A stretch of 64,000 nt of DNA from Thioalkalivibrio sulfidiphilus HL-EbGr7 (GTDB lineage: Bacteria > Pseudomonadota > Gammaproteobacteria > Ectothiorhodospirales > Ectothiorhodospiraceae), in assembly GCF_000021985.1 (NCBI RefSeq), contig NC_011901.1, positions 744,001-808,000 of the forward strand, given 5' to 3'. Both the position numbers and the translations under genes were made by a program. Position 1 is the stretch's first letter; every line of letters starts with the position of its first letter. The notes under the pieces were generated by a model, which was given only the letters and a program-made list of their open reading frames with translations, did not search any database and was not told the origin of the DNA. Shown here in pieces: positions 1-64,000 of this stretch.

Positions 1-339
1 GCCCCGGCAGCGAACACCGACGCTGCACAAGCTGTGTCAGTCGCCACCCCTACCCAGGATCGTCGCGCCCAGCGCCGGGAGGCGGCCCAGGCGCGCCAGC
101 GGCTCAAGCCCCTGCATGACGCGGTCAAGCGCCTGGAGAGGCGTCACGGTGAACTGGAGACGGAGCAGGCGCGCATCGAGGCCAGTCTTGCGGACCCGGC
201 CATTTACGATGAGATCAACAAGGCGAAGCTGCAGGACCTGCTCGCCCGCCAGGGCGCGCTGGCTGCAGAGTTGGCGTCAGTGGAAGGGGAGTGGATGGAA
301 GCGCTTGCGAAGCTGGAAGGGGGGGAGGTTGAAGGTTGA
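1..339 (+). CDS. ABC-F family ATPase, C-terminal end (partial)
   Basis: The reading frame is open from the first base of the window, so the gene begins upstream; only the last 112 codons are here. What remains is a charged, coiled-coil-like tail rich in Glu, Arg and Ala (for example RLERRHGELE, then DPAIYDEINKAKL). It resembles the C-terminal arm of YheS-type ABC-F proteins, soluble paired-ATPase proteins that act on ribosomes rather than as transporters. No ATPase motif lies inside the window, so the call rests on this tail alone. The stop codon falls in a short run of GGTTGAA units, so the last residues (EGGEVEG) may be written by repeat DNA. It converges on the small minus-strand gene at 381-692. 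Confidence 0.7.
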   Translation, partial: APAANTDAAQAVSVATPTQDRRAQRREAAQARQRLKPLHDAVKRLERRHGELETEQARIEASLADPAIYDEINKAKLQDLLARQGALAAELASVEGEWMEALAKLEGGEVEG

Positions 340-378
340 AGGGGGAAGGCGAAGTTCAAATCGCCTTCCCCCCTCATG
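327..378. repeat. Heptamer repeat and hairpin between convergent genes
   Basis: Two GGTTGAA-type 7-bp units run into a stem whose arms are at 340-351 and 361-372 (GGGGGAAGGCGA against TCGCCTTCCCCC). It covers the stop codon of the ABC-F gene and lies just beyond the stop of the minus-strand gene. There is no long T run, so terminator function is only an inference. Confidence 0.6.
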
Positions 379-380
379 TG

Positions 381-692
381 TCAGTGAGGCCGGTGCAGAT
401 AAGGCATCTCACCCCGATGCACCATGTGGCGGATCAGATCCACCCTGCCTGGTGCTTCCTGGTTGAGTTCCTCGGCGCATTGGGAGGGCACATGGGCCGT
501 CTCCGCCAGCAGCACCTCGAGCTCCCTCAGATCCACTTTGGGGGTGGTCAGCTCCTCCGGGGCGGGATTCTCCTTCATGCGGGTTTCCCAGAACATACGC
601 GGGTGCCAGCAGTGGAGCTGAACATCGGGGTTCTGGAATAAGTCCACACAACGGCGGTTGAGTTTCTCGTGAGTGGTGGAAGTGTTCGCCAT
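381..692 (-). CDS. Small conserved-looking hypothetical protein (103 aa)
   Basis: I do not recognise this family. The frame stays open to 857, but the ATG at 692 has a clear AGGAGG ribosome site a few bases upstream, whereas the longer form would run into the GC-rich hairpin near 812-834. The predicted protein is soluble and acidic in the middle (ENPAPEELTTPKVDLRELEVLL). It has several His and Trp residues near the N-terminus (HCWHPRMFW) and a His-rich end (RHMVHRGEMPYLHRPH). No signal peptide or membrane segment is visible. It stands alone between the convergent ABC-F gene and an insertion sequence. The good ribosome site and regular composition suggest a real gene; function is unknown. Confidence 0.6.
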   Translation of the reverse strand: MANTSTTHEKLNRRCVDLFQNPDVQLHCWHPRMFWETRMKENPAPEELTTPKVDLRELEVLLAETAHVPSQCAEELNQEAPGRVDLIRHMVHRGEMPYLHRPH

Positions 693-811
693 GGAAAGCC
701 TCCTTTGTTCACGGGTGGGCTGAATGAAGTGCCTGCCTTTAATCCTAGTAAATTCGTCGGATGTTTCAACCGCAGGTGAGGGGTGACGCAGACCCCCCAC
801 CCCCTCCCTAG

Positions 812-834
812 CCCTCCCCCGTGAGGGGGAGGGG
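812..834. repeat. GC-rich hairpin upstream of the insertion sequence
   Basis: The stem CCCTCCCCC / GGGGGAGGG with a GTGA loop is almost perfect. It lies between the small minus-strand gene and the left end of the insertion sequence. No T run follows. Confidence 0.5.
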
Positions 835-853
835 ATTAAGGTACAGACCGGTA

Positions 854-890
854 ACATCGTTTACAGATTAAACCGGGCACATGGTTTACA
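854..890 (+). repeat. Left inverted repeat of insertion sequence A
   Basis: 37-bp terminal repeat matching the reverse complement of 2094-2130 with one mismatch. It contains two 12-bp ACATGGTTTACA-like units in the same orientation. Confidence 0.85.
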
Positions 891-922
891 GGTAACTTGC
901 GTCGGCGAGGAGGAACGAGCCG

Positions 923-2098
923 ATGCCCTGGAAAGAGACCTGTGCCATGGATCAGAGAGTGCAATTTATCGGTGCCTGGCTAAGCGGGCGCTATAGCAAG
1001 AGTGCGCTATGTCGCCATTTCGGGATCTCGCGTCCCACGGGCGACAAGTGGATCAGGCGCCACGCGCTTGTGGGTGTGGACGGACTCAAGGAGTCCTCCC
1101 GTGCGCCGCACAACCAGCCCAACAGGATCAGCGAAGCGCTGTGCGAGCGCATTGTGCAGGCCAAGCTTGCGCATCAGGATTGGGGCCCGAAGAAGGTGCT
1201 CGACTGGCTACGGGCCAGGGAGCCCGAGGTGGTTTGGCCGGCCGATAGCACGGGCGGGGAGATCCTGCGCCGTGCCGGGCTGGTCAAGCCCCGGCGCCGA
1301 CGCCGGGTTGTGCCGCCCCATGAGGCGCCGTTTGCCGACTGTGAGCAGTCCAACGCGGTGTGGGCGGTGGATTTCAAGGGCGATTATCGCCTGGGCGAGG
1401 GTAGGCGCTGTTATCCACTGACGCTCAGCGACAGTTTCAGCCGGTATCTGTTGCTGTGTCGGGGGCTGGCGCGCCCCAGCGGGGCTGCGGTGCATCCCTG
1501 GTTTGAATGGGCGTTTCGTGAGTACGGCCTGCCCCAGGCGATACGCAGCGACAACGGCGCGCCGTTTGCCTCGCGGGCGGTGGGCGGACTCAGTGCGTTG
1601 TCGAAGTGGTGGATCGATCTGGGGATACACCCGGAGCGTATCCGCCCCGGGCGGCCCGATCAGAACGGGCGCCACGAGCGCATGCATCGCAGCCTCAAGG
1701 GCTGGCTCGGGACGCCGGCCCAGGGCCTTGAGGCCGAGCAGCGGCGCCTGGAGGCCTTTCGGGCAGAGTACAACTGGGAGCGCAGTCACGAGGCGCTGAG
1801 CAGGCGCACGCCAGGCAGCCTGTACGCCGCCTCGCCCCGGCCCTATCCGCCGTGCATCGAGCCGCCGGACTATGATCAAGGGGTCGAGGTGCGCCGGGTA
1901 CGAAACAATGGCGAGATCAAGTGGCGCGGGCGGCTGATCTACCTCAGTGAGGTGCTGATCGGTGAGCCGGTGGCGCTTGAACCGGCCGGGGACGGGCTCT
2001 GGGAGCTACGCTACCGGTTTCACCCGCTTGGGCTTTTGAACGAGCAAAACGACCGGATCACCCCAGCCAGGGGCTGGCATGGTGATCCCAAGGTGTAA
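923..2098 (+). CDS. IS481-family DDE transposase (391 aa)
   Basis: This is the transposase of the element around it. The N-terminal ~70 residues form a helix-turn-helix (SKSALCRHFGISRPTGDKWIRR). A basic linker (PRRRRRVV, about 123-130) leads to an RNase H-like integrase core. The catalytic triad can be placed at D150 (WAVDFKGDY), D210 (IRSDNGAPF) and E252 (GRHERMHR). The ATG at 923 follows a GAGGAGG ribosome site. The gene is intact, so the copy may still be active. The second element in this window encodes a transposase of exactly the same length with a shared N-terminal pattern (MPW...MD), clearly homologous but well diverged. Confidence 0.92.
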   Translation: MPWKETCAMDQRVQFIGAWLSGRYSKSALCRHFGISRPTGDKWIRRHALVGVDGLKESSRAPHNQPNRISEALCERIVQAKLAHQDWGPKKVLDWLRAREPEVVWPADSTGGEILRRAGLVKPRRRRRVVPPHEAPFADCEQSNAVWAVDFKGDYRLGEGRRCYPLTLSDSFSRYLLLCRGLARPSGAAVHPWFEWAFREYGLPQAIRSDNGAPFASRAVGGLSALSKWWIDLGIHPERIRPGRPDQNGRHERMHRSLKGWLGTPAQGLEAEQRRLEAFRAEYNWERSHEALSRRTPGSLYAASPRPYPPCIEPPDYDQGVEVRRVRNNGEIKWRGRLIYLSEVLIGEPVALEPAGDGLWELRYRFHPLGLLNEQNDRITPARGWHGDPKV

Positions 2099-2130
2099 AC
2101 CATGTGCCCGGTTTAATCTGTAAACCATGT
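2094..2130 (-). repeat. Right inverted repeat of insertion sequence A
   Basis: 37-bp terminal repeat, complement of 854-890 with one mismatch. It includes the TAA stop codon of the transposase at 2096-2098. Confidence 0.85.
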
Positions 2131-2156
2131 CCGGCTTGCACATAATACTTTGGACG

Positions 2157-2205
2157 CCTCCCGCCTCCCGCCTCCCGCCTCCCGCCTCCCGCCTTCCGCC
2201 TTCCG
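2157..2205. repeat. Seven-copy heptamer array (CCTCCCG/CCTTCCG)
   Basis: Five copies of CCTCCCG are followed directly by two of CCTTCCG, 49 bp with no interruption. The array sits between the insertion sequence and marC. A -10-like TATACT follows at 2214-2219, only a few bases before the marC start, with no convincing -35 box. Confidence 0.9.
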
Positions 2206-2225
2206 TTGCCCGCTATACTGCACGC

Positions 2226-2855
2226 ATGTTCGAGACCCTGCTGGCGGCCTTTGTGCTTCTGTTCATCGTGGTGGACCCCATCGGTGTGGCAGCCATTTAT
2301 GCAGCCCTGGTCCAGGGTGCCGATCGGCGTGAGCAAAAGCGCATTGCACGCAATGGGGTGCTGCTGGCCACGGGGATCCTGCTGACCTTCATGCTACTGG
2401 GCAACGGCCTGCTGGCCATGCTGGGTATCAGTATTCCCGCCTTCAGGGTGGCCGGCGGGGTGTTGTTGTTCATCCTCTCCCTGGACATGATCTTTGCGCG
2501 CCAGTCCGGGCTGCGGGCGACCACGCTCAAGGAGCAGAGAGAGGCCGTGCGCAGTCAGGATATCTCCGTTTTCCCGCTGGCCTTTCCCCTCATCGCGGGC
2601 CCCGGTGCCATGACCACGGTGCTGCTCATGGCCTCCTCAGGCCATGACGCGTTGGTGCTCACGGGGCTGATGGGCGTGGTGCTCCTGGTGCTGGCCCTGG
2701 CGCTCATAGCCCTGTGGTTTGCGCCGGTGATCGTGCGAGGCCTCGGGGAGACGGGGATCAACGTGGTCAACCGCATGCTGGGCCTGATCCTCAGCGCCCT
2801 GGCGGTGCAGTTCATCCTGGATGGGGTGCGGGTGGGACTGGGGCTGGGAGGATAA
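2226..2855 (+). CDS. MarC-family integral membrane protein (209 aa)
   Basis: MarC-family proteins (UPF0056) are inner-membrane proteins of unknown substrate; the old link to multiple antibiotic resistance is not supported. The sequence shows about six hydrophobic spans. The family-typical start is ETLLAAFVLLFIVVDPIG, and the middle motif PLAFPLIAGPGAMTTVLL is also present. The ATG at 2226 is chosen because it opens directly into the first helix; the frame continues upstream through the heptamer array, which cannot be family sequence. The length matches the usual 200-210 residues. The stop codon begins a palindrome shared with the convergent FliL-like gene. Confidence 0.85.
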   Translation: MFETLLAAFVLLFIVVDPIGVAAIYAALVQGADRREQKRIARNGVLLATGILLTFMLLGNGLLAMLGISIPAFRVAGGVLLFILSLDMIFARQSGLRATTLKEQREAVRSQDISVFPLAFPLIAGPGAMTTVLLMASSGHDALVLTGLMGVVLLVLALALIALWFAPVIVRGLGETGINVVNRMLGLILSALAVQFILDGVRVGLGLGG

Positions 2856-2939
2856 GGCTGTTCTTTACGGCTGTGTTTAGTGCCTGGTGTTTTGTTCTTT
2901 GTACAAAGCACCAGGTACCAAGCACAAAGAACAGCCTTA
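2853..2939. terminator. Palindrome over two convergent stop codons
   Basis: Outer arms at 2853-2866 (TAAGGCTGTTCTTT) and 2926-2939 pair fully. Inner arms around 2881-2890 and 2908-2918 (TGCCTGGTG with CACCAGGTA) add a second stem. The outer arms contain the marC TAA and the complement of the FliL-like TAA, so this probably serves as a bidirectional terminator. It resembles the other short-unit palindromes in the window. Confidence 0.55.
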
Positions 2940-3341
2940 CTGAATCAAAAAGCTGGTGAAATACAGGGCATCCACGGCCGGACGGCCGGAGTGGGTCTCC
3001 AATGCGGCGCGGATGGCGCCCAGGGCCTCGGCGCGCAATTCCTCGCGATTCTCCACGGGCCTCACCTCGGCGGGGTCACGACCACCGAAAAACACCAGCA
3101 GGGTATCCCGGATCACCGGCATGTGGGTCTGTACCGCCGCGGCATCTTCAGGGGATTCCACCTGCAGTTCGGCAACGATCTGCAGGTACTGGGCGCGGGT
3201 CGGATTGGCCAGGTTCACCACCAGGGGCGGGTCCAGGGCGATGTAGGGACGGAAACTTTCCTGGGCGGCACTGACCGGCACCAGCAGGGAGCACAAGAAC
3301 AGGATGGCGAGGGTCGAACGCCAGGGAAACATGTGTCGCAT
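2937..3341 (-). CDS. FliL-like flagellar basal body-associated protein (134 aa)
   Basis: A hydrophobic N-terminal segment (about 10-25, LAILFLCSLLVPVSAA) could be a signal peptide or anchor. It is followed by a FliL-type domain with the characteristic start FRPYIALDPPLVVNL and later ALGAIRAALE. FliL proteins sit beside the flagellar motor and influence stator function. The usual FliL is about 150-180 residues with a longer cytoplasmic head, so this is a short, probably secreted relative; such proteins are often encoded away from flagellar operons. No flagellar gene is adjacent. The start could also be the internal ATG at 3332. It converges on marC and lies downstream of mtfA on the same strand. 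Confidence 0.7.
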   Translation of the reverse strand: MRHMFPWRSTLAILFLCSLLVPVSAAQESFRPYIALDPPLVVNLANPTRAQYLQIVAELQVESPEDAAAVQTHMPVIRDTLLVFFGGRDPAEVRPVENREELRAEALGAIRAALETHSGRPAVDALYFTSFLIQ

Positions 3342-3490
3342 GGTTCAGGATTCCAGATCGATTGCCGGGACGTGTGGTAACACCCTTGTGACTGCGCCAA
3401 CGCCCACGGGTTCAGCAGCGGTGCGCGTTCATTGTAGCCCCCAAAGGGATGTGCCGGGGCGGGACCCGGTCCGGATTTTCCCGCCGTAGG

Positions 3491-4252
3491 TCAGTCGGGC
3501 GCGGGAAAGCGACCCAGCGGGTCCTGGCGGTAGAAGCCACAGAACTGCGCGTAGACCGCGGGATAGGTCCGGGCAAGGGTACCTGGATCGGCAAAGAAAT
3601 ATTCGCTGGCCACGGCAAAGAATTCAGCCGGGTCGGTGGCTGCATAGGGGTCCAGGGGAGGCTCCGCGCCGTGATCCAGGTACTGGTTCAGGTTCTCGAA
3701 GGCCTCGTTCATGACCCTGGACCAGGTGTCTACGGACATGTCCCGGTGCAGGGGCGGCATGCCATTGGCCTGGCCGTTGCGCATGTCCAGTGTGTGGGCG
3801 AACTCGTGCACCACCAGGGCCTCGCCGTGGGCCACCTCCGCCCAGGAGAGCAGCACCGGACCCCGTTCCCAGGCCTCGCCGCTGCGAGGTCCCTGTTCCC
3901 GGTGCACCACGCCGGCCTCGTCGATATATTCGTGTTCCGTCAGGAAATCATCGGGGTAGACGATGATGGTCACCCAGTCCTCGTACCACTCAAGGCCCAG
4001 GTTGAGGATGGGCAGACAGGCCTGCAGGGCGATGTCCAGGGCCATGGCCGGGTCAAGCTGCAGCCCCCGCACGCCCAGGAATCGTTTCTGATGCAGGAAC
4101 AGGGTGGCCAGGCGGCGCAGGCGCGCGGTCTCCTCGTCTGACAGGCGGGCGAGCATGGGCAGGGCCCGCAGGCCGGCATCCCACAGGGCCGGGTCGATGG
4201 GCTCGTTTTCCAGAATGCGCCGCTCGCGCCAGACCTTGAATCGATTGAGCAT
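3491..4252 (-). CDS. mtfA: MtfA-type zinc metallopeptidase (253 aa)
   Basis: MtfA is a cytosolic zinc aminopeptidase, first described in E. coli as binding the Mlc repressor. The sequence has the zinc motif HEFAH (H149, E150, H153) within EALVVHEFAHTLD. A downstream DPAEFFAVASEYFF stretch near residue 210 is expected to supply the third metal ligand. Length and domain extent fit the family. The ribosome site before the ATG at 4252 is weak. There is no PTS sugar permease nearby, so the E. coli regulatory link to glucose uptake should not be assumed here. Confidence 0.88.
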   Translation of the reverse strand: MLNRFKVWRERRILENEPIDPALWDAGLRALPMLARLSDEETARLRRLATLFLHQKRFLGVRGLQLDPAMALDIALQACLPILNLGLEWYEDWVTIIVYPDDFLTEHEYIDEAGVVHREQGPRSGEAWERGPVLLSWAEVAHGEALVVHEFAHTLDMRNGQANGMPPLHRDMSVDTWSRVMNEAFENLNQYLDHGAEPPLDPYAATDPAEFFAVASEYFFADPGTLARTYPAVYAQFCGFYRQDPLGRFPAPD

Positions 4253-4412
4253 GGGCTGTGTCGGGTTTCAGGGCAGGGTATAGTGCCCGGCCCATTATGG
4301 CCCCCCGGTCTATGATGGCCCAAGGACGGCCCGGACCCATGTCAGTGGTCTGACTTGTCGGCGGTGGCAGATCACGGGTATCTTGACCCGATTTTCCCCG
4401 GAGCCCCGCCCG

Positions 4413-5987
4413 TTGACCCAGTCCCTCAAAGCCCGTCTCCAGCGTCTCCAGGACGCAGGTCACCTGCCACTACTCCATGGCGCCCTGATGGGGCTGGAGA
4501 AGGAAAGCCTGAGGGTGAACCCGGAGGGCGGCATTGCCCGCACGCCCCATCCGCCGGCCCTGGGCTCGGCCCTGGCACACCCCTGGATCACCACCGATTA
4601 TTCCGAGGCGCTGCTGGAGTTCATCACGCCGCCTTTCGCCGACCCCCGCCAGGCCCTGGAGTTTCTCTGCGACCTGCAGACCTTCACCTACCCGCGCATG
4701 GGCGAGGAGTTCCTCTGGGCCACCAGCATGCCCTGCGTGGTGGCCGGGGAAGATGCGATCCCGGTGGCCCGCTACGGCGATTCCAATGCCGGGCGCATGA
4801 AGACCGTTTATCGACTGGGCCTGGGCCATCGCTACGGGCGGGTGATGCAGGTGATCGCCGGGGTGCATTTCAATTTCTCCGTCCCCGAGGCCTTCTGGCC
4901 GGTGTTCCAGAAACTGGAAGGCCACAGCGGCAGCCTGCGCGAGTTCACCGACGCCAGCTATTTCGCCATGATCCGCAACCTGCAGCGTCTGGGCTGGCTG
5001 GTGCCCTACCTGTTCGGCGCCTCACCGGCGGTGTGCAAGTCCTTCCTGGCGGGCAAGCCCACGCACATGCCGGAGTTCAACGAAAACACCTATTACGAAC
5101 CCTATGCCACCAGCCTGCGCATGGGGGATATCGGCTACCAGAACCGCAAGGAGGAGGAGACCGGCATCAAGGCCTCCTACGACAGCCTGGAGGCCTACAC
5201 CGACAGCCTTGCCTGCGCCATCGGCACACCGTCACCGGAGTATGAAAAGCTCGGCGTGGTGGTGGACGGGGAATACCGTCAGCTCAACGCCAATATCCTG
5301 CAGATCGAAAACGAGTACTACAGTTCGGTACGCCCCAAGCCCATCGTCGAGGGCAACGAGAAGCCCGTGGTGGCCCTGCGCAAGCGGGGCGTGCGCTACG
5401 TGGAACTGCGCTCCCTGGACGTGAATGCCTTCGAGCCCCTGGGGGTGTGCGAGACCCAGCTGCGCTTCCTGGAGGCCTTTATGTTCACCTGTCTGCTCAT
5501 GGACAGCCCGGTGATCGGTGAGGTGGAACGTCTGCAGATCGATCGCAACCAGAGCGCCGCGGCCCACCGGGGCAGGGATCCGTCTCTCAGGCTGCTGCGC
5601 AACGGCGACGAGATCCTGTTGCGCGACTGGGCCGATGAGGTGCTGGTGGCCATGGCACCCCTGTGCGCGGCCCTGGATGGAGACGATCCCGCCCGGCCCT
5701 ACAGCAGCTCCCTGGCCCGTCAGCAGGAGAAGGTGGCCGATCCGTCCCTGACGCCCTCCGCACGCATGCTGGCGGAGATGTCCGAGCGCGAAGAGGGCTT
5801 CTATCGCTTTGCCCGTCGCCTGTCGGTGCAGCATCAGGCCTATTTCCGGGGGCGGGGCCTGAGCCCGGAGCGGGAAGCGCAGCTTGAGGCCGAGGCGCGG
5901 GACTCCCTGGCCCGGCAGCAGGCCATTGAAGCGGCCGACGACTGCAGTTTCCCCGAATACCTGCGACGTTATTTCGCCCAGGCCTGA
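4413..5987 (+). CDS. gshA: Glutamate-cysteine ligase (524 aa)
   Basis: First enzyme of glutathione synthesis, joining glutamate and cysteine with ATP in the cytosol. The sequence is full length and follows the proteobacterial GshA pattern: GLEKESLRV near the start, then HPWITTDYSEALLEFITPP, CDLQTFTYPRMGEEFLWATSMPC, and VHFNFSVPE. It ends in an Arg/Ala-rich tail. The frame has no early ATG. I chose the TTG at 4413, which has GGAG about nine bases upstream and gives the usual family start; a TTG at 4383 would add ten residues. Glutathione made here would serve the glutathionyl-hydroquinone reductase at 13538. Confidence 0.93.
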   Translation: MTQSLKARLQRLQDAGHLPLLHGALMGLEKESLRVNPEGGIARTPHPPALGSALAHPWITTDYSEALLEFITPPFADPRQALEFLCDLQTFTYPRMGEEFLWATSMPCVVAGEDAIPVARYGDSNAGRMKTVYRLGLGHRYGRVMQVIAGVHFNFSVPEAFWPVFQKLEGHSGSLREFTDASYFAMIRNLQRLGWLVPYLFGASPAVCKSFLAGKPTHMPEFNENTYYEPYATSLRMGDIGYQNRKEEETGIKASYDSLEAYTDSLACAIGTPSPEYEKLGVVVDGEYRQLNANILQIENEYYSSVRPKPIVEGNEKPVVALRKRGVRYVELRSLDVNAFEPLGVCETQLRFLEAFMFTCLLMDSPVIGEVERLQIDRNQSAAAHRGRDPSLRLLRNGDEILLRDWADEVLVAMAPLCAALDGDDPARPYSSSLARQQEKVADPSLTPSARMLAEMSEREEGFYRFARRLSVQHQAYFRGRGLSPEREAQLEAEARDSLARQQAIEAADDCSFPEYLRRYFAQA

Positions 5988-6001
5988 AGATGTAGTCCCT
6001 G

Positions 6002-7531
6002 TTAGCTGGCCGCCTGCTCGAGCAGGCCGTGGCGATGAAGCAGGGTCAGCAGTCGTTCCACATTGGCCCTGACCAGACGCTGCCGGGGCTTGTCCGCAGG
6101 CTGCGCGTCGATCCCCATGGCCTGGGCCAGGGCGGCGTCTTCCCCGGCCTCCTGAATCAGGGCCTGGGTCAGTGTATCCAGGTCCCTGGTGCCATCCAGC
6201 AGTGAGACCAGTTTCGTGGATACCGGGTCCAGACCGAGGCTTTCGTGGCGAAAACTGGCCAGGTGGCCCTCGCCCATCTGCGCCTGCATCCGGCCCAGGG
6301 CCGAGATCCCGGGGCGTGCCGGGCGGGCGCGGGGCAGGTCCGGATTGCCCAGGCCCGTGGTGTTCACGGCGCCGGAGATGAACAGGTTGAACAACTCGCC
6401 CAGGAGTTCGCCATCGGCCCGTGCCTTGCCCAGGGCCTCTGTCATGGTCAGTGCGCGGGGGTAGGCCTCGGAAAGGGCGCCGAGCATGCGGTGGGCCTGG
6501 GGGTGCAGTACGTGAAAGCCGGTGCCGCCGGGGCTGCGCCACAGGGTGCGCCCCCGTTCGTCCCGGTCGGCCTGCAGGGCGCTGTAGAGCCGTTGCCCTG
6601 CCAGCCAGTCCAGATCGATCTCCCGTTGGATGCTGACATCGGTCCTGCACAGCAGGCTTTGGCGGAAGGGGCGCAGGCGCAGGAAGTCCAGGTACTGTTC
6701 TTCCCGTTCCAGGTCGTCCAGGGTCTCGAAGCGCTGGGCCACCGCATCGCCCAGGGTGCTGGGGAACATGGTGTGCAGTTGCGCGTCGGCCAGATACTGA
6801 AGCCCGGCGGACTTTGCCCGGGCCATGAAAGCGGAAAACAGCATGGGGCTGTTCGAGTCTTCCAGGTACTCGTGATAGAGGTAGCTGTCCCGGGCCTTTT
6901 GCAAATAGGCGACTTCCTTTTGCAGCCACTCGTGACCCGGTGGCGGGTGATCCATGGGGGTGGCGAGAAAGTCCAGCAGTTCCCGGGCGGCGGCGAGCCG
7001 TGCGGCCGGCCCCTCGATGCCCCGGGTGTGGTGCAGCAGCATCTCCCGGACCATGCCCCGCAGGCCCCAGCCGGGCTGGGTGTTGTAGCTGATGGTGGCC
7101 ACCCCGCTTGGTGACAGGCGCCGGGCACAGATCTCCAGGATGCGGGTCTGCACAAAATCCGGCACCCAGGAGAACACTCCGTGGACGATGATGTAGTCGA
7201 AGGGTTCGCCGTCCAGGGGCAGGTCCATGATGTCGGCGTGGCGGATCTCCACGTTGCCGAGCCCCAGGTGTTGCACCATGCGTTGGCCATGGGCCGCCTG
7301 GGCACCGGATAGCTCCACGCCCAGGTACTGGCCCTCGGGCAGATACCAGGCCATGGGGATCAGGTTGCCGCCGGCGGCGCAGCCCAGTTCCAGTACCCGG
7401 GCGCGGCTCGGGTCGGGGGCGGCGATGCCGAACAGCCCGGCGATGGCCGCCAGACGGTCCGGGTGGGTCTCGGTGATGGGGTGGCTTTCGTAGGGGATCT
7501 GGTCGTAGCTCTCGGCTACCGGGTCTGTCAC
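6002..7531 (-). CDS. SAM-dependent methyltransferase with C-terminal regulatory region (509 aa)
   Basis: The N-terminal part is a class I methyltransferase: motif I VLELGCAAGGNL at about 45-56, then FDYIIVHGVFSWV. It is followed by a region of the type found in methyltransferases with a regulatory domain (SYNTQPGWGLRGMVREML, then HEYLED). The C-terminal ~200 residues look like a winged-helix accessory module. The substrate is unknown. The start is a GTG at 7531 that overlaps the stop of the HD-GYP gene by four bases (GTGA), which indicates translational coupling. The frame stays open upstream inside the HD-GYP gene, but that part has no family pattern. Some relatives are annotated as protein-lysine methyltransferases; I would not go further. 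Confidence 0.82.
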   Translation of the reverse strand: MTDPVAESYDQIPYESHPITETHPDRLAAIAGLFGIAAPDPSRARVLELGCAAGGNLIPMAWYLPEGQYLGVELSGAQAAHGQRMVQHLGLGNVEIRHADIMDLPLDGEPFDYIIVHGVFSWVPDFVQTRILEICARRLSPSGVATISYNTQPGWGLRGMVREMLLHHTRGIEGPAARLAAARELLDFLATPMDHPPPGHEWLQKEVAYLQKARDSYLYHEYLEDSNSPMLFSAFMARAKSAGLQYLADAQLHTMFPSTLGDAVAQRFETLDDLEREEQYLDFLRLRPFRQSLLCRTDVSIQREIDLDWLAGQRLYSALQADRDERGRTLWRSPGGTGFHVLHPQAHRMLGALSEAYPRALTMTEALGKARADGELLGELFNLFISGAVNTTGLGNPDLPRARPARPGISALGRMQAQMGEGHLASFRHESLGLDPVSTKLVSLLDGTRDLDTLTQALIQEAGEDAALAQAMGIDAQPADKPRQRLVRANVERLLTLLHRHGLLEQAAS

Positions 7532-8847
7532 AGCTTGAGTTCCTCGAGATCGGCGGGTGCGTGGGGCCGGCCATTGTCCCGGCTGATCTGCTCGCGGATC
7601 AAGCCGGCCATGTCCAGGTGCAGTTCGTCGGGGTCGAGCACCCGGCGTACCGCCGGGGCGTCCTTGTGCTGACGCCAGACATCGCTGCCCAGGTTCATCA
7701 GCTGCCTGGCGCAGGGGGTGTGGTGATCGGCCTCCAGCAGCAGCATCACCACGGGGCGCAGTTTCTGGTTCTCGTTGAGACCCACGATCACCGCCACCTG
7801 GCCGGTGGTCAGTTCCACCACGGCGCCGATGGGGTAGATGCCCACGCAGCGGATGAAGGCCTGTACCAGTTCCCGGTCCAGGCCCGTGCCGGCCATGTTG
7901 TACAGACGGCTCAGTGCCTCCTGGGCGGAGATGCCGTCGTGGTAGGCCCGGTGGCTGCACAGGGCGTCGTAGATATCGACGATGGACACCATCTGGGTCA
8001 TCACGGGGATCTGGCCTTCGCCGAGGCGGTCCGGGTAGCCGCGGCCATCGTTGCGTTCATGATGGTGCAGCACCGCGTCCAGGGCCGCCGGGGGGATGTT
8101 GGGGTCCTCCAGCAGCAGTCGGTGGCCCTGCACGGGGTGGGTTTTCATGAGTTCGAATTCTTCCGGGTTCAGGGCCCCGGGCTTGTTGAGCACCTCCAGG
8201 GGCACGCGCAGCTTGCCGATGTCGTGCAGCAGCGCCCCCAGGCCCAGGGTGTTGAGCTGGGTCGTATCCAGTCCCATATAGCGGCCGAAGGTCAGGGCCA
8301 GGATGCAGACGTTGACGCTGTGGATGGAGGTGTAGGCATCGCGTTTGCGTAACTGGGTCATCCAGACCATGGCGCTGGGGGCCTCCACCACCTGTTCCAC
8401 CAGGTCCGAGACCATCTCCCGGGCCTCGTCGGTATCCACCCCCTGACCCAGCTGGACCTGCTCCATGGTCCGGCGCAGGTAGTCGTGGCTGCGGTCCCGC
8501 ACTCGCGCGGCACGGTCCAGCTGCTGGCGAAAGCGTGTCGGTTCCGTGGGGGGCGCAGAAAGCAGGGCAGGATTTTCTCGAACCTCGAGGCTCGGTGCAG
8601 TGGCAGGAGTGTGCTTGGGGGTGGTGCGTGCCGGGGCGCCATGGCCCCGTTCCGGGTCAATGAACACGTACACACAGAGCTGGCGCAGGGCCTCCAGCTC
8701 TCGGTCCGTGCGGATTGGAAAGCCCTGCAGGAGGAACGGGCTGTCCAGCCAGGGACGGTCCAGCTGGCAGACGTACATGCCCTTTTTCAGGTCATCGACC
8801 TGCACCCTGAGCATGCGCGTGGATTCGCGCTGATCCCTCGTCTCCAT
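7528..8847 (-). CDS. HD-GYP domain c-di-GMP phosphodiesterase (439 aa)
   Basis: Hydrolyses cyclic di-GMP. The N-terminal ~70 residues (VQVDDLKKGMYVCQLDRPW) look like the DUF3391 module often found in front of HD-GYP. The catalytic domain follows from about 150: HSVNVCILAL, HDIGK at 208-212, and HHERNDGRGYP at about 262-272. The metal-binding and GYP residues are all present, so it should be active. The ATG at 8847 is preferred because the longer frame from 8928 runs into an inverted repeat element. A start at 8814 is also possible, and no strong ribosome site marks either one. It is coupled to the downstream methyltransferase. Confidence 0.88.
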   Translation of the reverse strand: METRDQRESTRMLRVQVDDLKKGMYVCQLDRPWLDSPFLLQGFPIRTDRELEALRQLCVYVFIDPERGHGAPARTTPKHTPATAPSLEVRENPALLSAPPTEPTRFRQQLDRAARVRDRSHDYLRRTMEQVQLGQGVDTDEAREMVSDLVEQVVEAPSAMVWMTQLRKRDAYTSIHSVNVCILALTFGRYMGLDTTQLNTLGLGALLHDIGKLRVPLEVLNKPGALNPEEFELMKTHPVQGHRLLLEDPNIPPAALDAVLHHHERNDGRGYPDRLGEGQIPVMTQMVSIVDIYDALCSHRAYHDGISAQEALSRLYNMAGTGLDRELVQAFIRCVGIYPIGAVVELTTGQVAVIVGLNENQKLRPVVMLLLEADHHTPCARQLMNLGSDVWRQHKDAPAVRRVLDPDELHLDMAGLIREQISRDNGRPHAPADLEELKL

Positions 8848-8893
8848 GGGGACATTGTCGATCCCCCGGCAACCGTGTTCAAGCAGGAATCGG

Positions 8894-9111
8894 GCTGGCC
8901 CAGATATTTCACCACGCCGCCGAGCCATCGTGATGCGTGCGGCCTCTGGGCCTGTCTCGCTGGCTCATAGGGCGGCCCATGGCCGCCTGACCCATGGCCG
9001 CCTGCTGACGGCGGGCACGGCCCTATGGCTAAGCTTCTGCGGGAAGACGACGGCGCGAGACAGGCCCAGAGACCACAATCATTCACGATCCTTGGTGAAA
9101 TATCCGGGCTG
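8894..9111. repeat. Imperfect inverted-repeat element, about 218 bp
   Basis: Left arm 8894-8976 and right arm 9020-9111 are related as inverted copies. Matching blocks include GATATTTCACCA against TGGTGAAATATC and TCTGGGCCTGTCTCGC against GCGAGACAGGCCCAGA. The centre carries GGCGGCCCATGGCCGCC. It fills the gap between the HD-GYP gene and the kinase gene and contains no gene. It resembles a non-autonomous mobile repeat or folded RNA element; which of these cannot be told from one copy. Confidence 0.65.
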
Positions 9112-9114
9112 GGC

Positions 9115-11784
9115 TCAGGGGGTGGCGGCCTGGTGGCCGGTGAACTGGCCGGGTTTGGGGCCCCGCTTCATGGCCACGGCACAGTCGCGCAGGCCCTTGG
9201 CCAGTTCGGTGCCGCTCTGGTAGCGACGCGCGGGATCCTTCTCCAGGGCGCGGTTGACGATCAGGGCCACCAGGGGACCCAACTCCGGGCGCAGTTCGGA
9301 GATGGACTGGTGCCGGGTCTGGGTGATCTGGTAGACCAGCCCGGCCATGGTGTCGGCGGTGAAGGGCAGCTGCCCGGTCAGCAGTTGATACAGGGTCACG
9401 CCCAGGGCGAACAGGTCGGAGCGTCCGTCCACCGGCTGCCCGGAGACCTGCTCCGGGGACATGAAGGCCGGTGTGCCCAGAATGGTGCCGGTGCGGGTGC
9501 GGTTGTTGTCGGTGAGACAGGCGATGCCGAAGTCGGTGATCTTCACCGAGTGGCGGCTTCGGTCATAGATCACGTTGGCCGGCTTCACGTCCCGGTGGAT
9601 CACATGCTGGTCGTGGGCGTAGGCCAGGCCCTCGGCCACCTGGGCGCAGATCTCCAGTACCTCGGCCACGGGCAGCAGGGCATCCCGGTGCACGTAGGAT
9701 TCCAGGGAGCTGCCCTCAAGGTAGTCCATGGCGATGAAGGCAAGGTCATGTTCCTCGCCCACGTCGTAGATGGTCACGATGTTGCGATGATTGAGGCGCC
9801 CGGAGGCCTCCGCTTCCCGGAAGAAGCGCCATTTGACCTGCTCGAGCATCTCGGACTCGAACTCCTGGTTCAGGGCCAGGGTCTTGATGGCCACCTTGCG
9901 CCCGATCTTGGGATCCACGCCCAGGTAGACCACCCCCATGGAGCCCCGCCCCAGCTGGCACTCGACCTGGTATCGGCCCAGGGTGGGTTTTTCCAGGGTG
10001 TCGCCGTCGACGATCAGATTGCTGTCCGCGGTGGAATGCTCGGTGCCCAGTCGGGCACGGCCCTGGCCCGCCAGACCCTTGAGTCGCTCGATGCGCACCG
10101 GCACGTCACGGTAGTGGGGTGACAGCCACTCCAGGTGCCCGTAGACCTCCCGGGCCCGGGCGTACTGGCGGCGGCGCACCAGGTCATGGCCCAGCTGGTA
10201 GAGCTCCTCGCGCAGCCCGTCATCCACCACCCGGGCCTGGACCAGGTGCTCAAAGGCCGACTCGAGATCGCCCTGGGCGCGCAGCATGGCACCGAGCTTG
10301 CGATGGGCCCTGGAGGCATCCAGACGGTCCCGCTCGTTGGCGTCGGCATAGCGCAGGCCGCCCCAGATCAGGCCATGGCCCAGCAGCAGGGCCACGATCG
10401 GCAGGGTCACCGGCAGCCACAGTTGCTGTACCAGCAGCAGGAGCAGGCCGGCGTTGAAGACCACCACGCCCAGCAACAGGCCTATGAGCAGCCCGCTGGA
10501 TCGGCCCATGAGCCGGGCCGGCATGACCAGCAGGTACAGACAGACCAGCAGCAACAGCAGCCGTTCCAGGCCATGGGTCCAGGCAGGTACCCGCACCCAG
10601 GCCCCGTCCAGGAGGCTGCCCAGGACATAGGTCTGCCACAGGGCCTCGGGCACGGTGTCGGCGGGTTGCCCGGTATGGCCCCTGGCTGCGCCGGGACCGA
10701 GGATCACGGTGCGTCCTGCCAGGCGCTCGGTGACGGAGGCGCCCCGGCCCAGCACCATGTCCAGGCTGACGGTCTCCACGCCGCCGCGACGCAGATCCCG
10801 GCTCGGCGGCAGGGGGTGGGCGGCAAGCCCCGGTCCCAGGGGGATCAGTTGAGCGCCCAGGCGCAGGCCTCGACCGGGCTCCAGTTCTGGCATCCCCCCC
10901 TGGGCCAGGAGGGGCAGCAGGAACCCGGACCGGTAACCGTCCTCATGGGCCACCGCCAGGGGCACGCCTCGACCGGGGGTCACGGGCAGGGCGGCCCCCA
11001 CGGCCCGGGCGGCGCTGGCCAGGGGGGCAATGGGTTCGGCCAGGGGCAGGGCGCTGAAATTTGTCCCCGGTGCATACATCAGGGGGGCGAGCCAGGGGTG
11101 GGCCTGCCATCCGCTGAAGCCCTCGGCCACGGGGCTGAGTGTGGAGCCAGGGGTGGCGGCGGGCAGCGTGGCTGGCGGCGCTGCCAGCACCACGTTGCCA
11201 TGGCGGCGCAGGGTGGTGGCCAGACGCCCGTCCCGGTCCAGCTGGACCAGCCAGCGGGGGTCCGGCGCGCCGCGTTCGCCCTGTTCTGCGGCCTGCATGA
11301 GGCGCTGCAGATCCGATGGGGACTGGGGCTGGTTCAGGGGCAGATAGACGCCGATGGCCTGGACTCCCTGGGATTGCAGGGCGGCCAGGGCGCGGTTCAG
11401 GGTGTCATGGTCCGCGGTGCTTTGCGCCGGGCCCATGTCCACGAAGGCCACGGAGGAGAGGTCCGCTTCCCCAGGCACCATGCGGGTGGCCAGGTCGTAG
11501 GCCAGGTGATCCAGGCTGCGGGGCCATTGGGCGTAGGAGAGGGCCAGGATGATGATCAGAAATGCAGCCACCAGCAGGCGGTGCAGGTCACGCCCGCGCA
11601 GGCGCAGCGGCCGGCGTTGACGTTGTTGTGCGGACAGTCCGGACAGGGCGACCGTATCCCGTGTGTTGTCGGGAGGGGGCGCCACCATGGTTTTGTCGGA
11701 GCCGGTCACTGGCATGGGCTGTCTGGGCGTCCTTTGCTGCTGCGCCGGGGAGACGGTGCGTCCGATCGGCCGTGCCCTGACCAC
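9115..11784 (-). CDS. CHASE2-domain serine/threonine protein kinase (889 aa)
   Basis: A membrane receptor kinase. A basic cytoplasmic leader precedes a membrane span (about 67-85, LLVAAFLIIILALSYA). Next comes a large periplasmic CHASE2-type sensor (FVDMGPAQSTADHDTLNRAL). Three further hydrophobic spans (about 405-475) return the chain to the cytoplasm. The kinase domain starts near 600: GRGSMGVVYLG, VAIKTL, HRDVKPANV near 729, DFGIA, and GTPAFMSPEQ. All catalytic residues are present. The start is uncertain: GTG at 11784 gives the longest form, while ATGs at 11715 and 11685 would shorten the leader. It lies upstream of the HD-GYP gene on the same strand but is separated from it by the repeat element. 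Confidence 0.88.
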   Translation of the reverse strand: MVRARPIGRTVSPAQQQRTPRQPMPVTGSDKTMVAPPPDNTRDTVALSGLSAQQRQRRPLRLRGRDLHRLLVAAFLIIILALSYAQWPRSLDHLAYDLATRMVPGEADLSSVAFVDMGPAQSTADHDTLNRALAALQSQGVQAIGVYLPLNQPQSPSDLQRLMQAAEQGERGAPDPRWLVQLDRDGRLATTLRRHGNVVLAAPPATLPAATPGSTLSPVAEGFSGWQAHPWLAPLMYAPGTNFSALPLAEPIAPLASAARAVGAALPVTPGRGVPLAVAHEDGYRSGFLLPLLAQGGMPELEPGRGLRLGAQLIPLGPGLAAHPLPPSRDLRRGGVETVSLDMVLGRGASVTERLAGRTVILGPGAARGHTGQPADTVPEALWQTYVLGSLLDGAWVRVPAWTHGLERLLLLLVCLYLLVMPARLMGRSSGLLIGLLLGVVVFNAGLLLLLVQQLWLPVTLPIVALLLGHGLIWGGLRYADANERDRLDASRAHRKLGAMLRAQGDLESAFEHLVQARVVDDGLREELYQLGHDLVRRRQYARAREVYGHLEWLSPHYRDVPVRIERLKGLAGQGRARLGTEHSTADSNLIVDGDTLEKPTLGRYQVECQLGRGSMGVVYLGVDPKIGRKVAIKTLALNQEFESEMLEQVKWRFFREAEASGRLNHRNIVTIYDVGEEHDLAFIAMDYLEGSSLESYVHRDALLPVAEVLEICAQVAEGLAYAHDQHVIHRDVKPANVIYDRSRHSVKITDFGIACLTDNNRTRTGTILGTPAFMSPEQVSGQPVDGRSDLFALGVTLYQLLTGQLPFTADTMAGLVYQITQTRHQSISELRPELGPLVALIVNRALEKDPARRYQSGTELAKGLRDCAVAMKRGPKPGQFTGHQAATP

Positions 11785-11898
11785 CGTCTGGCGGTCGGGT
11801 AATCGCTGTGTTCGCCGATCTGTGTCACGGTCTCCTCCCCCCCCGGTGGTCTGGTCATCCTGGATGTCTACCCGCAGGGTGACAGCCGTTTCTTGTTC

Positions 11899-12879
11899 TT
11901 AGCGTGGCCCATTATTCCCCGGATCCTCGGCACTTGCATACCCGTTTATCGGTAAACCCGACGCTTGTGGCGGGGGGGTGTTCGATGTGTCGGTGGCATG
12001 ACAGGCCTGGTGCAGGACCCGGGCCAGGGCCCGGGTGGCGGGGCCGGCGTTGTCCGGATCCTGGAAGATCAGGTAGAGACTGGCGCTTTGTTGCAGGCCG
12101 GCGGTCAGGGGCAGGGCCTTGAGTCTGCCCTGGTCCAGGGCCTCCCGGATGCGGTGCAGGGGCAGCCAGCCGAAGCCCAGCCCGGCGCCGACGGCGGCGG
12201 CGGCGGTGTCCAGGCTGGTGACGGTCCAGCGGTGCTCGGCGTCCAGCCAGCCGAAGTCGGTGCGATGCAGGGTGCCCGAATCCCGCACCACCACCTGCAT
12301 GTGATCCTTCAGGTCGTGGCCCGTGAGGGGGCGTTCGAGGCGGTGCAGGGGGTGGTGCGGATGGGCCACGGCCAGGAACTGCACCTCCATGAGCGGGTCA
12401 CCCAGATGGCTGGCGGGCACGTGGGTGCCGATGACCAGGTCCGCCTCCCCGGACAGCAGGGACTCCTCGGCCCCGGACAGCACCACCTCCTGGAGTTGTA
12501 CCCGGGTGCCCCGGCTCAGGGGCATGAACTCGACCAGGGCAGCCATGAGCAGATCCGAGGGGAAGGCGGCATCCACCACCAGGCGAACCTCCGCCTCCCA
12601 GCCCTCGCTGAGGGTATGGGCCAGGCCTTCCAGGCTGCCGGCATCCCTGAGCAGGGCGCGGGAGCGGCGCAGCAACACCTCGCCTGCCTCGGTGAGCACG
12701 GCCTTGCGCCCCTCGATGCGCAGCAGGGGGATGCCCACCTGCTCCTGCAGGCGAGCCACGGCGTAACTCACCGAAGACTGGCTGCGGTGCAGGTGGCGAG
12801 CGGCCTGGGAAAAGCCGCCCTGGTCCACCACGGCCTGGAGTACACGCCATTGTTCGAGGGTGACGCGGGGTGCCTTCAT
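11899..12879 (-). CDS. LysR-family transcriptional regulator (326 aa)
   Basis: The N-terminal helix-turn-helix is clear (LEQWRVLQAVVDQGGF, then AARHLHRSQSSVSYAVARLQ). A periplasmic-binding-protein-like effector domain follows (VRLVVDAAFPSDLLMAAL, DLVIGTHVP). The length is typical apart from a short extra tail. It is transcribed away from doxX and yqjG. E. coli has a comparable arrangement of DoxX-family and glutathionyl-hydroquinone reductase genes (yqjF, yqjG) linked to a LysR regulator (YhaJ) that responds to aromatic compounds. A similar role here is an inference. Two ATCTA/TAGAT palindromes in the shared promoter region are candidate binding sites. Confidence 0.9.
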   Translation of the reverse strand: MKAPRVTLEQWRVLQAVVDQGGFSQAARHLHRSQSSVSYAVARLQEQVGIPLLRIEGRKAVLTEAGEVLLRRSRALLRDAGSLEGLAHTLSEGWEAEVRLVVDAAFPSDLLMAALVEFMPLSRGTRVQLQEVVLSGAEESLLSGEADLVIGTHVPASHLGDPLMEVQFLAVAHPHHPLHRLERPLTGHDLKDHMQVVVRDSGTLHRTDFGWLDAEHRWTVTSLDTAAAAVGAGLGFGWLPLHRIREALDQGRLKALPLTAGLQQSASLYLIFQDPDNAGPATRALARVLHQACHATDTSNTPPPQASGLPINGYASAEDPGNNGPR

Positions 12880-12898
12880 GGGGTTTCCGTCCTAATGT

Positions 12899-12960
12899 AT
12901 CTAAAATATAGATCAAATAAGTCAATATTTTGCGCTTTTATATCTAATTTAACTGTAGAT
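12899..12960. promoter_or_regulatory. Candidate LysR operator pair in divergent promoter
   Basis: The AT-rich 122-bp gap between the LysR gene and doxX holds two palindromes with the same half sites: ATCTA-N5-TAGAT at 12899-12913 and ATCTA-N9-TAGAT at 12942-12960. The first has the T-N11-A form typical of LysR sites. The strong drop in GC against the neighbours supports a regulatory role. No clean -35/-10 pair could be assigned. Confidence 0.55.
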
Positions 12961-13001
12961 AATGGGTCCTCAACGACACCAACAACCCAGAGGAAAAGCA
13001 C

Positions 13002-13388
13002 ATGAATGCATTGCAACCCGTTTCCACCCTGGCCGGCCGCGTGCTGCTGGGCGTGATGTTTCTGCTGGCCGGTCTGGACAAGATCGGTGGTTTCGACGGC
13101 ACCCAGGGCTACATGCAGGCCATGGGCGTGCCGGGCATGCTCCTGCCCCTGGTCATCCTGCTGGAGGTGGGGGGTGGCCTGGCCCTGATCATCGGCCTGT
13201 GGGCACGTTGGGCGGGCCTGTTGCTGGCCGGCTTCACCCTCCTGGCGGCGCTGATCTTTCACCTGGACTTCTCCGACGGCATGCAGCAGATCCTGTTCAT
13301 GAAGAACCTGGCCATCACCGGCGGCCTGCTCTACGTCTTTGCCCACGGTGCCGGCGCCTGGAGCATCGACGCCCGTCGCGGCGGCTGA
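13002..13388 (+). CDS. DoxX-family membrane protein (128 aa)
   Basis: A small inner-membrane protein with four predicted spans. Its start, AGRVLLGVMFLLAGLDKI, is characteristic of the DoxX/DoxD family, followed by LLPLVILLEVGGGLALIIGL. Relatives (E. coli YqjF, YphA) are linked to oxidative or electrophile stress; the biochemical function is not settled. The ribosome site is AGAGGAAAAG. It is first in a likely operon with the glutathionyl-hydroquinone reductase gene, 149 bp downstream, and probably under control of the divergent LysR regulator. Confidence 0.88.
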   Translation: MNALQPVSTLAGRVLLGVMFLLAGLDKIGGFDGTQGYMQAMGVPGMLLPLVILLEVGGGLALIIGLWARWAGLLLAGFTLLAALIFHLDFSDGMQQILFMKNLAITGGLLYVFAHGAGAWSIDARRGG

Positions 13389-13537
13389 GCCGGGCCCGCC
13401 AGGGTCCAGAAGGCCTGCCATTCACCTGCGGGCGGCCCGGGATGAACTCCCGCCGCCGTCCGCCTGTCCTAACAACGATGCGCCACCGGGCGGTTCCATT
13501 CCTTTTGGCCCGCGGATGCATCCAACGGAGCACATCC

Positions 13538-14521
13538 ATGAGTCTCATGATCAACGGGAAATTACGTGACGAAGACTGGCTTGAGGCGGAGACCGAGGCC
13601 GGTGAATTCGTACGCCAGGATTCCCAGTTTCGCCACTGGGTCACCCCTGACGGATCCCCGGGTCCCAGCGGCGAGGGCGGTTTTGCCGCCGAGCCGGGCC
13701 GCTACCACCTGTACGTCTCCTGGGCCTGTCCCTGGGCCCATCGCACCCTGATCTTTCGTCAGCTCAAAGGGCTGGAGGATCTGATCAGTGTCTCGGTGGT
13801 CAACCCCTTCATGCACGAGCCCGGCTGGACCTTCGAACCCCACCCCGGTTCCACCCCCGACCACCTGCATGGTGTGCGGTACATGCACGAGCTCTACAGC
13901 CGTGCAGATCCGCAGTACACCGGCATCGTTACGGTGCCCGTGCTGTGGGACAAGCAGCGCGACACCATCGTCAACAACGAGTCGGCCGAGATCATTCGCA
14001 TGTTCAACAGCGCCTTCGAGGCCCATACGCAGCGCCACCAGGATTACTACCCCGAAGCCCTGCGTGGGCAGATCGATGAGGTTAACGAGCGCATCTACGA
14101 GCGCCTCAACAACGGTGTCTATCGATGCGGCTTCGCCACCACCCAGGCGGCCTACGAGCGGGCCTATGAGGACCTGTTCGAGACCCTCGACTGGCTGGAA
14201 GACAGGCTGTCACGGCAGCGTTATCTGGTGGGGGGGCAATTGACGGAGGCCGACTGGCGCCTGTTTACTACCCTGGTGCGCTTCGATGCGGTCTACTACA
14301 GCCACTTCAAGTGCAACCAGCGCCGTCTCATGGATTATCCCAAGCTGTGGGCCTACACCCGTGAGCTCTACCAGATGGAAGGGATTGCGCAGACGGTGCA
14401 TCTTGAACAGATCAAGACCCATTATTACGGTAGTCACGCCCAGCTCAATCCGAGCGGTATCGTGCCCCGGGGCCCGGAACTGGATTTCCGCGCCCCCCAC
14501 GATCGCGAAGGCCTGAACTGA
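13538..14521 (+). CDS. yqjG: Glutathionyl-hydroquinone reductase (327 aa)
   Basis: An Xi-class glutathione transferase that uses glutathione to reduce S-glutathionyl-hydroquinones. The active-site Cys is C64 in VSWACPWAHRT. The long insert with NPFMHEPGWTF, the NNESAEIIRMFN block and the C-terminal helical domain match the YqjG/ECM4 family at full length. The ATG at 13538 follows GGAG; the frame stays open far upstream only because it overlaps doxX in another frame. With doxX and the LysR gene it forms a compact electrophile/quinone-stress module. Glutathione would come from gshA about 8 kb upstream. Confidence 0.9.
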   Translation: MSLMINGKLRDEDWLEAETEAGEFVRQDSQFRHWVTPDGSPGPSGEGGFAAEPGRYHLYVSWACPWAHRTLIFRQLKGLEDLISVSVVNPFMHEPGWTFEPHPGSTPDHLHGVRYMHELYSRADPQYTGIVTVPVLWDKQRDTIVNNESAEIIRMFNSAFEAHTQRHQDYYPEALRGQIDEVNERIYERLNNGVYRCGFATTQAAYERAYEDLFETLDWLEDRLSRQRYLVGGQLTEADWRLFTTLVRFDAVYYSHFKCNQRRLMDYPKLWAYTRELYQMEGIAQTVHLEQIKTHYYGSHAQLNPSGIVPRGPELDFRAPHDREGLN

Positions 14522-14620
14522 GCCTGCGAACGTGAATTATGCGTCTGGTACCGCGACCCGGTGAGATCGCCGGGCCAGAGGCCGGATTCGAAACCGTGTT
14601 TTTGTCGAGGACGTAAAGAC

Positions 14621-15688
14621 GTGAAAAAGCTTGTGGCGCCCCTGGTGCTGGTGCTCGCCGCGATCATCGCGGTGGGCGCGGTCTATCACTTCCAGCAACA
14701 GGCCAGCGCGCCCCAGGCATCCGCGGGGGGTGGCGGTGGCGCCCCCATCCCGGTGGTGGTCGCCGAAGTGGGCCTGGCCACCTATGTCACCACCCTGGAA
14801 TCCCTGGGCACGGCCCGCTCCAACGAATCCGTGGACCTGGCCGCCAAGGTCACGGGTCGCGTGGAGGCGCTCAATTTCAGTGACGGTCAGCGGGTGCGCC
14901 GCGGGGATCTGCTGGCGCAGTTGGACACCGCCGAGCAGCGGGCCGATCTGCAGGAGGCAGAGGTCCGGCTTGCCGAGCAGCGCCGGGAGGTGGATCGCAT
15001 CCGGGGCCTGGTGGCCGACAGGGCCTTGCCCCGCCAGCGCCTGGACGAGCAGGAGTCCCGCTTGAGCGAGGCCCAGGCGCGCCTGGAAGCGGCCCGTGCC
15101 CGGCTGGATGACCGCAGTGTCCATGCCCCCTTCGGTGGGGTGCTGGGGCTGCGGCGGGTCAGCGTCGGCGCCCTGGTGAATCCTGGCACCCTGATCACCA
15201 CCCTGGACGATGTCAGTGTCATTAAGCTGGACTTCACCGTGCCCGAGACATTCCTGCCCGGGATCGAGGTGGGGCAGAACATCACCGCCCGCAGTGCCGC
15301 CTATCCTGGTCGCGAATTCCGGGGTCGGGTGACCTCGGTGGATTCCCGTGTGGATCCGGGCACCCGGGCCGGCATTGTGCGGGCAGAGATCCCCAATCCC
15401 GACAGTGTCCTGTTCCCCGGCATGCTGCTCACGGTGCGCCTGCTCAAGCAGGAGACCGAATCCCTGTCCATCCCCGAGGCGGCCCTGGTGCCCATGCGGG
15501 ACGAGCAGTACGTGTTCGTGGTCAATGATGACGAGCGTGTCGAGCGCCTGCGCATCGTGACCGGTCGGCGGGCACCGGGCCGGGTCGAAGTGCTGGAAGG
15601 CCTTGAGCAAGGCATCCGGGTCGTGGTGCAAGGCACCAACCGCGTGCGTCCCGGGATACGGGTCGAGGCCGAGGTCAGCGCCCAATGA
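14621..15688 (+). CDS. RND efflux membrane fusion protein (355 aa)
   Basis: The periplasmic adaptor of a tripartite efflux pump. A GTG start at 14621 precedes a signal/anchor segment (KKLVAPLVLVLAAIIAVGAVY). Next come a lipoyl-like hairpin region (NESVDLAAKVTGRVEAL), a Gln/Arg/Glu-rich coiled coil (about 90-165), and a beta-barrel region ending in VEVLEGLEQGIRVVVQGTN. The length is typical for this family. The stop overlaps the start of the permease gene by four bases (ATGA), so the two are made together. No outer-membrane channel gene is adjacent, so the pump must borrow one. The substrate is unknown. Confidence 0.9.
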   Translation: MKKLVAPLVLVLAAIIAVGAVYHFQQQASAPQASAGGGGGAPIPVVVAEVGLATYVTTLESLGTARSNESVDLAAKVTGRVEALNFSDGQRVRRGDLLAQLDTAEQRADLQEAEVRLAEQRREVDRIRGLVADRALPRQRLDEQESRLSEAQARLEAARARLDDRSVHAPFGGVLGLRRVSVGALVNPGTLITTLDDVSVIKLDFTVPETFLPGIEVGQNITARSAAYPGREFRGRVTSVDSRVDPGTRAGIVRAEIPNPDSVLFPGMLLTVRLLKQETESLSIPEAALVPMRDEQYVFVVNDDERVERLRIVTGRRAPGRVEVLEGLEQGIRVVVQGTNRVRPGIRVEAEVSAQ

Positions 15689-18600
15689 TCATCTCGGATG
15701 TGGCCAACCGGCGGCCGATATTCGCCGTGGTGATCAGCCTGCTGCTGATCGCCTTCGGCATCATCTCTTATGATCGCCTGCCGCTGAGGGAATATCCGGA
15801 CATCAACCCGCCGGTGGTGACCATCCTCACGGACTATCCCGGTGCCAATGCCGCCATTGTGGAGACCAAGATCACCCAGCTGGTGGAGGACCGGGTCAGC
15901 GGCATCGAGGGCATCCAGTGGATCCAGTCCGACAGTACCGACGGGCGCTCGCGTATCACCGTGGAGTTCGATGTCAGTCGGGATATCGATGCTGCAGCCA
16001 ACGATGTGCGCGAGGCGGTCTCCCGGGTGGTGCGTCAGTTGCCCGACGAGGCGGACCCGCCCATGGTGTTCAAGGCAGACACCAACGCCGACGTGATCCT
16101 GTGGCTGAACCTCTCAAGCACCCGGCTCAACCGCATGGAGCTCACCGATTACGCCGAGCGCTACCTGGTGGACCGCATGTCGGTGGTGGATGGTGTGGCC
16201 CTGGTACGGGTGGGCGGCTCGCTGACCTATTCCATGCGCATCTGGCTGGACCGGGAGGCACTGGCCGCACGGTCCCTGACCGTGGAGGACGTGGAGGCGG
16301 CCCTGCGTCGGGAGAACGTGGAGCTGCCTGCCGGTCGGGTGGAGTCCGTGACACGGGAATTCAACGTGCGTGTGGCCCGTGCCTATTCAACGCCCGAGGA
16401 TTTCGCGCGCCTGGTGGTGCGCCGGGGCGATGACGGACATCTGATTCGTCTGGGGGAGGTGGCGCGGGTGGAGATCGGGCCCGCCGATGAACGCACGGAG
16501 CTGCGGGGCAACGGCGAATCCATGGTGGGACTGGGCATCATCCAGCAGTCCACTGCCAATACCCTGGAGGTGGCCCAGGCGGTCAAGATCGAGGCAGAGC
16601 GCATTCGTCCCAGCCTGCCCGAGGGTGTCACGCTCAACATGAGCTACGACAGTTCGGTGTTCATCGAGGGCGCCATCAAGGAGGTGTATACCACCCTGTT
16701 CATTGCCATGGCGGTGGTGATCCTGGTGATCTACCTGTTCCTGGGTAATCTGCGCGCCATGCTGATCCCGGCGGTCACCGTGCCGGTGTCCCTGATCGCT
16801 GCCTTCACGGCGCTGTATGCCCTGGGCTTTACGGTCAACCTGCTCACCCTGCTGGCCCTGGTGCTGGCCATCGGTCTGGTGGTGGACGATGCCATCGTGG
16901 TGCTGGAGAACATTCACCGGCGTATCGAGCTGGGTGAGCCGCCCCTGCTGGCGGCCTACCGGGGCGCGCGCCAGGTGGGCTTTGCGGTGGTGGCGACCAC
17001 CCTGGTGCTCATCGCCGTGTTCGTGCCCCTGGCCTTTCTGCAGGGCAACATCGGGCGGCTGTTCACGGAATTCGCCCTGGCCATGGCGGCGGCCGTGGCC
17101 TTCTCAAGCCTGGTGGCGCTGACGCTCTCGCCGGTGATGTGTGCCCGCCTGATTCGTGCCGACAACCAGAAGACGGGCCTGAGCCATGTCATGCACGTGG
17201 CCTTCGAGCGGCTGGGTAATTTCTACGCCCGAATCCTGTCCCTCTCCCTGAAGGTGCCGGTGGTGACCGGTGTGGTGCTGATTGCCCTGTTCGCGGTCAT
17301 CGCCATCCTGATCCAGGTGATCCCCAACGAATACGCCCCCCGGGAGGACCGGGGGGCGTTCTTCGTGTTTGCCTCTGCGCCGGAAGGCACCAGTTATCCG
17401 GCGATGACGGGGCACATGCGTGAGGTGGAAAAGCGCCTGCTGCCACTGCTGGAAAGTGGTGAGGCCATCCGGGTGCTGGCGCGCACGCCGCGCAGCTTCG
17501 GCAACTCCGAGGTGGTCAATGACGGCATCGGCATCGTGGTGCTGCAGCACTGGGACGAGCGGTCCCGATCGGCCAGCGAGATCATGAGCGCCCTGCAGCC
17601 GGAGCTGAACCAGATCCCCGGCGTGCGTGCGGTGACCGTGATGCGTCAGGGTCTGGGCGGGCGACGTGCGGGCCAGCCGGTGCAGTTCGTGCTGGGTGGG
17701 CCCAGCTACGAGGAGCTGGCCCAGTGGCGGGACATCATCATTGATCGGGCCTCCAGTAACCCGGGTCTGCGGGGCCTGGATTCCGATTTCAAGGAGACCA
17801 AGCCGCAGTTGCTGGTGACCATCGACAAGGACCGGGCCGCGGATCTGGGCGTGTCGGTGGAAAGCATCGGCCGCACCCTGGAGACCATGCTGGGCTCGCG
17901 CCGGGTAACCACCTACATCGACCGGGGCGAGGAATACGACGTGATCCTGGAGGGTGAGCCCGAGCAGCGGCGCACGCCCAATGACATCAGCAATATCTAT
18001 GTGCGCTCCCAGCGCAGCGACGAGTTGATTCCCTTGTCCAACCTGGTGAGTTTCGTGGAGCAGGCCGACGCCGCCAGCCTCAATCGCTACAACCGCATGC
18101 GCTCGGTGACCATTACCGCAGGGCTCGCCGATGACTATACCCTCGGCGAGGCACTGGAGTACCTGGACGGCATTGCCGCGGAATTGCTGCCGGAGACCGC
18201 GCGTATCGACTACAAGGGGGATTCCCTGGAGTTTCGCAAGGCCGGTGGTGCGGTGATCTTCGTCTTCGCCCTGGCCCTGTTGGTGGTGTTCCTGGTGCTG
18301 GCCGCCCAGTTCGAGAGTTTCGTGCATCCCCTGGTGATCATGCTCACGGTGCCGCTGGCCATCGCCGGCGCCCTGTTCGGGCTGTGGGTCACGGGGCAGA
18401 CACTCAACATCTACAGTCAGATCGGCATTGTCATGCTCATCGGCCTGGCGGCCAAGAACGGCATCCTGATCGTGGAGTTCGCCAACCAGTTGCGTGACCA
18501 GGGTATTGAATTCCATGACGCACTCATGGATGCGGCCCGTCTGCGTCTGCGCCCGGTGCTGATGACCGCCGTGACCACGGTGATGGGCACCCTGCCATTG

Positions 18601-18801
18601 ATCCTGGGCAGCGGCCCCGGCGCCGAGAGCCGTTTCGTGATCGGCACCGTGGTGTTCTCCGGCGTGCTGTTTGCCACCTTCTTCACCCTGTTCGTAGTGC
18701 CTGTGGCCTACCAGACACTGGCGCGGCACAGCGGCTCGCCGGGCGATACCCGCAAGCGCATCGAAGAACTGGAGGCCTTGCACGGCGAGGCACGGACCTA
18801 G
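15685..18801 (+). CDS. RND efflux inner-membrane permease (1038 aa)
   Basis: A proton-driven AcrB/MexF-like transporter of the hydrophobe-amphiphile efflux type. The first helix is followed by LPLREYPDINPPVV, a hallmark of the family. Two large periplasmic loops alternate with blocks of membrane helices. The proton-relay region is intact: GLVVDDAIVVLENIHRR at about 403-419 contains the paired Asp. The second half repeats the plan (QIGIVMLIGLAAKNGILIVEFANQLR). The length matches the family (about 1,030-1,050). It is coupled to its membrane fusion protein. Substrate range cannot be read from sequence. Confidence 0.93.
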   Translation: MIISDVANRRPIFAVVISLLLIAFGIISYDRLPLREYPDINPPVVTILTDYPGANAAIVETKITQLVEDRVSGIEGIQWIQSDSTDGRSRITVEFDVSRDIDAAANDVREAVSRVVRQLPDEADPPMVFKADTNADVILWLNLSSTRLNRMELTDYAERYLVDRMSVVDGVALVRVGGSLTYSMRIWLDREALAARSLTVEDVEAALRRENVELPAGRVESVTREFNVRVARAYSTPEDFARLVVRRGDDGHLIRLGEVARVEIGPADERTELRGNGESMVGLGIIQQSTANTLEVAQAVKIEAERIRPSLPEGVTLNMSYDSSVFIEGAIKEVYTTLFIAMAVVILVIYLFLGNLRAMLIPAVTVPVSLIAAFTALYALGFTVNLLTLLALVLAIGLVVDDAIVVLENIHRRIELGEPPLLAAYRGARQVGFAVVATTLVLIAVFVPLAFLQGNIGRLFTEFALAMAAAVAFSSLVALTLSPVMCARLIRADNQKTGLSHVMHVAFERLGNFYARILSLSLKVPVVTGVVLIALFAVIAILIQVIPNEYAPREDRGAFFVFASAPEGTSYPAMTGHMREVEKRLLPLLESGEAIRVLARTPRSFGNSEVVNDGIGIVVLQHWDERSRSASEIMSALQPELNQIPGVRAVTVMRQGLGGRRAGQPVQFVLGGPSYEELAQWRDIIIDRASSNPGLRGLDSDFKETKPQLLVTIDKDRAADLGVSVESIGRTLETMLGSRRVTTYIDRGEEYDVILEGEPEQRRTPNDISNIYVRSQRSDELIPLSNLVSFVEQADAASLNRYNRMRSVTITAGLADDYTLGEALEYLDGIAAELLPETARIDYKGDSLEFRKAGGAVIFVFALALLVVFLVLAAQFESFVHPLVIMLTVPLAIAGALFGLWVTGQTLNIYSQIGIVMLIGLAAKNGILIVEFANQLRDQGIEFHDALMDAARLRLRPVLMTAVTTVMGTLPLILGSGPGAESRFVIGTVVFSGVLFATFFTLFVVPVAYQTLARHSGSPGDTRKRIEELEALHGEART

Positions 18802-18824
18802 TCCGGCCTGTAAGCCGTCCGGCC

Positions 18825-19238
18825 TTATTTGTGGGCGGCCTTGAAGTCCAGCGACAGGGAGTTGATGCAGTAGCGCAGACCGGTGGGAGGTGGTCCGTCC
18901 GGGAATACGTGGCCCAGGTGGGCATCGCACCGGGCGCAGCGCACCTCCTCGCGGATCATGCCGTGGCTGGTGTCGCGCACTACGCTCAGGGCATCGCCGG
19001 AGACCGGCTGCCAGTAGCTGGGCCAGCCGCTGCCGGAGTCAAATTTATGTTCGGAACTGAACAGCGGCGCATCACAGCAGATGCAGTGATAGATGCCGGT
19101 CTCGTGGTGGTCATAGTAGCGGCCGCTGAAGGGCGGCTCGGTGCCGGCGCGCCGGGTCACCGCATAGGCCTCGGGACTCAGCCGCTCGCGCAGGCTTTCG
19201 TCGGTAATCTGCCCTGGCCTGTCCTGATTGTTGCTCAT
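18825..19238 (-). CDS. msrB: Peptide-methionine (R)-S-oxide reductase (137 aa)
   Basis: Repairs oxidised methionine (R-sulfoxide form) in proteins. Two CxxC zinc pairs are visible (CICC in [11 protein letters not shown] and CARC in [16 protein letters not shown]), and the catalytic Cys is in [13 protein letters not shown]. The ATG at 19238 has a strong AGGAGG site; the frame upstream to 19289 is not family sequence. The length is typical for a single-domain MsrB. It is transcribed away from the EAL gene and converges on the RND permease gene 23 bp away, with no clear terminator between them. Confidence 0.93.
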
Positions 19239-19338
19239 GGAATGAGACCTCCTCTTAACCGGGGCTGGGGTCTTGGGTATGCTGGTCACAGGCGCGGCCG
19301 GTCCCGCGCCCCATCATCCTACATCAAGGCGTCATTCC

Positions 19339-20409
19339 ATGGCCTGTAAAGACTGTCAAACCATCCGCCGTCCGGAAAATGGTCCGGGCACGCTGTTCCT
19401 GGCCCCCTTCCTGACCCACACCTACCAGACCCTGCAAAAGCGCCTGGACGAAAAGGGCCTGCTGGTGGAAGCCCCTGCGCCAGGTGTGCTGGGTGTGCCG
19501 GTCAGCGAGGAGGGCATCCGCGCCCTGGGCGAGTTGCTCACGCAGCTGATGAACGAGGCCGAGGTGGAGGGGTGTCGGGCGGTGTTCCTGCCCCGGGGCG
19601 AGGCCTTCGGCATCGCCCAGCTCATGGAGACCCAGCCCCTGTCCACGCTGCTCTCCCGCCTGAGCAGCGACTGGCTCATGGACATGATCGACGAGGAACG
19701 ACTCAGCTTCCACTTCCAGCCCATCGTGCCCATCAATAATCCCGGGGAACCCTTCGCCTACGAGGCCCTCATCCGGGGCAGCATGAAGGATGGCGAGGTG
19801 GTCTACCCGGACCGCCTGTTCGCCCAGGCCCGGGCCTCGGAGCTGACCTTTCACCTGGACCGGGCGGCCCGTATCAATGCGATTCGCCAGGCCATGGGGC
19901 ACGGCCTGACCACGGCGGTATTCATCAACTTCAATCCCACCACCATCTACGAACCCTCCTTCTGTCTGCAGACCACGGTCAAGGAGGCAGAGAAGGTGGG
20001 GGCCGATCCCAACCAGTTCGTGTTCGAGGTGGTGGAGAGTGAGCACGTGGGCGATGTGCCCCATCTGCTGCGCATCATCAATTACTACCGGGATTGCGGC
20101 TTCCGGGTGGCCCTGGACGACCTGGGCGCCGGTTACGCCTCGCTGAACCTGCTGGCCAAGCTCAAACCAGATTTCGTGAAATTCGACCGGGAACTGGTCT
20201 CGGGTATCCATGAGGACAGCTTCAAGCAGAAGGTGTTGGGCAAGCTGGTGGAAATGGCCCAGGACCTGGGTATTCAGACCATCGCCGAGGGCGTTGAGCT
20301 GGTAGAGGAATGGCAGTGGCTGAAGGAGACCGGTGTGCACTTCGTGCAGGGTTACCTTTTTGCCAGACCCGCAACACCGCCACCGGTGCCGGCGTGGCCG
20401 GAAGGATGA
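19339..20409 (+). CDS. EAL-domain c-di-GMP phosphodiesterase (356 aa)
   Basis: A cytosolic protein with an N-terminal region of about 110 residues that I do not recognise, starting MACKDCQTIRRP with a CxxC pair. A full EAL domain follows. The expected catalytic residues are present: the E of YEALIRG, the N of FINFNP, the E of FEVVESE, DDLGAGYAS, FVKFD, and AEGVE. It should therefore cleave c-di-GMP. No membrane segment is seen. The last residues (PEG) and the stop codon lie in a heptamer palindrome. It opens a plus-strand run with the sucrose genes but is separated from them by that palindrome. Confidence 0.88.
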   Translation: MACKDCQTIRRPENGPGTLFLAPFLTHTYQTLQKRLDEKGLLVEAPAPGVLGVPVSEEGIRALGELLTQLMNEAEVEGCRAVFLPRGEAFGIAQLMETQPLSTLLSRLSSDWLMDMIDEERLSFHFQPIVPINNPGEPFAYEALIRGSMKDGEVVYPDRLFAQARASELTFHLDRAARINAIRQAMGHGLTTAVFINFNPTTIYEPSFCLQTTVKEAEKVGADPNQFVFEVVESEHVGDVPHLLRIINYYRDCGFRVALDDLGAGYASLNLLAKLKPDFVKFDRELVSGIHEDSFKQKVLGKLVEMAQDLGIQTIAEGVELVEEWQWLKETGVHFVQGYLFARPATPPPVPAWPEG

Positions 20410-20478
20410 AGGTTGAAGGTTGAAGAATGAATGGAGGTTTTCCTGATTCATCCTTCAACCTTCAACCTTCATCCTTCC
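20400..20478. repeat. Long palindrome of GGTTGAA heptamers
   Basis: Arms at 20400-20432 and 20446-20478 are nearly perfect complements made of GAAGGAT and GAAGGTT units, with a 13-base loop. It contains the stop codon of the EAL gene and precedes the invertase gene, so it probably folds in RNA and may terminate or protect the transcript. Confidence 0.75.
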
Positions 20479-20508
20479 AAGGTGTCTCCCCCGCCCCGAT
20501 CCGTTACC

Positions 20509-21933
20509 ATGGGGCAGAACTTCCGTAGCCATTCGTCTATCTCCAGGGAAACCGGTGTGACCGACCCCATTGCTTCCGCCTACCGGCTGCTCGAGGCCTC
20601 TCTCGTGCATTATCACGGCCGGGCGGTGGGTACCATCGCCAGCCTCGACGCCCATGCGCCGGCTGACAACTACTCCGACTGCTTCATTCGCGACTTCGTG
20701 CCCTCCGCCCTGGTGTTCCTGCTGGATGGTCGCCCCGAGATCGTGCGCAATTTCCTCGGGATCGTGCTGCGCCTTCGGGATCAGCAGGAGGAGATGGAGG
20801 GTCACCGATCCCTGCCCAAGGTGATGCCCGCCAGTTTCCGGGTCCTGGGTCGGGAAGACGGCAGCGAGGAACTGCACGCGGATTTCGGCGACCGGGCCAT
20901 CGGCCGGGTGGCGCCGGTGGATTCCATGATGTGGTGGCTGATCCTGCTGCGTGCCTACGTGCGCGCCACCGGCGACAGCGCCTACGCGCGCACGCCCGAG
21001 TGTCAGCGGGGCATCCGCATGATCCTCAATATCTGCCTCCAGGACCGCTTCGAGGTGTTTCCCACCCTGTTGGTGCCCGACGGCTCCTTCATGATCGACC
21101 GGCGCATGGGTGTGTTCGGTCACCCCCTGGAGATCCAGGCCCTGTTCTTCGGCTCCCTGCAGGCGGGGATTGCCATGCTCGACCCCGCGGATGCGGACAA
21201 TCAGCAGGTGATCAGGCAGTCGGTCAAGCGGCTCGCGCAACTGACCGAGTACGTGCGCAACTATTACTGGCTGGACCTGGCCAAGCTCAACCACATCCAC
21301 CGGGCGCGTACGGAGCTGTTTGGCCACGACATCGAGAACACCCTCAACATCTACCCCGAGAGCATTCCCGACTGGGTCACCGACTGGCTCCCGGAGGAGG
21401 CCGGCTACCTGGTGGGCAACCTGGGGCCGGGGCGCATGGACTTTCGCTTCTTCTCTTTCGGCAACCTGCTCGCGGTGCTGTTCGGCCTGGCCGACGAACG
21501 CCAGTCCGGTCACATCGTGGACGTGTTCCAGAAACGCTGGGATGACCTGGTGGGCATGATGCCGGTGAAGATCTGCTATCCCGCCATGGAGGGGGAGGAG
21601 TGGCGTCTGCTCACCGGCTCCGATCCCAAGAACATCCCCTGGTCCTACCACAACGGGGGGAACTGGCCGGCCCTTCTGTGGGCGCTGGTGGCAGCGGCGC
21701 TGCGCACCGGGCGCACAGACATGGCCGAGCGGGTTCAGCAGGTGGCCATGCATCGCCTGGCCCGGGATGGATGGCCTGAATACTACGACGGGCGCAACGG
21801 CCGGCTTATCGGCCGACGTGCCAATTACAATCAGACCTGGTCCGCGGCGGCACTGATCCTGGCACAGAAGTTCATCGAGGATCCCGGTCGTCTGGACCTG
21901 TTGCGACTGGAGGATAGGGAAGAAACGGCATGA
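20509..21933 (+). CDS. Neutral/alkaline invertase, GH100 family (474 aa)
   Basis: Hydrolyses sucrose to glucose and fructose in the cytosol; the family is shared by plants, cyanobacteria and some proteobacteria. Recognisable blocks are DNYSDCFIRDFVPSALVFL (with the expected catalytic Asp in IRDF), HADFGDRAIGRVAPVDSMMW, FGHPLEIQALFFGSL, and NIPWSYHNGGNWPALLW. The length matches bacterial GH100 enzymes. The ATG at 20509 is chosen because the frame upstream reads through the palindrome; a GTG at 20557 is also possible. The stop overlaps the sucrose-phosphate synthase start (ATGA), so synthesis and cleavage enzymes are made from one message. Confidence 0.9.
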   Translation: MGQNFRSHSSISRETGVTDPIASAYRLLEASLVHYHGRAVGTIASLDAHAPADNYSDCFIRDFVPSALVFLLDGRPEIVRNFLGIVLRLRDQQEEMEGHRSLPKVMPASFRVLGREDGSEELHADFGDRAIGRVAPVDSMMWWLILLRAYVRATGDSAYARTPECQRGIRMILNICLQDRFEVFPTLLVPDGSFMIDRRMGVFGHPLEIQALFFGSLQAGIAMLDPADADNQQVIRQSVKRLAQLTEYVRNYYWLDLAKLNHIHRARTELFGHDIENTLNIYPESIPDWVTDWLPEEAGYLVGNLGPGRMDFRFFSFGNLLAVLFGLADERQSGHIVDVFQKRWDDLVGMMPVKICYPAMEGEEWRLLTGSDPKNIPWSYHNGGNWPALLWALVAAALRTGRTDMAERVQQVAMHRLARDGWPEYYDGRNGRLIGRRANYNQTWSAAALILAQKFIEDPGRLDLLRLEDREETA

Positions 21934-24098
21934 AAAAGACCCAGAGCAAGGCACGTCGGGGTGAGGGCCTGTACATCGTCCTGATCAGCGTGCATGGACT
22001 GATTCGCGGCGAGCAACTGGAGCTGGGCCGCGATGCGGATACCGGCGGGCAGACCAAGTACGTGGTTGAGCTGGCCCGGGCCCTGGCGGCCCATCCCGAG
22101 GTGGGCCGGGTGGATCTGCTTACCCGCCAGGTGATCGACAGCAAGGTCTCCGATGATTACGCCAGGCCCGAGGAATCCCTGGGGGACAACGCCTGGATCA
22201 TCCGTCTGCCCTGCGGACCGCGCCGTTACCTGCGCAAGGAAACCCTCTGGCCCTATCTGGACTGCTTTGCCGATAACGCCCTGGGTCACGTGCGCCAGGT
22301 GGGCCTGATGCCGGACGTGATCCACAGCCACTACGCCGATGCGGGCCATGTGGGCACACGGCTGGCCAACCTCCTGGGTGTCCCCCTGGTACACACTGGC
22401 CATTCCCTGGGGCGGGTCAAGCGGGAACGTCTGCTGGAGAAGGGCCTCAAGGATGAAGACATCGAGTCCCGCTACGCCATGTCCCGGCGCATCGAGGCCG
22501 AGGAAGAGACCTTGGGCAACGCCTACATGGTGGTGGCCAGCACCCAGCAGGAAGTGGAGGAGCAATACGCCCTCTACGACCACTACCGGCCCGAACGCAT
22601 GGTGGTGGTGCCGCCGGGTACCGACCTGGGACGCTTCTCCCCGCCCAGACCCCGGGAACGCCGGCCGGCCGTCTGGCAGGAACTGGCCCGGTTTCTGAAA
22701 AAGCCCGACCTGCCCATGGTGCTGGCCCTGTCCCGCCCGGATGAGCGCAAGAACATCCCCACCCTGGTAGAGGCCTTCGCCGGTCATGAGCAACTGCGCA
22801 GTCATGCCAACCTGGTGATCATCGCCGGCAACCGCGACGTGATCCGCGACCTGGACAAGGGCTCCCGGGAGGTGCTCACCGAGGTGCTCATGCGCATCGA
22901 TGAGTTCGATCTTTATGGACAGGTGGCCTACCCCAAACACCACAACGCCGATGATGTGCCGGACTTCTACCGCCTGGTGGCACGCACCCGGGGCGTATTC
23001 GTCAACCCGGCACTCACCGAACCCTTTGGGCTGACCCTGATCGAGGCCGCCGCCTGTGGCGCCCCCATCGTCGCCACCCGGGACGGCGGTCCCCATGACA
23101 TCGTTCGGCATTGCCATAACGGCACCCTCGTGGACCCCCTGGACGCCAGGGCCATGGGCGAGGCCATCTGGGCCATCGTCAACGACCGGGAGAAATGGAA
23201 GAAACTCTCCGACAGTGGCCTCAAGGGCGTGCGCAAGCACTACGCCTGGGAGGGGCATGCGCAGAAGTACGTCAAACAGGTGAAGTCCCTGCGTCGGGAG
23301 GCAAGCCGCATCCGGCGTGGTCAGCAGCGCCTGTCAGGCAAGCTGGCCAAGGCGGACCGGGCCATCATCTCGGATATCGACAACACCCTGCTGGGTGATC
23401 GCAACAGCCTGCGTGCCCTGGTGCAGCGCATCAAGGACGAAGGTCAGGGGGTCGCCTTCGGCATCGCCACCGGCCGGCGTCTGGATTCCGCCTTGCAGGT
23501 GCTCAAGGAATGGGGCGTGCCAACACCCGACCTGCTCATTACCTCGGTGGGTTCGGAGATTCATTATGGTCCCGAGATCACCCAGGATCGGGGCTGGGAA
23601 CAGCACATCGACCATCGCTGGGACCCGGACGGGCTCAGGGAGCAGTTGCTGGATCTTCCGGGCGTCGAGCTGCAGCCCAAGGTGGATCAGCGGCGCCACA
23701 AGCTCAGTTTCTTCGTGGACCCGGAGAAGGCGCCCTCCATGCAGGAGATTGAACGCCTGCTGCATCAGCAGGACCTGCATGCCAACATCATCTACTCCCA
23801 CGATCGCTTCCTGGACCTGCTGCCTTCCCGTGCCTCCAAGGGCTTCGCCGTGCGCTACTTCGCCGACAAGTGGGGCATCGAGCTGCAGCGCATCCTGGTG
23901 GCGGGGGACTCAGGCAACGACGAGGACATGCTGCGCGGCAGCACGCTGGGCGTGGTGGTGGGCAACCACCATCCGGAACTGCGGCGTCTGAAGGGTTTCC
24001 AGCGTATCTACTTCGCCGAAAGCGGCCATGCGGGCGGCATCAGCGAGGGAATGGATCACTTTGACTTCTTCGGCAAATGCGACGTGCCGGGTGAATAA
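21930..24098 (+). CDS. Bifunctional sucrose-phosphate synthase/phosphatase (722 aa)
   Basis: The N-terminal ~460 residues are a GT4 glycosyltransferase of the sucrose-phosphate synthase type: LGRDADTGGQTKYVVELARAL near the start, HTGHSLGRVKRERL, and EPFGLTLIEAAACGAP near 363. A linker leads to a C-terminal HAD phosphatase from about 475, with SDIDNTLLGD, ATGRR, SKGFAVRYF and GDSGNDEDML. All four HAD motifs are intact. Unlike plant enzymes, where the phosphatase-like tail can be inactive, this protein probably makes sucrose-6-phosphate and also dephosphorylates it. In salt-tolerant bacteria sucrose is a compatible solute; that role is inferred. Confidence 0.9.
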   Translation: MKKTQSKARRGEGLYIVLISVHGLIRGEQLELGRDADTGGQTKYVVELARALAAHPEVGRVDLLTRQVIDSKVSDDYARPEESLGDNAWIIRLPCGPRRYLRKETLWPYLDCFADNALGHVRQVGLMPDVIHSHYADAGHVGTRLANLLGVPLVHTGHSLGRVKRERLLEKGLKDEDIESRYAMSRRIEAEEETLGNAYMVVASTQQEVEEQYALYDHYRPERMVVVPPGTDLGRFSPPRPRERRPAVWQELARFLKKPDLPMVLALSRPDERKNIPTLVEAFAGHEQLRSHANLVIIAGNRDVIRDLDKGSREVLTEVLMRIDEFDLYGQVAYPKHHNADDVPDFYRLVARTRGVFVNPALTEPFGLTLIEAAACGAPIVATRDGGPHDIVRHCHNGTLVDPLDARAMGEAIWAIVNDREKWKKLSDSGLKGVRKHYAWEGHAQKYVKQVKSLRREASRIRRGQQRLSGKLAKADRAIISDIDNTLLGDRNSLRALVQRIKDEGQGVAFGIATGRRLDSALQVLKEWGVPTPDLLITSVGSEIHYGPEITQDRGWEQHIDHRWDPDGLREQLLDLPGVELQPKVDQRRHKLSFFVDPEKAPSMQEIERLLHQQDLHANIIYSHDRFLDLLPSRASKGFAVRYFADKWGIELQRILVAGDSGNDEDMLRGSTLGVVVGNHHPELRRLKGFQRIYFAESGHAGGISEGMDHFDFFGKCDVPGE

Positions 24099-24111
24099 CG
24101 TTTAAAGCCTG

Positions 24112-24189
24112 TTAACCACGAAGCTCACGAAGAGCACGAAGCTTCTTGTTGAAAAATACCTTCGTGGCCTTCGTGAGCTTCGTGGTTAA
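24112..24189. repeat. Palindrome of CACGAAG-type units
   Basis: Arms at about 24112-24148 and 24156-24189 pair over more than 30 bases and consist of ACCACGAAG, CTCACGAAG and AGCACGAAG units of 9 bp. It sits between the convergent sucrose operon and the small minus-strand gene at 24200 and may act as a terminator for both. Confidence 0.75.
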
Positions 24190-24199
24190 TGTATTCAGG

Positions 24200-24385
24200 T
24201 CAGGTGCGCCGGCTACGCGTCTCGCCGCAGCGGGCGCAACGCTCGATGGTCACCAGGCGTCCCTGTTTGACGTCGAATCGGTTTTCCGTGAGCACTTCCC
24301 ATTTGTGAAAGTTGGAGCGGCACAGGGTCTTGCCCTTGTGCTTGTCCGAGGCCTTGGGTCGCTTGAAGCGGACCACGTCTCCCAT
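24200..24385 (-). CDS. Small CxxC protein, possible zinc-ribbon (61 aa)
   Basis: A basic 61-residue protein starting MGDVVRFKRPKASDKHKGKTLC. Cys residues at about 22 (TLCRSNFHKW) and a C-terminal CARCGETRSRR pair suggest zinc binding. I know of no experimental function. The start at 24385 is chosen because sequence upstream of it overlaps the bolA gene. It lies 5 bp after the bolA stop on the same strand and is likely co-transcribed with it. Confidence 0.7.
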   Translation of the reverse strand: MGDVVRFKRPKASDKHKGKTLCRSNFHKWEVLTENRFDVKQGRLVTIERCARCGETRSRRT

Positions 24386-24390
24386 GGGGT

Positions 24391-24708
24391 TCAGCCGCCC
24401 TTGGATCCGCCCAGGCAGGGGGGCGAGTCGGGGACCTTGCCGGCGCGCGCGAACCATTCATCCGGCGTGAGGGTGTGCAGGGCCAGGGCGTGGATGCGTC
24501 CGGCCAGCTCTTCGGCCAGCACGGTGTTCACCTTGCGGTGGCGCCCCACCAGCCGTTCGCCCTCGAAGGCCTGGCTGGCGATGGTGACCTTGAAGTGGGA
24601 TTCCGAGCCGGGCGGCACGTTGTGATTGGCACTCTCGTTCTCCACTTCCAGGTGAACGGGGTCGAAGGCCTCGCGCAGCTTGCGCTCGATGTCGGTCTGG
24701 ATGTTCAT
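24391..24708 (-). CDS. BolA-family protein (105 aa)
   Basis: BolA-type proteins bind iron-sulfur clusters together with monothiol glutaredoxins, and some affect stress transcription. The sequence shows the family pattern: IERKLREAFDPVHLEVENES, then SHFKVTIASQAFEGERLVGRHRKVNTVLAEEL with the conserved His, and IHALALHTLTPDEW. The C-terminal GKVPDSPPCLGGSKGG tail is slightly longer than usual. It is followed by the small CxxC gene and preceded by a palindromic repeat. It could correspond to BolA or to the YrbA/IbaG branch; notably, no ibaG lies at its common place between mlaB and murA in this window. Confidence 0.88.
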   Translation of the reverse strand: MNIQTDIERKLREAFDPVHLEVENESANHNVPPGSESHFKVTIASQAFEGERLVGRHRKVNTVLAEELAGRIHALALHTLTPDEWFARAGKVPDSPPCLGGSKGG

Positions 24709-24746
24709 GCTTGGCTGGATTCCTTAATTGTCCGCAGAGAACTGAT

Positions 24747-24875
24747 AGCAATCGACAGGATGAACAGGATTTTTTTGGATTAACAGGATGAGAAGAAAAG
24801 ATTCCGTTCTTTCAAGGATTGAATCCTGTACATCCGAAAAACCCCTGTTCATCCTGTCCGATTGCTTTTCCTCTG
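24747..24875. repeat. Palindrome of ACAGGAT-type units
   Basis: Outer arms at 24747-24768 and 24853-24875 (AGCAATCGACAGGATGAACA with its near complement) enclose further GGATTAACAGGAT and ATCCTGTA units. It fills most of the 245-bp gap upstream of bolA. No gene is seen in it. Similar units recur at 57860-57940. Confidence 0.7.
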
Positions 24876-24953
24876 TGCCTGCACGGCAGAAGTCGCACAG
24901 CCATCTTCGCCGCCGCAGGCCGTGGTTTCAAGCACACGACTCGCGGGGTTGTG

Positions 24954-25175
24954 TCAGCGGCGCAGTTCGTTGTCGCGGTAGTGGACGTCCAGCCAGCAGC
25001 GGGGCAGAGATTCGCCGGAGGGGAAGATCATGTCGGCCTTGGCGAAGGCCTCGGGTTCCGGGAGTTCTTCGCCCCAGTTGTAGCGGCCCTTGAAGCGGGC
25101 CTGGGCGGGGTCCATCAGGGACGCGCTGTCGATCACTTCTACCAGATGGCCGTTATTGCGGTCTTTGACGAACAT
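24954..25175 (-). CDS. Small hypothetical protein (73 aa)
   Basis: Family not recognised. A strong ribosome site (GGGGAGGT) precedes the ATG at 25175. The protein is soluble, with MFVKDRNNGHLVEVIDSASLMDPAQARFKGRYNWGEE split by polar turns, a single Cys in PRCWLDVHYRD, and no membrane segment. It lies between the chemoreceptor gene and bolA on the same strand, 68 bp after the chemoreceptor stop, so it could be the last gene of that transcript. I can assign no function. Confidence 0.65.
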   Translation of the reverse strand: MFVKDRNNGHLVEVIDSASLMDPAQARFKGRYNWGEELPEPEAFAKADMIFPSGESLPRCWLDVHYRDNELRR

Positions 25176-25243
25176 GGGGACCTCCCCGGATTCGGTGTGT
25201 CTACCCGGAGTATGGTCCCCAGCAGGTATTTTTCAACAGGACA

Positions 25244-27118
25244 TCAGGTGCGGAAATGTCCGGCGAGCTGCTGCAACCTGAGGGCCAGCTGGGCCAGTTC
25301 TTCGGAGGCGTTGGCGGTCTGCAGGGCGCCTGCGCTGGTCTCCTCGGCCACGTGGTTGATGGTAACCACGCTCTGGTTCATGTTGTCGGCCACGGCGCTT
25401 TGTTCCTCTGCGGCGCTGGCGATCTGGTGGTTCATGTCGGTGATGGTGTCCACGGCGGCACGGATCCGCGTGAGTGATTCTCCGGCCAGGGCGGCCTCTT
25501 CCACCGTCTTCTGGGCCTTGCTGCGTCCACCTTCCATGGCCTTGACCGCCTCCCCGGCACCCCCCTGGAGCTGTTCGATGATGCGCTGGATCTCCTGGGT
25601 GGAATCCTGGGTGCGGGTGGCCAGGGTGCGCACCTCGTCGGCCACTACGGCGAAGCCGCGGCCCTGTTCGCCGGCCCGGGCCGCCTCGATGGCGGCATTG
25701 AGGGCCAGCAGGTTGGTCTGTTCGGCGATGCCGCGGATCACGTCCAGCACCACGCGGATGTTGTCGGTGTCGCTCTCCAGGCGGTGAATGACCTGGGCGG
25801 TCTCCTCCACGGAACTGGCCAGGTCCTCGATGGCACCGATGGTCTGGCGCACGACCTTCTCGCCGCTGGATGATTCGTCCTTGGCTGAGTTGGCTGAGTC
25901 GGCGGCCTCGTTGGCGTTGCGGGCCACATCCTGGGTGGTCTGGCTCATCTCGGTCATGGCGGTGGCCAGCAGTTCGATTTCACTGCGCTGGCGCTGGATG
26001 CCGGCACTGGTCTCCTGGGTGGTGGCGGACATCTGTTCCGCCGCCGCCGCCACCTGGCCGGTGGCCGCATTGACCTCGTTGATCATGTCCCGCAGGCGCA
26101 GGAGCATGGTGCGCATGGCGGTCATCAGGCGCCCGGTCTCATCGCGCCGGTTCACTTCGGGCAGGTCGTGGGTCAGATCGCCCTGTGCGATGGCGTCCAG
26201 GGTGTCCACGGCGGCCAGCAGGGGGGCGAAGGCCCGGTGGGTGTACCAGTAGATGAGCAGACCCAGGACCAGGATCACCACCACGGTGATGACGATGGCC
26301 ATGAGATTGATGCGCGATTGCTGAGAGAAGCTTTCGGTGAAGTCGTTGACACTCACCAGGTGGGCCAGGGGCTGGCCGTCCGGGGCGTTGATGGGGCGCA
26401 CCAACACCGAGTAGCCGAATCCGTCGTGGTGGGCCCGGGTGACCAGTTCGCTGCCCAGGGCCGGCAGCTCAAGGCCCAGGCTCCCATAGAACTGTTCGTC
26501 CTCGTCGGTGGAGTATTCCGTGCCCTGACGGGGGCTGACCACGTAGTTGTGGGATTCATCGGCGGCAGACAGGTCGGCCAGGGCCGTGTCCAGGGTGCGC
26601 ATGAATACACCGGCGCCCGCCAGCTGGCCGCGCTGGTACATGGGGAAGGCCAGCACCGAGACCAGGGTGCCGTCCTCGTCCCGCTGGACCCCCTGTACCA
26701 CGGCGCGTTCTTCGAGGGCCTGTGCAACCAGGGATTTGCGGGTCTCGCCACTGAACTCGCCGGGGGCGGAGAACAGGATCTGGCCCCGGGTGTCGGTGAG
26801 CTGCAGGCGGGAGATGGTCTCGGAGGCGCTCAGGCGGTTGAAGGTGGGCCGGGCGTTGTCGGCCAGGGCGGCGCGGTCGCCGGAGGCCATGGCCGCCAGG
26901 GTGTTGCGGTCCCGGGTCAGGCCCTGCATGCCGGTGCGCATGCGTTCCATCTCGGTACGGATGATCTTCTCCCAGAGCTGGGATTTGCTGCTCATCACCA
27001 GTGATTCGAAACGCTGCTCCGCCTCGTTCTGGGCCATGCGGGCGGTGCTGATCAGGGCGATGGAGGCAAACAGCAGGGCACCCAGGGCCAGCAACGTCAG
27101 TCGCATCTTGAGAGACAT
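25244..27118 (-). CDS. Methyl-accepting chemotaxis protein (624 aa)
   Basis: A transmembrane chemoreceptor. Membrane spans lie at about 8-26 ([16 protein letters not shown]) and 273-293 ([18 protein letters not shown]). The periplasmic part between them is about 245 residues, large enough for a double-Cache-type sensor. A HAMP segment follows ([23 protein letters not shown]). The cytoplasmic signalling domain carries the highly conserved hairpin tip around [37 protein letters not shown] (split here across residues ~475-511). No C-terminal CheR-binding pentapeptide is seen; it ends in AGHFRT. The ligand is unknown. A sigma-28-like promoter lies upstream. Confidence 0.92.
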
Positions 27119-27199
27119 GATCTACTCCTCTGAGAAATCCGGTCGGGCAGCTCGGTCCGTGGCGGCCGGCCTGGTTTTTTTATCGTTATCCTGGCTAAA

Positions 27200-27226
27200 G
27201 AGTCGGCTGGTGGCCTGAAAACTTGA
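27200..27226 (-). promoter_or_regulatory. Candidate sigma-28 (FliA) promoter for the chemoreceptor
   Basis: On the minus strand TCAAGTTT is followed by an 11-base spacer and GCCGACTC. The flagellar sigma-28 consensus is TAAAGTTT-N11-GCCGATAA, so spacing is exact, the -35 matches at 7 of 8 and the -10 at its first five positions. It lies about 80 bases upstream of the chemoreceptor start, a sensible place for a motility-class gene. Confidence 0.55.
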
Positions 27227-27266
27227 GCGTTCCAGGGCCTGGGCCATGAAAAATCATAACAGGCAT

Positions 27267-27313
27267 AAAAAAGGGCGCGCAGGGACCGTGTATTGCTTCG
27301 GCCGTGCGCGCCC
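27267..27313 (-). terminator. Intrinsic terminator after the rhodanese gene
   Basis: Read on the minus strand, GGGCGCGCA pairs perfectly with TGCGCGCCC around a loop of about 22 bases, and six T residues follow directly. It lies about 50 bp after the rhodanese stop and before the chemoreceptor promoter, so it separates the two units. Confidence 0.75.
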
Positions 27314-27364
27314 CGGGTAAGACCGGATCACCCGGCGGGCGACCCGACAAGACCCTCGCAGGTC

Positions 27365-27793
27365 TTACTCCACCGGGTAGCCGGCGTCACGCCAGGAGGG
27401 GAAGCCCAGGCGGTAGTAGTGGACATTGGTGAAACCCCATTCCACGGCACGCTCGGAGGCGGCAGCGGTGCGCCAGCAGCTGGTGCTGTTGCAGTAGAAC
27501 ACCACCTCGGTGTCCTTGGCACCGATGAGTTCCAGCAGGGACTGCTCGGTGATCTTGCTCTTGGACTGGTCGCGTTCCACGGTCAGGTTCTCGGCGCCGG
27601 GGATACGGCCTGCCTCGAAGTCGGAGCTGGTGCGCACGTCCACGAAGATCACGCCGCGGTCGAACAGGGCCTTGGCGTCAGCGGGGCTGACGTAGGTGGT
27701 GCCGGGCACCGTCTCGGGGGAGGCGTAGTTGGCCAGGGCGGCGAAGGGCAGCAGGCACAGGAGCATCAGGCTCAGTCGGGACATCAGTTTCAT
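27365..27793 (-). CDS. Secreted rhodanese-like protein (142 aa)
   Basis: Has an N-terminal signal peptide (MKLMSRLSLMLLCLLPFAALA) and a single rhodanese domain: GVIFVDVRTSSDFEAGRIPGA, then VVFYCNSTSCWRTAAASE. The expected active-site Cys is the first one in CNSTSCW. Rhodaneses carry persulfide sulfur, so a periplasmic form would fit sulfur-compound handling, though the real substrate is unknown. The ATG at 27793 has GGAG upstream; the longer frame from 27862 has no signal-peptide logic. It is followed by a good intrinsic terminator. Confidence 0.85.
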   Translation of the reverse strand: MKLMSRLSLMLLCLLPFAALANYASPETVPGTTYVSPADAKALFDRGVIFVDVRTSSDFEAGRIPGAENLTVERDQSKSKITEQSLLELIGAKDTEVVFYCNSTSCWRTAAASERAVEWGFTNVHYYRLGFPSWRDAGYPVE

Positions 27794-28137
27794 GGGTGTT
27801 CTCCAATCGGTTGTACGGGTAATTATTATTTTTTGTGGTGCGTTCAGGGAATTGTCAGTCAATCACCCTTTTCATGCGGCTTATCTACAAGACCTCTGCG
27901 GCCTTGGTAACAAGACTAGTTGAATGGGATTGGCTTGGAAATGTGATCCATGCACGGTTAGAGGCGTGTTTTCTACCGTTTGTCAGGGATGTCCTGTCCG
28001 CGGTGCGTAAACGCCGATAGACGGTCCTCCTTGTGATTGAGGGCCGTATTGGCCAGCCCATGCTCCGGGCGCTATGATCGGGGGCCGCCAACCCGGTGCG
28101 TGTGTCTATGCCCGCGCCCCCGTCAGGATCACCCTCC
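27794..28137. other. 344-bp gap without a convincing gene
   Basis: Lower in GC than its surroundings. A short plus-strand frame (27835-28020, 61 codons) is open but has no ribosome site, no recognisable motif and an odd composition. The right end probably holds the pepN promoter. I see nothing else that can be supported. Confidence 0.5.
28049..28078 (+). promoter_or_regulatory. Possible sigma-70 promoter of pepN
   Basis: TTGGCC at 28049-28054 and TATGAT at 28073-28078 are separated by 18 bases and lie about 60 bp before the pepN start. The -35 box is only a partial match. Confidence 0.35.
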
Positions 28138-30786
28138 ATGAAAGACGCTGCCCCCCGCACCATTCACCTCAAGGACTATGCCGCCCCTGTCTGGCGGGTG
28201 AGCGCGGTGGCCCTGGATTTTCATCTGGATCCGGCCCAGACCCGGGTGCGTTCGCGTCTGTCCCTGGAGCGGGCCGGCGGGAGTGCCGGGCAGCCCCTGA
28301 TGCTCAACGGTCAGGACGTGAAATTGCTGTCCCTGGCCGTGGACGGCCGCCCCCTGGACGCCCGGGCCTGGCGCATCGAGGGTGAGCAGCTGTGGATCCA
28401 GGGCCTGCCCGACCGCTGCGAGTTGGAGATTCAGACCCTCATCCACCCGGATCAGAACACCGCCCTGGAAGGCCTGTACGTCTCCGGCGGCAACTTCTGT
28501 ACCCAGTGCGAGGCGGAGGGTTTTCGGCGCATCACCTGGTTCCCGGACCGTCCCGATGTGATGGCCGAGTACACGGTGCGCCTGGAGGCGGACAGGGCCG
28601 CCTTCCCGGTGCTGCTGTCCAACGGCAATCTCATTGACTCCGGCGACCTGTCCGATGGCCTGCACTATGCCGTCTGGCACGACCCCTACCCCAAGCCCAG
28701 TTATCTGTTCGCCCTGGTGGCCGGCGATCTCGCCTGCCAGGAGGACCGTTTCACCACAGCCTCCGGGCGCGAGGTGGACCTGCGCATCTACGTGCAGCGC
28801 CACAACCTGGACAAGTGTGACCACGCCATGGGTTCGCTGATCAAGTCCATGCGCTGGGACGAGCAGGTGTTCGGCCGGGAATACGACCTGGACGTCTACA
28901 TGATCGTGGCGGTGGATGACTTCAACATGGGCGCCATGGAGAACAAGGGGCTCAACGTCTTTAATTCCAAGTACGTGCTGGCGCGCCAGGATACGGCCAC
29001 CGACGAGGACTTCGTGGCCATCGAGAGCGTCATTGCCCACGAGTATTTCCACAACTGGTCGGGCAACCGCATCACCTGTCGCGACTGGTTCCAGCTCTCC
29101 CTCAAGGAAGGTCTCACGGTGTTCAGGGATCAGGAATTCACCGCGGATCAGAGCCTGCGGGCGGTCAAGCGCATCGATGACGTACAGCGTCTGCGCAGCC
29201 TGCAGTTCCCCGAGGACGCCAGCCCCATGGCCCATCCGGTGCGGCCCCAGTCCTACATGGAGATCAACAATTTCTACACCATGACGGTCTACGAGAAGGG
29301 CGCCGAAGTGGTGCGCATGATCCAGACCCTGCTGGGCCGGGAGGGCTTTCGCCGGGGCATGGACCTGTACTTCGAGCGCCACGACGGCCAGGCGGTGACC
29401 ACCGATGACTTCGTGCGCGCCATGGAGGACGCCACCGCCCGGGACCTCTCCCAGTTCCGCCGCTGGTACGACCAGGCCGGTACGCCGGTGATCGAGGCGG
29501 CCGGGGACTACGACGCCGCCAATCACCGCTATCGGCTCACCCTGCGCCAGTCCACCCCGGCCACCCCCGGGCAGCCGGACAAACTGCCCCTGCACATCCC
29601 CCTGGCCATGGCCGTGCTGGACAGCCAGGGGCGCGAGATCCCCCTGCGCCTGGAGGGCGAGGCGAAGACGGCTGGCGGGCAGTCCGGGGAAAGGGTCCTG
29701 GAGCTGACCGCGCCGGATCACGTGTTCGTGTTCGAGAATGTGCCCGAGGCGCCGGTGCCCTCGCTGCTGCGCAACTTCTCCGCGCCGGTGAAGCTGCGCT
29801 TTGCGTACACCGACGAGCAGCTGGCCTTCCTCATGGCCCACGACGGTGACGACTTCAACCGCTGGGAGGCGGGCCAGCAGTATGCAGTGCGCATCCTCCT
29901 GGGCCTGGTCAGGGAAATCCAGGCCGGGCGTGCCCTTGAGGCGGACGAACGTTTCGTGGCCTCCGCGGCCAGGGTGCTGCGGGACCCGGATCTGGATCCT
30001 GCCCTGGTGGCCGAGGCCCTGAGCCTGCCCGGGGAGAGCTACCTGGCGGAACAGATGGACGCCGTGGACGTGGATGCCATTCACGAAGCCCGAAACTTTC
30101 TGCGTCGCAGTCTCGGGGAACAACTGGCCGACGGCTGGCGGGCCATCTACGACCGGTACCGGGACACCGATCCCGCGGACCTGGGCGCCGGTGCCATGGG
30201 ACGCCGCCGCCTGGCCGGCCTGGCCCTGGGCTACCTGGTGGCTGCGGGACGCAGCGAGGGCCGGGCCCTGGCCTATGCCCGCTTCCGGGAGGCCCGCAAT
30301 ATGACCGAATCCATGGCCGCCCTGCGCGCCCTCATGGACTGCCCCTGCGAGGAGCGCGAGGCGGCCCTGGGCGCCTTCGAGACACGCTGGAAGGAGGAGC
30401 CCCTGGTGCTGGACAAGTGGTTCAGTCTGCAGGCGGCCTCCAGCCTGCCCGGTGCCCTTGACCGGGTGAAGCGGCTCATGGACCACCCGGGCTTCAATCT
30501 GCGCAATCCCAACCGGGTGCGGGCCCTGATCGGCGCCTTTGCCAGCGCCAACCCGGTGCATTTCCATGCCCTGGATGGATCGGGCTATGACTACCTGGCC
30601 GAACAGGTGCTGGCCCTGGATTCGCTCAACCCCCAGGTGGCCGCCCGGCTGGTCAAGGCATTGAGCCGATTCAAACGCTACGACAATGCCCGCCAGAAAC
30701 GCATGAAGCAGGCGCTCAAGCGCATCGTTGAGACCCACGGCCTGTCCCGGGATGTTTACGAAATCGCCAGTCGCAGCCTGGAGTAA
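28138..30786 (+). CDS. pepN: Aminopeptidase N (882 aa)
   Basis: An M1-family zinc aminopeptidase that removes N-terminal residues from peptides in the cytosol. The exopeptidase motif GAMENKG is at about 265 and the zinc site HEYFHNWSGNR at about 300, with the third ligand Glu in SLKEGLTVFRDQEF. The length matches the gammaproteobacterial PepN type (about 870-890), including the large helical C-terminal domain. The ATG at 28138 is preferred to one at 28096 because the family start (RTIHLKDYAAPVW) follows it closely; the upstream residues are Pro/Ser-rich filler. It appears to be transcribed alone. Confidence 0.94.
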   Translation: MKDAAPRTIHLKDYAAPVWRVSAVALDFHLDPAQTRVRSRLSLERAGGSAGQPLMLNGQDVKLLSLAVDGRPLDARAWRIEGEQLWIQGLPDRCELEIQTLIHPDQNTALEGLYVSGGNFCTQCEAEGFRRITWFPDRPDVMAEYTVRLEADRAAFPVLLSNGNLIDSGDLSDGLHYAVWHDPYPKPSYLFALVAGDLACQEDRFTTASGREVDLRIYVQRHNLDKCDHAMGSLIKSMRWDEQVFGREYDLDVYMIVAVDDFNMGAMENKGLNVFNSKYVLARQDTATDEDFVAIESVIAHEYFHNWSGNRITCRDWFQLSLKEGLTVFRDQEFTADQSLRAVKRIDDVQRLRSLQFPEDASPMAHPVRPQSYMEINNFYTMTVYEKGAEVVRMIQTLLGREGFRRGMDLYFERHDGQAVTTDDFVRAMEDATARDLSQFRRWYDQAGTPVIEAAGDYDAANHRYRLTLRQSTPATPGQPDKLPLHIPLAMAVLDSQGREIPLRLEGEAKTAGGQSGERVLELTAPDHVFVFENVPEAPVPSLLRNFSAPVKLRFAYTDEQLAFLMAHDGDDFNRWEAGQQYAVRILLGLVREIQAGRALEADERFVASAARVLRDPDLDPALVAEALSLPGESYLAEQMDAVDVDAIHEARNFLRRSLGEQLADGWRAIYDRYRDTDPADLGAGAMGRRRLAGLALGYLVAAGRSEGRALAYARFREARNMTESMAALRALMDCPCEEREAALGAFETRWKEEPLVLDKWFSLQAASSLPGALDRVKRLMDHPGFNLRNPNRVRALIGAFASANPVHFHALDGSGYDYLAEQVLALDSLNPQVAARLVKALSRFKRYDNARQKRMKQALKRIVETHGLSRDVYEIASRSLE

Positions 30787-30844
30787 GTAACAGTCCACAT
30801 GAGCGCCAAAGCCCGGGGCCATGCAGGCCGCGCGCTGCGGTGTT

Positions 30845-31390
30845 TCAGGAACCCGGGGGTGTCCCGCCCATGGCCTTGTCCCACGCGCCGATGCCCAGGT
30901 GGCGGTCCCCGGGACTGACCTTGAGCAGTGCCAGATAGGTATCCAGTGCCTGGTGTGCCAGAGTCGTAGCCTGGGCCGCACCCTGGGTCTGCCTGACGGC
31001 GTCAGGCAGCAGCCGGGCCATATATTCCAGTTGAACCCGCTCCGCGGCCAGCTCCGCGGTGAGTATCGCCCCGCGCAGCCGGGCGGCCCGACTGTGCGCC
31101 GGGCTCATGGGTTTGAGACGACCCCGCAGTGCACGCAGGGGCATGACAGCACCCTTGCGCCAGGGCTCCAGGGACTGGCGCAGGTCGTCCAGTGCAGGGA
31201 TGTCGGGGATGGGGCCGCCACGGGCTGCCTGCCAGCACAGAGCGAGTACCAGGGGGATGTCTGCATCGTAGCGGGTCTGCCAGTCCAGGCAGATCTCCCG
31301 GATGCCGGGTCGGGCATAGGTCGCGCAGGCAAAGTCCCACAGGCCCGGGATGGCGTGGGGGGGGTCTGGGCTGACGCGTGGCTTGGCCAT
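30845..31390 (-). CDS. Conserved hypothetical protein, TIGR02444 type (181 aa)
   Basis: Matches a proteobacterial family of unknown function that begins with a WDFACATYARPGIREICLDWQTRYDADI-like block and then LVLALCWQAARGG (given here in parts). It is helical, soluble and Arg/Leu-rich, with PWRKGAVMPLRALRGRLK in the middle. No catalytic motif is evident. It converges on pepN, and its stop lies 58 bp from the pepN stop. The function is unknown and I do not want to guess one. Confidence 0.75.
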   Translation of the reverse strand: MAKPRVSPDPPHAIPGLWDFACATYARPGIREICLDWQTRYDADIPLVLALCWQAARGGPIPDIPALDDLRQSLEPWRKGAVMPLRALRGRLKPMSPAHSRAARLRGAILTAELAAERVQLEYMARLLPDAVRQTQGAAQATTLAHQALDTYLALLKVSPGDRHLGIGAWDKAMGGTPPGS

Positions 31391-31449
31391 GGCGCCAGTA
31401 TAGGGCAGGGGGCGGGAGACCGCGGGTGCCTGCCTCCCGGGGCAAGGGC

Positions 31450-31668
31450 TCAGTGTCGGTCAAGATCCGTCGGCGGCATGTATTCGTAGCGGATATGCCC
31501 GGCCTGCGCCGAGGGTTCCACACCCGCGGCGCGCAGCATTTCCTCCAGTTCCCGCCCCAGGTCGCCCAGTTCCGAGCGGTAGGCGATGAGCCCGTCCAGC
31601 AGGTCCCGGGCCTTGGCCAGGCGCGTGCTGATCACCACCTGGTCCCTGTCTTGCCGTTCAATGTGCAT
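31450..31668 (-). CDS. Small hypothetical protein (72 aa)
   Basis: Family not recognised. A GAGGAGG ribosome site precedes the ATG at 31668. The protein is a likely helical bundle: MHIERQDRDQVVIST, then KARDLLDGLIAYRSELGDLGRELEEML, and a polar tail RYEYMPPTDLDRH. The N-terminus (M-[IV]-ER-x-D) and overall plan resemble the neighbouring gene at 31743, so the two may be distant paralogues. No membrane segment. Confidence 0.6.
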   Translation of the reverse strand: MHIERQDRDQVVISTRLAKARDLLDGLIAYRSELGDLGRELEEMLRAAGVEPSAQAGHIRYEYMPPTDLDRH

Positions 31669-31742
31669 GTGCCTGCCTCCTCGCTGCTACCCGGGTTGTT
31701 AGCTTGGGCGGGCTTGCCCCGTCCCGGTGGCCGACGCAGCCT

Positions 31743-31970
31743 TCAGCCCCCCGATGAAGGGGCCTTCGGGGCATGCTGATCGAAGGCATGGGGTGGTTGG
31801 CGGAAATGGTTGCGGGAACCGTACCAGGCCTGTTCCAGCAGGCTGGAGAGCTCCAGGCAACCCGTGCGCATGCCGCTGGCCCGGGCATTGATGAGCCGGG
31901 CCAGGCGTAAGCCTTCCTCCACATCAAAGCTTAGACTCAGGTGTTCGTCATCCCGTCGTTCCACCTTCAT
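31743..31970 (-). CDS. Small hypothetical protein (75 aa)
   Basis: Family not recognised. It has an excellent ribosome site, GGAGGTGA, before the ATG at 31970. It starts MKVERRDDEHLSLSFDVEEGL, then ARLINARASGMRTGCLELSSLLEQAW, and ends in a loose His/Pro-rich tail. The layout is similar to the 72-aa gene just downstream on the same strand (31450-31668), suggesting a small two-gene unit. Confidence 0.6.
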   Translation of the reverse strand: MKVERRDDEHLSLSFDVEEGLRLARLINARASGMRTGCLELSSLLEQAWYGSRNHFRQPPHAFDQHAPKAPSSGG

Positions 31971-32134
31971 GGGTCACCTCCGTGACATGGGGTGTTCAGT
32001 TATCTTGTAGTCCAGGGGTCGGGGGATGACCAGTGAAGCCACCGGGAGACAGGCATTTTTCCACACAGGGACTTGAACCGCCGGCCCCGATGAGCTGTTA
32101 TGGAGACCTGCGGTTTTCATCGAGGCCAGGTTCC

Positions 32135-33031
32135 ATGTCCCTTGACCCCTCTGCCCGTTACGGAGCAGGCCAGTTTCCCTGCGTCAACGAGCTGGATCAC
32201 CAGGCCCTGGAGGCACTCCAGGCCGAGGCTGCCCGCAGCGCCGGCGTGGCGACGGGTTTTTCCGACCCCCTGCGCAGTGGCGGTCATGGACCGGCCCTGC
32301 AGGTCATCCCGGCGGGCCAGTTCCTCATGGGGTCCAGTCCCCGGGAGTTCGGCCATCAGTCCGCAGAAGCCCCCCAGCGTTATGTGACCCTGACCCGTGC
32401 CTACGCCCTGGGCCGCTATGCGGTGACTGCCGAGGAGTTCGCCCGTTTTCAGCAGGCCAGCGGCTGGCGTCCCCGGCGGGATCTGATCTGGGCGCGGGGC
32501 CGCTATCCCGTGATCAACATCCGACCGGCCGATGCCCGCGCCTACCTCCAATGGCTGAGCCAGGAGACTGGCCAGCGGTACCGCCTGCCCACGGAGGCCC
32601 AGTGGGAGCACGCCGCCCGGGCCGGCAGTGTCAGCCCGTTTGCCTTTGGTGACAGCGTCTCCTGCCGGGAGGTGCACTTCAATGCCCTGTTTCCCTACCA
32701 GGAACAACGGGACAAGCGCCGCTGGTATCTGCCCCGTTGCATACCGATGCCCTGGGCGGTGGAGGTGGGCAGCCTGCCGGCCAATCGGTGGGGGCTGCAC
32801 GAGATGCATGGCAACGTGCAGGAGATGACTGCTACGCCATGGCAGGAAAATCATGGCAGGATGGATGCCTGGGGCGAGGTACCCGGTGATGGGGACAACC
32901 CGCGCATCGCGGTGCGCGGTGGTTCCTGGTTCGATCCGGCCGTGGCGGCCCGCAGCGCCGCACGTCGTATGCGTCTGCTGGATGAACTGGATACCAATCT
33001 GGGTTTTCGGGTGTTGCGGGAACTGGACTGA
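32135..33031 (+). CDS. FGE-sulfatase-fold protein, probably not a formylglycine-generating enzyme (298 aa)
   Basis: Carries the SUMF1/EgtB/PvdO-type fold: VIPAGQFLMGSSPREFGHQSAEAPQ, RLPTEAQWEHAARAG, WGLHEMHGNVQEM, RGGSWFDPA and GFRVLREL in the usual order over residues ~60-298. True formylglycine-generating enzymes have a Cys pair just after the GGS motif. Here that stretch is WFDPAVAARSAARR with no Cys, so that activity is unlikely; a structural, ligand-binding or iron-dependent role is possible. The start at 32135 has AGG upstream; ATGs at 32033 and 32090 would add residues without a pattern. The diguanylate cyclase gene follows after 27 bp and is likely co-transcribed. Confidence 0.8.
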   Translation: MSLDPSARYGAGQFPCVNELDHQALEALQAEAARSAGVATGFSDPLRSGGHGPALQVIPAGQFLMGSSPREFGHQSAEAPQRYVTLTRAYALGRYAVTAEEFARFQQASGWRPRRDLIWARGRYPVINIRPADARAYLQWLSQETGQRYRLPTEAQWEHAARAGSVSPFAFGDSVSCREVHFNALFPYQEQRDKRRWYLPRCIPMPWAVEVGSLPANRWGLHEMHGNVQEMTATPWQENHGRMDAWGEVPGDGDNPRIAVRGGSWFDPAVAARSAARRMRLLDELDTNLGFRVLRELD

Positions 33032-33058
33032 GCGGCCAGGCCGCATGGGGAGGGTGGC

Positions 33059-34171
33059 TTGACGCTGGATCTGCAAAATGAAAATCGCGAGCTGCGCCGG
33101 CAGCTGCGTGAATTGCTGAGCGAGGCGCGGGAGAACGAGCGCAAGCTGGACCGTTTCCAGGCCCTGGAACTCAGATTGGTGGCCGCCACCGGTCTGGCGG
33201 AGATCATCAGTCTGTTGTCCAGTGCCCTGCCGCGCGCCTCGCGTCTCGATCACATGGGGCTCCTGCTCAGTGATATCAGCGGCGAGATCGGCCTGGAACT
33301 GGCCGAGGCGGGCATCATCCCGGTGCCCGGGCAGCTGGAACTCAACCCCCCCGTGCGTCTGCCCACGGGGGTCTACCTGGGCCCCTATGAGCCGCAACGC
33401 CATGGCCGCTACTGTGCCGGGCGCACGGACCTTGGCAGTATCGCCATGCTGCCCCTGCGCCGCAGTGCCGACATGCAGTCCGAGCCCCTGGGCACCCTGG
33501 TGTTCGGCAGCCGGGATCCGGGGCGCTACGGCCTGGGGGTAGACAGCTTCTTTCTGGAGCGCATGGCGGCCATCACGGCGGTGTGTATCGAGAATGCCCT
33601 GAACCTGCGCCGCTTGCGTGAACTGGGTCTGACCGACCCGCTCACGGGCCTGCGCAACCGGCGTTACTTCGACGAGCAGTTGCCCATGGAATGTCAGCGG
33701 GCCCGGCGTGAGCAGGGGCCGTTGGCCTGCCTTTTTGTGGACATCGATCGATTCAAGTCCATCAATGATGTCCATGGCCATCCCGCCGGTGACCAGGCCA
33801 TCCGCGAGGTGGCCCAGCGCATTTCAGCCCATGTGCGTCCCTTTGACCTGCTGGCGCGCTACGGCGGCGAAGAGTTCGTGATCCTGCTCTCCCGACTGGA
33901 TGCGGCGGCTACCCGGGAGGTGGCCGAGCGGGTGCGTCAGGCGGTGGCCCAGCGGCCGGTAAGTCTGGCGGACGGACCGGAGCTGGAGCTGAGCGTGTCC
34001 CTGGGCGGTGCAGTGTGTGCCCGCTGGGATTCACGGGATGAGCCCGAACAGACCGGGCGGCGGCTCATGGAGGCTGCGGATCTGGCCTTGCTGGAGGCCA
34101 AGCAGTCGGGACGCAACCGGGTGGTCATGGCCGCAGCACGCACCGGACTGTTCGGACGTATCGGGGGATAG
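33059..34171 (+). CDS. Diguanylate cyclase with N-terminal DUF484/GAF-like domain (370 aa)
   Basis: Makes c-di-GMP from two GTP. The N-terminal part starts with a coiled coil (LQNENRELRRQLRELLSEA). A DUF484- or GAF-like sensor region follows (LSSALPRASRLDHMGLLL ... LGSIAMLPLRR). The GGDEF domain begins near 195 (LTDPLTGLRNRRYFDEQL) and has GGEEF with intact metal-binding Asp (FVDIDRFKSIND). An RPFD motif five residues before GGEEF forms the product-inhibition I-site. The start is TTG at 33059, behind a strong GGGAGGG ribosome site. It is likely one transcript with the FGE-fold gene. Confidence 0.9.
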   Translation: MTLDLQNENRELRRQLRELLSEARENERKLDRFQALELRLVAATGLAEIISLLSSALPRASRLDHMGLLLSDISGEIGLELAEAGIIPVPGQLELNPPVRLPTGVYLGPYEPQRHGRYCAGRTDLGSIAMLPLRRSADMQSEPLGTLVFGSRDPGRYGLGVDSFFLERMAAITAVCIENALNLRRLRELGLTDPLTGLRNRRYFDEQLPMECQRARREQGPLACLFVDIDRFKSINDVHGHPAGDQAIREVAQRISAHVRPFDLLARYGGEEFVILLSRLDAAATREVAERVRQAVAQRPVSLADGPELELSVSLGGAVCARWDSRDEPEQTGRRLMEAADLALLEAKQSGRNRVVMAAARTGLFGRIGG

Positions 34172-34242
34172 TCGGCCTGGCTCGGGTTAGTGATTAGGCC
34201 GTCGCGAGTGGATCGGTCGGGGAGGGTGGCGCAACATCTTGG

Positions 34243-34339
34243 CCACTTGCCACTTGCCACTTGCCACTTGCCACTTGCCACTTGCCACTTGCCACTTGCC
34301 ACTTGCCACTTGCCACTTGCCACTTGCCACTTGCCACTG
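34243..34339. repeat. 13-copy CCACTTG heptamer array
   Basis: Thirteen perfect, uninterrupted copies of the 7-bp unit CCACTTG (34243-34333), then a partial copy. It lies between the stop of the diguanylate cyclase gene and the stop of the NPr gene, which converge. Degenerate versions of the same unit recur at 41781 and 42851. There are no spacers, so it is not a CRISPR array. Confidence 0.95.
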
Positions 34340-34347
34340 CTTCTCAA

Positions 34348-34617
34348 CTACTCCGCTTCTCCGAAGCGCGAGGCGATCAGCTCGGTGAGTGCATGCACGG
34401 CATCCTCGGCGTCCTCGCCGTCAGCGAACAGGCGTACCGTTGAACCCCGGCTGGCGGCCAGCATCATGACACCCATAATGCTCTTGCCGTTGACCCGCCG
34501 GGTGCCTTTCTCCAACTCGATCTCGGCGCCGAATTGACTGGCCAGGCTGACGAACTTGGCGGCCGCCCGGGCGTGCATGCCCAAGCGGTTGATGATGGTG
34601 ACCTCGCGCTCGATCAT
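34348..34617 (-). CDS. ptsO: HPr-like phosphocarrier protein, NPr (89 aa)
   Basis: A small phosphocarrier of the nitrogen-related PTS. The phosphorylated His is in NRLGMHARAAAKF. A Ser is present at the position used by HPr kinase (VNGKSIMGVMML), which matters because hprK is three genes upstream. The start at 34617 overlaps the EIIA-Man stop (ATGA); a start at 34635 would add six residues. It is the last gene of the cluster. The phosphate donor Enzyme I is not encoded next to it. Confidence 0.9.
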   Translation of the reverse strand: MIEREVTIINRLGMHARAAAKFVSLASQFGAEIELEKGTRRVNGKSIMGVMMLAASRGSTVRLFADGEDAEDAVHALTELIASRFGEAE

Positions 34618-35012
34618 CAGCACTGGGTCTCGCACAGGACGATACCGTCGTGTCCGCCGCTGATGGCCTTGTTCACCAGTTCATGCAAACGCAGGTTGGG
34701 GTAGTTCAGCACCCGTACCAGCATGGGCAGGTTGAGCCCGGCGATCACCTGGGTCTTGGGCAGCTCCAGCAGGCGTGCGGCGATGTTGCTGGGGGTGGAG
34801 CCGTACATGTCCGTGAGCACCAGCACGCCCTCGCCCTGGTGAAGCTGGCCGTGATAGTCCCGGGCCCGGGCCAGCAGCTCATCGGGGTCGCCCGCTTGGG
34901 AGACCGCGAGGGATTTCACCTCCATGGGCAGCTTGCCGAGCATGGAGCGCGCGGTGCTGATCAGATCCTCTCCGATGCGGTTGTGGGTGATGATAAGCAA
35001 ACCTACGGTCAT
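34617..35012 (-). CDS. Mannose-type PTS EIIA component (131 aa)
   Basis: A soluble EIIA-Man domain with the phosphorylatable His in LLIITHNRIGEDLI (about residue 10) and the family stretch VLTDMYGSTPSNIAARLL. There is no EIIB or membrane EIIC/EIID partner nearby, so it is probably regulatory rather than part of a sugar permease, as in other proteobacteria with hprK-rapZ-EIIA-Man-NPr clusters. It overlaps the NPr gene by the ATGA arrangement and follows rapZ with a 28-bp gap. Confidence 0.88.
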   Translation of the reverse strand: MTVGLLIITHNRIGEDLISTARSMLGKLPMEVKSLAVSQAGDPDELLARARDYHGQLHQGEGVLVLTDMYGSTPSNIAARLLELPKTQVIAGLNLPMLVRVLNYPNLRLHELVNKAISGGHDGIVLCETQC

Positions 35013-35040
35013 GGGATGATCGATCCGTTATGTGCGGATT

Positions 35041-35901
35041 TCAGGACAGTTCCCGGTGGCGTGTGCTGACGTTCAGGCCTCGGGTTTGACGGAAGTGCGC
35101 GGCCAGGCGTTCGGCCAGATAGACGGAGCGGTGCTGGCCCCCGGTACAACCCAGTGACACGGTCATGTAACTGCGATGCTCCGCTTCAAAACAGGGTATC
35201 CAGCGTTCCAGGAAATCCCGCAGGCTGTCGAACATCTCCTGTACCACCGCGTGTTCATCGAGATAGGCCCCCACGTCCGGATCTCGCCCGGTCAGGGACC
35301 GCAGTCGCGGTTCCCAGTAGGGATTGGGGAGACAGCGTACATCGAAGACGAAATCAGAGTCCACAGGCGAGCCGTGTTTGAATCCGAATGACTGGAACAG
35401 CAGGGACAGGGCGTCGCCGCCGGCCTGCTCCACCCGGTCGCGGATCAGGTGGGTGAGCTGGTGGACGTTGGTGCGGGTAGTGTCCAGGGTGAGGTCGGCG
35501 CGTACGGCGATGCGGGCCAGCAGGCTGCGTTCCAGGCGCAGGGCCTCCACCAGGGGCATGCCCTTGCGGGCCAGGGGGTGCTTGCGCCGGGTCTCGCTGA
35601 AACGGCGCAGCAGGATGTCTTCGTCGGCGCGCAGGAACAGGATTTGCGCCTCCACACCCTGGGCCCGGATCTCCGCCATGATGTCGTCAAAGTGATCCAG
35701 CTCCTCCAGGCCGCTGCGCACGTCCACACCCACGGCGGCCAGCTCGTAGAGGGGCATGCGCGGGGCCATGAGCTGGCGAACGAAGGCGGACAGCAGGCCC
35801 AGATGCAGATTGTCCACGCAGTAATAGCCTGCGTCTTCCAGGGCGTTGAGTGCCACGGATTTTCCCGAACCGGACAGACCGCTGACGATGATCAGTTTCA
35901 T
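35041..35901 (-). CDS. rapZ: RNase adapter / nucleotide-binding protein RapZ (286 aa)
   Basis: A P-loop protein that in E. coli steers the decay of a small RNA controlling glucosamine-6-phosphate synthase, linking it to cell-wall precursor supply. The P-loop GLSGSGKSVAL is at the N-terminus, followed by YCVDNLHLGLL. The C-terminal half has FKHGSPVDSDFVFDVRCLPNPYW and GCTGGQHRSVYLAERL. Full length. It overlaps hprK by ATGA. Whether the matching small RNAs exist in this organism cannot be seen here. Confidence 0.92.
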   Translation of the reverse strand: MKLIIVSGLSGSGKSVALNALEDAGYYCVDNLHLGLLSAFVRQLMAPRMPLYELAAVGVDVRSGLEELDHFDDIMAEIRAQGVEAQILFLRADEDILLRRFSETRRKHPLARKGMPLVEALRLERSLLARIAVRADLTLDTTRTNVHQLTHLIRDRVEQAGGDALSLLFQSFGFKHGSPVDSDFVFDVRCLPNPYWEPRLRSLTGRDPDVGAYLDEHAVVQEMFDSLRDFLERWIPCFEAEHRSYMTVSLGCTGGQHRSVYLAERLAAHFRQTRGLNVSTRHRELS

Positions 35902-36845
35902 GTCTCGCTGTCTCCCATGGCGCGACGCTGGCGCTCGGACAGGTCGTCGCCTGCATAGTAACCCTTGGTGCGCAGCAGATGATTGCGCACCGCGGCTTCC
36001 ACCATCACGGCCAGGTTGCGCCCCGGCGCCACGGGCAGACTGATGACCGGGATCTCCAGACCCAGGATGGTGCGACTCTGGCGGCCACCGTGCAGCCGGT
36101 CCAACTCCTGCTCCTCGCCATTGCCCAGATCGAACAGGCGGATGATGAGTTTCAGGTACTTGCTGTCCTTGATGGCGCTGTCCCCGTACATGGAGCGAAT
36201 GTTGAGTACCCCCAGGCCACGCACCTCAAGAAAATCCTGCAGCACCGCCGGGCAGGCGCCGCGCAGGGTGTCCGGGGTGATGCGGGCGAATTCAGGGGCA
36301 TCGTCGGCCACCAGCCGGTGGCCGCGGGTGATCAGTTCCAGGGCCAGTTCGCTCTTGCCCACGCTGCTGTTGCCGGTGAGCAGCAGTCCGATGCCCAGTA
36401 CCTCCAGGAACACGCCATGGACCGTGATGGTTTCGGCCAGTTTGTTACTGAAGAAGTAGCGCAGGATGTTGATCAGCTCGTGCCCCGGCAGGGGCGTGCG
36501 CAGCAGGGCCACGTTACGGGTCTCGGCCTGGGCCTGCAGGGCGAGGGGTGGCTCCAGGGCGTCGGTGACGATGATCATGGCGGCGTGGCCGTCGGTGATC
36601 TGTTCCACCAGGTCACGCTGGGAATTCTTGCGCAGCCCCAGGAGATAGTGCATCTCCTCGTTGCCGAGCACCTGGATCTGGTTGGGGTGGATCAGGTTGA
36701 GATGTCCCACCAGGGAGGGGGCGGCGTCGGCGCTGGGGTGGCGGGACAGCCGGCGTTCGCTGCCGCGCAGGCCGGCCACCCACTGCAGGCCCAGGCGTTC
36801 GTCCATGGCCTCGACCAGAGAGCGAACGCTGAGCCAGTCGCTCAT
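35898..36845 (-). CDS. hprK: HPr kinase/phosphorylase (315 aa)
   Basis: Phosphorylates a Ser on HPr-like proteins and can remove it. The N-terminal domain (~130 residues) is followed by the catalytic P-loop GNSSVGKSELALELITRGH, DDAPEF, and the family signature EVRGLGVLNI. Full length. The ATG at 36845 overlaps the ptsN stop (ATGA); the longer frame to 36875 is upstream coding sequence of ptsN. HprK is common in Firmicutes and beta/alpha groups but absent from enterics, so its presence marks this lineage as different from E. coli. Its likely target is the NPr gene product three genes downstream. Confidence 0.92.
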   Translation of the reverse strand: MSDWLSVRSLVEAMDERLGLQWVAGLRGSERRLSRHPSADAAPSLVGHLNLIHPNQIQVLGNEEMHYLLGLRKNSQRDLVEQITDGHAAMIIVTDALEPPLALQAQAETRNVALLRTPLPGHELINILRYFFSNKLAETITVHGVFLEVLGIGLLLTGNSSVGKSELALELITRGHRLVADDAPEFARITPDTLRGACPAVLQDFLEVRGLGVLNIRSMYGDSAIKDSKYLKLIIRLFDLGNGEEQELDRLHGGRQSRTILGLEIPVISLPVAPGRNLAVMVEAAVRNHLLRTKGYYAGDDLSERQRRAMGDSET

Positions 36846-37318
36846 GGGGTGGCGCCGTCTCCGTTGCCGTCCCAATGGCGAACCTGGTCGAGCAGGGTCT
36901 CGCCGTCATCGGCCGAGCGCAGGCTCGCCAGGGTGGAGGGGTCTGCGAACATGCGCGCCAGGGTGGCCAGGATCTCCAGGTGCTCGTCGGTGGACTCCTG
37001 GGGCACCAGCAGCGCGAACAGCAGGTCCACGGGCTCCCGGTCGGGAGCGTCGTAGTCCACGCCCCGCTCCAGCTTGATGAGTGCGGCCACGGCGTTTTTC
37101 ACTCCCGCCACGCGACCGTGGGGGATGGCCACTCCATGGCCCAGACCGGTGCTGCCCAGACGTTCACGGGAGATCAGACTTTCGAAGATCTCGCCGCTGC
37201 TCAGATCCGGCTGGCTGGTTGAGAGCATCTCGCTCAGGGTTTCCAGCACGCGCTTCTTGCTGCTGATTTCCCCGGTACGGGAGACCCGTTCCGGCGCGAG
37301 GAGTTGACCGATATTCAT
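36842..37318 (-). CDS. ptsN: PTS IIA-like nitrogen-regulatory protein (158 aa)
   Basis: EIIA-Ntr, the output protein of the nitrogen PTS, which in other bacteria regulates potassium transport and RpoN-linked genes by binding partners according to its phosphorylation state. The phosphorylated His is in LGHGVAIPHGRVAGV. The fold-typical blocks (KKRVLETLSEML, LLVPQESTDEHLEILATLARMF) are present at normal length. It lies directly downstream of hpf and rpoN, the classic order, and overlaps hprK. Confidence 0.93.
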   Translation of the reverse strand: MNIGQLLAPERVSRTGEISSKKRVLETLSEMLSTSQPDLSSGEIFESLISRERLGSTGLGHGVAIPHGRVAGVKNAVAALIKLERGVDYDAPDREPVDLLFALLVPQESTDEHLEILATLARMFADPSTLASLRSADDGETLLDQVRHWDGNGDGATP

Positions 37319-37327
37319 GGGATGAGC

Positions 37328-37651
37328 TTACTCGCTGTGGTTGCGGTGTGAGCCTTCTGCGCGGTGGTGATCCTTGAGCTTTTCCTTGTGCTTGACCACC
37401 TGGCGGTCGAGCTTGTCCACCAGGGCGTCGATGGCGGCATACATGTCCTGATCGGTTGCGTCGGCGAACAGGTTGTTGCCGCTCACCAGCATGGTGGCCT
37501 CTGCCTTCTGCTGCAGCTTCTCTACGGTAAGGATCACGTGCACGTCGATGACATTGTCGAAGTGCCGCTCCAGGCGATCGAACTTTTCGTTCACATAGTC
37601 GCGCAGGGCAGGGGTGAGATCCACGTGGTGGCCGGTGAGATTGATTTGCAT
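37328..37651 (-). CDS. hpf: Ribosome hibernation promoting factor, short form (107 aa)
   Basis: Binds the 30S subunit in slow growth and promotes inactive ribosome dimers. The family start INLTGHHVDLTPALRDYVNEK is recognisable, with VHVILTVEKLQQKAEATM and a basic C-terminal tail (KHKEKLKDHHRAEGSH). The length fits the short HPF form without the dimerisation domain of long HPF. The ATG at 37651 follows GAAAGGAG. It lies between rpoN and ptsN as in most gammaproteobacteria. Confidence 0.92.
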   Translation of the reverse strand: MQINLTGHHVDLTPALRDYVNEKFDRLERHFDNVIDVHVILTVEKLQQKAEATMLVSGNNLFADATDQDMYAAIDALVDKLDRQVVKHKEKLKDHHRAEGSHRNHSE

Positions 37652-37691
37652 GGAAGACTCCTTTCGTTAAGTGAATATGTTCAGTGGACGT

Positions 37692-39218
37692 TCAGATGAG
37701 CCGCTTGCGCTCGTTGGAAGGTGGTATGGACATGGCCTCACGGTACTTGGCCACGGTGCGCCGCGCCACATGGATGCCCCGGTCCACCAGGATCGAGGCG
37801 ATCTTGCTGTCACTCATGGGCTTGCCCTGGGGCTCCTCGGCGATGAGCTTCTTGATCATGGCGCGGATCGCCGTGGCGGAGCACTCGCCACCGTCGGCGG
37901 TGCCCACGTGGCTTGAAAAGAAATATTTGAATTCGAAAATGCCCCGGGGGGTGTGCATGAATTTCTGCGTGGTCACCCGGGAGATGGTGGACTCATGCAT
38001 GTCCAGTTGCTCGGCAATATCGCGCAGCACCAGGGGTTTCATGGCCTCTTCGCCCTGTTCCAGGAAGGCGCGCTGCTGTTCGACGATGGCGATGGCCACC
38101 CGCAGCAGGGTCTCGTTGCGGCTTTGCAGGCTCTTGATGAACCAGCGTGCCTCCTGCAGCTGGTTGCGCATGTAGACATTATCCTGGCTGGTGTCGGCGC
38201 GGCGCACGAAACTGGCGTAGAGCGGATTGACCCGCAGCCGCGGTGCGATGTCCGGGTTCAGCTCCACCTGCCAGCGACCTTCATGCTTGCGCACGAACAC
38301 ATCGGGGACGATGTACTCGGGGTTGATGTTGCTCACCAGGCTGCCAGGGCGTGGATTGAGCCCCTGGATCAGGCCGATGATCTCCTGCAGGTCTGCCTCG
38401 CTGACATGCAGGCTGCGCAGCAACTGCTTGTAGTCCCGGGCGCCCAGGCAATCCAGGTGGGAGCGCACCAGCTCCCGGGCCTTGTCCAGCCAGGGGGTGT
38501 CGGCGGGCATCTGCTGGAGCTGGATGAGCAGGCATTCGGACAGATCCCGCGCGCCACTGCCCACCGGGTCGAGCTGCTGCACCAGGTGCAGTACCGCCTC
38601 GATCTCCTCCAGGGGCAGGTCGATCTCCAGGTCGTTGGACAGGCTGGCCTGGATGGCCTCCAGGGATTCGCTGAGATAGCCGTCCTCGTTGATGGCGTCC
38701 ACCAGGGTCATGGCGATGACCCGGTCCTCCGGGCTCATGGGGGTGAGATTGAGCTGCCACATGAGATGTTCATGGAGGGACTCGCCGGCGCCACTCTGGT
38801 TCTCGAACATGTCCCGGCCGTCGTATTCCGGCATACCGCCGGTGGCGCCCGGCGGGGCTACGTCGTAGATCTCATCCCAGTTGCTGTCCACGGGCAGTTC
38901 GTCGGGGATGTCCTCGCCGCGGGCGCGGTCGTCGGCATCTTCCGGGGTGTTGGTGGTTTCGTTGCGATTGTTCTCGGCCTGATTGGTGACCGAGTCGTTG
39001 CCGGTCCCCAGGTCCACGGCATCCGCCTCGGCGGATTCACCCTCCCCCTCTGCCTCACCGGCCTCCAGGGCCTCCAGCATCGGATTGGTCTCCAGGGTTT
39101 CCTGGATCTGGGTCTGGAGTTCCAGCGTGGAGAGCTGCAACAGGCGGATGGCCTGCTGCAGCTGGGGCGTCATGGTGAGGCTCTGGCCGAGACGCAGCTG
39201 GACGGAAGGTTTAAGCAT
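37692..39218 (-). CDS. rpoN: RNA polymerase sigma-54 factor (508 aa)
   Basis: The alternative sigma factor for nitrogen, motility and other enhancer-dependent promoters. Region I is Gln/Leu-rich ([22 protein letters not shown]), followed by an acidic linker (about 55-120). The core-binding and DNA-binding parts follow, ending in the RpoN box [12 protein letters not shown]. Full length (about 480-510 is usual). The start ATG at 39218 opens directly on the conserved N-terminus. It follows lptB after a 192-bp gap, so it may have its own promoter. Confidence 0.95.
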
Positions 39219-39353
39219 GATTCAGTGTTTGAATGTGGCTGGCAGCCGAAAGGGCGCAGATTCTAAAGCATCCGGCGTGTGTGTGGCAGGTCCGGGCCCG
39301 ATGGCGGCCCTTGCTGGCGGGAGCGTTGTCATGGCCCGGCGGTTCATAGGCCG

Positions 39354-39359
39354 ATTATA
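39354..39359 (-). promoter_or_regulatory. Possible -10 element upstream of rpoN
   Basis: On the minus strand TATAAT occurs about 135 bp before the rpoN start, inside the 192-bp lptB-rpoN gap. No good -35 box is found at the right distance, so this is only a candidate. Confidence 0.3.
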
Positions 39360-39410
39360 GGGTAGGCCGGGTTAAATTTGGCACGGGATGTGCGAGATGA
39401 TGTCCCAGGC

Positions 39411-40136
39411 TTACAGTCGGAAATGCTCGCCGAGATACACCTTGCGCACCATTTCGTCGGCCAGCAGGTGATCGGGCGGGCCTTCGCTGATGATACGCCC
39501 TTCGCTGAGGATATAGGCGCGGTCGCAGATGCCCAGGGTCTCGCGCACGTTGTGATCGGTGATGAGTACGCCGATGCCCCGGTCCTTGAGGTGGGTGATG
39601 ATGCGCTGGATCTCGATCACTGAAATGGGATCCACGCCGGCGAAGGGTTCATCCAGCAGGATGAAGGCCGGCTCCGTGGCCAGTGCCCGTGCGATCTCCA
39701 CCCGGCGCCGCTCACCACCGGACAGGCTGATGCCCAGATTGTCGCGGATATGGGTGATCTGCAGTTCTTCCAGGAGGGATTCCAGGTGTTGCTGGCGCTC
39801 GGTGGCCGAGAGGTCTCTGCGGGTCTCCAGCACGGCGAGGATGTTGTCTGCGGCGGAGAGCTTGCGGAATACCGAGGCTTCCTGGGGCAGGTAGCCCACG
39901 CCCATGCGTGCCCGGGCGTGCATGGGAAAGGCGGTGATGTCCCGTTCGTTGAGCAGGATCTGGCCCTCGTCGGCGGGCACCAGGCCGACGATCATGTAGA
40001 AACAGGTGGTCTTGCCGGCGCCGTTGGGCCCCAGCAGGCCCACCACCTCGCCGCTGTCCACATGGACCGAGACGCCGTTGACCGGGGTGCGGCCGCGGTA
40101 GCGCTTGATCAGGTCCTGGGCGCTCAGACGACTCAC
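39411..40136 (-). CDS. lptB: LPS export ABC transporter ATP-binding protein (241 aa)
   Basis: The ATPase that powers LPS extraction from the inner membrane with LptF and LptG. Walker [18 protein letters not shown]-loop YLPQEASVF, signature [15 protein letters not shown], Walker [13 protein letters not shown] and switch His ([10 protein letters not shown]) are all present. Full length. It overlaps lptA by four bases (ATGA). The lptFG genes are not in the window, which is normal. Confidence 0.95.
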
Positions 40137-40675
40137 TGGCTCGAACCGCTGCCGCCGCCACGGGTGTTTTCGGCCGGGGTCAGGATGACCTCCACGCGAC
40201 CGCTGTCGCCGGAGGCTGCGTCCAGTGTCTCCCGGTCCATGTCATAGACAATCCGTGCGCCACGAAACTCGTCCTGTGCCTGCCAGATGCGGGCATCGCG
40301 GGTCAGCACCATGCGACGTTCAGCGGCCAGGTATTCCATGTGCCGCGCCTCGGCGCGCACCTCGCGGCCGTCCTCGGTGAGGGTGCGCAGCCTGGCCAGG
40401 TTGCCTTCGGCCTCCATGCGCTGCAGCACACGGCTCGGTGAGTGCACGGTGAGCGTGTCCGCGTGGATCACCAGGTCCCCCTGGGTGACTTCCACGTTGC
40501 CCCGGTAGACGCTGACGCCTCGCTGGTCGTCCAGTTCGGCGCTGTCGGACTGGATGCGGATGGGCAGATCCCGTTCAGAGGCCGAGGCCAGGGCCGTGAT
40601 CAGGGCGAGCATCAGGCCTGCGAACAGGGTGGCGACCAGCGGGCGTTTAAGGGAAATACGTGGCATCTGCATCAT
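40133..40675 (-). CDS. lptA: Lipopolysaccharide transport periplasmic protein LptA (180 aa)
   Basis: Forms the periplasmic bridge that carries LPS to the outer membrane. A signal peptide ([23 protein letters not shown]) is followed by an OstA-type beta-jellyroll: [28 protein letters not shown], then a second turn. It ends in a Gly/Ser-rich tail. The start could be 40675 or the internal ATG at 40666; either overlaps the end of lptC by 20-29 bases. It sits between lptC and lptB as expected. Confidence 0.9.
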
Positions 40676-41207
40676 GCAGCAACTCCAGGATGCTGGTTTG
40701 TAGATCGGCGCGCAGGCCGGTGCCGTCCACCTGATACTGGGGGCTGCGCACCTGCACCGGGGCCTCGGATTCGGCCCGCTGGGGCTCGGGCCAGACGGTC
40801 ACGTCCCGGGTGTGAATGTCCACGGTGGCGTGGGCGGGGCCTTCGGGGCGGGACATGTGCACGGCCCCGTACAAACGCACCTCTTCACCATCAGGAGAAA
40901 CCCAGGCCTGCTCCGCGTTCAGGGTCCAGTCGGGGGCGTCGGGCTGGTTCATCACCATGACCGGTGTCTCCACCAGGCTGGATCCGTCCAGCTGATACTG
41001 CTCCATGCGTTCACCGCGAATGCTGTGACGGGGCAGGCCGTCGGCGCCGGTGACCGTGAGGGTGAACTGTTCCATGTACAGCTCCGGGGTGTCCGGGGCC
41101 GGGGAGATGAATACCTCCAGGCGCTGCTCCACATCCCGGCCCAGCCAGAAGCCCAGGGCCGTCACGGTGGTGGCAACGAGTACGATGCTTGCGCGCCGCA
41201 GGCTCAT
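40647..41207 (-). CDS. lptC: LPS export system protein LptC (186 aa)
   Basis: A single-span inner-membrane protein that passes LPS from LptB2FG to LptA. The N-terminal hydrophobic span is at about 7-22 (SIVLVATTVTALGFWLG) and the rest is periplasmic (PDTPELYMEQFTLTVTGADG ...). Sequence conservation in this family is low, so the call relies on length, topology and its place between kdsC and lptA. It overlaps kdsC by ATGA and lptA by about 29 bases. Confidence 0.9.
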   Translation of the reverse strand: MSLRRASIVLVATTVTALGFWLGRDVEQRLEVFISPAPDTPELYMEQFTLTVTGADGLPRHSIRGERMEQYQLDGSSLVETPVMVMNQPDAPDWTLNAEQAWVSPDGEEVRLYGAVHMSRPEGPAHATVDIHTRDVTVWPEPQRAESEAPVQVRSPQYQVDGTGLRADLQTSILELLHDADATYFP

Positions 41208-41728
41208 GCCAGGTAGGGGGCCAGCATGCGTTCCAGGTTCCCCTGGGACTGCAGGATGAATTCGCAGACCTCCCGGGCCGCACCCCGGCCGCCGGGCAGG
41301 GCGGTGACCCAGTGGGCATGCTGTTGCACCAGTGGATGGGCGTCGGCCACGGCGATGGCGAAGGCCACCCGGCGCATCACCGGCAGGTCCAGTACATCAT
41401 CGCCCACATAGGCGGTGTGCTCGGTGCTCACTCCGGCCTGCTCGAGCAGACCGTCCAGGGCGTTGAGTTTATCGCGCCGGCCCTGCACCACCAGGTCAAT
41501 GCCCAGATCGCGCATGCGATGGGCCACCACATCGGAATTGCGCCCGGTCAGAATGCCCACTTGCACGCCACTGTCTGCCAGCATGCGCATGCCGTGACCG
41601 TCCTTGGAGTTGAAGGCCTTGTATTGCTCGCCGCCGTCGCCCAGAAACAGGCTGCCGTCGGTGAGCACGCCATCCACGTCGAAGAGGACAAGCTTGATGT
41701 TTCTGGCAAGTTCGAAGGGGTCGCTCAT
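41204..41728 (-). CDS. kdsC: 3-deoxy-D-manno-octulosonate 8-phosphate phosphatase (174 aa)
   Basis: Removes phosphate from Kdo-8-P, a step in LPS core precursor synthesis. It is a HAD hydrolase with motif I LVLFDVDGVLTDG (about 13-25), GILTGRNSDVV, and motif IV YVGDDVLDLPVM. The length is typical for the small, cap-less C0 subclass. The ATG at 41728 is inferred from the family start; no strong ribosome site is seen. A heptamer-repeat gap of 85 bp separates it from kdsD. Confidence 0.93.
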   Translation of the reverse strand: MSDPFELARNIKLVLFDVDGVLTDGSLFLGDGGEQYKAFNSKDGHGMRMLADSGVQVGILTGRNSDVVAHRMRDLGIDLVVQGRRDKLNALDGLLEQAGVSTEHTAYVGDDVLDLPVMRRVAFAIAVADAHPLVQQHAHWVTALPGGRGAAREVCEFILQSQGNLERMLAPYLA

Positions 41729-41813
41729 GAGGGCAGTTGCTGGTGGCTGGTGGATAGGGTCAGGAGTATGAGGTTCTTCCTTGCTACTTGCCACTCGCCA
41801 CTTGCTACTGGTT
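41729..41813. repeat. Heptamer-repeat hairpin between kdsD and kdsC
   Basis: Four TTGCTAC/TTGCCAC-type heptamers at 41781-41808 face TTGCTGG/TGGCTGG-type units at 41737-41752 in inverted orientation. The unit is related to the CCACTTG array at 34243 (TTGCCAC is the same cycle). It fills the kdsD-kdsC gap. Confidence 0.6.
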
Positions 41814-42791
41814 TTAAACCACGCCCGAGCGCAGCAGGTCGTGCATGTTGAGGGCGCCCATCAGTTTGCCCTCATCGTCCATCACCGGCAGGGCGCTGAT
41901 CTTGTGGTCTTCCATGAGCTTGAGGGCCTCCACGGCCAGCATGGCGGGACGGGCCTGCTTGAACTGCCGGGTCATGATCTCGCCGATGGTGGTGTTGTGC
42001 ACGTCGATACCCTTATCCAGGGTTCGGCGCAGATCGCCGTCGGTGTAGACGCCCATGACCTGGTCCTCGGCGTCCACCACCACGGTCATGCCCAGGCCCT
42101 GGCGGGTGATCTCCAGCAGGGCTTCGCGCAGGGGGGCATCGGCGCCCACCCGGGGGATGCGCTCGCCGGTGTGCATGATGTCGGCCACGTGCAGCAGCAG
42201 GCGGCGACCGAGCCGTCCGCCCGGATGAGAGCGGGCGAAGTCATCGGCGGTAAAGCCCCGGGCCTCCAGCAGGGACACGGCCAGGGCATCGCCCAGGGCG
42301 AGGGTGGCGGTGGTGCTGGAGGTGGGGGCAAGGCCCAGGGGACAGGCCTCTTTCGCCACGCTGATATCCAGGCTCACCGTGGCCTCCCGGGCCAGGGTGG
42401 AGCCCTTGTTGCCGGTCATGGCAATCAGTGGCACGCCCAGGCGTCGGATGATGGGCAGGATGGTGAGCAGTTCGTCGGTCTCGCCGGAGTTGGACATGGC
42501 CAGCACCACGTCGCCGGCGGTGATCATGCCGAGATCGCCGTGGCTGGCCTCACCGGGATGAACAAAAAACGCCGGTGAGCCGGTGCTGGCCAGGGTGGCG
42601 GCGATCTTGCTGCCGATGTGCCCCGACTTGCCCATGCCCGTGACCACGATCCGCCCGGTACAGCCCAGCAGGAACTTGCAGGCGCGGATGAACTGATCGT
42701 CGATACGTTCCTTGAGATCCAGAATGGCCTGCGCCTCGGTATCGAGGACGGCAATGGCAAGCTGACGGGTTTGATCGGGATGTAGTTTCAT
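41814..42791 (-). CDS. kdsD: Arabinose-5-phosphate isomerase (325 aa)
   Basis: Converts ribulose-5-phosphate to arabinose-5-phosphate, the start of Kdo synthesis. An N-terminal SIS domain (RIVVTGMGKSGHIGSKIAATLASTG, split here at residues ~47-71; HGDLGMITAGDVVLAMSNSGET) is followed by two CBS domains (from about 208 and 275). The length is the usual 320-330. It leads the minus-strand envelope cluster after yrbG, and heptamer repeats flank it on both sides. Confidence 0.94.
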   Translation of the reverse strand: MKLHPDQTRQLAIAVLDTEAQAILDLKERIDDQFIRACKFLLGCTGRIVVTGMGKSGHIGSKIAATLASTGSPAFFVHPGEASHGDLGMITAGDVVLAMSNSGETDELLTILPIIRRLGVPLIAMTGNKGSTLAREATVSLDISVAKEACPLGLAPTSSTTATLALGDALAVSLLEARGFTADDFARSHPGGRLGRRLLLHVADIMHTGERIPRVGADAPLREALLEITRQGLGMTVVVDAEDQVMGVYTDGDLRRTLDKGIDVHNTTIGEIMTRQFKQARPAMLAVEALKLMEDHKISALPVMDDEGKLMGALNMHDLLRSGVV

Positions 42792-42850
42792 CGAGGAGGT
42801 TTCTTGCTGATTTTAATGAGTGCAATGACGTTAACCGCAGCCGGGTTTCC

Positions 42851-42897
42851 TTGCCACTAGCCACTTGTCACTAGCCACTGGTGGGGCAAAGCCCCAC
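42851..42897. repeat. Heptamers plus hairpin after yrbG
   Basis: Four TTGCCAC/TAGCCAC-type heptamers at 42851-42878 are followed by a small stem (GTGGGGC AAA GCCCCAC, about 42880-42896). It sits between the yrbG stop and the kdsD start and shares its unit with the arrays at 34243 and 41781. Confidence 0.65.
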
Positions 42898-43869
42898 CTA
42901 CATACTGTATCCCAACCAGACCAGATAGCCCACAAAGCAGGCCACCAGCAGCAGGCCGCCGGGACGGCCGATGCGCCCGGCCCGGCCCCGCAGGCCGAAG
43001 GCCATGACCAGGAACAGCAGGGTCAGACCCAGCATGACGGGGAAATCCCGGGTGAGCACGTCGCCGGGCACCGCGGCGGGATGAATCAGACCCGGGAGGG
43101 CCAGTACACCCAGCAGATTGAACATGTTGGAGCCGATCACGTTACCGATGGCAATGTCCGGTTCGCCACGCCGGGCACTGACGACCGAGGCGGCCAGTTC
43201 CGGCAGGCTGGTGCCGATGGCGATGATGGTCAGACCGATGATCAGGTCGCTGACCCCCAGGGCCTCGGCCACGTTCACTGCACCCCAGACAAGGATCCGG
43301 GCGCTGATCAGGAGCAGCACCAGTCCAAGCGCCAGCCAGATCAGGGCGCGCGTGGTGGGTACCTCGTTGGGAATCTCCGCGTCGAATTCGGCGCCCATGG
43401 GATCCGAGACATCGGTTCGGCTGCGCAGACCGTCGTAGACGATCCAGGCCAGCACAATGACCAGCCCCAGCAGCAGCAGGGCACCGTCCAGCCGCTCCAG
43501 GTGGCCGTTCAGCAGCAGCAGACCGGCAAACACCATGACCAGCAGCAGCACGGGCATCTCCCGGCGCAGGATGCGCGAGCCCACCACCAGGGGTGTGACC
43601 AGGGCCGTGACCCCGAGGATCAGGGCAATGTTGGCGATGTTGGAGCCTACCGCGTTGCCGATGGCCAGGCCCGGATTGCCCTGGGCGGCGGCAAAGGCGG
43701 ACACCAGCATCTCGGGCGCCGAGGTGCCGAAACCGACGATGGTGAGGCCGATGATCAGTGGCGAGATGCCCAGGTTGCGCGACAGCGCCGCCGCCCCGTA
43801 GATGAAGCGGTCCGCGCTCCAGATGAGTACGGCAAAGCCCAGGATGATGGCGGACAGGGAAGTGAGCAT
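42898..43869 (-). CDS. yrbG: Calcium/sodium antiporter, YrbG type (323 aa)
   Basis: An inner-membrane cation/Ca2+ exchanger. Two homologous halves each carry the ion-binding alpha repeat: GLTIVGFGTSAPEMLVS ... GNAVGSNIANIALILG and LTIIAIGTSLPELAAS ... GNVIGSNMFNLLGVLAL. About ten hydrophobic spans are visible. The ATG at 43869 opens into the first span; sequence upstream belongs to a heptamer palindrome. Its position next to kdsD is shared with E. coli. Confidence 0.92.
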   Translation of the reverse strand: MLTSLSAIILGFAVLIWSADRFIYGAAALSRNLGISPLIIGLTIVGFGTSAPEMLVSAFAAAQGNPGLAIGNAVGSNIANIALILGVTALVTPLVVGSRILRREMPVLLLVMVFAGLLLLNGHLERLDGALLLLGLVIVLAWIVYDGLRSRTDVSDPMGAEFDAEIPNEVPTTRALIWLALGLVLLLISARILVWGAVNVAEALGVSDLIIGLTIIAIGTSLPELAASVVSARRGEPDIAIGNVIGSNMFNLLGVLALPGLIHPAAVPGDVLTRDFPVMLGLTLLFLVMAFGLRGRAGRIGRPGGLLLVACFVGYLVWLGYSM

Positions 43870-43876
43870 GTTTTGG

Positions 43877-43968
43877 AGGATGAAGGATGAAGGATGAAGG
43901 CGGAATTGTAGCGGTTGAGACACCTGGGATGTTTTTTATTCCGCCTTCATCCTTGAGCCTTCATGCTT
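43877..43968. repeat. Palindrome of GGATGAA heptamers
   Basis: Arms at 43877-43905 and 43938-43968 (GGATGAAGGCGGAAT with its complement) are built from GGATGAA units. It lies between yrbG and the epimerase gene and covers the epimerase stop at 43936-43938; the last dozen codons of that gene run through the right arm. Confidence 0.7.
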
Positions 43969-44892
43969 CTGCGCCGCGCAGCTCGCCGTGTCCCGACGTG
44001 CCTGCCATCCCAGTTCATCCCAGGCGCGGCGGGTGTCCAGCACCAGGCTGTGGCGCAGGCCGGTCACCCAGCCCGGTTCGCCCACGGCGGGTGTCAGCCG
44101 CCAGGCCAGTCGATGCAGGCCGGAGAGCAGGCTCAGGGGCAGGGGCAGGGTGAAGCCCCGGTTCAGACGAATCATCTCCCGCAGGCTCATGGGCGGATCG
44201 GCCGCCAGGTTGAAGGCGCCTCGGGCGGCGCTGTGAAGGCTCAGGTAGATGGCCTCTGCCACATCGTCTTCCCAGACACACTGGGTGCGGGGCAGGGGCT
44301 TGGCCAGGGCCGGAACCAGGGGCTGGTGCAGCAGGCGATTGAGCATGGGATGGGCATTGGGCCCCAGGATGGCGTGGGGCCTCAGCCGGATCAGGTGCAG
44401 ATAGGGATGCGAGGCCTCAAGGCCGTCCAGCCAGGTCTCCACCGCCGCCTTGTCCTCGCCATAGGCGAAACCGGGCAGGGGGCGCAGGGGCTGGTGCTCG
44501 GGCACGGGATCAGGCAGGTCCGGCCAGGTACCGTAGACGGCGGCGCTGGAAACGAACACGATGCGTTCCACCCCTGCCTCCACCGCCGCCTCCATGAGCA
44601 GCTGGCTGCCCGACACGTTCAGGGATCGTACCGTGGCCCGGTCATGGCGCGCGCGACCCAGGCCGCCCCCCATGAGCACGAAGGCCATGTGAATCAGCAC
44701 ATCACAGCGCTCCAGCAACTCCAGGCACTGGGCATCCCGGATGTCCGCCTGTATGCCGGTCAGCCGTTCGTGTTCCAGGGGGATCGGGTTGAGGTCCACC
44801 CCGTAGATGCGGTGGATGCGCGGGTCCGCAAGCAGTCGGGGGATCACGACCCGGGCCAGACGCCCGGCGGCGCCGGTAAGCAGTACGTTCAC
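43936..44892 (-). CDS. NAD-dependent epimerase/dehydratase family protein (318 aa)
   Basis: An extended short-chain dehydrogenase/reductase. The nucleotide-binding motif GAAGRLARVV is at the N-terminus, followed by VDLNPIPLE. The catalytic Ser/Tyr/Lys are seen in FVSSAAVYGTW and FAYGEDKAAVE. The GTG start at 44892 fits the family start VNVLLTGAAG; the longer frame to 45027 overlaps the monooxygenase gene. The substrate is likely a nucleotide sugar but cannot be named. The last residues (HEGSRMKAE) are encoded by heptamer repeat DNA. It follows the monooxygenase gene by 10 bp. Confidence 0.82.
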   Translation of the reverse strand: MNVLLTGAAGRLARVVIPRLLADPRIHRIYGVDLNPIPLEHERLTGIQADIRDAQCLELLERCDVLIHMAFVLMGGGLGRARHDRATVRSLNVSGSQLLMEAAVEAGVERIVFVSSAAVYGTWPDLPDPVPEHQPLRPLPGFAYGEDKAAVETWLDGLEASHPYLHLIRLRPHAILGPNAHPMLNRLLHQPLVPALAKPLPRTQCVWEDDVAEAIYLSLHSAARGAFNLAADPPMSLREMIRLNRGFTLPLPLSLLSGLHRLAWRLTPAVGEPGWVTGLRHSLVLDTRRAWDELGWQARRDTASCAAQKHEGSRMKAE

Positions 44893-44902
44893 GATGGGGT
44901 TC

Positions 44903-46006
44903 TCAGGGTTCCGGGTCGCTGCCAGCGACCCGGGGCAGGACTTCGCGGGAGAACAGTTCCATGGACTCGCGCACGGTCCCGGTCTCCATGGCGCCGGCGC
45001 CAAAGGCGCACAGCACATGGTCCACACCGGCCTCTTTCAGGGCCAGCAGGCGTTTGGTGCAGTGTTCCGGATCGCCCACCACGGCCATGCCCAGGGTGTC
45101 CAGCAATTTGAGGTTGATGGCGTGGTCCATGAGACCACGGAACCGCCCCATGCGCCGGTAGTACTCGTAGCTGTCGTAGAGTTTCTCCAGCACCGGCCGG
45201 GTCTGTCCCAGCAGGCGCCGGTAGAACCACTCGAAGGGTTCCTTGGCCTCGCGCCGGGCGCGGGCGCCGTCCTCCAGACACAGGATGCCCACGGTCATGG
45301 CCACCCGGTTGTTCTGTCCGGGGGCCGGGGGGTTCTCGCCCTGGTGTGTGCGCCAGGCCTCGCGGTAGTGGCGGATGTCCTCGCGCACCATGAACCAGGG
45401 TTTGAAGGGCCCCACCAGGGCGCCCACACCCAGACGGGCGGCCAGTTCAAAGCTCTCCGGGCTGACCGCCGCGCTCCACAGGGGCGGGTGGGGGCGCTGC
45501 AGTACCCGGGGGACCAGGTCCAGTGTGTCGTAGTTGAAATGCCTGCCCTGGAAACTCAGCGGGCCGGCCTGGAAACTCTGGCGCACCACCGCCAGGGCCT
45601 CCTCGGTGAGGCTTCGGCTGTCGGCCATGTCCACGTTGAAGGTTGCGTATTCTGCCGGCGAGAACCCCCGCCCAAAGCCGAACTCGGCCCGTCCTCCGGA
45701 GAGGATGTCCAGGGTGGCCAGGCGTTCGGCCACCCTGACCGGGTGGTGATAGGGCAGGGGTACGATGGCGTGACCCAGGCGCAGTCTGTTGGTGCGCTGG
45801 GTGGCTGCCGCCAGGAACATCTCCGGGGCGCTGCTGTGGGAGTATTCGGGCATGAAGTGGTGTTCCACCACCCAGGCGGTGGCAAAGTCCAGGGTGTCCG
45901 CCAGGGCCAGCTCATCCAGGGTGTCGGTGAATACCTGTGCCTCCGTTCGCTGGGCGAACGGAGGCACGGACAGCTCGTAGAACAGATCGCATTTCATGGG
46001 GTGCAA
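44903..46006 (-). CDS. LLM-class flavin-dependent monooxygenase (367 aa)
   Basis: A bacterial luciferase-like TIM-barrel protein that would use reduced flavin and oxygen. Typical blocks are WVVEHHFMPEYSHSSAPEMFLAAA (given in parts), RLGHAIVPLPYHHPVRVAERLATLDILSGGRAEFGFGRGFS and the C-terminal VVGDPEHCTKRLLALKEAGVD. Length is normal. The ATG at 46006 or 45997 may start it. The substrate is unknown. With the epimerase it forms a two-gene unit inside the accessory block between the kds and mla loci. Confidence 0.82.
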   Translation of the reverse strand: MHPMKCDLFYELSVPPFAQRTEAQVFTDTLDELALADTLDFATAWVVEHHFMPEYSHSSAPEMFLAAATQRTNRLRLGHAIVPLPYHHPVRVAERLATLDILSGGRAEFGFGRGFSPAEYATFNVDMADSRSLTEEALAVVRQSFQAGPLSFQGRHFNYDTLDLVPRVLQRPHPPLWSAAVSPESFELAARLGVGALVGPFKPWFMVREDIRHYREAWRTHQGENPPAPGQNNRVAMTVGILCLEDGARARREAKEPFEWFYRRLLGQTRPVLEKLYDSYEYYRRMGRFRGLMDHAINLKLLDTLGMAVVGDPEHCTKRLLALKEAGVDHVLCAFGAGAMETGTVRESMELFSREVLPRVAGSDPEP

Positions 46007-46127
46007 AGCTTGCAGGCTGGGCGGGTGGGCTGCAAGCTTTGGGACTTGTGTTGAGGCTGATGGTTCCGGGGTGGGGTGTTCGGCGGGTGGTGTGGTTCGT
46101 TTCTAAGGCGGTATCGAAGGCGAAGTC

Positions 46128-46192
46128 AAAGGCTGAATTCGAAGGCTAAATTCGAAGGCTAAATTCGAAGGCTAAATTCGAAGGCTAAATTC
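46128..46192. repeat. 13-bp tandem repeat (GAAGGCTAAATTC)
   Basis: Four perfect head-to-tail copies of GAAGGCTAAATTC lie at 46141-46192, preceded by a variant copy at 46128-46140 and decayed units before that. It is upstream of the monooxygenase gene and just outside the large inverted repeat. Confidence 0.85.
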
Positions 46193-46475
46193 AAAGGCGT
46201 TTCGATCCGGCTTGCAGCCGGCTCGAGTTACTTTTCTTGCTTGTCCAAGAAAAGTAACCAAAAGAAGGACACCCCGCTGCCGCCCCCGCTATTCGCGGGT
46301 GCCCTGCGTTGCTCGGCTTCGAGGGGGTCGCCTGACAGGCCGTCCATGGCCTGACAGGCGACGCGCCGCATCCCTGCGGCGCCCCTTTGGGCTTTTTCCC
46401 TCGAAGCCTGCGCTACTCGGTGCGGCAAAGGGGGGGAGGTAGATCAAAACCGCTTTGATGAGCCGGGATTATCAA

Positions 46476-46535
46476 TGTAGGAGCCCCGACCCCGGGGCGA
46501 ACGGTGAGAATCGCCCCGGGGTCGGGGCTCCTACA
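46476..46535. repeat. Perfect 25-bp stem, REP-like
   Basis: Arms at 46476-46500 and 46511-46535 (TGTAGGAGCCCCGACCCCGG...) are perfect complements over 25 bp with a 10-base loop. It resembles repetitive extragenic palindromes seen in gammaproteobacteria. It sits in the centre of the large inverted repeat element. Confidence 0.85.
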
Positions 46536-46760
46536 AAAGACAACAACCACACCCAGGTCAAAGGGTTGCTGTCTTTGAAGTCCCACCGTTTTCTCGCCGA
46601 GCACGGGGGTGTTCCGGGGTTTAAAGCCCGACAGGGGCGCCGCAAGGACGCGGCGCGTCGGCTGTCAGGCCATGGACGGCCTGTCAGCCGACCTCCCCGG
46701 AACGCCCCCGCGCGCAGGGCACCCCGAAGGGGCGAGATAGCCGGGTTGTACGAGTCAAGG

Positions 46761-48046
46761 ACATTGGTAACACATCAGTCCAAGGACATGGGTTACAGTC
46801 TCAGCGTCCAATAAGGCGTTTTGCCGCCTTGTTTGTTGCGCAGATCCACTGCCCCCAGGCGCACAGGACCAAAGTGGACCTCCCAGACCCCATCATCGAT
46901 CTCCTCCAGGCCCACCCTTTCACTTTCAAGCAGATGCGAGAGGTAGATTTGCCCACCGTGGACATAGATCACGCCGCTGTGGCTCACCACCTTGACCTGG
47001 ATATGCCCCGGGTAGAGTAGATCCGGCAGGCGCTCGGGATAGGCGCGGGGTGAGTCGCGGTAGTGGCTCGCAGGCACCTCCTGGCCCAGGGCTTCATGGG
47101 GACGTTGCTGGTTGTATTGATCCTGAAACTGGTCAAAGCGGCGCTGCTGCCCCCTGAGGCTGGCGCTCGCCGGACGGGTGGCGGCTCGCTTGAGGGTGCG
47201 GTGCATGCGCTCGTGACGCCCATTCTGCTGCGGCTTGCCCGCCTCGATACGCTCAGGGACGATACCCAGTCGAATCCACCAGATCGACAGACGACTCAAC
47301 CCTGCCGCACAGGTGCTGGCAAAGGGCACGCCATTGTCGGTACGGATCCGTTTGGGGAGGCCATGTTCTTGGAACAGATGCCTGAAATAGCGCCTGGCCG
47401 AGGCGGTATCGGTTGCCTGCTCGCCCCTGCAGCCCAGCAGATAGCGGCTGTGGTGATCCATCACGGTCAGTGGATAACACCACTGACCGTTACCTAGGCG
47501 AAACTGGCCCTTGTAGTCAGCGCTCCAGAGCTCGTTGGGCTCATGGACCGGGCCAAACGGCTGGGGGTAGGGACTGACTCGCCGGCGTCGCCTGCGGGGC
47601 TCGGTCAGGCCTTCGGCCTTGAGAATGTTGTAGATGGTGCTCTTTGACGGCACCTTCTCGCTGGGGAAACGCTCCGCCAGCAGGGCTTGGAGCTTCTTGG
47701 CTCCTGGCGCATCACGGCCCCGCAGCCGTAGCTCGATGATGGCCTTGCGCACGGTGTAAGGAGTGGCTTCAGGACTGCACAAGGGGCGACGGCTGCGCTC
47801 TTGAAGCCCCTCAAGCTGCTGCGCCCGGTAGCGGCCCAGCCACTTGTAGCCGGTCTTGCGGCTGATGCCGTAGTGCTCACACAGCTCGCTGTGGCTGTAC
47901 AAACCGCGCAAGTGATCGCCAATAAACAGGATCTTCTCATCCATCGGTCTTAGGTCTCTCCAAGGCATGGGCCACCTCCTGTCTGTCGGTGACCCGAGCA
48001 TAGGTAATCTGTTACCTATGTCCTTGGACTGATGTGTTACCGATGT
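46761..48046 (-). mobile_element. IS481-type insertion sequence, copy B
   Basis: 37-bp inverted repeats at 46761-46797 and 48010-48046 flank a 391-aa transposase gene. Each end again has two 12-bp units (ACATTGGTAACA and ACATGGGTTACA) in the same orientation 25 bp apart. Length, repeat size, spacing and the stop codon inside the repeat are the same as in copy A (854-2130), but the sequences differ greatly, so these are two related but distinct elements. No clear target duplication was found. Confidence 0.85.
46793..47968 (-). CDS. IS481-family DDE transposase (391 aa)
   Basis: Transposase of element B. The N-terminal helix-turn-helix (HSELCEHYGISRKTGYKWLGR) is followed by a basic stretch (EPRRRRRRV) and an integrase core with D (LWSADYKGQF), D (IRTDNGVPF) and E (GRHERMHRTLK). 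The ATG at 47968 has an AGGAGG site and gives the same 391-residue length and MPW...MD start as copy A; the frame to 48001 would add 11 residues. It is intact. The C-terminal part (VGLEEIDDGVWEVHFG) matches the extra C-terminal domain also present in copy A. Confidence 0.92.
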   Translation of the reverse strand: MPWRDLRPMDEKILFIGDHLRGLYSHSELCEHYGISRKTGYKWLGRYRAQQLEGLQERSRRPLCSPEATPYTVRKAIIELRLRGRDAPGAKKLQALLAERFPSEKVPSKSTIYNILKAEGLTEPRRRRRRVSPYPQPFGPVHEPNELWSADYKGQFRLGNGQWCYPLTVMDHHSRYLLGCRGEQATDTASARRYFRHLFQEHGLPKRIRTDNGVPFASTCAAGLSRLSIWWIRLGIVPERIEAGKPQQNGRHERMHRTLKRAATRPASASLRGQQRRFDQFQDQYNQQRPHEALGQEVPASHYRDSPRAYPERLPDLLYPGHIQVKVVSHSGVIYVHGGQIYLSHLLESERVGLEEIDDGVWEVHFGPVRLGAVDLRNKQGGKTPYWTLRL

Positions 48047-48200
48047 CTATAACCCGTACCGGTGTCCTTTCTTTGGTTACTTTCTTTGGACAAGCAAAGA
48101 AAGTAACCCGAGCCCCGTGCAACGGGGATCGGAAGCCTTTGATTTTTTTACTTTTAACGAATCCCAGACACCTGATTGATCAACCGATAAAAACGAACCC

Positions 48201-48809
48201 ATGACAAACACCCCCACCCGCACCCTTACCGTCGGCGCCCTCAGCTGGACCGATCCCCGCCTGGTACAGGCCCTCTACCCCGAGGATGCCCCGCCGGAAT
48301 GGTGGCTGTCCTGCTACGCCAGTCATTTCGACACGGTGCTGGTGCCCGAGTCGGACTGGCGGGGCGCCGTGGCCTCGGCCTGGCTGGAGTCCCTGCCGTC
48401 CCAGTTCTGGTTCTACCTGCGGGTGGAGAGCGCGCCGGATGCCGCGACCCTGGCACAGCTGCTGGATCTGGGCGCGCAGCTCGGTGAACGTCTGGGCGGT
48501 TTCGTGATCGAACCGATGGCGGCGGGGTGTGAGACGGCGCTGGCGGACGGCCTGCCGGGCGCGCCGGTCTTTTCGACCATACCGAAGGCCGGTGCGCAAT
48601 GGCTCTGGACCGGCGTGGACGGTCCCTGCCCCTGCGGCGCCGTGGGCCGGCTGCACTTTGAGGGCCGGCCCTCGCCCAGGGAACTGCGGACGGCAATAGA
48701 GGGCTTTCTCGCCTGCCAGGATGAGGCCTGGTCCGTGCTGTTCCTGGACGCCCCGGCGGAGAGCTTCGAGGATGCTCGAGTCATCGGTCAGCTGCTGGGG
48801 GTGTGCTGA
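48201..48809 (+). CDS. Hypothetical protein (202 aa)
   Basis: Not confidently recognised. The start (RTLTVGALSWTDPRLVQALYPEDAPPEW, split across residues ~8-34) and YASHFDTVLVPESDW recall DUF72-type proteins, which fold as TIM barrels, but the match is only impressionistic and the protein is shorter than typical DUF72. Later blocks (PSQFWFYLRVES, WLWTGVDGPCPCGAVGRLHFEG, SVLFLDAP) look like ordinary globular sequence. No signal or membrane segment. It lies between the inverted repeat element and the mla operon and may be the last accessory gene or the first gene of the mla unit. Confidence 0.6.
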   Translation: MTNTPTRTLTVGALSWTDPRLVQALYPEDAPPEWWLSCYASHFDTVLVPESDWRGAVASAWLESLPSQFWFYLRVESAPDAATLAQLLDLGAQLGERLGGFVIEPMAAGCETALADGLPGAPVFSTIPKAGAQWLWTGVDGPCPCGAVGRLHFEGRPSPRELRTAIEGFLACQDEAWSVLFLDAPAESFEDARVIGQLLGVC

Positions 48810-48876
48810 CCGCATTCAGGCCCGTCCATGAAGCCCGGAAGTCACTCAGGCTACGTGGCGCTGGGCACCGGCTGAC

Positions 48877-49794
48877 TTGACTCCCCCGCGGGGGGCCGGG
48901 AGACTTGCACGCTTTGCCTGGCTTAAATCCCCGTCAGCGCCACTCACACAATCAGGGTTCGACACGAAGGTCCTCCTCATCAATACCCAGCCCCACAACG
49001 ATAATCTGTTGGAAATCCGGGATCTGCATTTCTCCCGGGGCGGCCGCCCCGTGTTTCGCGGTCTGAATGTGAGCATCCCACGGGGCAGTATTACCGCCAT
49101 CATGGGCCCCAGCGGTACGGGCAAGACCACCCTGCTCAAACTCATCGGTGGCCAGTTGCGCCCGGATCGAGGCCAGGTCCTGGTGGACGGCATCGATGTG
49201 CATCGCCAGGGGCTCTCGGATCTTTACCAGCTGCGCCGACGCATGGGCATGCTATTCCAGAGTGGCGCGCTGCTGACGGATCTGAGCGTGTTCGAGAACG
49301 TGGCCTTCCCGCTGCGGGAACACTACGCCCTGCCGGAGCCCCTGTTGCGCACCTTGGTGTTGATGAAGCTGGAGTCCGTAGGTCTGCGTGGCGCCCGGGA
49401 CCTGATGCCCAGCGAGCTCTCCGGTGGCATGGCGCGCCGCGTGGCCCTGGCCCGGGCCATCGCCCTGGATCCCATGATGATCATGTATGACGAACCCTTC
49501 ACGGGGCTCGACCCCATCACCATGGGCGTGATTGTCTCCCTGATCAAACGCCTCAACGACGCCCTGGGCCTGACCAGCATCCTGGTCTCTCACGACGTGC
49601 AGGAGACCAGCTCCATCGCCGATCAGCTGTTTTTGATCTCCGATGGGGTGGTGGTGGATTCCGGCACCCCCGAGGCCTTGGGGCGTACCACCTCGGAATG
49701 GTCCCGGCAGTTCCTCGAGGGCCTGCCGGACGGGCCTGTGCCGTTCCACTACCCGGCGCCGGATTATCTGGCCGACCTGACGGAGGCGCGCTGA
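48877..49794 (+). CDS. mlaF: Phospholipid ABC transporter ATP-binding protein MlaF (start uncertain)
   Basis: The ATPase of the Mla system, which keeps phospholipids out of the outer leaflet of the outer membrane. Walker A GPSGTGKTTLLKLIGG, LFQSGALLTDLSVFENVAFPLREH, signature ELSGGMARRVALARAI, Walker B IMYDEPFTGLDP and SHDVQETSSIAD are clear, and the end GPVPFHYPAPDYLADL matches MlaF. The frame is open from a TTG at 48877, but homology begins only at about 49006 (NLLEIRDLHFSRG) and no ATG or GTG lies between; the true start may be TTG at 49009. The stop is one base before mlaE. Confidence 0.9.
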   Translation: MTPPRGAGRLARFAWLKSPSAPLTQSGFDTKVLLINTQPHNDNLLEIRDLHFSRGGRPVFRGLNVSIPRGSITAIMGPSGTGKTTLLKLIGGQLRPDRGQVLVDGIDVHRQGLSDLYQLRRRMGMLFQSGALLTDLSVFENVAFPLREHYALPEPLLRTLVLMKLESVGLRGARDLMPSELSGGMARRVALARAIALDPMMIMYDEPFTGLDPITMGVIVSLIKRLNDALGLTSILVSHDVQETSSIADQLFLISDGVVVDSGTPEALGRTTSEWSRQFLEGLPDGPVPFHYPAPDYLADLTEAR

Positions 49795-49795
49795 G

Positions 49796-50578
49796 ATGCT
49801 GGGCGGCCTGCAGAAGCTGGGTCATTGGGGCCTGGGGGTGCTGGAACGCCTGGGACGGGGGCACCTGTTCCTGTTGCGCGTGCTCATGTCCCTGGGCACG
49901 GCGGTCACCCGTCCACGCCTGGTGATCAAGGAACTGTATTCCGTGGGTGTCCTGTCCCTGTTGATCATCGCCGTCTCCGGCCTGTTCGTGGGCATGGTGC
50001 TGGGCTACCAGGGCTACATCACCCTGGTGAACTTCGGTGCCGAGGAGGCCCTGGGTTCCGTGGTGGCGCTGTCCCTGGTGCGCGAACTGGGGCCGGTGAT
50101 CACGGCCCTTTTGTTCGCCGGGCGGGCCGGTTCCGCGCTCAGCGCCGAGATCGGCCTGATGAAGACCACAGAACAACTCTCCGGCATGGAGATGATGGCC
50201 GTGGACCCGGTCAAGCGGGTGATCCTGCCGCGTTTCGTGGCGGCCTTTATCTCCCTGCCCCTGCTGGCGGCCATCTTCAGCGCCGTGGCAGTGATGGGCG
50301 GCTATTTCATCGGCGTGGGGCTGCTGGGTGTGGACGGCGGTTCATACTGGTCCCAGATGCAGGCCAACGTGGATTTTTACGAGGACGTGATGAACGGCAT
50401 CATCAAGAGCCTCGTGTTCGGTTTCGTAGTGGCCTGGATCGCCGTGTTCGAGGGTTATGACACCGTGCCCACCTCGGAAGGCGTCAGCCGTGCCACCACC
50501 CGCACCGTGGTGCATTCGGCGCTGGCAGTACTGGCACTGGACTTCATTCTCACCGGCCTGATGTTCGGTGATATCTGA
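49796..50578 (+). CDS. mlaE: Phospholipid transporter permease MlaE (260 aa)
   Basis: The membrane permease of the Mla complex. Five or so spans are visible, with VLSLLIIAVSGLFVGMVLGYQGY, the family stretch SLVRELGPVITALLFAGRAGSALSAEIGLMK (given in parts) and EGYDTVPTSEGVSRATTRTVVHS near the end. The ATG follows a GGAGG site within the end of mlaF. Length is normal. Confidence 0.94.
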   Translation: MLGGLQKLGHWGLGVLERLGRGHLFLLRVLMSLGTAVTRPRLVIKELYSVGVLSLLIIAVSGLFVGMVLGYQGYITLVNFGAEEALGSVVALSLVRELGPVITALLFAGRAGSALSAEIGLMKTTEQLSGMEMMAVDPVKRVILPRFVAAFISLPLLAAIFSAVAVMGGYFIGVGLLGVDGGSYWSQMQANVDFYEDVMNGIIKSLVFGFVVAWIAVFEGYDTVPTSEGVSRATTRTVVHSALAVLALDFILTGLMFGDI

Positions 50579-50599
50579 TATGCGAGAGGCGTACACAGC

Positions 50600-51058
50600 A
50601 TGACGACCCGTACCATCGAGATCACCGTGGGCATATTCGTTGCCCTGGGCGTGGCGGCCCTGTTCATGCTGGCCATGCAGGTGAGCAATATTTCCGAGTA
50701 CCGCAACAGTGACGGTTACACCGTCAGCGCGTACTTCACCAATATCGGCGGACTCAAGGTGCGTGCCCCGGTGACCGTCTCCGGTGTGCGCGTGGGCCGG
50801 GTCACGGCCATCCGCTACGACCCCGAGCGCTACCAGGCCCGGGTGGAAATCACCATCGGCGCCGATCATGACTACCTGCCAACCGACACCCAGGCCAGCA
50901 TCTACACCGCGGGCCTGCTGGGCGAGCAGTACATCGCCCTGGAACCCGGCGGCGAGGACGAGGTCCTTGCTCAGGGAGGTGAGATCCATTACACCCAGTC
51001 CGCCTTCGTGCTGGAGCAGATCATCGGCCGTATCATGGTCAACATGACCACCAACTGA
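50600..51058 (+). CDS. mlaD: Mla system MCE-domain protein MlaD (152 aa)
   Basis: A membrane-anchored periplasmic ring protein that binds phospholipid. The N-terminal span (TVGIFVALGVAALFMLAMQVS) is followed by the MCE domain: YTVSAYFTNIGGLKVRAPVTVSGVRVGRV (split across residues ~38-66) and LLGEQYIALEPGG. At 152 residues it is the short type without a long C-terminal helix. The ATG has GAGAGG upstream. Confidence 0.93.
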   Translation: MTTRTIEITVGIFVALGVAALFMLAMQVSNISEYRNSDGYTVSAYFTNIGGLKVRAPVTVSGVRVGRVTAIRYDPERYQARVEITIGADHDYLPTDTQASIYTAGLLGEQYIALEPGGEDEVLAQGGEIHYTQSAFVLEQIIGRIMVNMTTN

Positions 51059-51096
51059 CCCGGCAACGGGTGAGTCTCAAGCCTGAGAGATGTCCC

Positions 51097-51744
51097 ATGG
51101 ATAAGCTGAAATCCGCGTTCAACTACCCCGTCGTCCTGCTGCTGGCCCTGGCCCTTGGCTGGACCTCGACCCTCTGGGCGTCTCCCGGTGATCCGGCCAG
51201 GGAGGTGGGCGAGTCCGCCAACCGTGTGCTGGAGATGCTGCGCGAGAACAGCGAGCGTCTGAAGAACGACGAGACCTTCGTATTCAGCCTGGTGGAACAA
51301 GAGATCCTGCCGTCGGTGGATTTTCAGGGCATGTCGCGACTGATCCTGGCACGTCACTGGCGCACCGCCAGCCCGGAGCAGCGGGAGCGTTTCGTGGAGG
51401 CCTTCACCAACACCATGGTGCGGGCCTATGCCGGACAGCTGGCCGAGCATGCCGACAAGCGCATCATCGTCAACGAGCGCCGCAGCCGGGTGGACGGCGA
51501 GCGGGCCACCGTGGCCACCGAGATCGTGGTGGGCCAGGGGCGTCCCAACGTGCCGGTCACCTACAGCCTGCGTATCGTGGATGATCGCTGGAAGGCCTAT
51601 GACCTGACCGTGGAAGGCCTGAGCCTGGTGACCAATTTTCGCACCAACTTCAACAACGAGATCGAGCGCGGTGGACTGGAGAACCTGATCCAGCGGCTGG
51701 AGCAGGGTGACCGGGACCTGGTCAGGCAGGCGGTGGAGCAGTGA
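51097..51744 (+). CDS. mlaC: Mla system periplasmic lipid carrier MlaC (215 aa)
   Basis: Shuttles phospholipid between the outer-membrane MlaA and inner-membrane MlaFEDB. A signal peptide (FNYPVVLLLALALGWTSTLWA) is followed by the Tol-type helical domain: LVEQEILPSVDFQGMSRLILARHWRTASPEQRERFVEAF (in parts) and YSLRIVDDRWKAYDLTVEGLSLVTNFR. The ATG at 51097 is preferred to one at 51070. It overlaps mlaB by GTGA. Confidence 0.92.
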   Translation: MDKLKSAFNYPVVLLLALALGWTSTLWASPGDPAREVGESANRVLEMLRENSERLKNDETFVFSLVEQEILPSVDFQGMSRLILARHWRTASPEQRERFVEAFTNTMVRAYAGQLAEHADKRIIVNERRSRVDGERATVATEIVVGQGRPNVPVTYSLRIVDDRWKAYDLTVEGLSLVTNFRTNFNNEIERGGLENLIQRLEQGDRDLVRQAVEQ

Positions 51745-52076
51745 GCCAGGACGCCGGTTTCGAATCCGAGGGCGATACGCTGCGGCTGCACGGCGGACTG
51801 GATCTCGCCACCGTGGCGGGCCTCTGGTCAAGCAGCCAGCGCTTGTTTGAGTCCACCCAACCCCCTGCCCGGGTGGACGTCTCGGCGGTAGACCGGGTGG
51901 ACAGCGCCGGGGTGGCCCTGCTGGTTCAGTGGGTGGGCATGGCCCGGGCCCGTGGTGTGGCGCTGCGGGTGGAGGGCATGAGCCCCGCCATGGGGGATCT
52001 GATTGCCCTGGCGGATCTCGAGCCCCTGCTGCCCGTGGTAGATGACCAGACTGCCAGGCAGCGGGAAAATCCGTGA
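51741..52076 (+). CDS. mlaB: STAS-domain protein MlaB (111 aa)
   Basis: The small cytosolic subunit that stabilises and stimulates the MlaF ATPase. STAS pattern: LRLHGGLDLATVAGLW, then VDVSAVDRVDSAGVALLVQW with the conserved Ser region. The GTG start at 51741 overlaps the mlaC stop, so it is translationally coupled. The BolA-like ibaG gene that often follows mlaB is missing; murA comes next after about 105 bp. Confidence 0.9.
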   Translation: MSQDAGFESEGDTLRLHGGLDLATVAGLWSSSQRLFESTQPPARVDVSAVDRVDSAGVALLVQWVGMARARGVALRVEGMSPAMGDLIALADLEPLLPVVDDQTARQRENP

Positions 52077-52085
52077 TCCCTGTGA

Positions 52086-53441
<1,356 letters not shown>

Positions 53442-53456
53442 ACAGACAGAGACATC

Positions 53457-54107
53457 ATGAGCAACGAGACCCTCACCATCGCCTTGTCGAAAGGACGCAT
53501 CTACAAGGACACCCTGCCGCTGCTGGCCGCCGCCGGCATTACGCCGGTGGACGACCCCGAGACCAGTCGCAAGCTGATCCTCGACACCAACCAGCCGGAT
53601 GTGAAGCTGGTGGTGATCCGTGCCTCCGATGTGCCCACCTACGTACAGTACGGCGCGGCGGATCTGGGGGTCTCCGGCAAGGACGTGCTCATGGAGCACG
53701 GCGGCGAAGGCATCTACGAGCCCCTGGACCTGCGCATCGCCCGCTGCAAGCTCATGGTGGCCGGTCGCCCCGGCGCCACCGAGACGCCAGGTCGCTTGCG
53801 CGTGGCCACCAAGTTTGTTAATACCACCAGACACTACTATGCCGGGAAGGGCCGGCAGGTTGAGATCATCAAGCTCTACGGCTCCATGGAGTTGGCGCCT
53901 ATTGTGGGACTGGCCGACTGCATCGTGGATCTGGTGGATACCGGAAACACCCTGCGTGCCAACGGCCTCGTGCCCCTGGAACACATCGCCGACATCAGCT
54001 CCCGGCTGGTGGTTAACAAGGCGTCCATGAAGATGAAATCGGCCCGCATGAAGGCCCTGATCCAGCATCTCGGCGAGGCGGTCGATCGAGCCGCCTCCGC
54101 CACCTGA
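53457..54107 (+). CDS. hisG: ATP phosphoribosyltransferase, short form (216 aa)
   Basis: First step of histidine synthesis. It is the short (HisGS) form without the C-terminal regulatory domain: [67 protein letters not shown] (in parts). The short form needs the HisZ subunit, which is not in this window and must be elsewhere. It is in the murA-hisG order common in this class. A ribosome site is weak. Confidence 0.94.
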
Positions 54108-54129
54108 CCCATTGCAGGAAGATCCAGCC

Positions 54130-55189
54130 ATGCGCTACCACACAGATGACCTGCGAATCCTCGAGATCCGCGAGGTTTCGCCCCCCCGTCCTCGTTCACG
54201 AGGAGTTGCCTGTCACCGACGAGGCAGCCGCCACCGTGCACAACGCCCGGGAGGCCATTCACAACATCCTCGCCGGAGAGGACGATCGGCTGCTGGTGAT
54301 CGCCGGCCCTTGTTCCATCCATGACGTGGATGCGGCCATGGAATACGCAGGCCGGCTCAAGACCATGCGCGAGAAGCTGGCCGACGACCTGCATATCGTG
54401 ATGCGCGTGTATTTCGAAAAGCCCCGTACCACCGTGGGCTGGAAGGGTCTGATCAACGACCCCAACCTGGATGGCAGTTTCCAGATCAACAAGGGGCTGC
54501 GCCTGGCCCGGGGTCTGCTGCTGGAACTGGCCAACATGGGCATGCCCTCGGCCACGGAGTACCTGGATCTGATCAGTCCCCAGTACGTCGCCGACCTGGT
54601 GGCCTGGGGTGCCATCGGCGCACGTACCACGGAAAGCCAGGTGCATCGTGAGCTGGCCTCGGGGCTGTCCTGTCCGGTGGGTTTCAAGAACAGTACCGAC
54701 GGCAGCCTGCAGGTGGCCATCGATGCCATTGGCTCCGCGTCGCGTCCCCATCACTTCCTGTCCGTGACCAAGGCGGGGCATTCGGCCATCTTTTCCACCG
54801 CGGGCAACAACGACTGCCATATCATCCTGCGCGGCGGGCGCGAGCCCAACTATGACGCCAGGAGCGTGAATCACGCCGCCGAGCAGTTGAAGGCCGCCGG
54901 CCTGCCGCCCAAGCTGATGGTCGACTGCAGCCACGCCAACAGCCGCAAGGATCCGAGTCGTCAGGTGGAGGTGGCCCGCGTGCTGGGCGAGCAGTTGGCC
55001 GCCGGAGACCGGCGCATCATGGGGGTGATGCTGGAAAGCCACCTGGTGGGTGGCCGCCAGGACGCCGAGGACGGCCGCGAACTGACCTACGGCCAGAGCA
55101 TCACCGACGCCTGCATGGGCTGGGACGACAGCGAGCAGGTGCTGGAAGGCCTGGCCGCCGCGGTGCGTGCGCGACGCGCCGCAAACTGA
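54130..55189 (+). CDS. aroG: 3-deoxy-7-phosphoheptulonate synthase, AroG type, with apparent frameshift
   Basis: Makes DAHP, the entry to aromatic amino acid synthesis. From about 54188 the frame reads as a complete AroG-type enzyme (IAGPCSIHD, VMRVYFEKPRTTVGWKGLIND, GAIGARTTESQVHRELASGLSCPVGFKN, given in parts). The proper start, ATG at 54130 behind AGGAAG, encodes MRYHTDDLRILEIREVSPP, the family N-terminus, but in a different frame. The two join if the 7-C run at 54181-54187 had six C. The result would be 352 residues, against 350 in E. coli. As written, the core can only be read from an ATG at 54146 without a ribosome site. It lies between hisG and hisD. Confidence 0.85.
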
Positions 55190-55192
55190 ATG

Positions 55193-55376
55193 ATGATTCT
55201 TGCCACAGAGGTCACAGAGACAAACACCAAACGCTTTTCCTTGGCGTCTTAGCGTCCTGACGAGAGACTGGGGTTTTCGGCCCGCGGATAGACCGGTCTC
55301 CCGCCAGGACCCCAGGCGCGAAGAAAGCATCTGATTTCTCTCTGTGACCTCTGTGTCCTCTGTGGCATAAATGCAT
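55193..55376. repeat. Palindrome of CACAGAG-type units
   Basis: Outer arms at 55193-55220 (GCCACAGAGGTCACAGAGA) and 55337-55376 (TCTCTGTGACCTCTGTGTCC then TGTGGCATAAATGCAT) pair over most of their length. The centre holds GGTTTTCGGCCCGCGG and CCAGGACCCC stretches. It fills the 215-bp gap between aroG and hisD. No gene is seen. Confidence 0.75.
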
Positions 55377-55404
55377 TGACACCCAAGACCCTGACAGAGC
55401 CGCC

Positions 55405-56703
55405 ATGCCCGCCATCAATCGCCTGAGCACCTCTGACGCCGATTTCCGCCAGCGCCTCGATGAGCTGCTGGCCTGGGAGAGCGTCTCCGACGACGCCGTG
55501 TTCACCACGGTGCGCGACATCCTGGCCGACGTGCGTCGCCGTGGCGATGCCGCCGTTCTCGAGTACACCCGCCGCTTCGACCGCCGCGAGGTGACCGAGG
55601 CCGCTGATCTCGAGATCCCGCTGTTCCGCCTGGAACAGGCCTTGACCGCCATCCCGGCGGAACAGCGCAAGGCCCTGGAGACCGCCGCCGCGCGCATCCG
55701 CCGCTATGCGGAGCGCCAGAAGATGGACTCCTGGCAGTACACCGAGGAAGACGGCACCATGCTGGGCCAGCAGGTGACCCCACTGGATCGCGCCGGACTG
55801 TACGTACCGGGCGGCAAGGCCGCCTATCCCTCCTCGGTGCTCATGAACGCCATCCCGGCCAAGGTGGCCGGGGTTGAAGAACTCATCATGGTGGTGCCCA
55901 CGCCCGGCGGCGAGGTGAACGAGCTGGTGCTCGCCGCCGCCGCGGTCGCGGGCGTGGACCGGGTGTTTGCCGTGGGCGGCGCCCAGGCGGTGGCAGCGCT
56001 GGCCTACGGCACCGAGACCATCCCCGCGGTGGACAAGATCGTCGGCCCGGGCAACATCTACGTGGCCACCGCCAAGCGCATGGTCTACGGCACCGTGGGC
56101 ATCGACATGATCGCCGGCCCGTCCGAGATCCTGGTGGTCTGCGACGGCAGGACCGACCCCGACTGGATCGCCGTGGACCTGTTCTCCCAGGCGGAACACG
56201 ACGAGGACGCCCAGTCCATCCTGGTCTCGCCGGACGTGCAGTTCCTGGATCGCGTCGAGGAGAGCATGGAGCGCCTCATGGCCGAGATGCCCCGGGCACA
56301 GATCATCCGGACCTCGCTTGAGGGCCGGGGCGCCCTGATCCAGGTGAGGGACATGGACGAGGCGGTGGAGGTGGCCAACCACATCGCCCCTGAACACCTG
56401 GAGCTGTCCGTGGAGGACCCCGAGGCCGTGGCCGCGCGCATCCGCCACGCCGGCGCCATCTTCATGGGCCGCTACACCGCCGAGGCCCTGGGTGACTACT
56501 GCGCCGGGCCCAACCACGTGCTGCCCACCTCGCGCACGGCGCGTTTCTCCTCGCCCCTCGGCGTGTACGACTTCCAGAAGCGCTCCAGCCTGATCCACTG
56601 CTCGGCACAGGGCGCCTCCACCCTGGGGCGCACCGCCTCGACGCTCGCCCGGGGTGAGGGCCTGGTGGCCCACGCCCGTTCGGCGGAATACCGCATCAAG
56701 TGA
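55405..56703 (+). CDS. hisD: Histidinol dehydrogenase (432 aa)
   Basis: Final two oxidations of histidine synthesis, zinc- and NAD-dependent. Recognisable blocks: [24 protein letters not shown] (in parts), [45 protein letters not shown] and [10 protein letters not shown] with the expected Glu/His of the active site. Full length. It is separated from aroG by a palindrome and from hisC by 10 bp. Confidence 0.95.
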
Positions 56704-56713
56704 GCGCCACGCG

Positions 56714-57805
56714 ATGAAAGACGCCGACACCCTGGTCGGCCAGTGGGTCCGGCCCGGCATCCGGGCCCTGGCCGCCTATCACGTCCCCGACGCCACCGGC
56801 TTCGTTAAACTGGATGCCATGGAAAACCCCTACCACTGGCCGCCGGAACTGGTGGATGCATGGCTCGCGCAGCTGCGTGACGTGGAACTGAACCGCTACC
56901 CGGATCCCCGTTCGCCGCAGCTGATCGAGACCCTGCGCCGGGTCGCCGGCATCCCCGCCGACCAGTCCGTGATCCTCGGCAACGGCTCCGACGAGTTGAT
57001 CCAGGTGATCATCATGGCGCTCGCCGCGCCCGGGCGGGTGGTGATGTCCGTGGAGCCGAGCTTCGTCATGTACCGCATGATCGCCGGCTACGCGGACATG
57101 GCCTACGTGGGCGTGCCCCTGGGCGAGGACTTCGCCCTGGATGTGGATGGCTTCATCCGGGCCATGCAGGAGCACCAGCCCGCGGTGGTGTTCCTGGCCT
57201 ATCCCAACAACCCCACGGGCAACCGCTTTCCCCGCGAGGACGTGGAGGCCGTGATCCAGGCCGCCCCCGGCCTGGTGGTGGTGGACGAGGCCTATGCGCC
57301 GTTTGCCGATGACAGCTTCCTCAAGGACCTGGGCCGTTACCCGAATCTCGTGGTCATGCGCACGGTCTCCAAGCAGGGCCTGGCGGGCCTGCGCCTGGGT
57401 TACCTGAGCGGCCCGGCTGAGTGGCTCTCGGAATTCGACAAGCTGCGCCTGCCCTACAACATCAACGTGCTCACCCAGGCCAGTGCCACCTTCGCCCTGG
57501 AACATCACCAGGTGCTCGAGGACCAGGCCCGGGCCATCCGCCACGACCGGGGCGTACTCCTGGATGCCCTGGCCGCGCTGCCGGGGCTGAAGGTCTATCC
57601 CAGCGAGGCCAACTTCATTTTGTTCCGCGTGCCGCAGGGGCAGGGCAACCGGGTGTTCCAGGGATTGAAGGACGCCGGCGTGCTCATCAAGAACCTCTCC
57701 CCCCAGGGCGGCGTGCTCGCCGACTGCCTGCGGGTGACCGTAGGCCGGCCGGAGGAAAACGCCCGCTTCATGGAGGCGTTGGCAGGTGTGCTGGGGTCTG
57801 GCTGA
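56714..57805 (+). CDS. hisC: Histidinol-phosphate aminotransferase (363 aa)
   Basis: A PLP enzyme that transaminates imidazole acetol phosphate. Fold type I blocks: KLDAMENPYHWPPEL, VILGNGSDELIQVII, YPNNPTGNRFP, DEAYAPFADDSF, and the PLP Lys in MRTVSKQGLAGLRLGYL. The ATG at 56714 is preferred; the frame to 56654 overlaps the end of hisD. Full length. The message probably ends in the palindrome at 57825-57983. Confidence 0.94.
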   Translation: MKDADTLVGQWVRPGIRALAAYHVPDATGFVKLDAMENPYHWPPELVDAWLAQLRDVELNRYPDPRSPQLIETLRRVAGIPADQSVILGNGSDELIQVIIMALAAPGRVVMSVEPSFVMYRMIAGYADMAYVGVPLGEDFALDVDGFIRAMQEHQPAVVFLAYPNNPTGNRFPREDVEAVIQAAPGLVVVDEAYAPFADDSFLKDLGRYPNLVVMRTVSKQGLAGLRLGYLSGPAEWLSEFDKLRLPYNINVLTQASATFALEHHQVLEDQARAIRHDRGVLLDALAALPGLKVYPSEANFILFRVPQGQGNRVFQGLKDAGVLIKNLSPQGGVLADCLRVTVGRPEENARFMEALAGVLGSG

Positions 57806-57824
57806 AGGGCTGGAAAGTCAGATG

Positions 57825-57983
57825 TCGCCGCAGAGACGCGGAGGAACTTCTAAATCACTGGACAGGATCGACAGGATAAAAGCGGATTAACAGGATTAAA
57901 TCTTTATTCCTGTAAATCCTGAAAAATCCGGTTCATCCTGTCCATAAGTACTTTATCTCAGCGCCTCCGCGTCTCTGCGGCGG
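57825..57983. repeat. Nested palindrome of CGCAGAG and ACAGGAT units
   Basis: Outer arms at 57825-57843 and 57964-57983 (CGCCGCAGAGACGCGGAGG with its near complement) enclose inner units GGACAGGATCGACAGGATA and TTCATCCTGTCC. It fills the gap between the convergent hisC and degS-type genes. Inner units match those of the palindrome at 24747-24875. Confidence 0.75.
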
Positions 57984-57998
57984 CGGCTCTGCAAAATC

Positions 57999-59156
<1,158 letters not shown>

Positions 59157-59215
59157 AAGGTTTACGATAGCATGAGTCGATGTAAAAAACGTGAGGGTTG
59201 GGGCGTGGAAGATGC

Positions 59216-59280
59216 AGGTCTGTCTTCAGGCCGACGCCGCTGCCTGTCGAATCCACCGCTGTCGGCCTGAAGGCCGACCT
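59216..59280. repeat. REP-like hairpin
   Basis: Arms at 59216-59235 (AGGTCTGTCTTCAGGCCGAC) and 59261-59280 pair at 18 of 20 positions. Sequences of the GTCGGCCTGAAGGCCGACCT type are common extragenic palindromes. It lies between the divergent protease and Nif3-like genes. Confidence 0.75.
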
Positions 59281-59329
59281 ACGACGGATTTCACCCTCGC
59301 CTGACGCCCAGATGGCCGAGAGACCACCC

Positions 59330-60082
59330 ATGACCCGCATCCACGAGATCGCCCGCCACGCCGATACCCTGCTCGAGTGCAGTCGTTTCAGCGATTACTG
59401 CCCCAACGGGCTGCAGGTGGAGGGCGGGCGGCCGGTGCGCAAGCTGGCCAGCGGCGTGACGGCGAGCCGGGCCTTCATCGAGGCGGCCATCGACTGGGGC
59501 GCGGATGCCCTGCTGGTGCACCACGGCTACTTCTGGAAGGGCGAGGATGCCCGGGTCACGGGCATGAAGCGGGAGCGGTTGCGTCTGCTGCTGGCCCACG
59601 ACGTGAGTTTGCTGGCCTACCATCTGCCTCTGGATGCCCATCCGGAGCTGGGCAACAACGCCCAGCTGGCGCGGCGCCTGGATTTCCAGGTGGAAGGCGT
59701 GCTGCGAGAGGACGGCATCGGCCTCACCGGGCGCCCGGCCGCGCCCATGGACGGTCAGACCCTGGCGGATCACCTGGCAGAGCGCCTGGGGCGTGCCCCC
59801 CTGTGGATTCCCGGAGGTGCGGACAGGCCCATCGAGCGCATCGGCTGGTGCACCGGGGCGGCCCAGGGCTTCATCGAGCAGGCGGCGGCCCTGGGGCTGG
59901 ATGCCTACGTGAGCGGTGAGATCTCCGAACAGACGGTGCACGTGGCCCGGGAGGCGGGCATCCATTACTTCGCCGCCGGTCACCATGCCACCGAGCGCGA
60001 TGGCGCCCGGGCCCTGGGGGAGCGGCTTGCCGGTGTATTCAAACTTCAGCATGTATTTATCGATATAGAAAACCCTGTGTAA
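59330..60082 (+). CDS. Nif3-like dinuclear metal-centre protein, YbgI family (250 aa)
   Basis: A conserved metal-binding hydrolase-like protein of unclear role. Blocks: [26 protein letters not shown] with paired His, [33 protein letters not shown] and [17 protein letters not shown] with the expected metal-binding His and Glu. Typical length. The ATG at 59330 is chosen since upstream codons read through the REP hairpin; 59312 is an alternative. Its place beside an AlgW-type gene is conserved in related genomes. Confidence 0.88.
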
Positions 60083-60284
60083 ATCAGTTGCTTGGAGAAG
60101 CTCGCCTCGCCCAAGCTTGACCTGAACCCCCAGTTCGGGAATCCTATCGCGTCTTATATTGACCCCCCAAAGGACCGGGCGCGCGCGCAAGCCCCATGAG
60201 CACGCCCCCGCGGATACAAGCCCGGCGCCAGATTCGGGTATCCATAAAGAATTTTGGTGTTTGACTCTCAGTGGGAGACTTGTG

Positions 60285-60881
60285 ATGGCTAACGAAGGCG
60301 TTAACCAGGGCCGGCGCCGCTTCCTGGTGGCAGCGACCACCGTGGTGGGCGGTGCAGGTGTTGTCGCGGCGGTCGTGCCCTTTGTCGCGTCCTGGAAGCC
60401 GAGTGCCCGTGCCCAGGCGGCCGGTGCCCCGGTGGAAGTGGATGTGTCTCAGGTGGAACCGGGTCAGCTGATCCGCGTGGAATGGCGCGGTCGCCCGGTG
60501 TGGATCGTGCGTCGGACCGAGGAGATGCTCGATGCGCTGCCCACCCTCAACCCGCGGCTTCGCGATCCCGAATCCGAGCTGGAAACCCAGCAGCCGTCCT
60601 ACGCCCGCAACATCCACCGCTCCATCAAACCCGAGATCCTGGTACTGATCGGCGTGTGCACCCACCTGGGTTGCTCACCGGCCTACCGTCCCGAGGTGGC
60701 CCCCGATGACCTGGGTCCCGAGTGGCGCGGCGGCTTCTTCTGTGGTTGCCACGGTTCCCGCTTCGACCTGGCCGGTCGCGTGTATCGCAACCTGCCCGCC
60801 CCCACCAACCTGGTCGTTCCGCCGCATATGTACCTGTCCGAAAACCTGCTGGTCGTGGGTGAGGACGAAGGAGCCGCATGA
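60285..60881 (+). CDS. petA: Ubiquinol-cytochrome c reductase iron-sulfur subunit (198 aa)
   Basis: The Rieske subunit of the bc1 complex. A twin-arginine-type start (GRRRFLVAATTVVGGAGVV) also serves as the membrane anchor. The 2Fe-2S ligands are in CTHLGCSP and CGCHGSRFD. The ATG at 60285 follows GGGAG; the frame upstream to 60159 is filler. It overlaps petB by ATGA. The 202-bp gap before it probably contains the pet promoter, but no box could be assigned firmly. Confidence 0.95.
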   Translation: MANEGVNQGRRRFLVAATTVVGGAGVVAAVVPFVASWKPSARAQAAGAPVEVDVSQVEPGQLIRVEWRGRPVWIVRRTEEMLDALPTLNPRLRDPESELETQQPSYARNIHRSIKPEILVLIGVCTHLGCSPAYRPEVAPDDLGPEWRGGFFCGCHGSRFDLAGRVYRNLPAPTNLVVPPHMYLSENLLVVGEDEGAA

Positions 60882-62275
60882 TGAGCAAGCCACTCAACAA
60901 CCTGGTGGGCTGGATCGACGATCGTTTCCCTCTGAGCAAGATGTGGAACGAGCATCTGGCCGAATACTATGCGCCGAAGAACTTCAACTTCTGGTACTTC
61001 TTCGGCTCTCTGGCCCTGCTGGTGCTGGTCATCCAGTTCGTCACCGGCATCTTCCTGACCATGTTCTACAAGCCGGACGCGGCCTATGCCTTCGCCTCCG
61101 TCGAGTACATCATGCGAGACGTGGAATGGGGCTGGTTCATCCGCTACATGCATTCCACCGGTGCCTCCGCGTTCTTCATCGTGGTGTACCTGCACATGTT
61201 CCGCGCGCTGCTCTACGGCTCCTACAAGAAGCCCCGCGAGCTGCTGTGGATCTTCGGCTGGCTGATCTTCCTGGTGCTGATGGCCGAGGCCTTCATGGGC
61301 TACCTGCTGCCCTGGGGCCAGATGTCCTACTGGGGCGCCCAGGTGATCGTGAACCTGTTCGCCACCATCCCGTTCATCGGGCCGGACCTGGTGACCTGGA
61401 TCCGCGGTGACTTCCTGATCTCCGATGCCACACTGAACCGCTTCTTCGCCCTGCACGTGGTGGCCCTGCCGCTGGTGCTGGTGATGCTGGTGGCGGTGCA
61501 CATCATCGCCCTGCACGAAGTGGGTTCCAACAACCCCGACGGCGTCGAGATCAAGAAGAACAAGGGCCCCGATGGCAAGCCCGTGGACGGCATCCCGTTC
61601 CACCCCTACTACTCCGTGAAGGATATCGTGGGCGTGGGCGTGTTCCTGATCCTGTTCTTCGCGGTGGTGTTCTTCGCCCCCGAGGCGGGCGGTTACTTCC
61701 TCAAGGCCGCCAACTTCGTGAAGTCCGACCCGCTGGTGACCCCGGACTTCATTCCGCCGGTGTGGTACTACGGTGCCTTCTACACCACCCTGCGCGTGGT
61801 GCCTGACCCGTTCCTGGGTGTGCTCACCATGTTCGGCGCGGTGTTCATCCTGCTGTTCCTGCCCTGGCTGGATCGCAACCCGGTCAAGTCCATCCGCTAC
61901 CGCAGCCCGGTGCACAAGTTCAACATCATCTTCTTTGGTTTGAACTTCATCGCCATGACCTGGCTGGGCACCCAGCCCACCGACACCACCCTGGTGGAAT
62001 GGGGTCTGCGCTCCACGCTGGTGTACTTCGTGTTCTTCTTCGTGATCTGGTTCCACAGTCGCGAGCGTTCACTGGTGATGAGCCTGGTGTCCTTCCTGGT
62101 GGTGGTGGCGATCTACACCGGCTACGACCTGACCCGTGTCGATTCAGAGACCATGGGCCTGGTCTGGGGTACCTGGCTGTATCCGACCATCTATCTCGCC
62201 ATTACCCTGCTGCTGCCCGCTTTCGTGCGCGGCCTGGGTAAAGACAAGGCAGTTCCGGAAAGGGTGACCGCGTGA
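60878..62275 (+). CDS. petB: Cytochrome b of the bc1 complex (465 aa)
   Basis: The core membrane subunit, binding two b hemes and the quinone sites. It has about eight spans, heme-ligand His in RYMHSTGASAFFIVVYLHMFRALL (in parts) and FFALHVVALPLVLVMLVAVHIIALHEVGSNNP, and the Qo motif PVWYYGAFYTTLR, where many alpha groups have PEWY; PVWY is usual in beta- and gammaproteobacteria. Start is ATG at 60878 or 60881 behind AAGGAG. It is coupled to petC. Confidence 0.95.
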   Translation: MMSKPLNNLVGWIDDRFPLSKMWNEHLAEYYAPKNFNFWYFFGSLALLVLVIQFVTGIFLTMFYKPDAAYAFASVEYIMRDVEWGWFIRYMHSTGASAFFIVVYLHMFRALLYGSYKKPRELLWIFGWLIFLVLMAEAFMGYLLPWGQMSYWGAQVIVNLFATIPFIGPDLVTWIRGDFLISDATLNRFFALHVVALPLVLVMLVAVHIIALHEVGSNNPDGVEIKKNKGPDGKPVDGIPFHPYYSVKDIVGVGVFLILFFAVVFFAPEAGGYFLKAANFVKSDPLVTPDFIPPVWYYGAFYTTLRVVPDPFLGVLTMFGAVFILLFLPWLDRNPVKSIRYRSPVHKFNIIFFGLNFIAMTWLGTQPTDTTLVEWGLRSTLVYFVFFFVIWFHSRERSLVMSLVSFLVVVAIYTGYDLTRVDSETMGLVWGTWLYPTIYLAITLLLPAFVRGLGKDKAVPERVTA

Positions 62276-63027
62276 TGAAGAAGCTGATCTCCGTAATGAT
62301 GTTCCTGGCCCTGATGGTGCCTGCCGCGTCTTTCGCGGCGGGCCCCGCCGTGAAGGTGGACAAGGCCAACGTGGACGTGACCAACACGGCCTCCCTGCAG
62401 CGGGGCGCGAGGTACTTCGTGAACTACTGCATGGGCTGCCACGAGGCCCAGTACATGCGCTACAACCGCATCGGGCGTGACCTCGGCCTGACCGACGATC
62501 AGGTGCGTGACAACCTGATCTTCACCCGGGACGAGTTCGGTGACCCGACCCGCGTGGGCGCGCTGATGAAGAATGCCTATCCGAAGCGTGATGCCGCCGA
62601 GGCCTTCGGCACCGCGCCGCCCGACCTGACCCTGGTGGCCCGGGTCCGTGGCGAGGACTGGCTGTACACCTTCCTGCGCAGCTACTACCTGGACGAGAAC
62701 CGTCCCATGGGCGTGAACAACACCGTGTTCCCCAACGTGGGCATGCCCCATGTGCTCTGGGAGCTGCAGGGTTTCCAGCGCAAGGAAGTGGTGGGCAAAG
62801 ACGCCAGGGGCCATGATGAAGTCCGCTTCGAACTGGTCCAGTCCGGCAGCATGTCACCGGCCGAGTATGACAAGGCGGTGCGTGACATCGTCGCGTTTCT
62901 GTCCTACATGGGCGAGCCGATTCAGACCGAACGCAAGATGATCGGTATCTGGGTGATGCTGTTCCTGTTCATCTTCACCATCATCGCCTACCTGATGAAG
63001 AAGGAATACTGGAAGGACGTGCACTAA
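62275..63027 (+). CDS. petC: Cytochrome c1 (250 aa)
   Basis: Accepts electrons from the Rieske protein and passes them to soluble cytochrome c. A signal peptide (KKLISVMMFLALMVPAASFA) is followed by the heme-binding CMGCHE, and the Met ligand is probably in the NVGMPHVLWE block. A C-terminal membrane anchor (MIGIWVMLFLFIFTIIAYLM) precedes a short Lys-rich tail. Start ATG at 62275 overlaps the petB stop (TGATG), with a GTG one codon earlier possible. Confidence 0.94.
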   Translation: MKKLISVMMFLALMVPAASFAAGPAVKVDKANVDVTNTASLQRGARYFVNYCMGCHEAQYMRYNRIGRDLGLTDDQVRDNLIFTRDEFGDPTRVGALMKNAYPKRDAAEAFGTAPPDLTLVARVRGEDWLYTFLRSYYLDENRPMGVNNTVFPNVGMPHVLWELQGFQRKEVVGKDARGHDEVRFELVQSGSMSPAEYDKAVRDIVAFLSYMGEPIQTERKMIGIWVMLFLFIFTIIAYLMKKEYWKDVH

Positions 63028-63082
63028 GGCTTTTTCCGTGCACGGCGGCCGGGCAGGGACGCCCAAGCGCCGTCAGCCGCGT

Positions 63083-63110
63083 TATAATGCATTGTCGGGC
63101 CCGACAATGC
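63083..63110 (+). promoter_or_regulatory. TATAAT followed by a perfect palindrome upstream of sspA
   Basis: A consensus -10 hexamer TATAAT lies at 63083-63088. Directly after it, 63089-63110 is a perfect 22-bp palindrome with half site GCATTGTCGGG. No good -35 box is found at 17 bp. The palindrome covers the expected start of transcription, so it could be an operator or affect the 5' end of the sspA message. sspA begins 77 bp further on. Confidence 0.5.
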
Positions 63111-63187
63111 TCCGCCGGGTCCGCGGCCCCGATCCGATGCAAAGCCGCCATCCTGGGCGGGATTTGCACATCCGATGGAGATAGCCC

Positions 63188-63814
63188 ATGGCGTTGATCG
63201 CCACCAGAAGGTCCGTGATGACCCTGTTTTCCGCACCCCTGTGCGCCCAGAGCCACCGCGTGCGCATCGTGCTCGCGGAGAAGGACATCACCGTCGACAT
63301 CATCAACATCGATCTCGACGACAAGCCAGAAGACCTGTCCGACCTGAACCCCTACAACACGGTCCCCACCCTGGTGGACCGTGATCTGGCCCTGTACGGG
63401 CCCCAGGTGATCAGTGAATACCTGGACGAGCGTTTCCCCCATCCGCCCCTGATGCCCGTGGACCCCGTGTCCCGCGCCGCCGCGCGCCTCGCCCTGTACC
63501 GCATCGAACGCGACTGGTACAGCGTGGCCGAGGAGGCCGAGGCCAACGGCATGAAGCTGCCTGCCAAGAGCCGCAAGATCCTGCTGGAAAGCCTGGTGGC
63601 CTCGGCGGACATATTCGCCATCAAGCCCTATTTCCTGAGCGATGAATTCAGCCTGGTGGACTGCGCCATCCTGCCCATCCTGTGGCGTCTGCCCGCCTAC
63701 GGGATTGCTCCCAAGGACATCCCCAAGCCCATCGCCGACTATTCCAAGCGCCTGTTCGCAAGGCCTTCCTTCAAGCTGAGCCTCACTGAAGCCGAGCGGG
63801 AACTGCGCGCCTGA
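63188..63814 (+). CDS. sspA: Stringent starvation protein A (208 aa)
   Basis: A glutathione-transferase-fold protein that binds RNA polymerase and affects stress and virulence genes. Blocks: MTLFSAPLCAQSHRVRIVLAEKDI, LNPYNTVPTLVDRDLALYGPQVISEYLDERFPHPPLMPVDP (in parts), and a helical C-terminal half. GST activity is usually absent. Start ATG at 63188 has GGAG upstream; ATG at 63218 is an alternative. Gene order petABC-sspA-sspB is the usual one. Confidence 0.94.
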   Translation: MALIATRRSVMTLFSAPLCAQSHRVRIVLAEKDITVDIINIDLDDKPEDLSDLNPYNTVPTLVDRDLALYGPQVISEYLDERFPHPPLMPVDPVSRAAARLALYRIERDWYSVAEEAEANGMKLPAKSRKILLESLVASADIFAIKPYFLSDEFSLVDCAILPILWRLPAYGIAPKDIPKPIADYSKRLFARPSFKLSLTEAERELRA

Positions 63815-63827
63815 GGCGTGCCGGGAT

Positions 63828-64000
63828 ATGTCCGTGACCACGGTGCCCATGACCTCCAGCCGCCCCTACCTGGTGCGTGCCATCTACCAGTGGATCGTGG
63901 ACAACGGCCTCACGCCCCACCTGCTGGTGGATGCCGCCGGCGAGGATGTGCAGGTGCCCCGGGACTACGTGGAGGGCGGACGCATCGTCATGAACATCGC
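63828..64000 (+). CDS. sspB: ClpXP protease adaptor SspB, N-terminal part (partial)
   Basis: Delivers ssrA-tagged proteins to ClpXP. Only the first ~57 codons are in the window. MTSSRPYLVRAIYQWIVDNG, LTPHLLVDAAGEDVQVPRDYVEGGRIVMNI (in parts) match the SspB N-terminus. Two starts are possible, 63828 or the ATG at 63849. It follows sspA by 13 bp, as is usual. Confidence 0.9.
   Translation, partial: MSVTTVPMTSSRPYLVRAIYQWIVDNGLTPHLLVDAAGEDVQVPRDYVEGGRIVMNI

Follow-up and report, generated by a model that had tools for sequence, protein, structure and literature searches.

A likely homopolymer overcall interrupts aroG, the only DAHP synthase gene found in Thioalkalivibrio sulfidiphilus HL-EbGr7

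Introduction

In the deposited genome of Thioalkalivibrio sulfidiphilus HL-EbGr7, a single contig of 3,464,554 bp, the DAHP synthase gene aroG starts in one reading frame and continues in another, the change falling at a run of seven C. Is this interruption a property of the organism, or of its deposited sequence? A preliminary description of the locus had placed three options side by side: a sequencing error, a true inactivating mutation and a slippery run allowing low-level or switchable expression. In the window analyzed here, that is, the whole 64,000-nucleotide stretch at positions 744001-808000 of the contig, the first of these is best supported, plain inactivation is disfavored and a switchable run has no comparative support.

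Results

Layout of the locus

The preliminary description had read the AroG N-terminus from the ATG at 54130, and 17 in-frame codons were indeed found there, with AGGAAGA just upstream (table 1). Frame 0 reads MRYHTDDLRILEIREVSPP from this ATG and then unrelated residues up to the stop at 54322-54324. The remainder of the enzyme lies one base out of frame, as had been claimed, its frame being uninterrupted from the ATG at 54146 through the stop ending at 55189 (an ORF of 347 residues). The change falls exactly at CCCCCCC, whose coordinates were confirmed in the sequence, and codon statistics are in line with it, with frame 0 preferred over the first 51 nt (starting at 54130) and the next frame taking over at about 54175. 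Such a split is not a product of chance: in each of the four same-genus relatives, these N-terminal residues lead into the enzyme without a change of frame.

Table 1. Features of the aroG locus (positions in the window)
Feature	Position	Strand	Basis
hisG (ATP phosphoribosyltransferase), upstream neighbor	53457..54107	+	NCBIfam TIGR00070, 189 bits, cut-off 75.75
AGGAAGA, Shine-Dalgarno-like, before ATG 54130	54116..54122	+	sequence read directly
aroG head, 17 codons, frame 0, MRYHTDDLRILEIREVS	54130..54180	+	translation; selection counts vs L004-L007
ATG, first start codon in AroG frame; possible internal start	54146..54148	+	sequence, ORF list
CCCCCCC, frame-change point; six C in four same-genus relatives	54181..54187	+	sequence, relatives
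aroG tail, 333 codons plus stop, next frame	54188..55189	+	ORF, family match, relatives, selection
TGA closing frame 0, 64 codons in	54322..54324	+	translation
hisD-like gene, downstream neighbor	55405..56703	+	ORF; collinear in L004, L006, L007 (tblastn)

The order hisG-aroG-hisD-like (53457-56703) is common to the same-genus loci L004, L006 and L007; the last of the three genes, at 55405..56703, is presumably hisD-like. The gap between aroG and this gene (55200-55370) contains CCACAGAGGTCACAGAGA / TCTCTGTGACCTCTGTG-type sequences as an inverted pair, which looks like a dispersed intergenic repeat, and similar repeats, TGTGACCTCTGTG, adjoin aroG in L006 and L007. A promoter search of 53350-55500 returned no candidates, and the same interval contains two terminator-like sites, both on the minus strand, where 1.2 would be expected. 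A plasmid origin of the region was discarded after no match was obtained in a plasmid collection.

Identity of the enzyme

The ORF in the AroG frame scored 528.4 bits against the NCBIfam model for DAHP synthase (TIGR00034, cut-off 173.2). Against the AroG equivalog NF006723 it scored 567.1 bits (566.5 in the whole-genome search), slightly below the cut-off of 568, and the N-terminus was not intact, the first 15 model positions being unmatched because of the frame change. The cut-off is a strict one, since only one of 14 control genomes reaches it. The ORF that starts at 54146 aligns over its residues 11-344 with the chains of PDB 1gg1 and 5cks (E value 5.8e-144 or better), structures of E. coli AroG, a type I alpha DAHP synthase. 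The HL-EbGr7 head has the TDDLRI extension found in the same-genus relatives. A difference is that in the deposited sequence head and tail occupy different frames.

The run in relatives

Matches were found in 51 of 58 genomes searched, HL-EbGr7 included, and the head of the gene was inspected in the 29 other genomes with returned loci, a set separate from 21 further matching genomes. All 29 have a single open frame through the site and encode proteins of 351-355 aa. The preliminary description had calculated that six C would restore a 352-residue enzyme of normal length, and both the arithmetic and the normality of that length hold. It had also suggested comparing related strains, and the four loci from the same genus (L004-L007) all read TCG CCC CCC GTN, with six C and an intact gene. 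A more distant relative (L023) has a seven-C run in a different phase, TCC CCC CCG, and in frame. On this comparison the frame change is private to the HL-EbGr7 assembly among the relatives inspected. In a scan of GTDB r220 contigs, the best of the 80 loci kept had 71% identity, a figure from which very near records were possibly left out.

Directly after the run, hairpins are predicted at 54188-54260 (-32.2 kcal/mol over 73 nt, z = -3.06, equaled by one of 200 shuffles). Hairpins beside homopolymers can disturb sequencing. The hairpin seen here begins 1 nt past the run, a spacing too close for the usual frameshift stimulator, and as a conserved recoding signal it was rejected: its six-pair stem recurs within the first 25 nt only in L007, one of eight relatives folded. 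No conserved recoding signal was found at the run.

Selection on the two pieces

The tail differs from that of L004 by 78.7 synonymous and 19.3 nonsynonymous changes (dN/dS 0.063), and its dN/dS against L005-L007 is 0.115-0.120. These values show none of the relaxed selection of a pseudogene, although a very recent loss would leave no trace in them. The 17 codons of the head, read in frame 0, differ from L004 by four synonymous and no nonsynonymous substitutions and from L005-L007 by three to four synonymous and one nonsynonymous. Such counts indicate that selection has acted on head and tail as protein, each in its own frame, up to the present or the very recent past. Between the tails of HL-EbGr7 and L004 there are 15 amino-acid differences, seven of them private to the HL-EbGr7 lineage and three to L004, a small nominal excess.

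Must the gene work?

A search of the genome with the PF00793 profile matched two places, aroG and KdsA, the latter next to what is presumably a CTP-synthase-like gene; a second DAHP synthase was thus rejected. No match in the genome was obtained for the type II DAHP synthase (PF01474) or for the archaeal-type DHQ synthase (PF01959), so no bypass was found, and the chorismate synthase gene is present with its frame open. In the available text of the genome paper, HL-EbGr7 is called obligately chemolithoautotrophic, the DNA for sequencing was taken from a thiosulfate culture in carbonate buffer, and the isolate, once it had adapted for a long time to a mixed-substrate medium, could grow on thiosulfate alone; the words "yeast," "vitamin" and "mineral" do not occur in that text (PMC3072093). 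Because no other DAHP synthase was found in this obligate autotroph, and because both pieces of aroG are under purifying selection, the gene is very probably functional in HL-EbGr7.

Search for other frame breaks

In the 3.46 Mb of the genome there are 124 homopolymers of C or G with a length of exactly seven (57 forward, 67 reverse). One hundred distinct runs, those on the reverse strand reaching only to about 2.09 Mb, were scored by codon statistics, with thresholds that were set after the first results were known. The first codon model left all 100 uncertain (none same, none different), and the second, with 210-nt flanks, assigned 27 to the same frame and two to different frames, with 71 uncertain. 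The third, with variable flanks, gave 39 runs with the same frame on both sides, three same-strand changes of frame and two cases of opposite strands, while 30 runs, that of aroG included, were readable on one side and 26 on neither. The three same-strand changes appear to be gene junctions rather than true breaks, presumably murF/mraY, uvrB/L,D-transpeptidase and coaX/SPOR (named from the translations).

The window was also checked for split genes against two same-genus genomes, G004 (15,568 window bases covered) and G002 (39,725 covered). Of the 16 rows obtained, five map to the aroG run or its immediate vicinity, which shows that the check can detect the site. Another two lie in what is presumably a petC-sspA-like gap; the rows near 24390 and 35015 proved to be gene junctions on alignment, and the remaining seven were assigned to gene junctions from their coordinates alone. 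Neither the 100 runs scored nor the comparison of the window with G004 and G002 established a second frame break. The idea that errors of this kind are common in the HL-EbGr7 genome is not supported, which counts against reading the extra C as an error.

Discussion

We consider it likely that the seventh C is a mistake of the deposited sequence, in which a run of six was called as seven, and not a genetic switch. The true aroG would then be an ordinary, uninterrupted gene whose translation from 54130 yields a type I DAHP synthase of some 352 residues, and either the reads or the consensus would be wrong at the C run. We prefer an overcall because the same-genus relatives have six C, the gene is under purifying selection and encodes the sole DAHP synthase found, the organism is an autotroph and 454 reads went into the assembly. 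The change has the marks of a homopolymer error: it is a single-base change in a homopolymer, unique among the relatives inspected, in a gene expected to work. According to the genome paper, as far as its text is available, the assembly combines 8.19x Sanger with 23.3x 454 coverage, with a stated error of <1 per 50 kb in a table and <1 in 100,000 in the text (PMC3072093), rates that would allow up to about 35-69 errors over the 3.46 Mb. The accessible part of a study of Acinetobacter baumannii describes wrong homopolymer lengths as typical of 454 genomes, and in that study, as here, single-base changes in short homopolymers split conserved genes in 454 data; there, however, hundreds of sites were affected, mainly A/T runs, whereas HL-EbGr7 has a C run in a hybrid assembly with 8x Sanger (PMC6861863). 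A similar false frameshift described for Clostridium autoethanogenum arose from PacBio under-calling, that is, on another platform and in the opposite direction (PMC4687164, available part). Against an error stand the finished status given to the genome, the 8x Sanger coverage and a round of manual curation (PMC3072093, available text), and the medium may have supplied traces of organic compounds. Even so, in the sole and needed gene of an autotroph, a single wrong call seems likelier than a genuine frameshift.

If the insertion were real and recent, enough full enzyme might still be made through a ribosomal +1 shift on CCC CCC C-GU, or through loss of a C by RNA polymerase, an explanation that we regard as unlikely. 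A +1 shift on CCC CCC C GTC does restore the native ...SPPVLVH..., CCC-CGU is a known slippery sequence, and tRNA-Pro genes with GGG, UGG and CGG are all present in the genome. CCC-CGU after AUG is the very context of the mRNA used to study +1 shifts of tRNA-Pro, for which the available text reports rates of up to 1% in E. coli when CCC-C stands at codon two (PMC4519876), and the product after the shift would likewise be Pro-Val. A review, seen in part, describes corrective and "savior" frameshifting, runs of seven G included (PMC5009743), and the transcriptional frameshifting of Citrobacter rodentium tssM, likened here by description only, is a case in which a gene is interrupted and yet yields its product (PMC4256274, available part). 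On the other hand, the second codon is the most shift-prone position and the aroG run lies at codons 18-20, away from the start codon, where neither conservation nor a programmed signal was found; general nonprogrammed +1 shifts stay below 0.003%, m1G37 and EF-P suppress the shift, and the native UGG tRNA shifted mostly by +2 instead of +1 (PMC4519876, available text). As to RNA polymerase, the accessible part of the source names A/T tracts as prone to slippage and gives insertions by the host enzyme as threefold more frequent than deletions (PMC6260861), but the aroG run is made of C and requires a deletion. None of the 29 relatives inspected needs a shift, so the conserved interruption of a programmed +1 gene is lacking. 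No paper was found on Thioalkalivibrio with "DAHP synthase"; for T. sulfidiphilus with "frameshift" only a CRISPR review, judged by its title, was returned, and no title among the matches listed was that of an HL-EbGr7 proteome study.

A real insertion could also be circumvented by starting at the ATG at 54146, which would give 347 residues with a complete barrel and ten foreign residues in front, perhaps no longer inhibited by Phe. We hold this to be very unlikely. The ORF 54146-55189 is open and has its ATG, and its alignment to the best solved DAHP synthases starts only at residue 11. In the Neisseria enzyme, the N-terminal extension contributes to the Phe site, and no electron density was seen for residues 1-14, according to the available text of its description (PMC4735112), so the barrel may tolerate loss of the extension. 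However, no Shine-Dalgarno sequence was seen before 54146, whereas 54130 has one, and the purely synonymous differences from L004 in frame 0 indicate that this frame was selected as protein until recently.

Least credible of all, and hardly to be expected, is a real insertion that left aroG dead, leaving the clone that was sequenced, or a fraction of the culture, unable to make its own DAHP; homopolymer frameshifts are a common type of spontaneous mutation, but no other DAHP synthase was found in this obligate autotroph and the tail of aroG is under purifying selection. The long adaptation on a mixed-substrate medium speaks for such a loss, as do the 36 pseudogenes counted in the genome, which the available text does not tie to aroG (PMC3072093).

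What the locus means depends on the number of C. Were seven C real, the sole known entry to the aromatic amino acids could be fed by +1 slippage on CCC-CGU, a leaky frameshift within an essential biosynthetic gene that would tie aromatic supply to the state of tRNA-Pro (m1G37, EF-P), a prospect that we think improbable, and the gene would be a natural test of the amount of +1 slippage at CCC-CGU on which a cell can live. If instead the seventh C is an error, as we believe likely, the matter is one of annotation only: aroG risks a pseudogene label or a false start in a reference genome, and metabolic models may show a false gap at the entry enzyme of the shikimate pathway.
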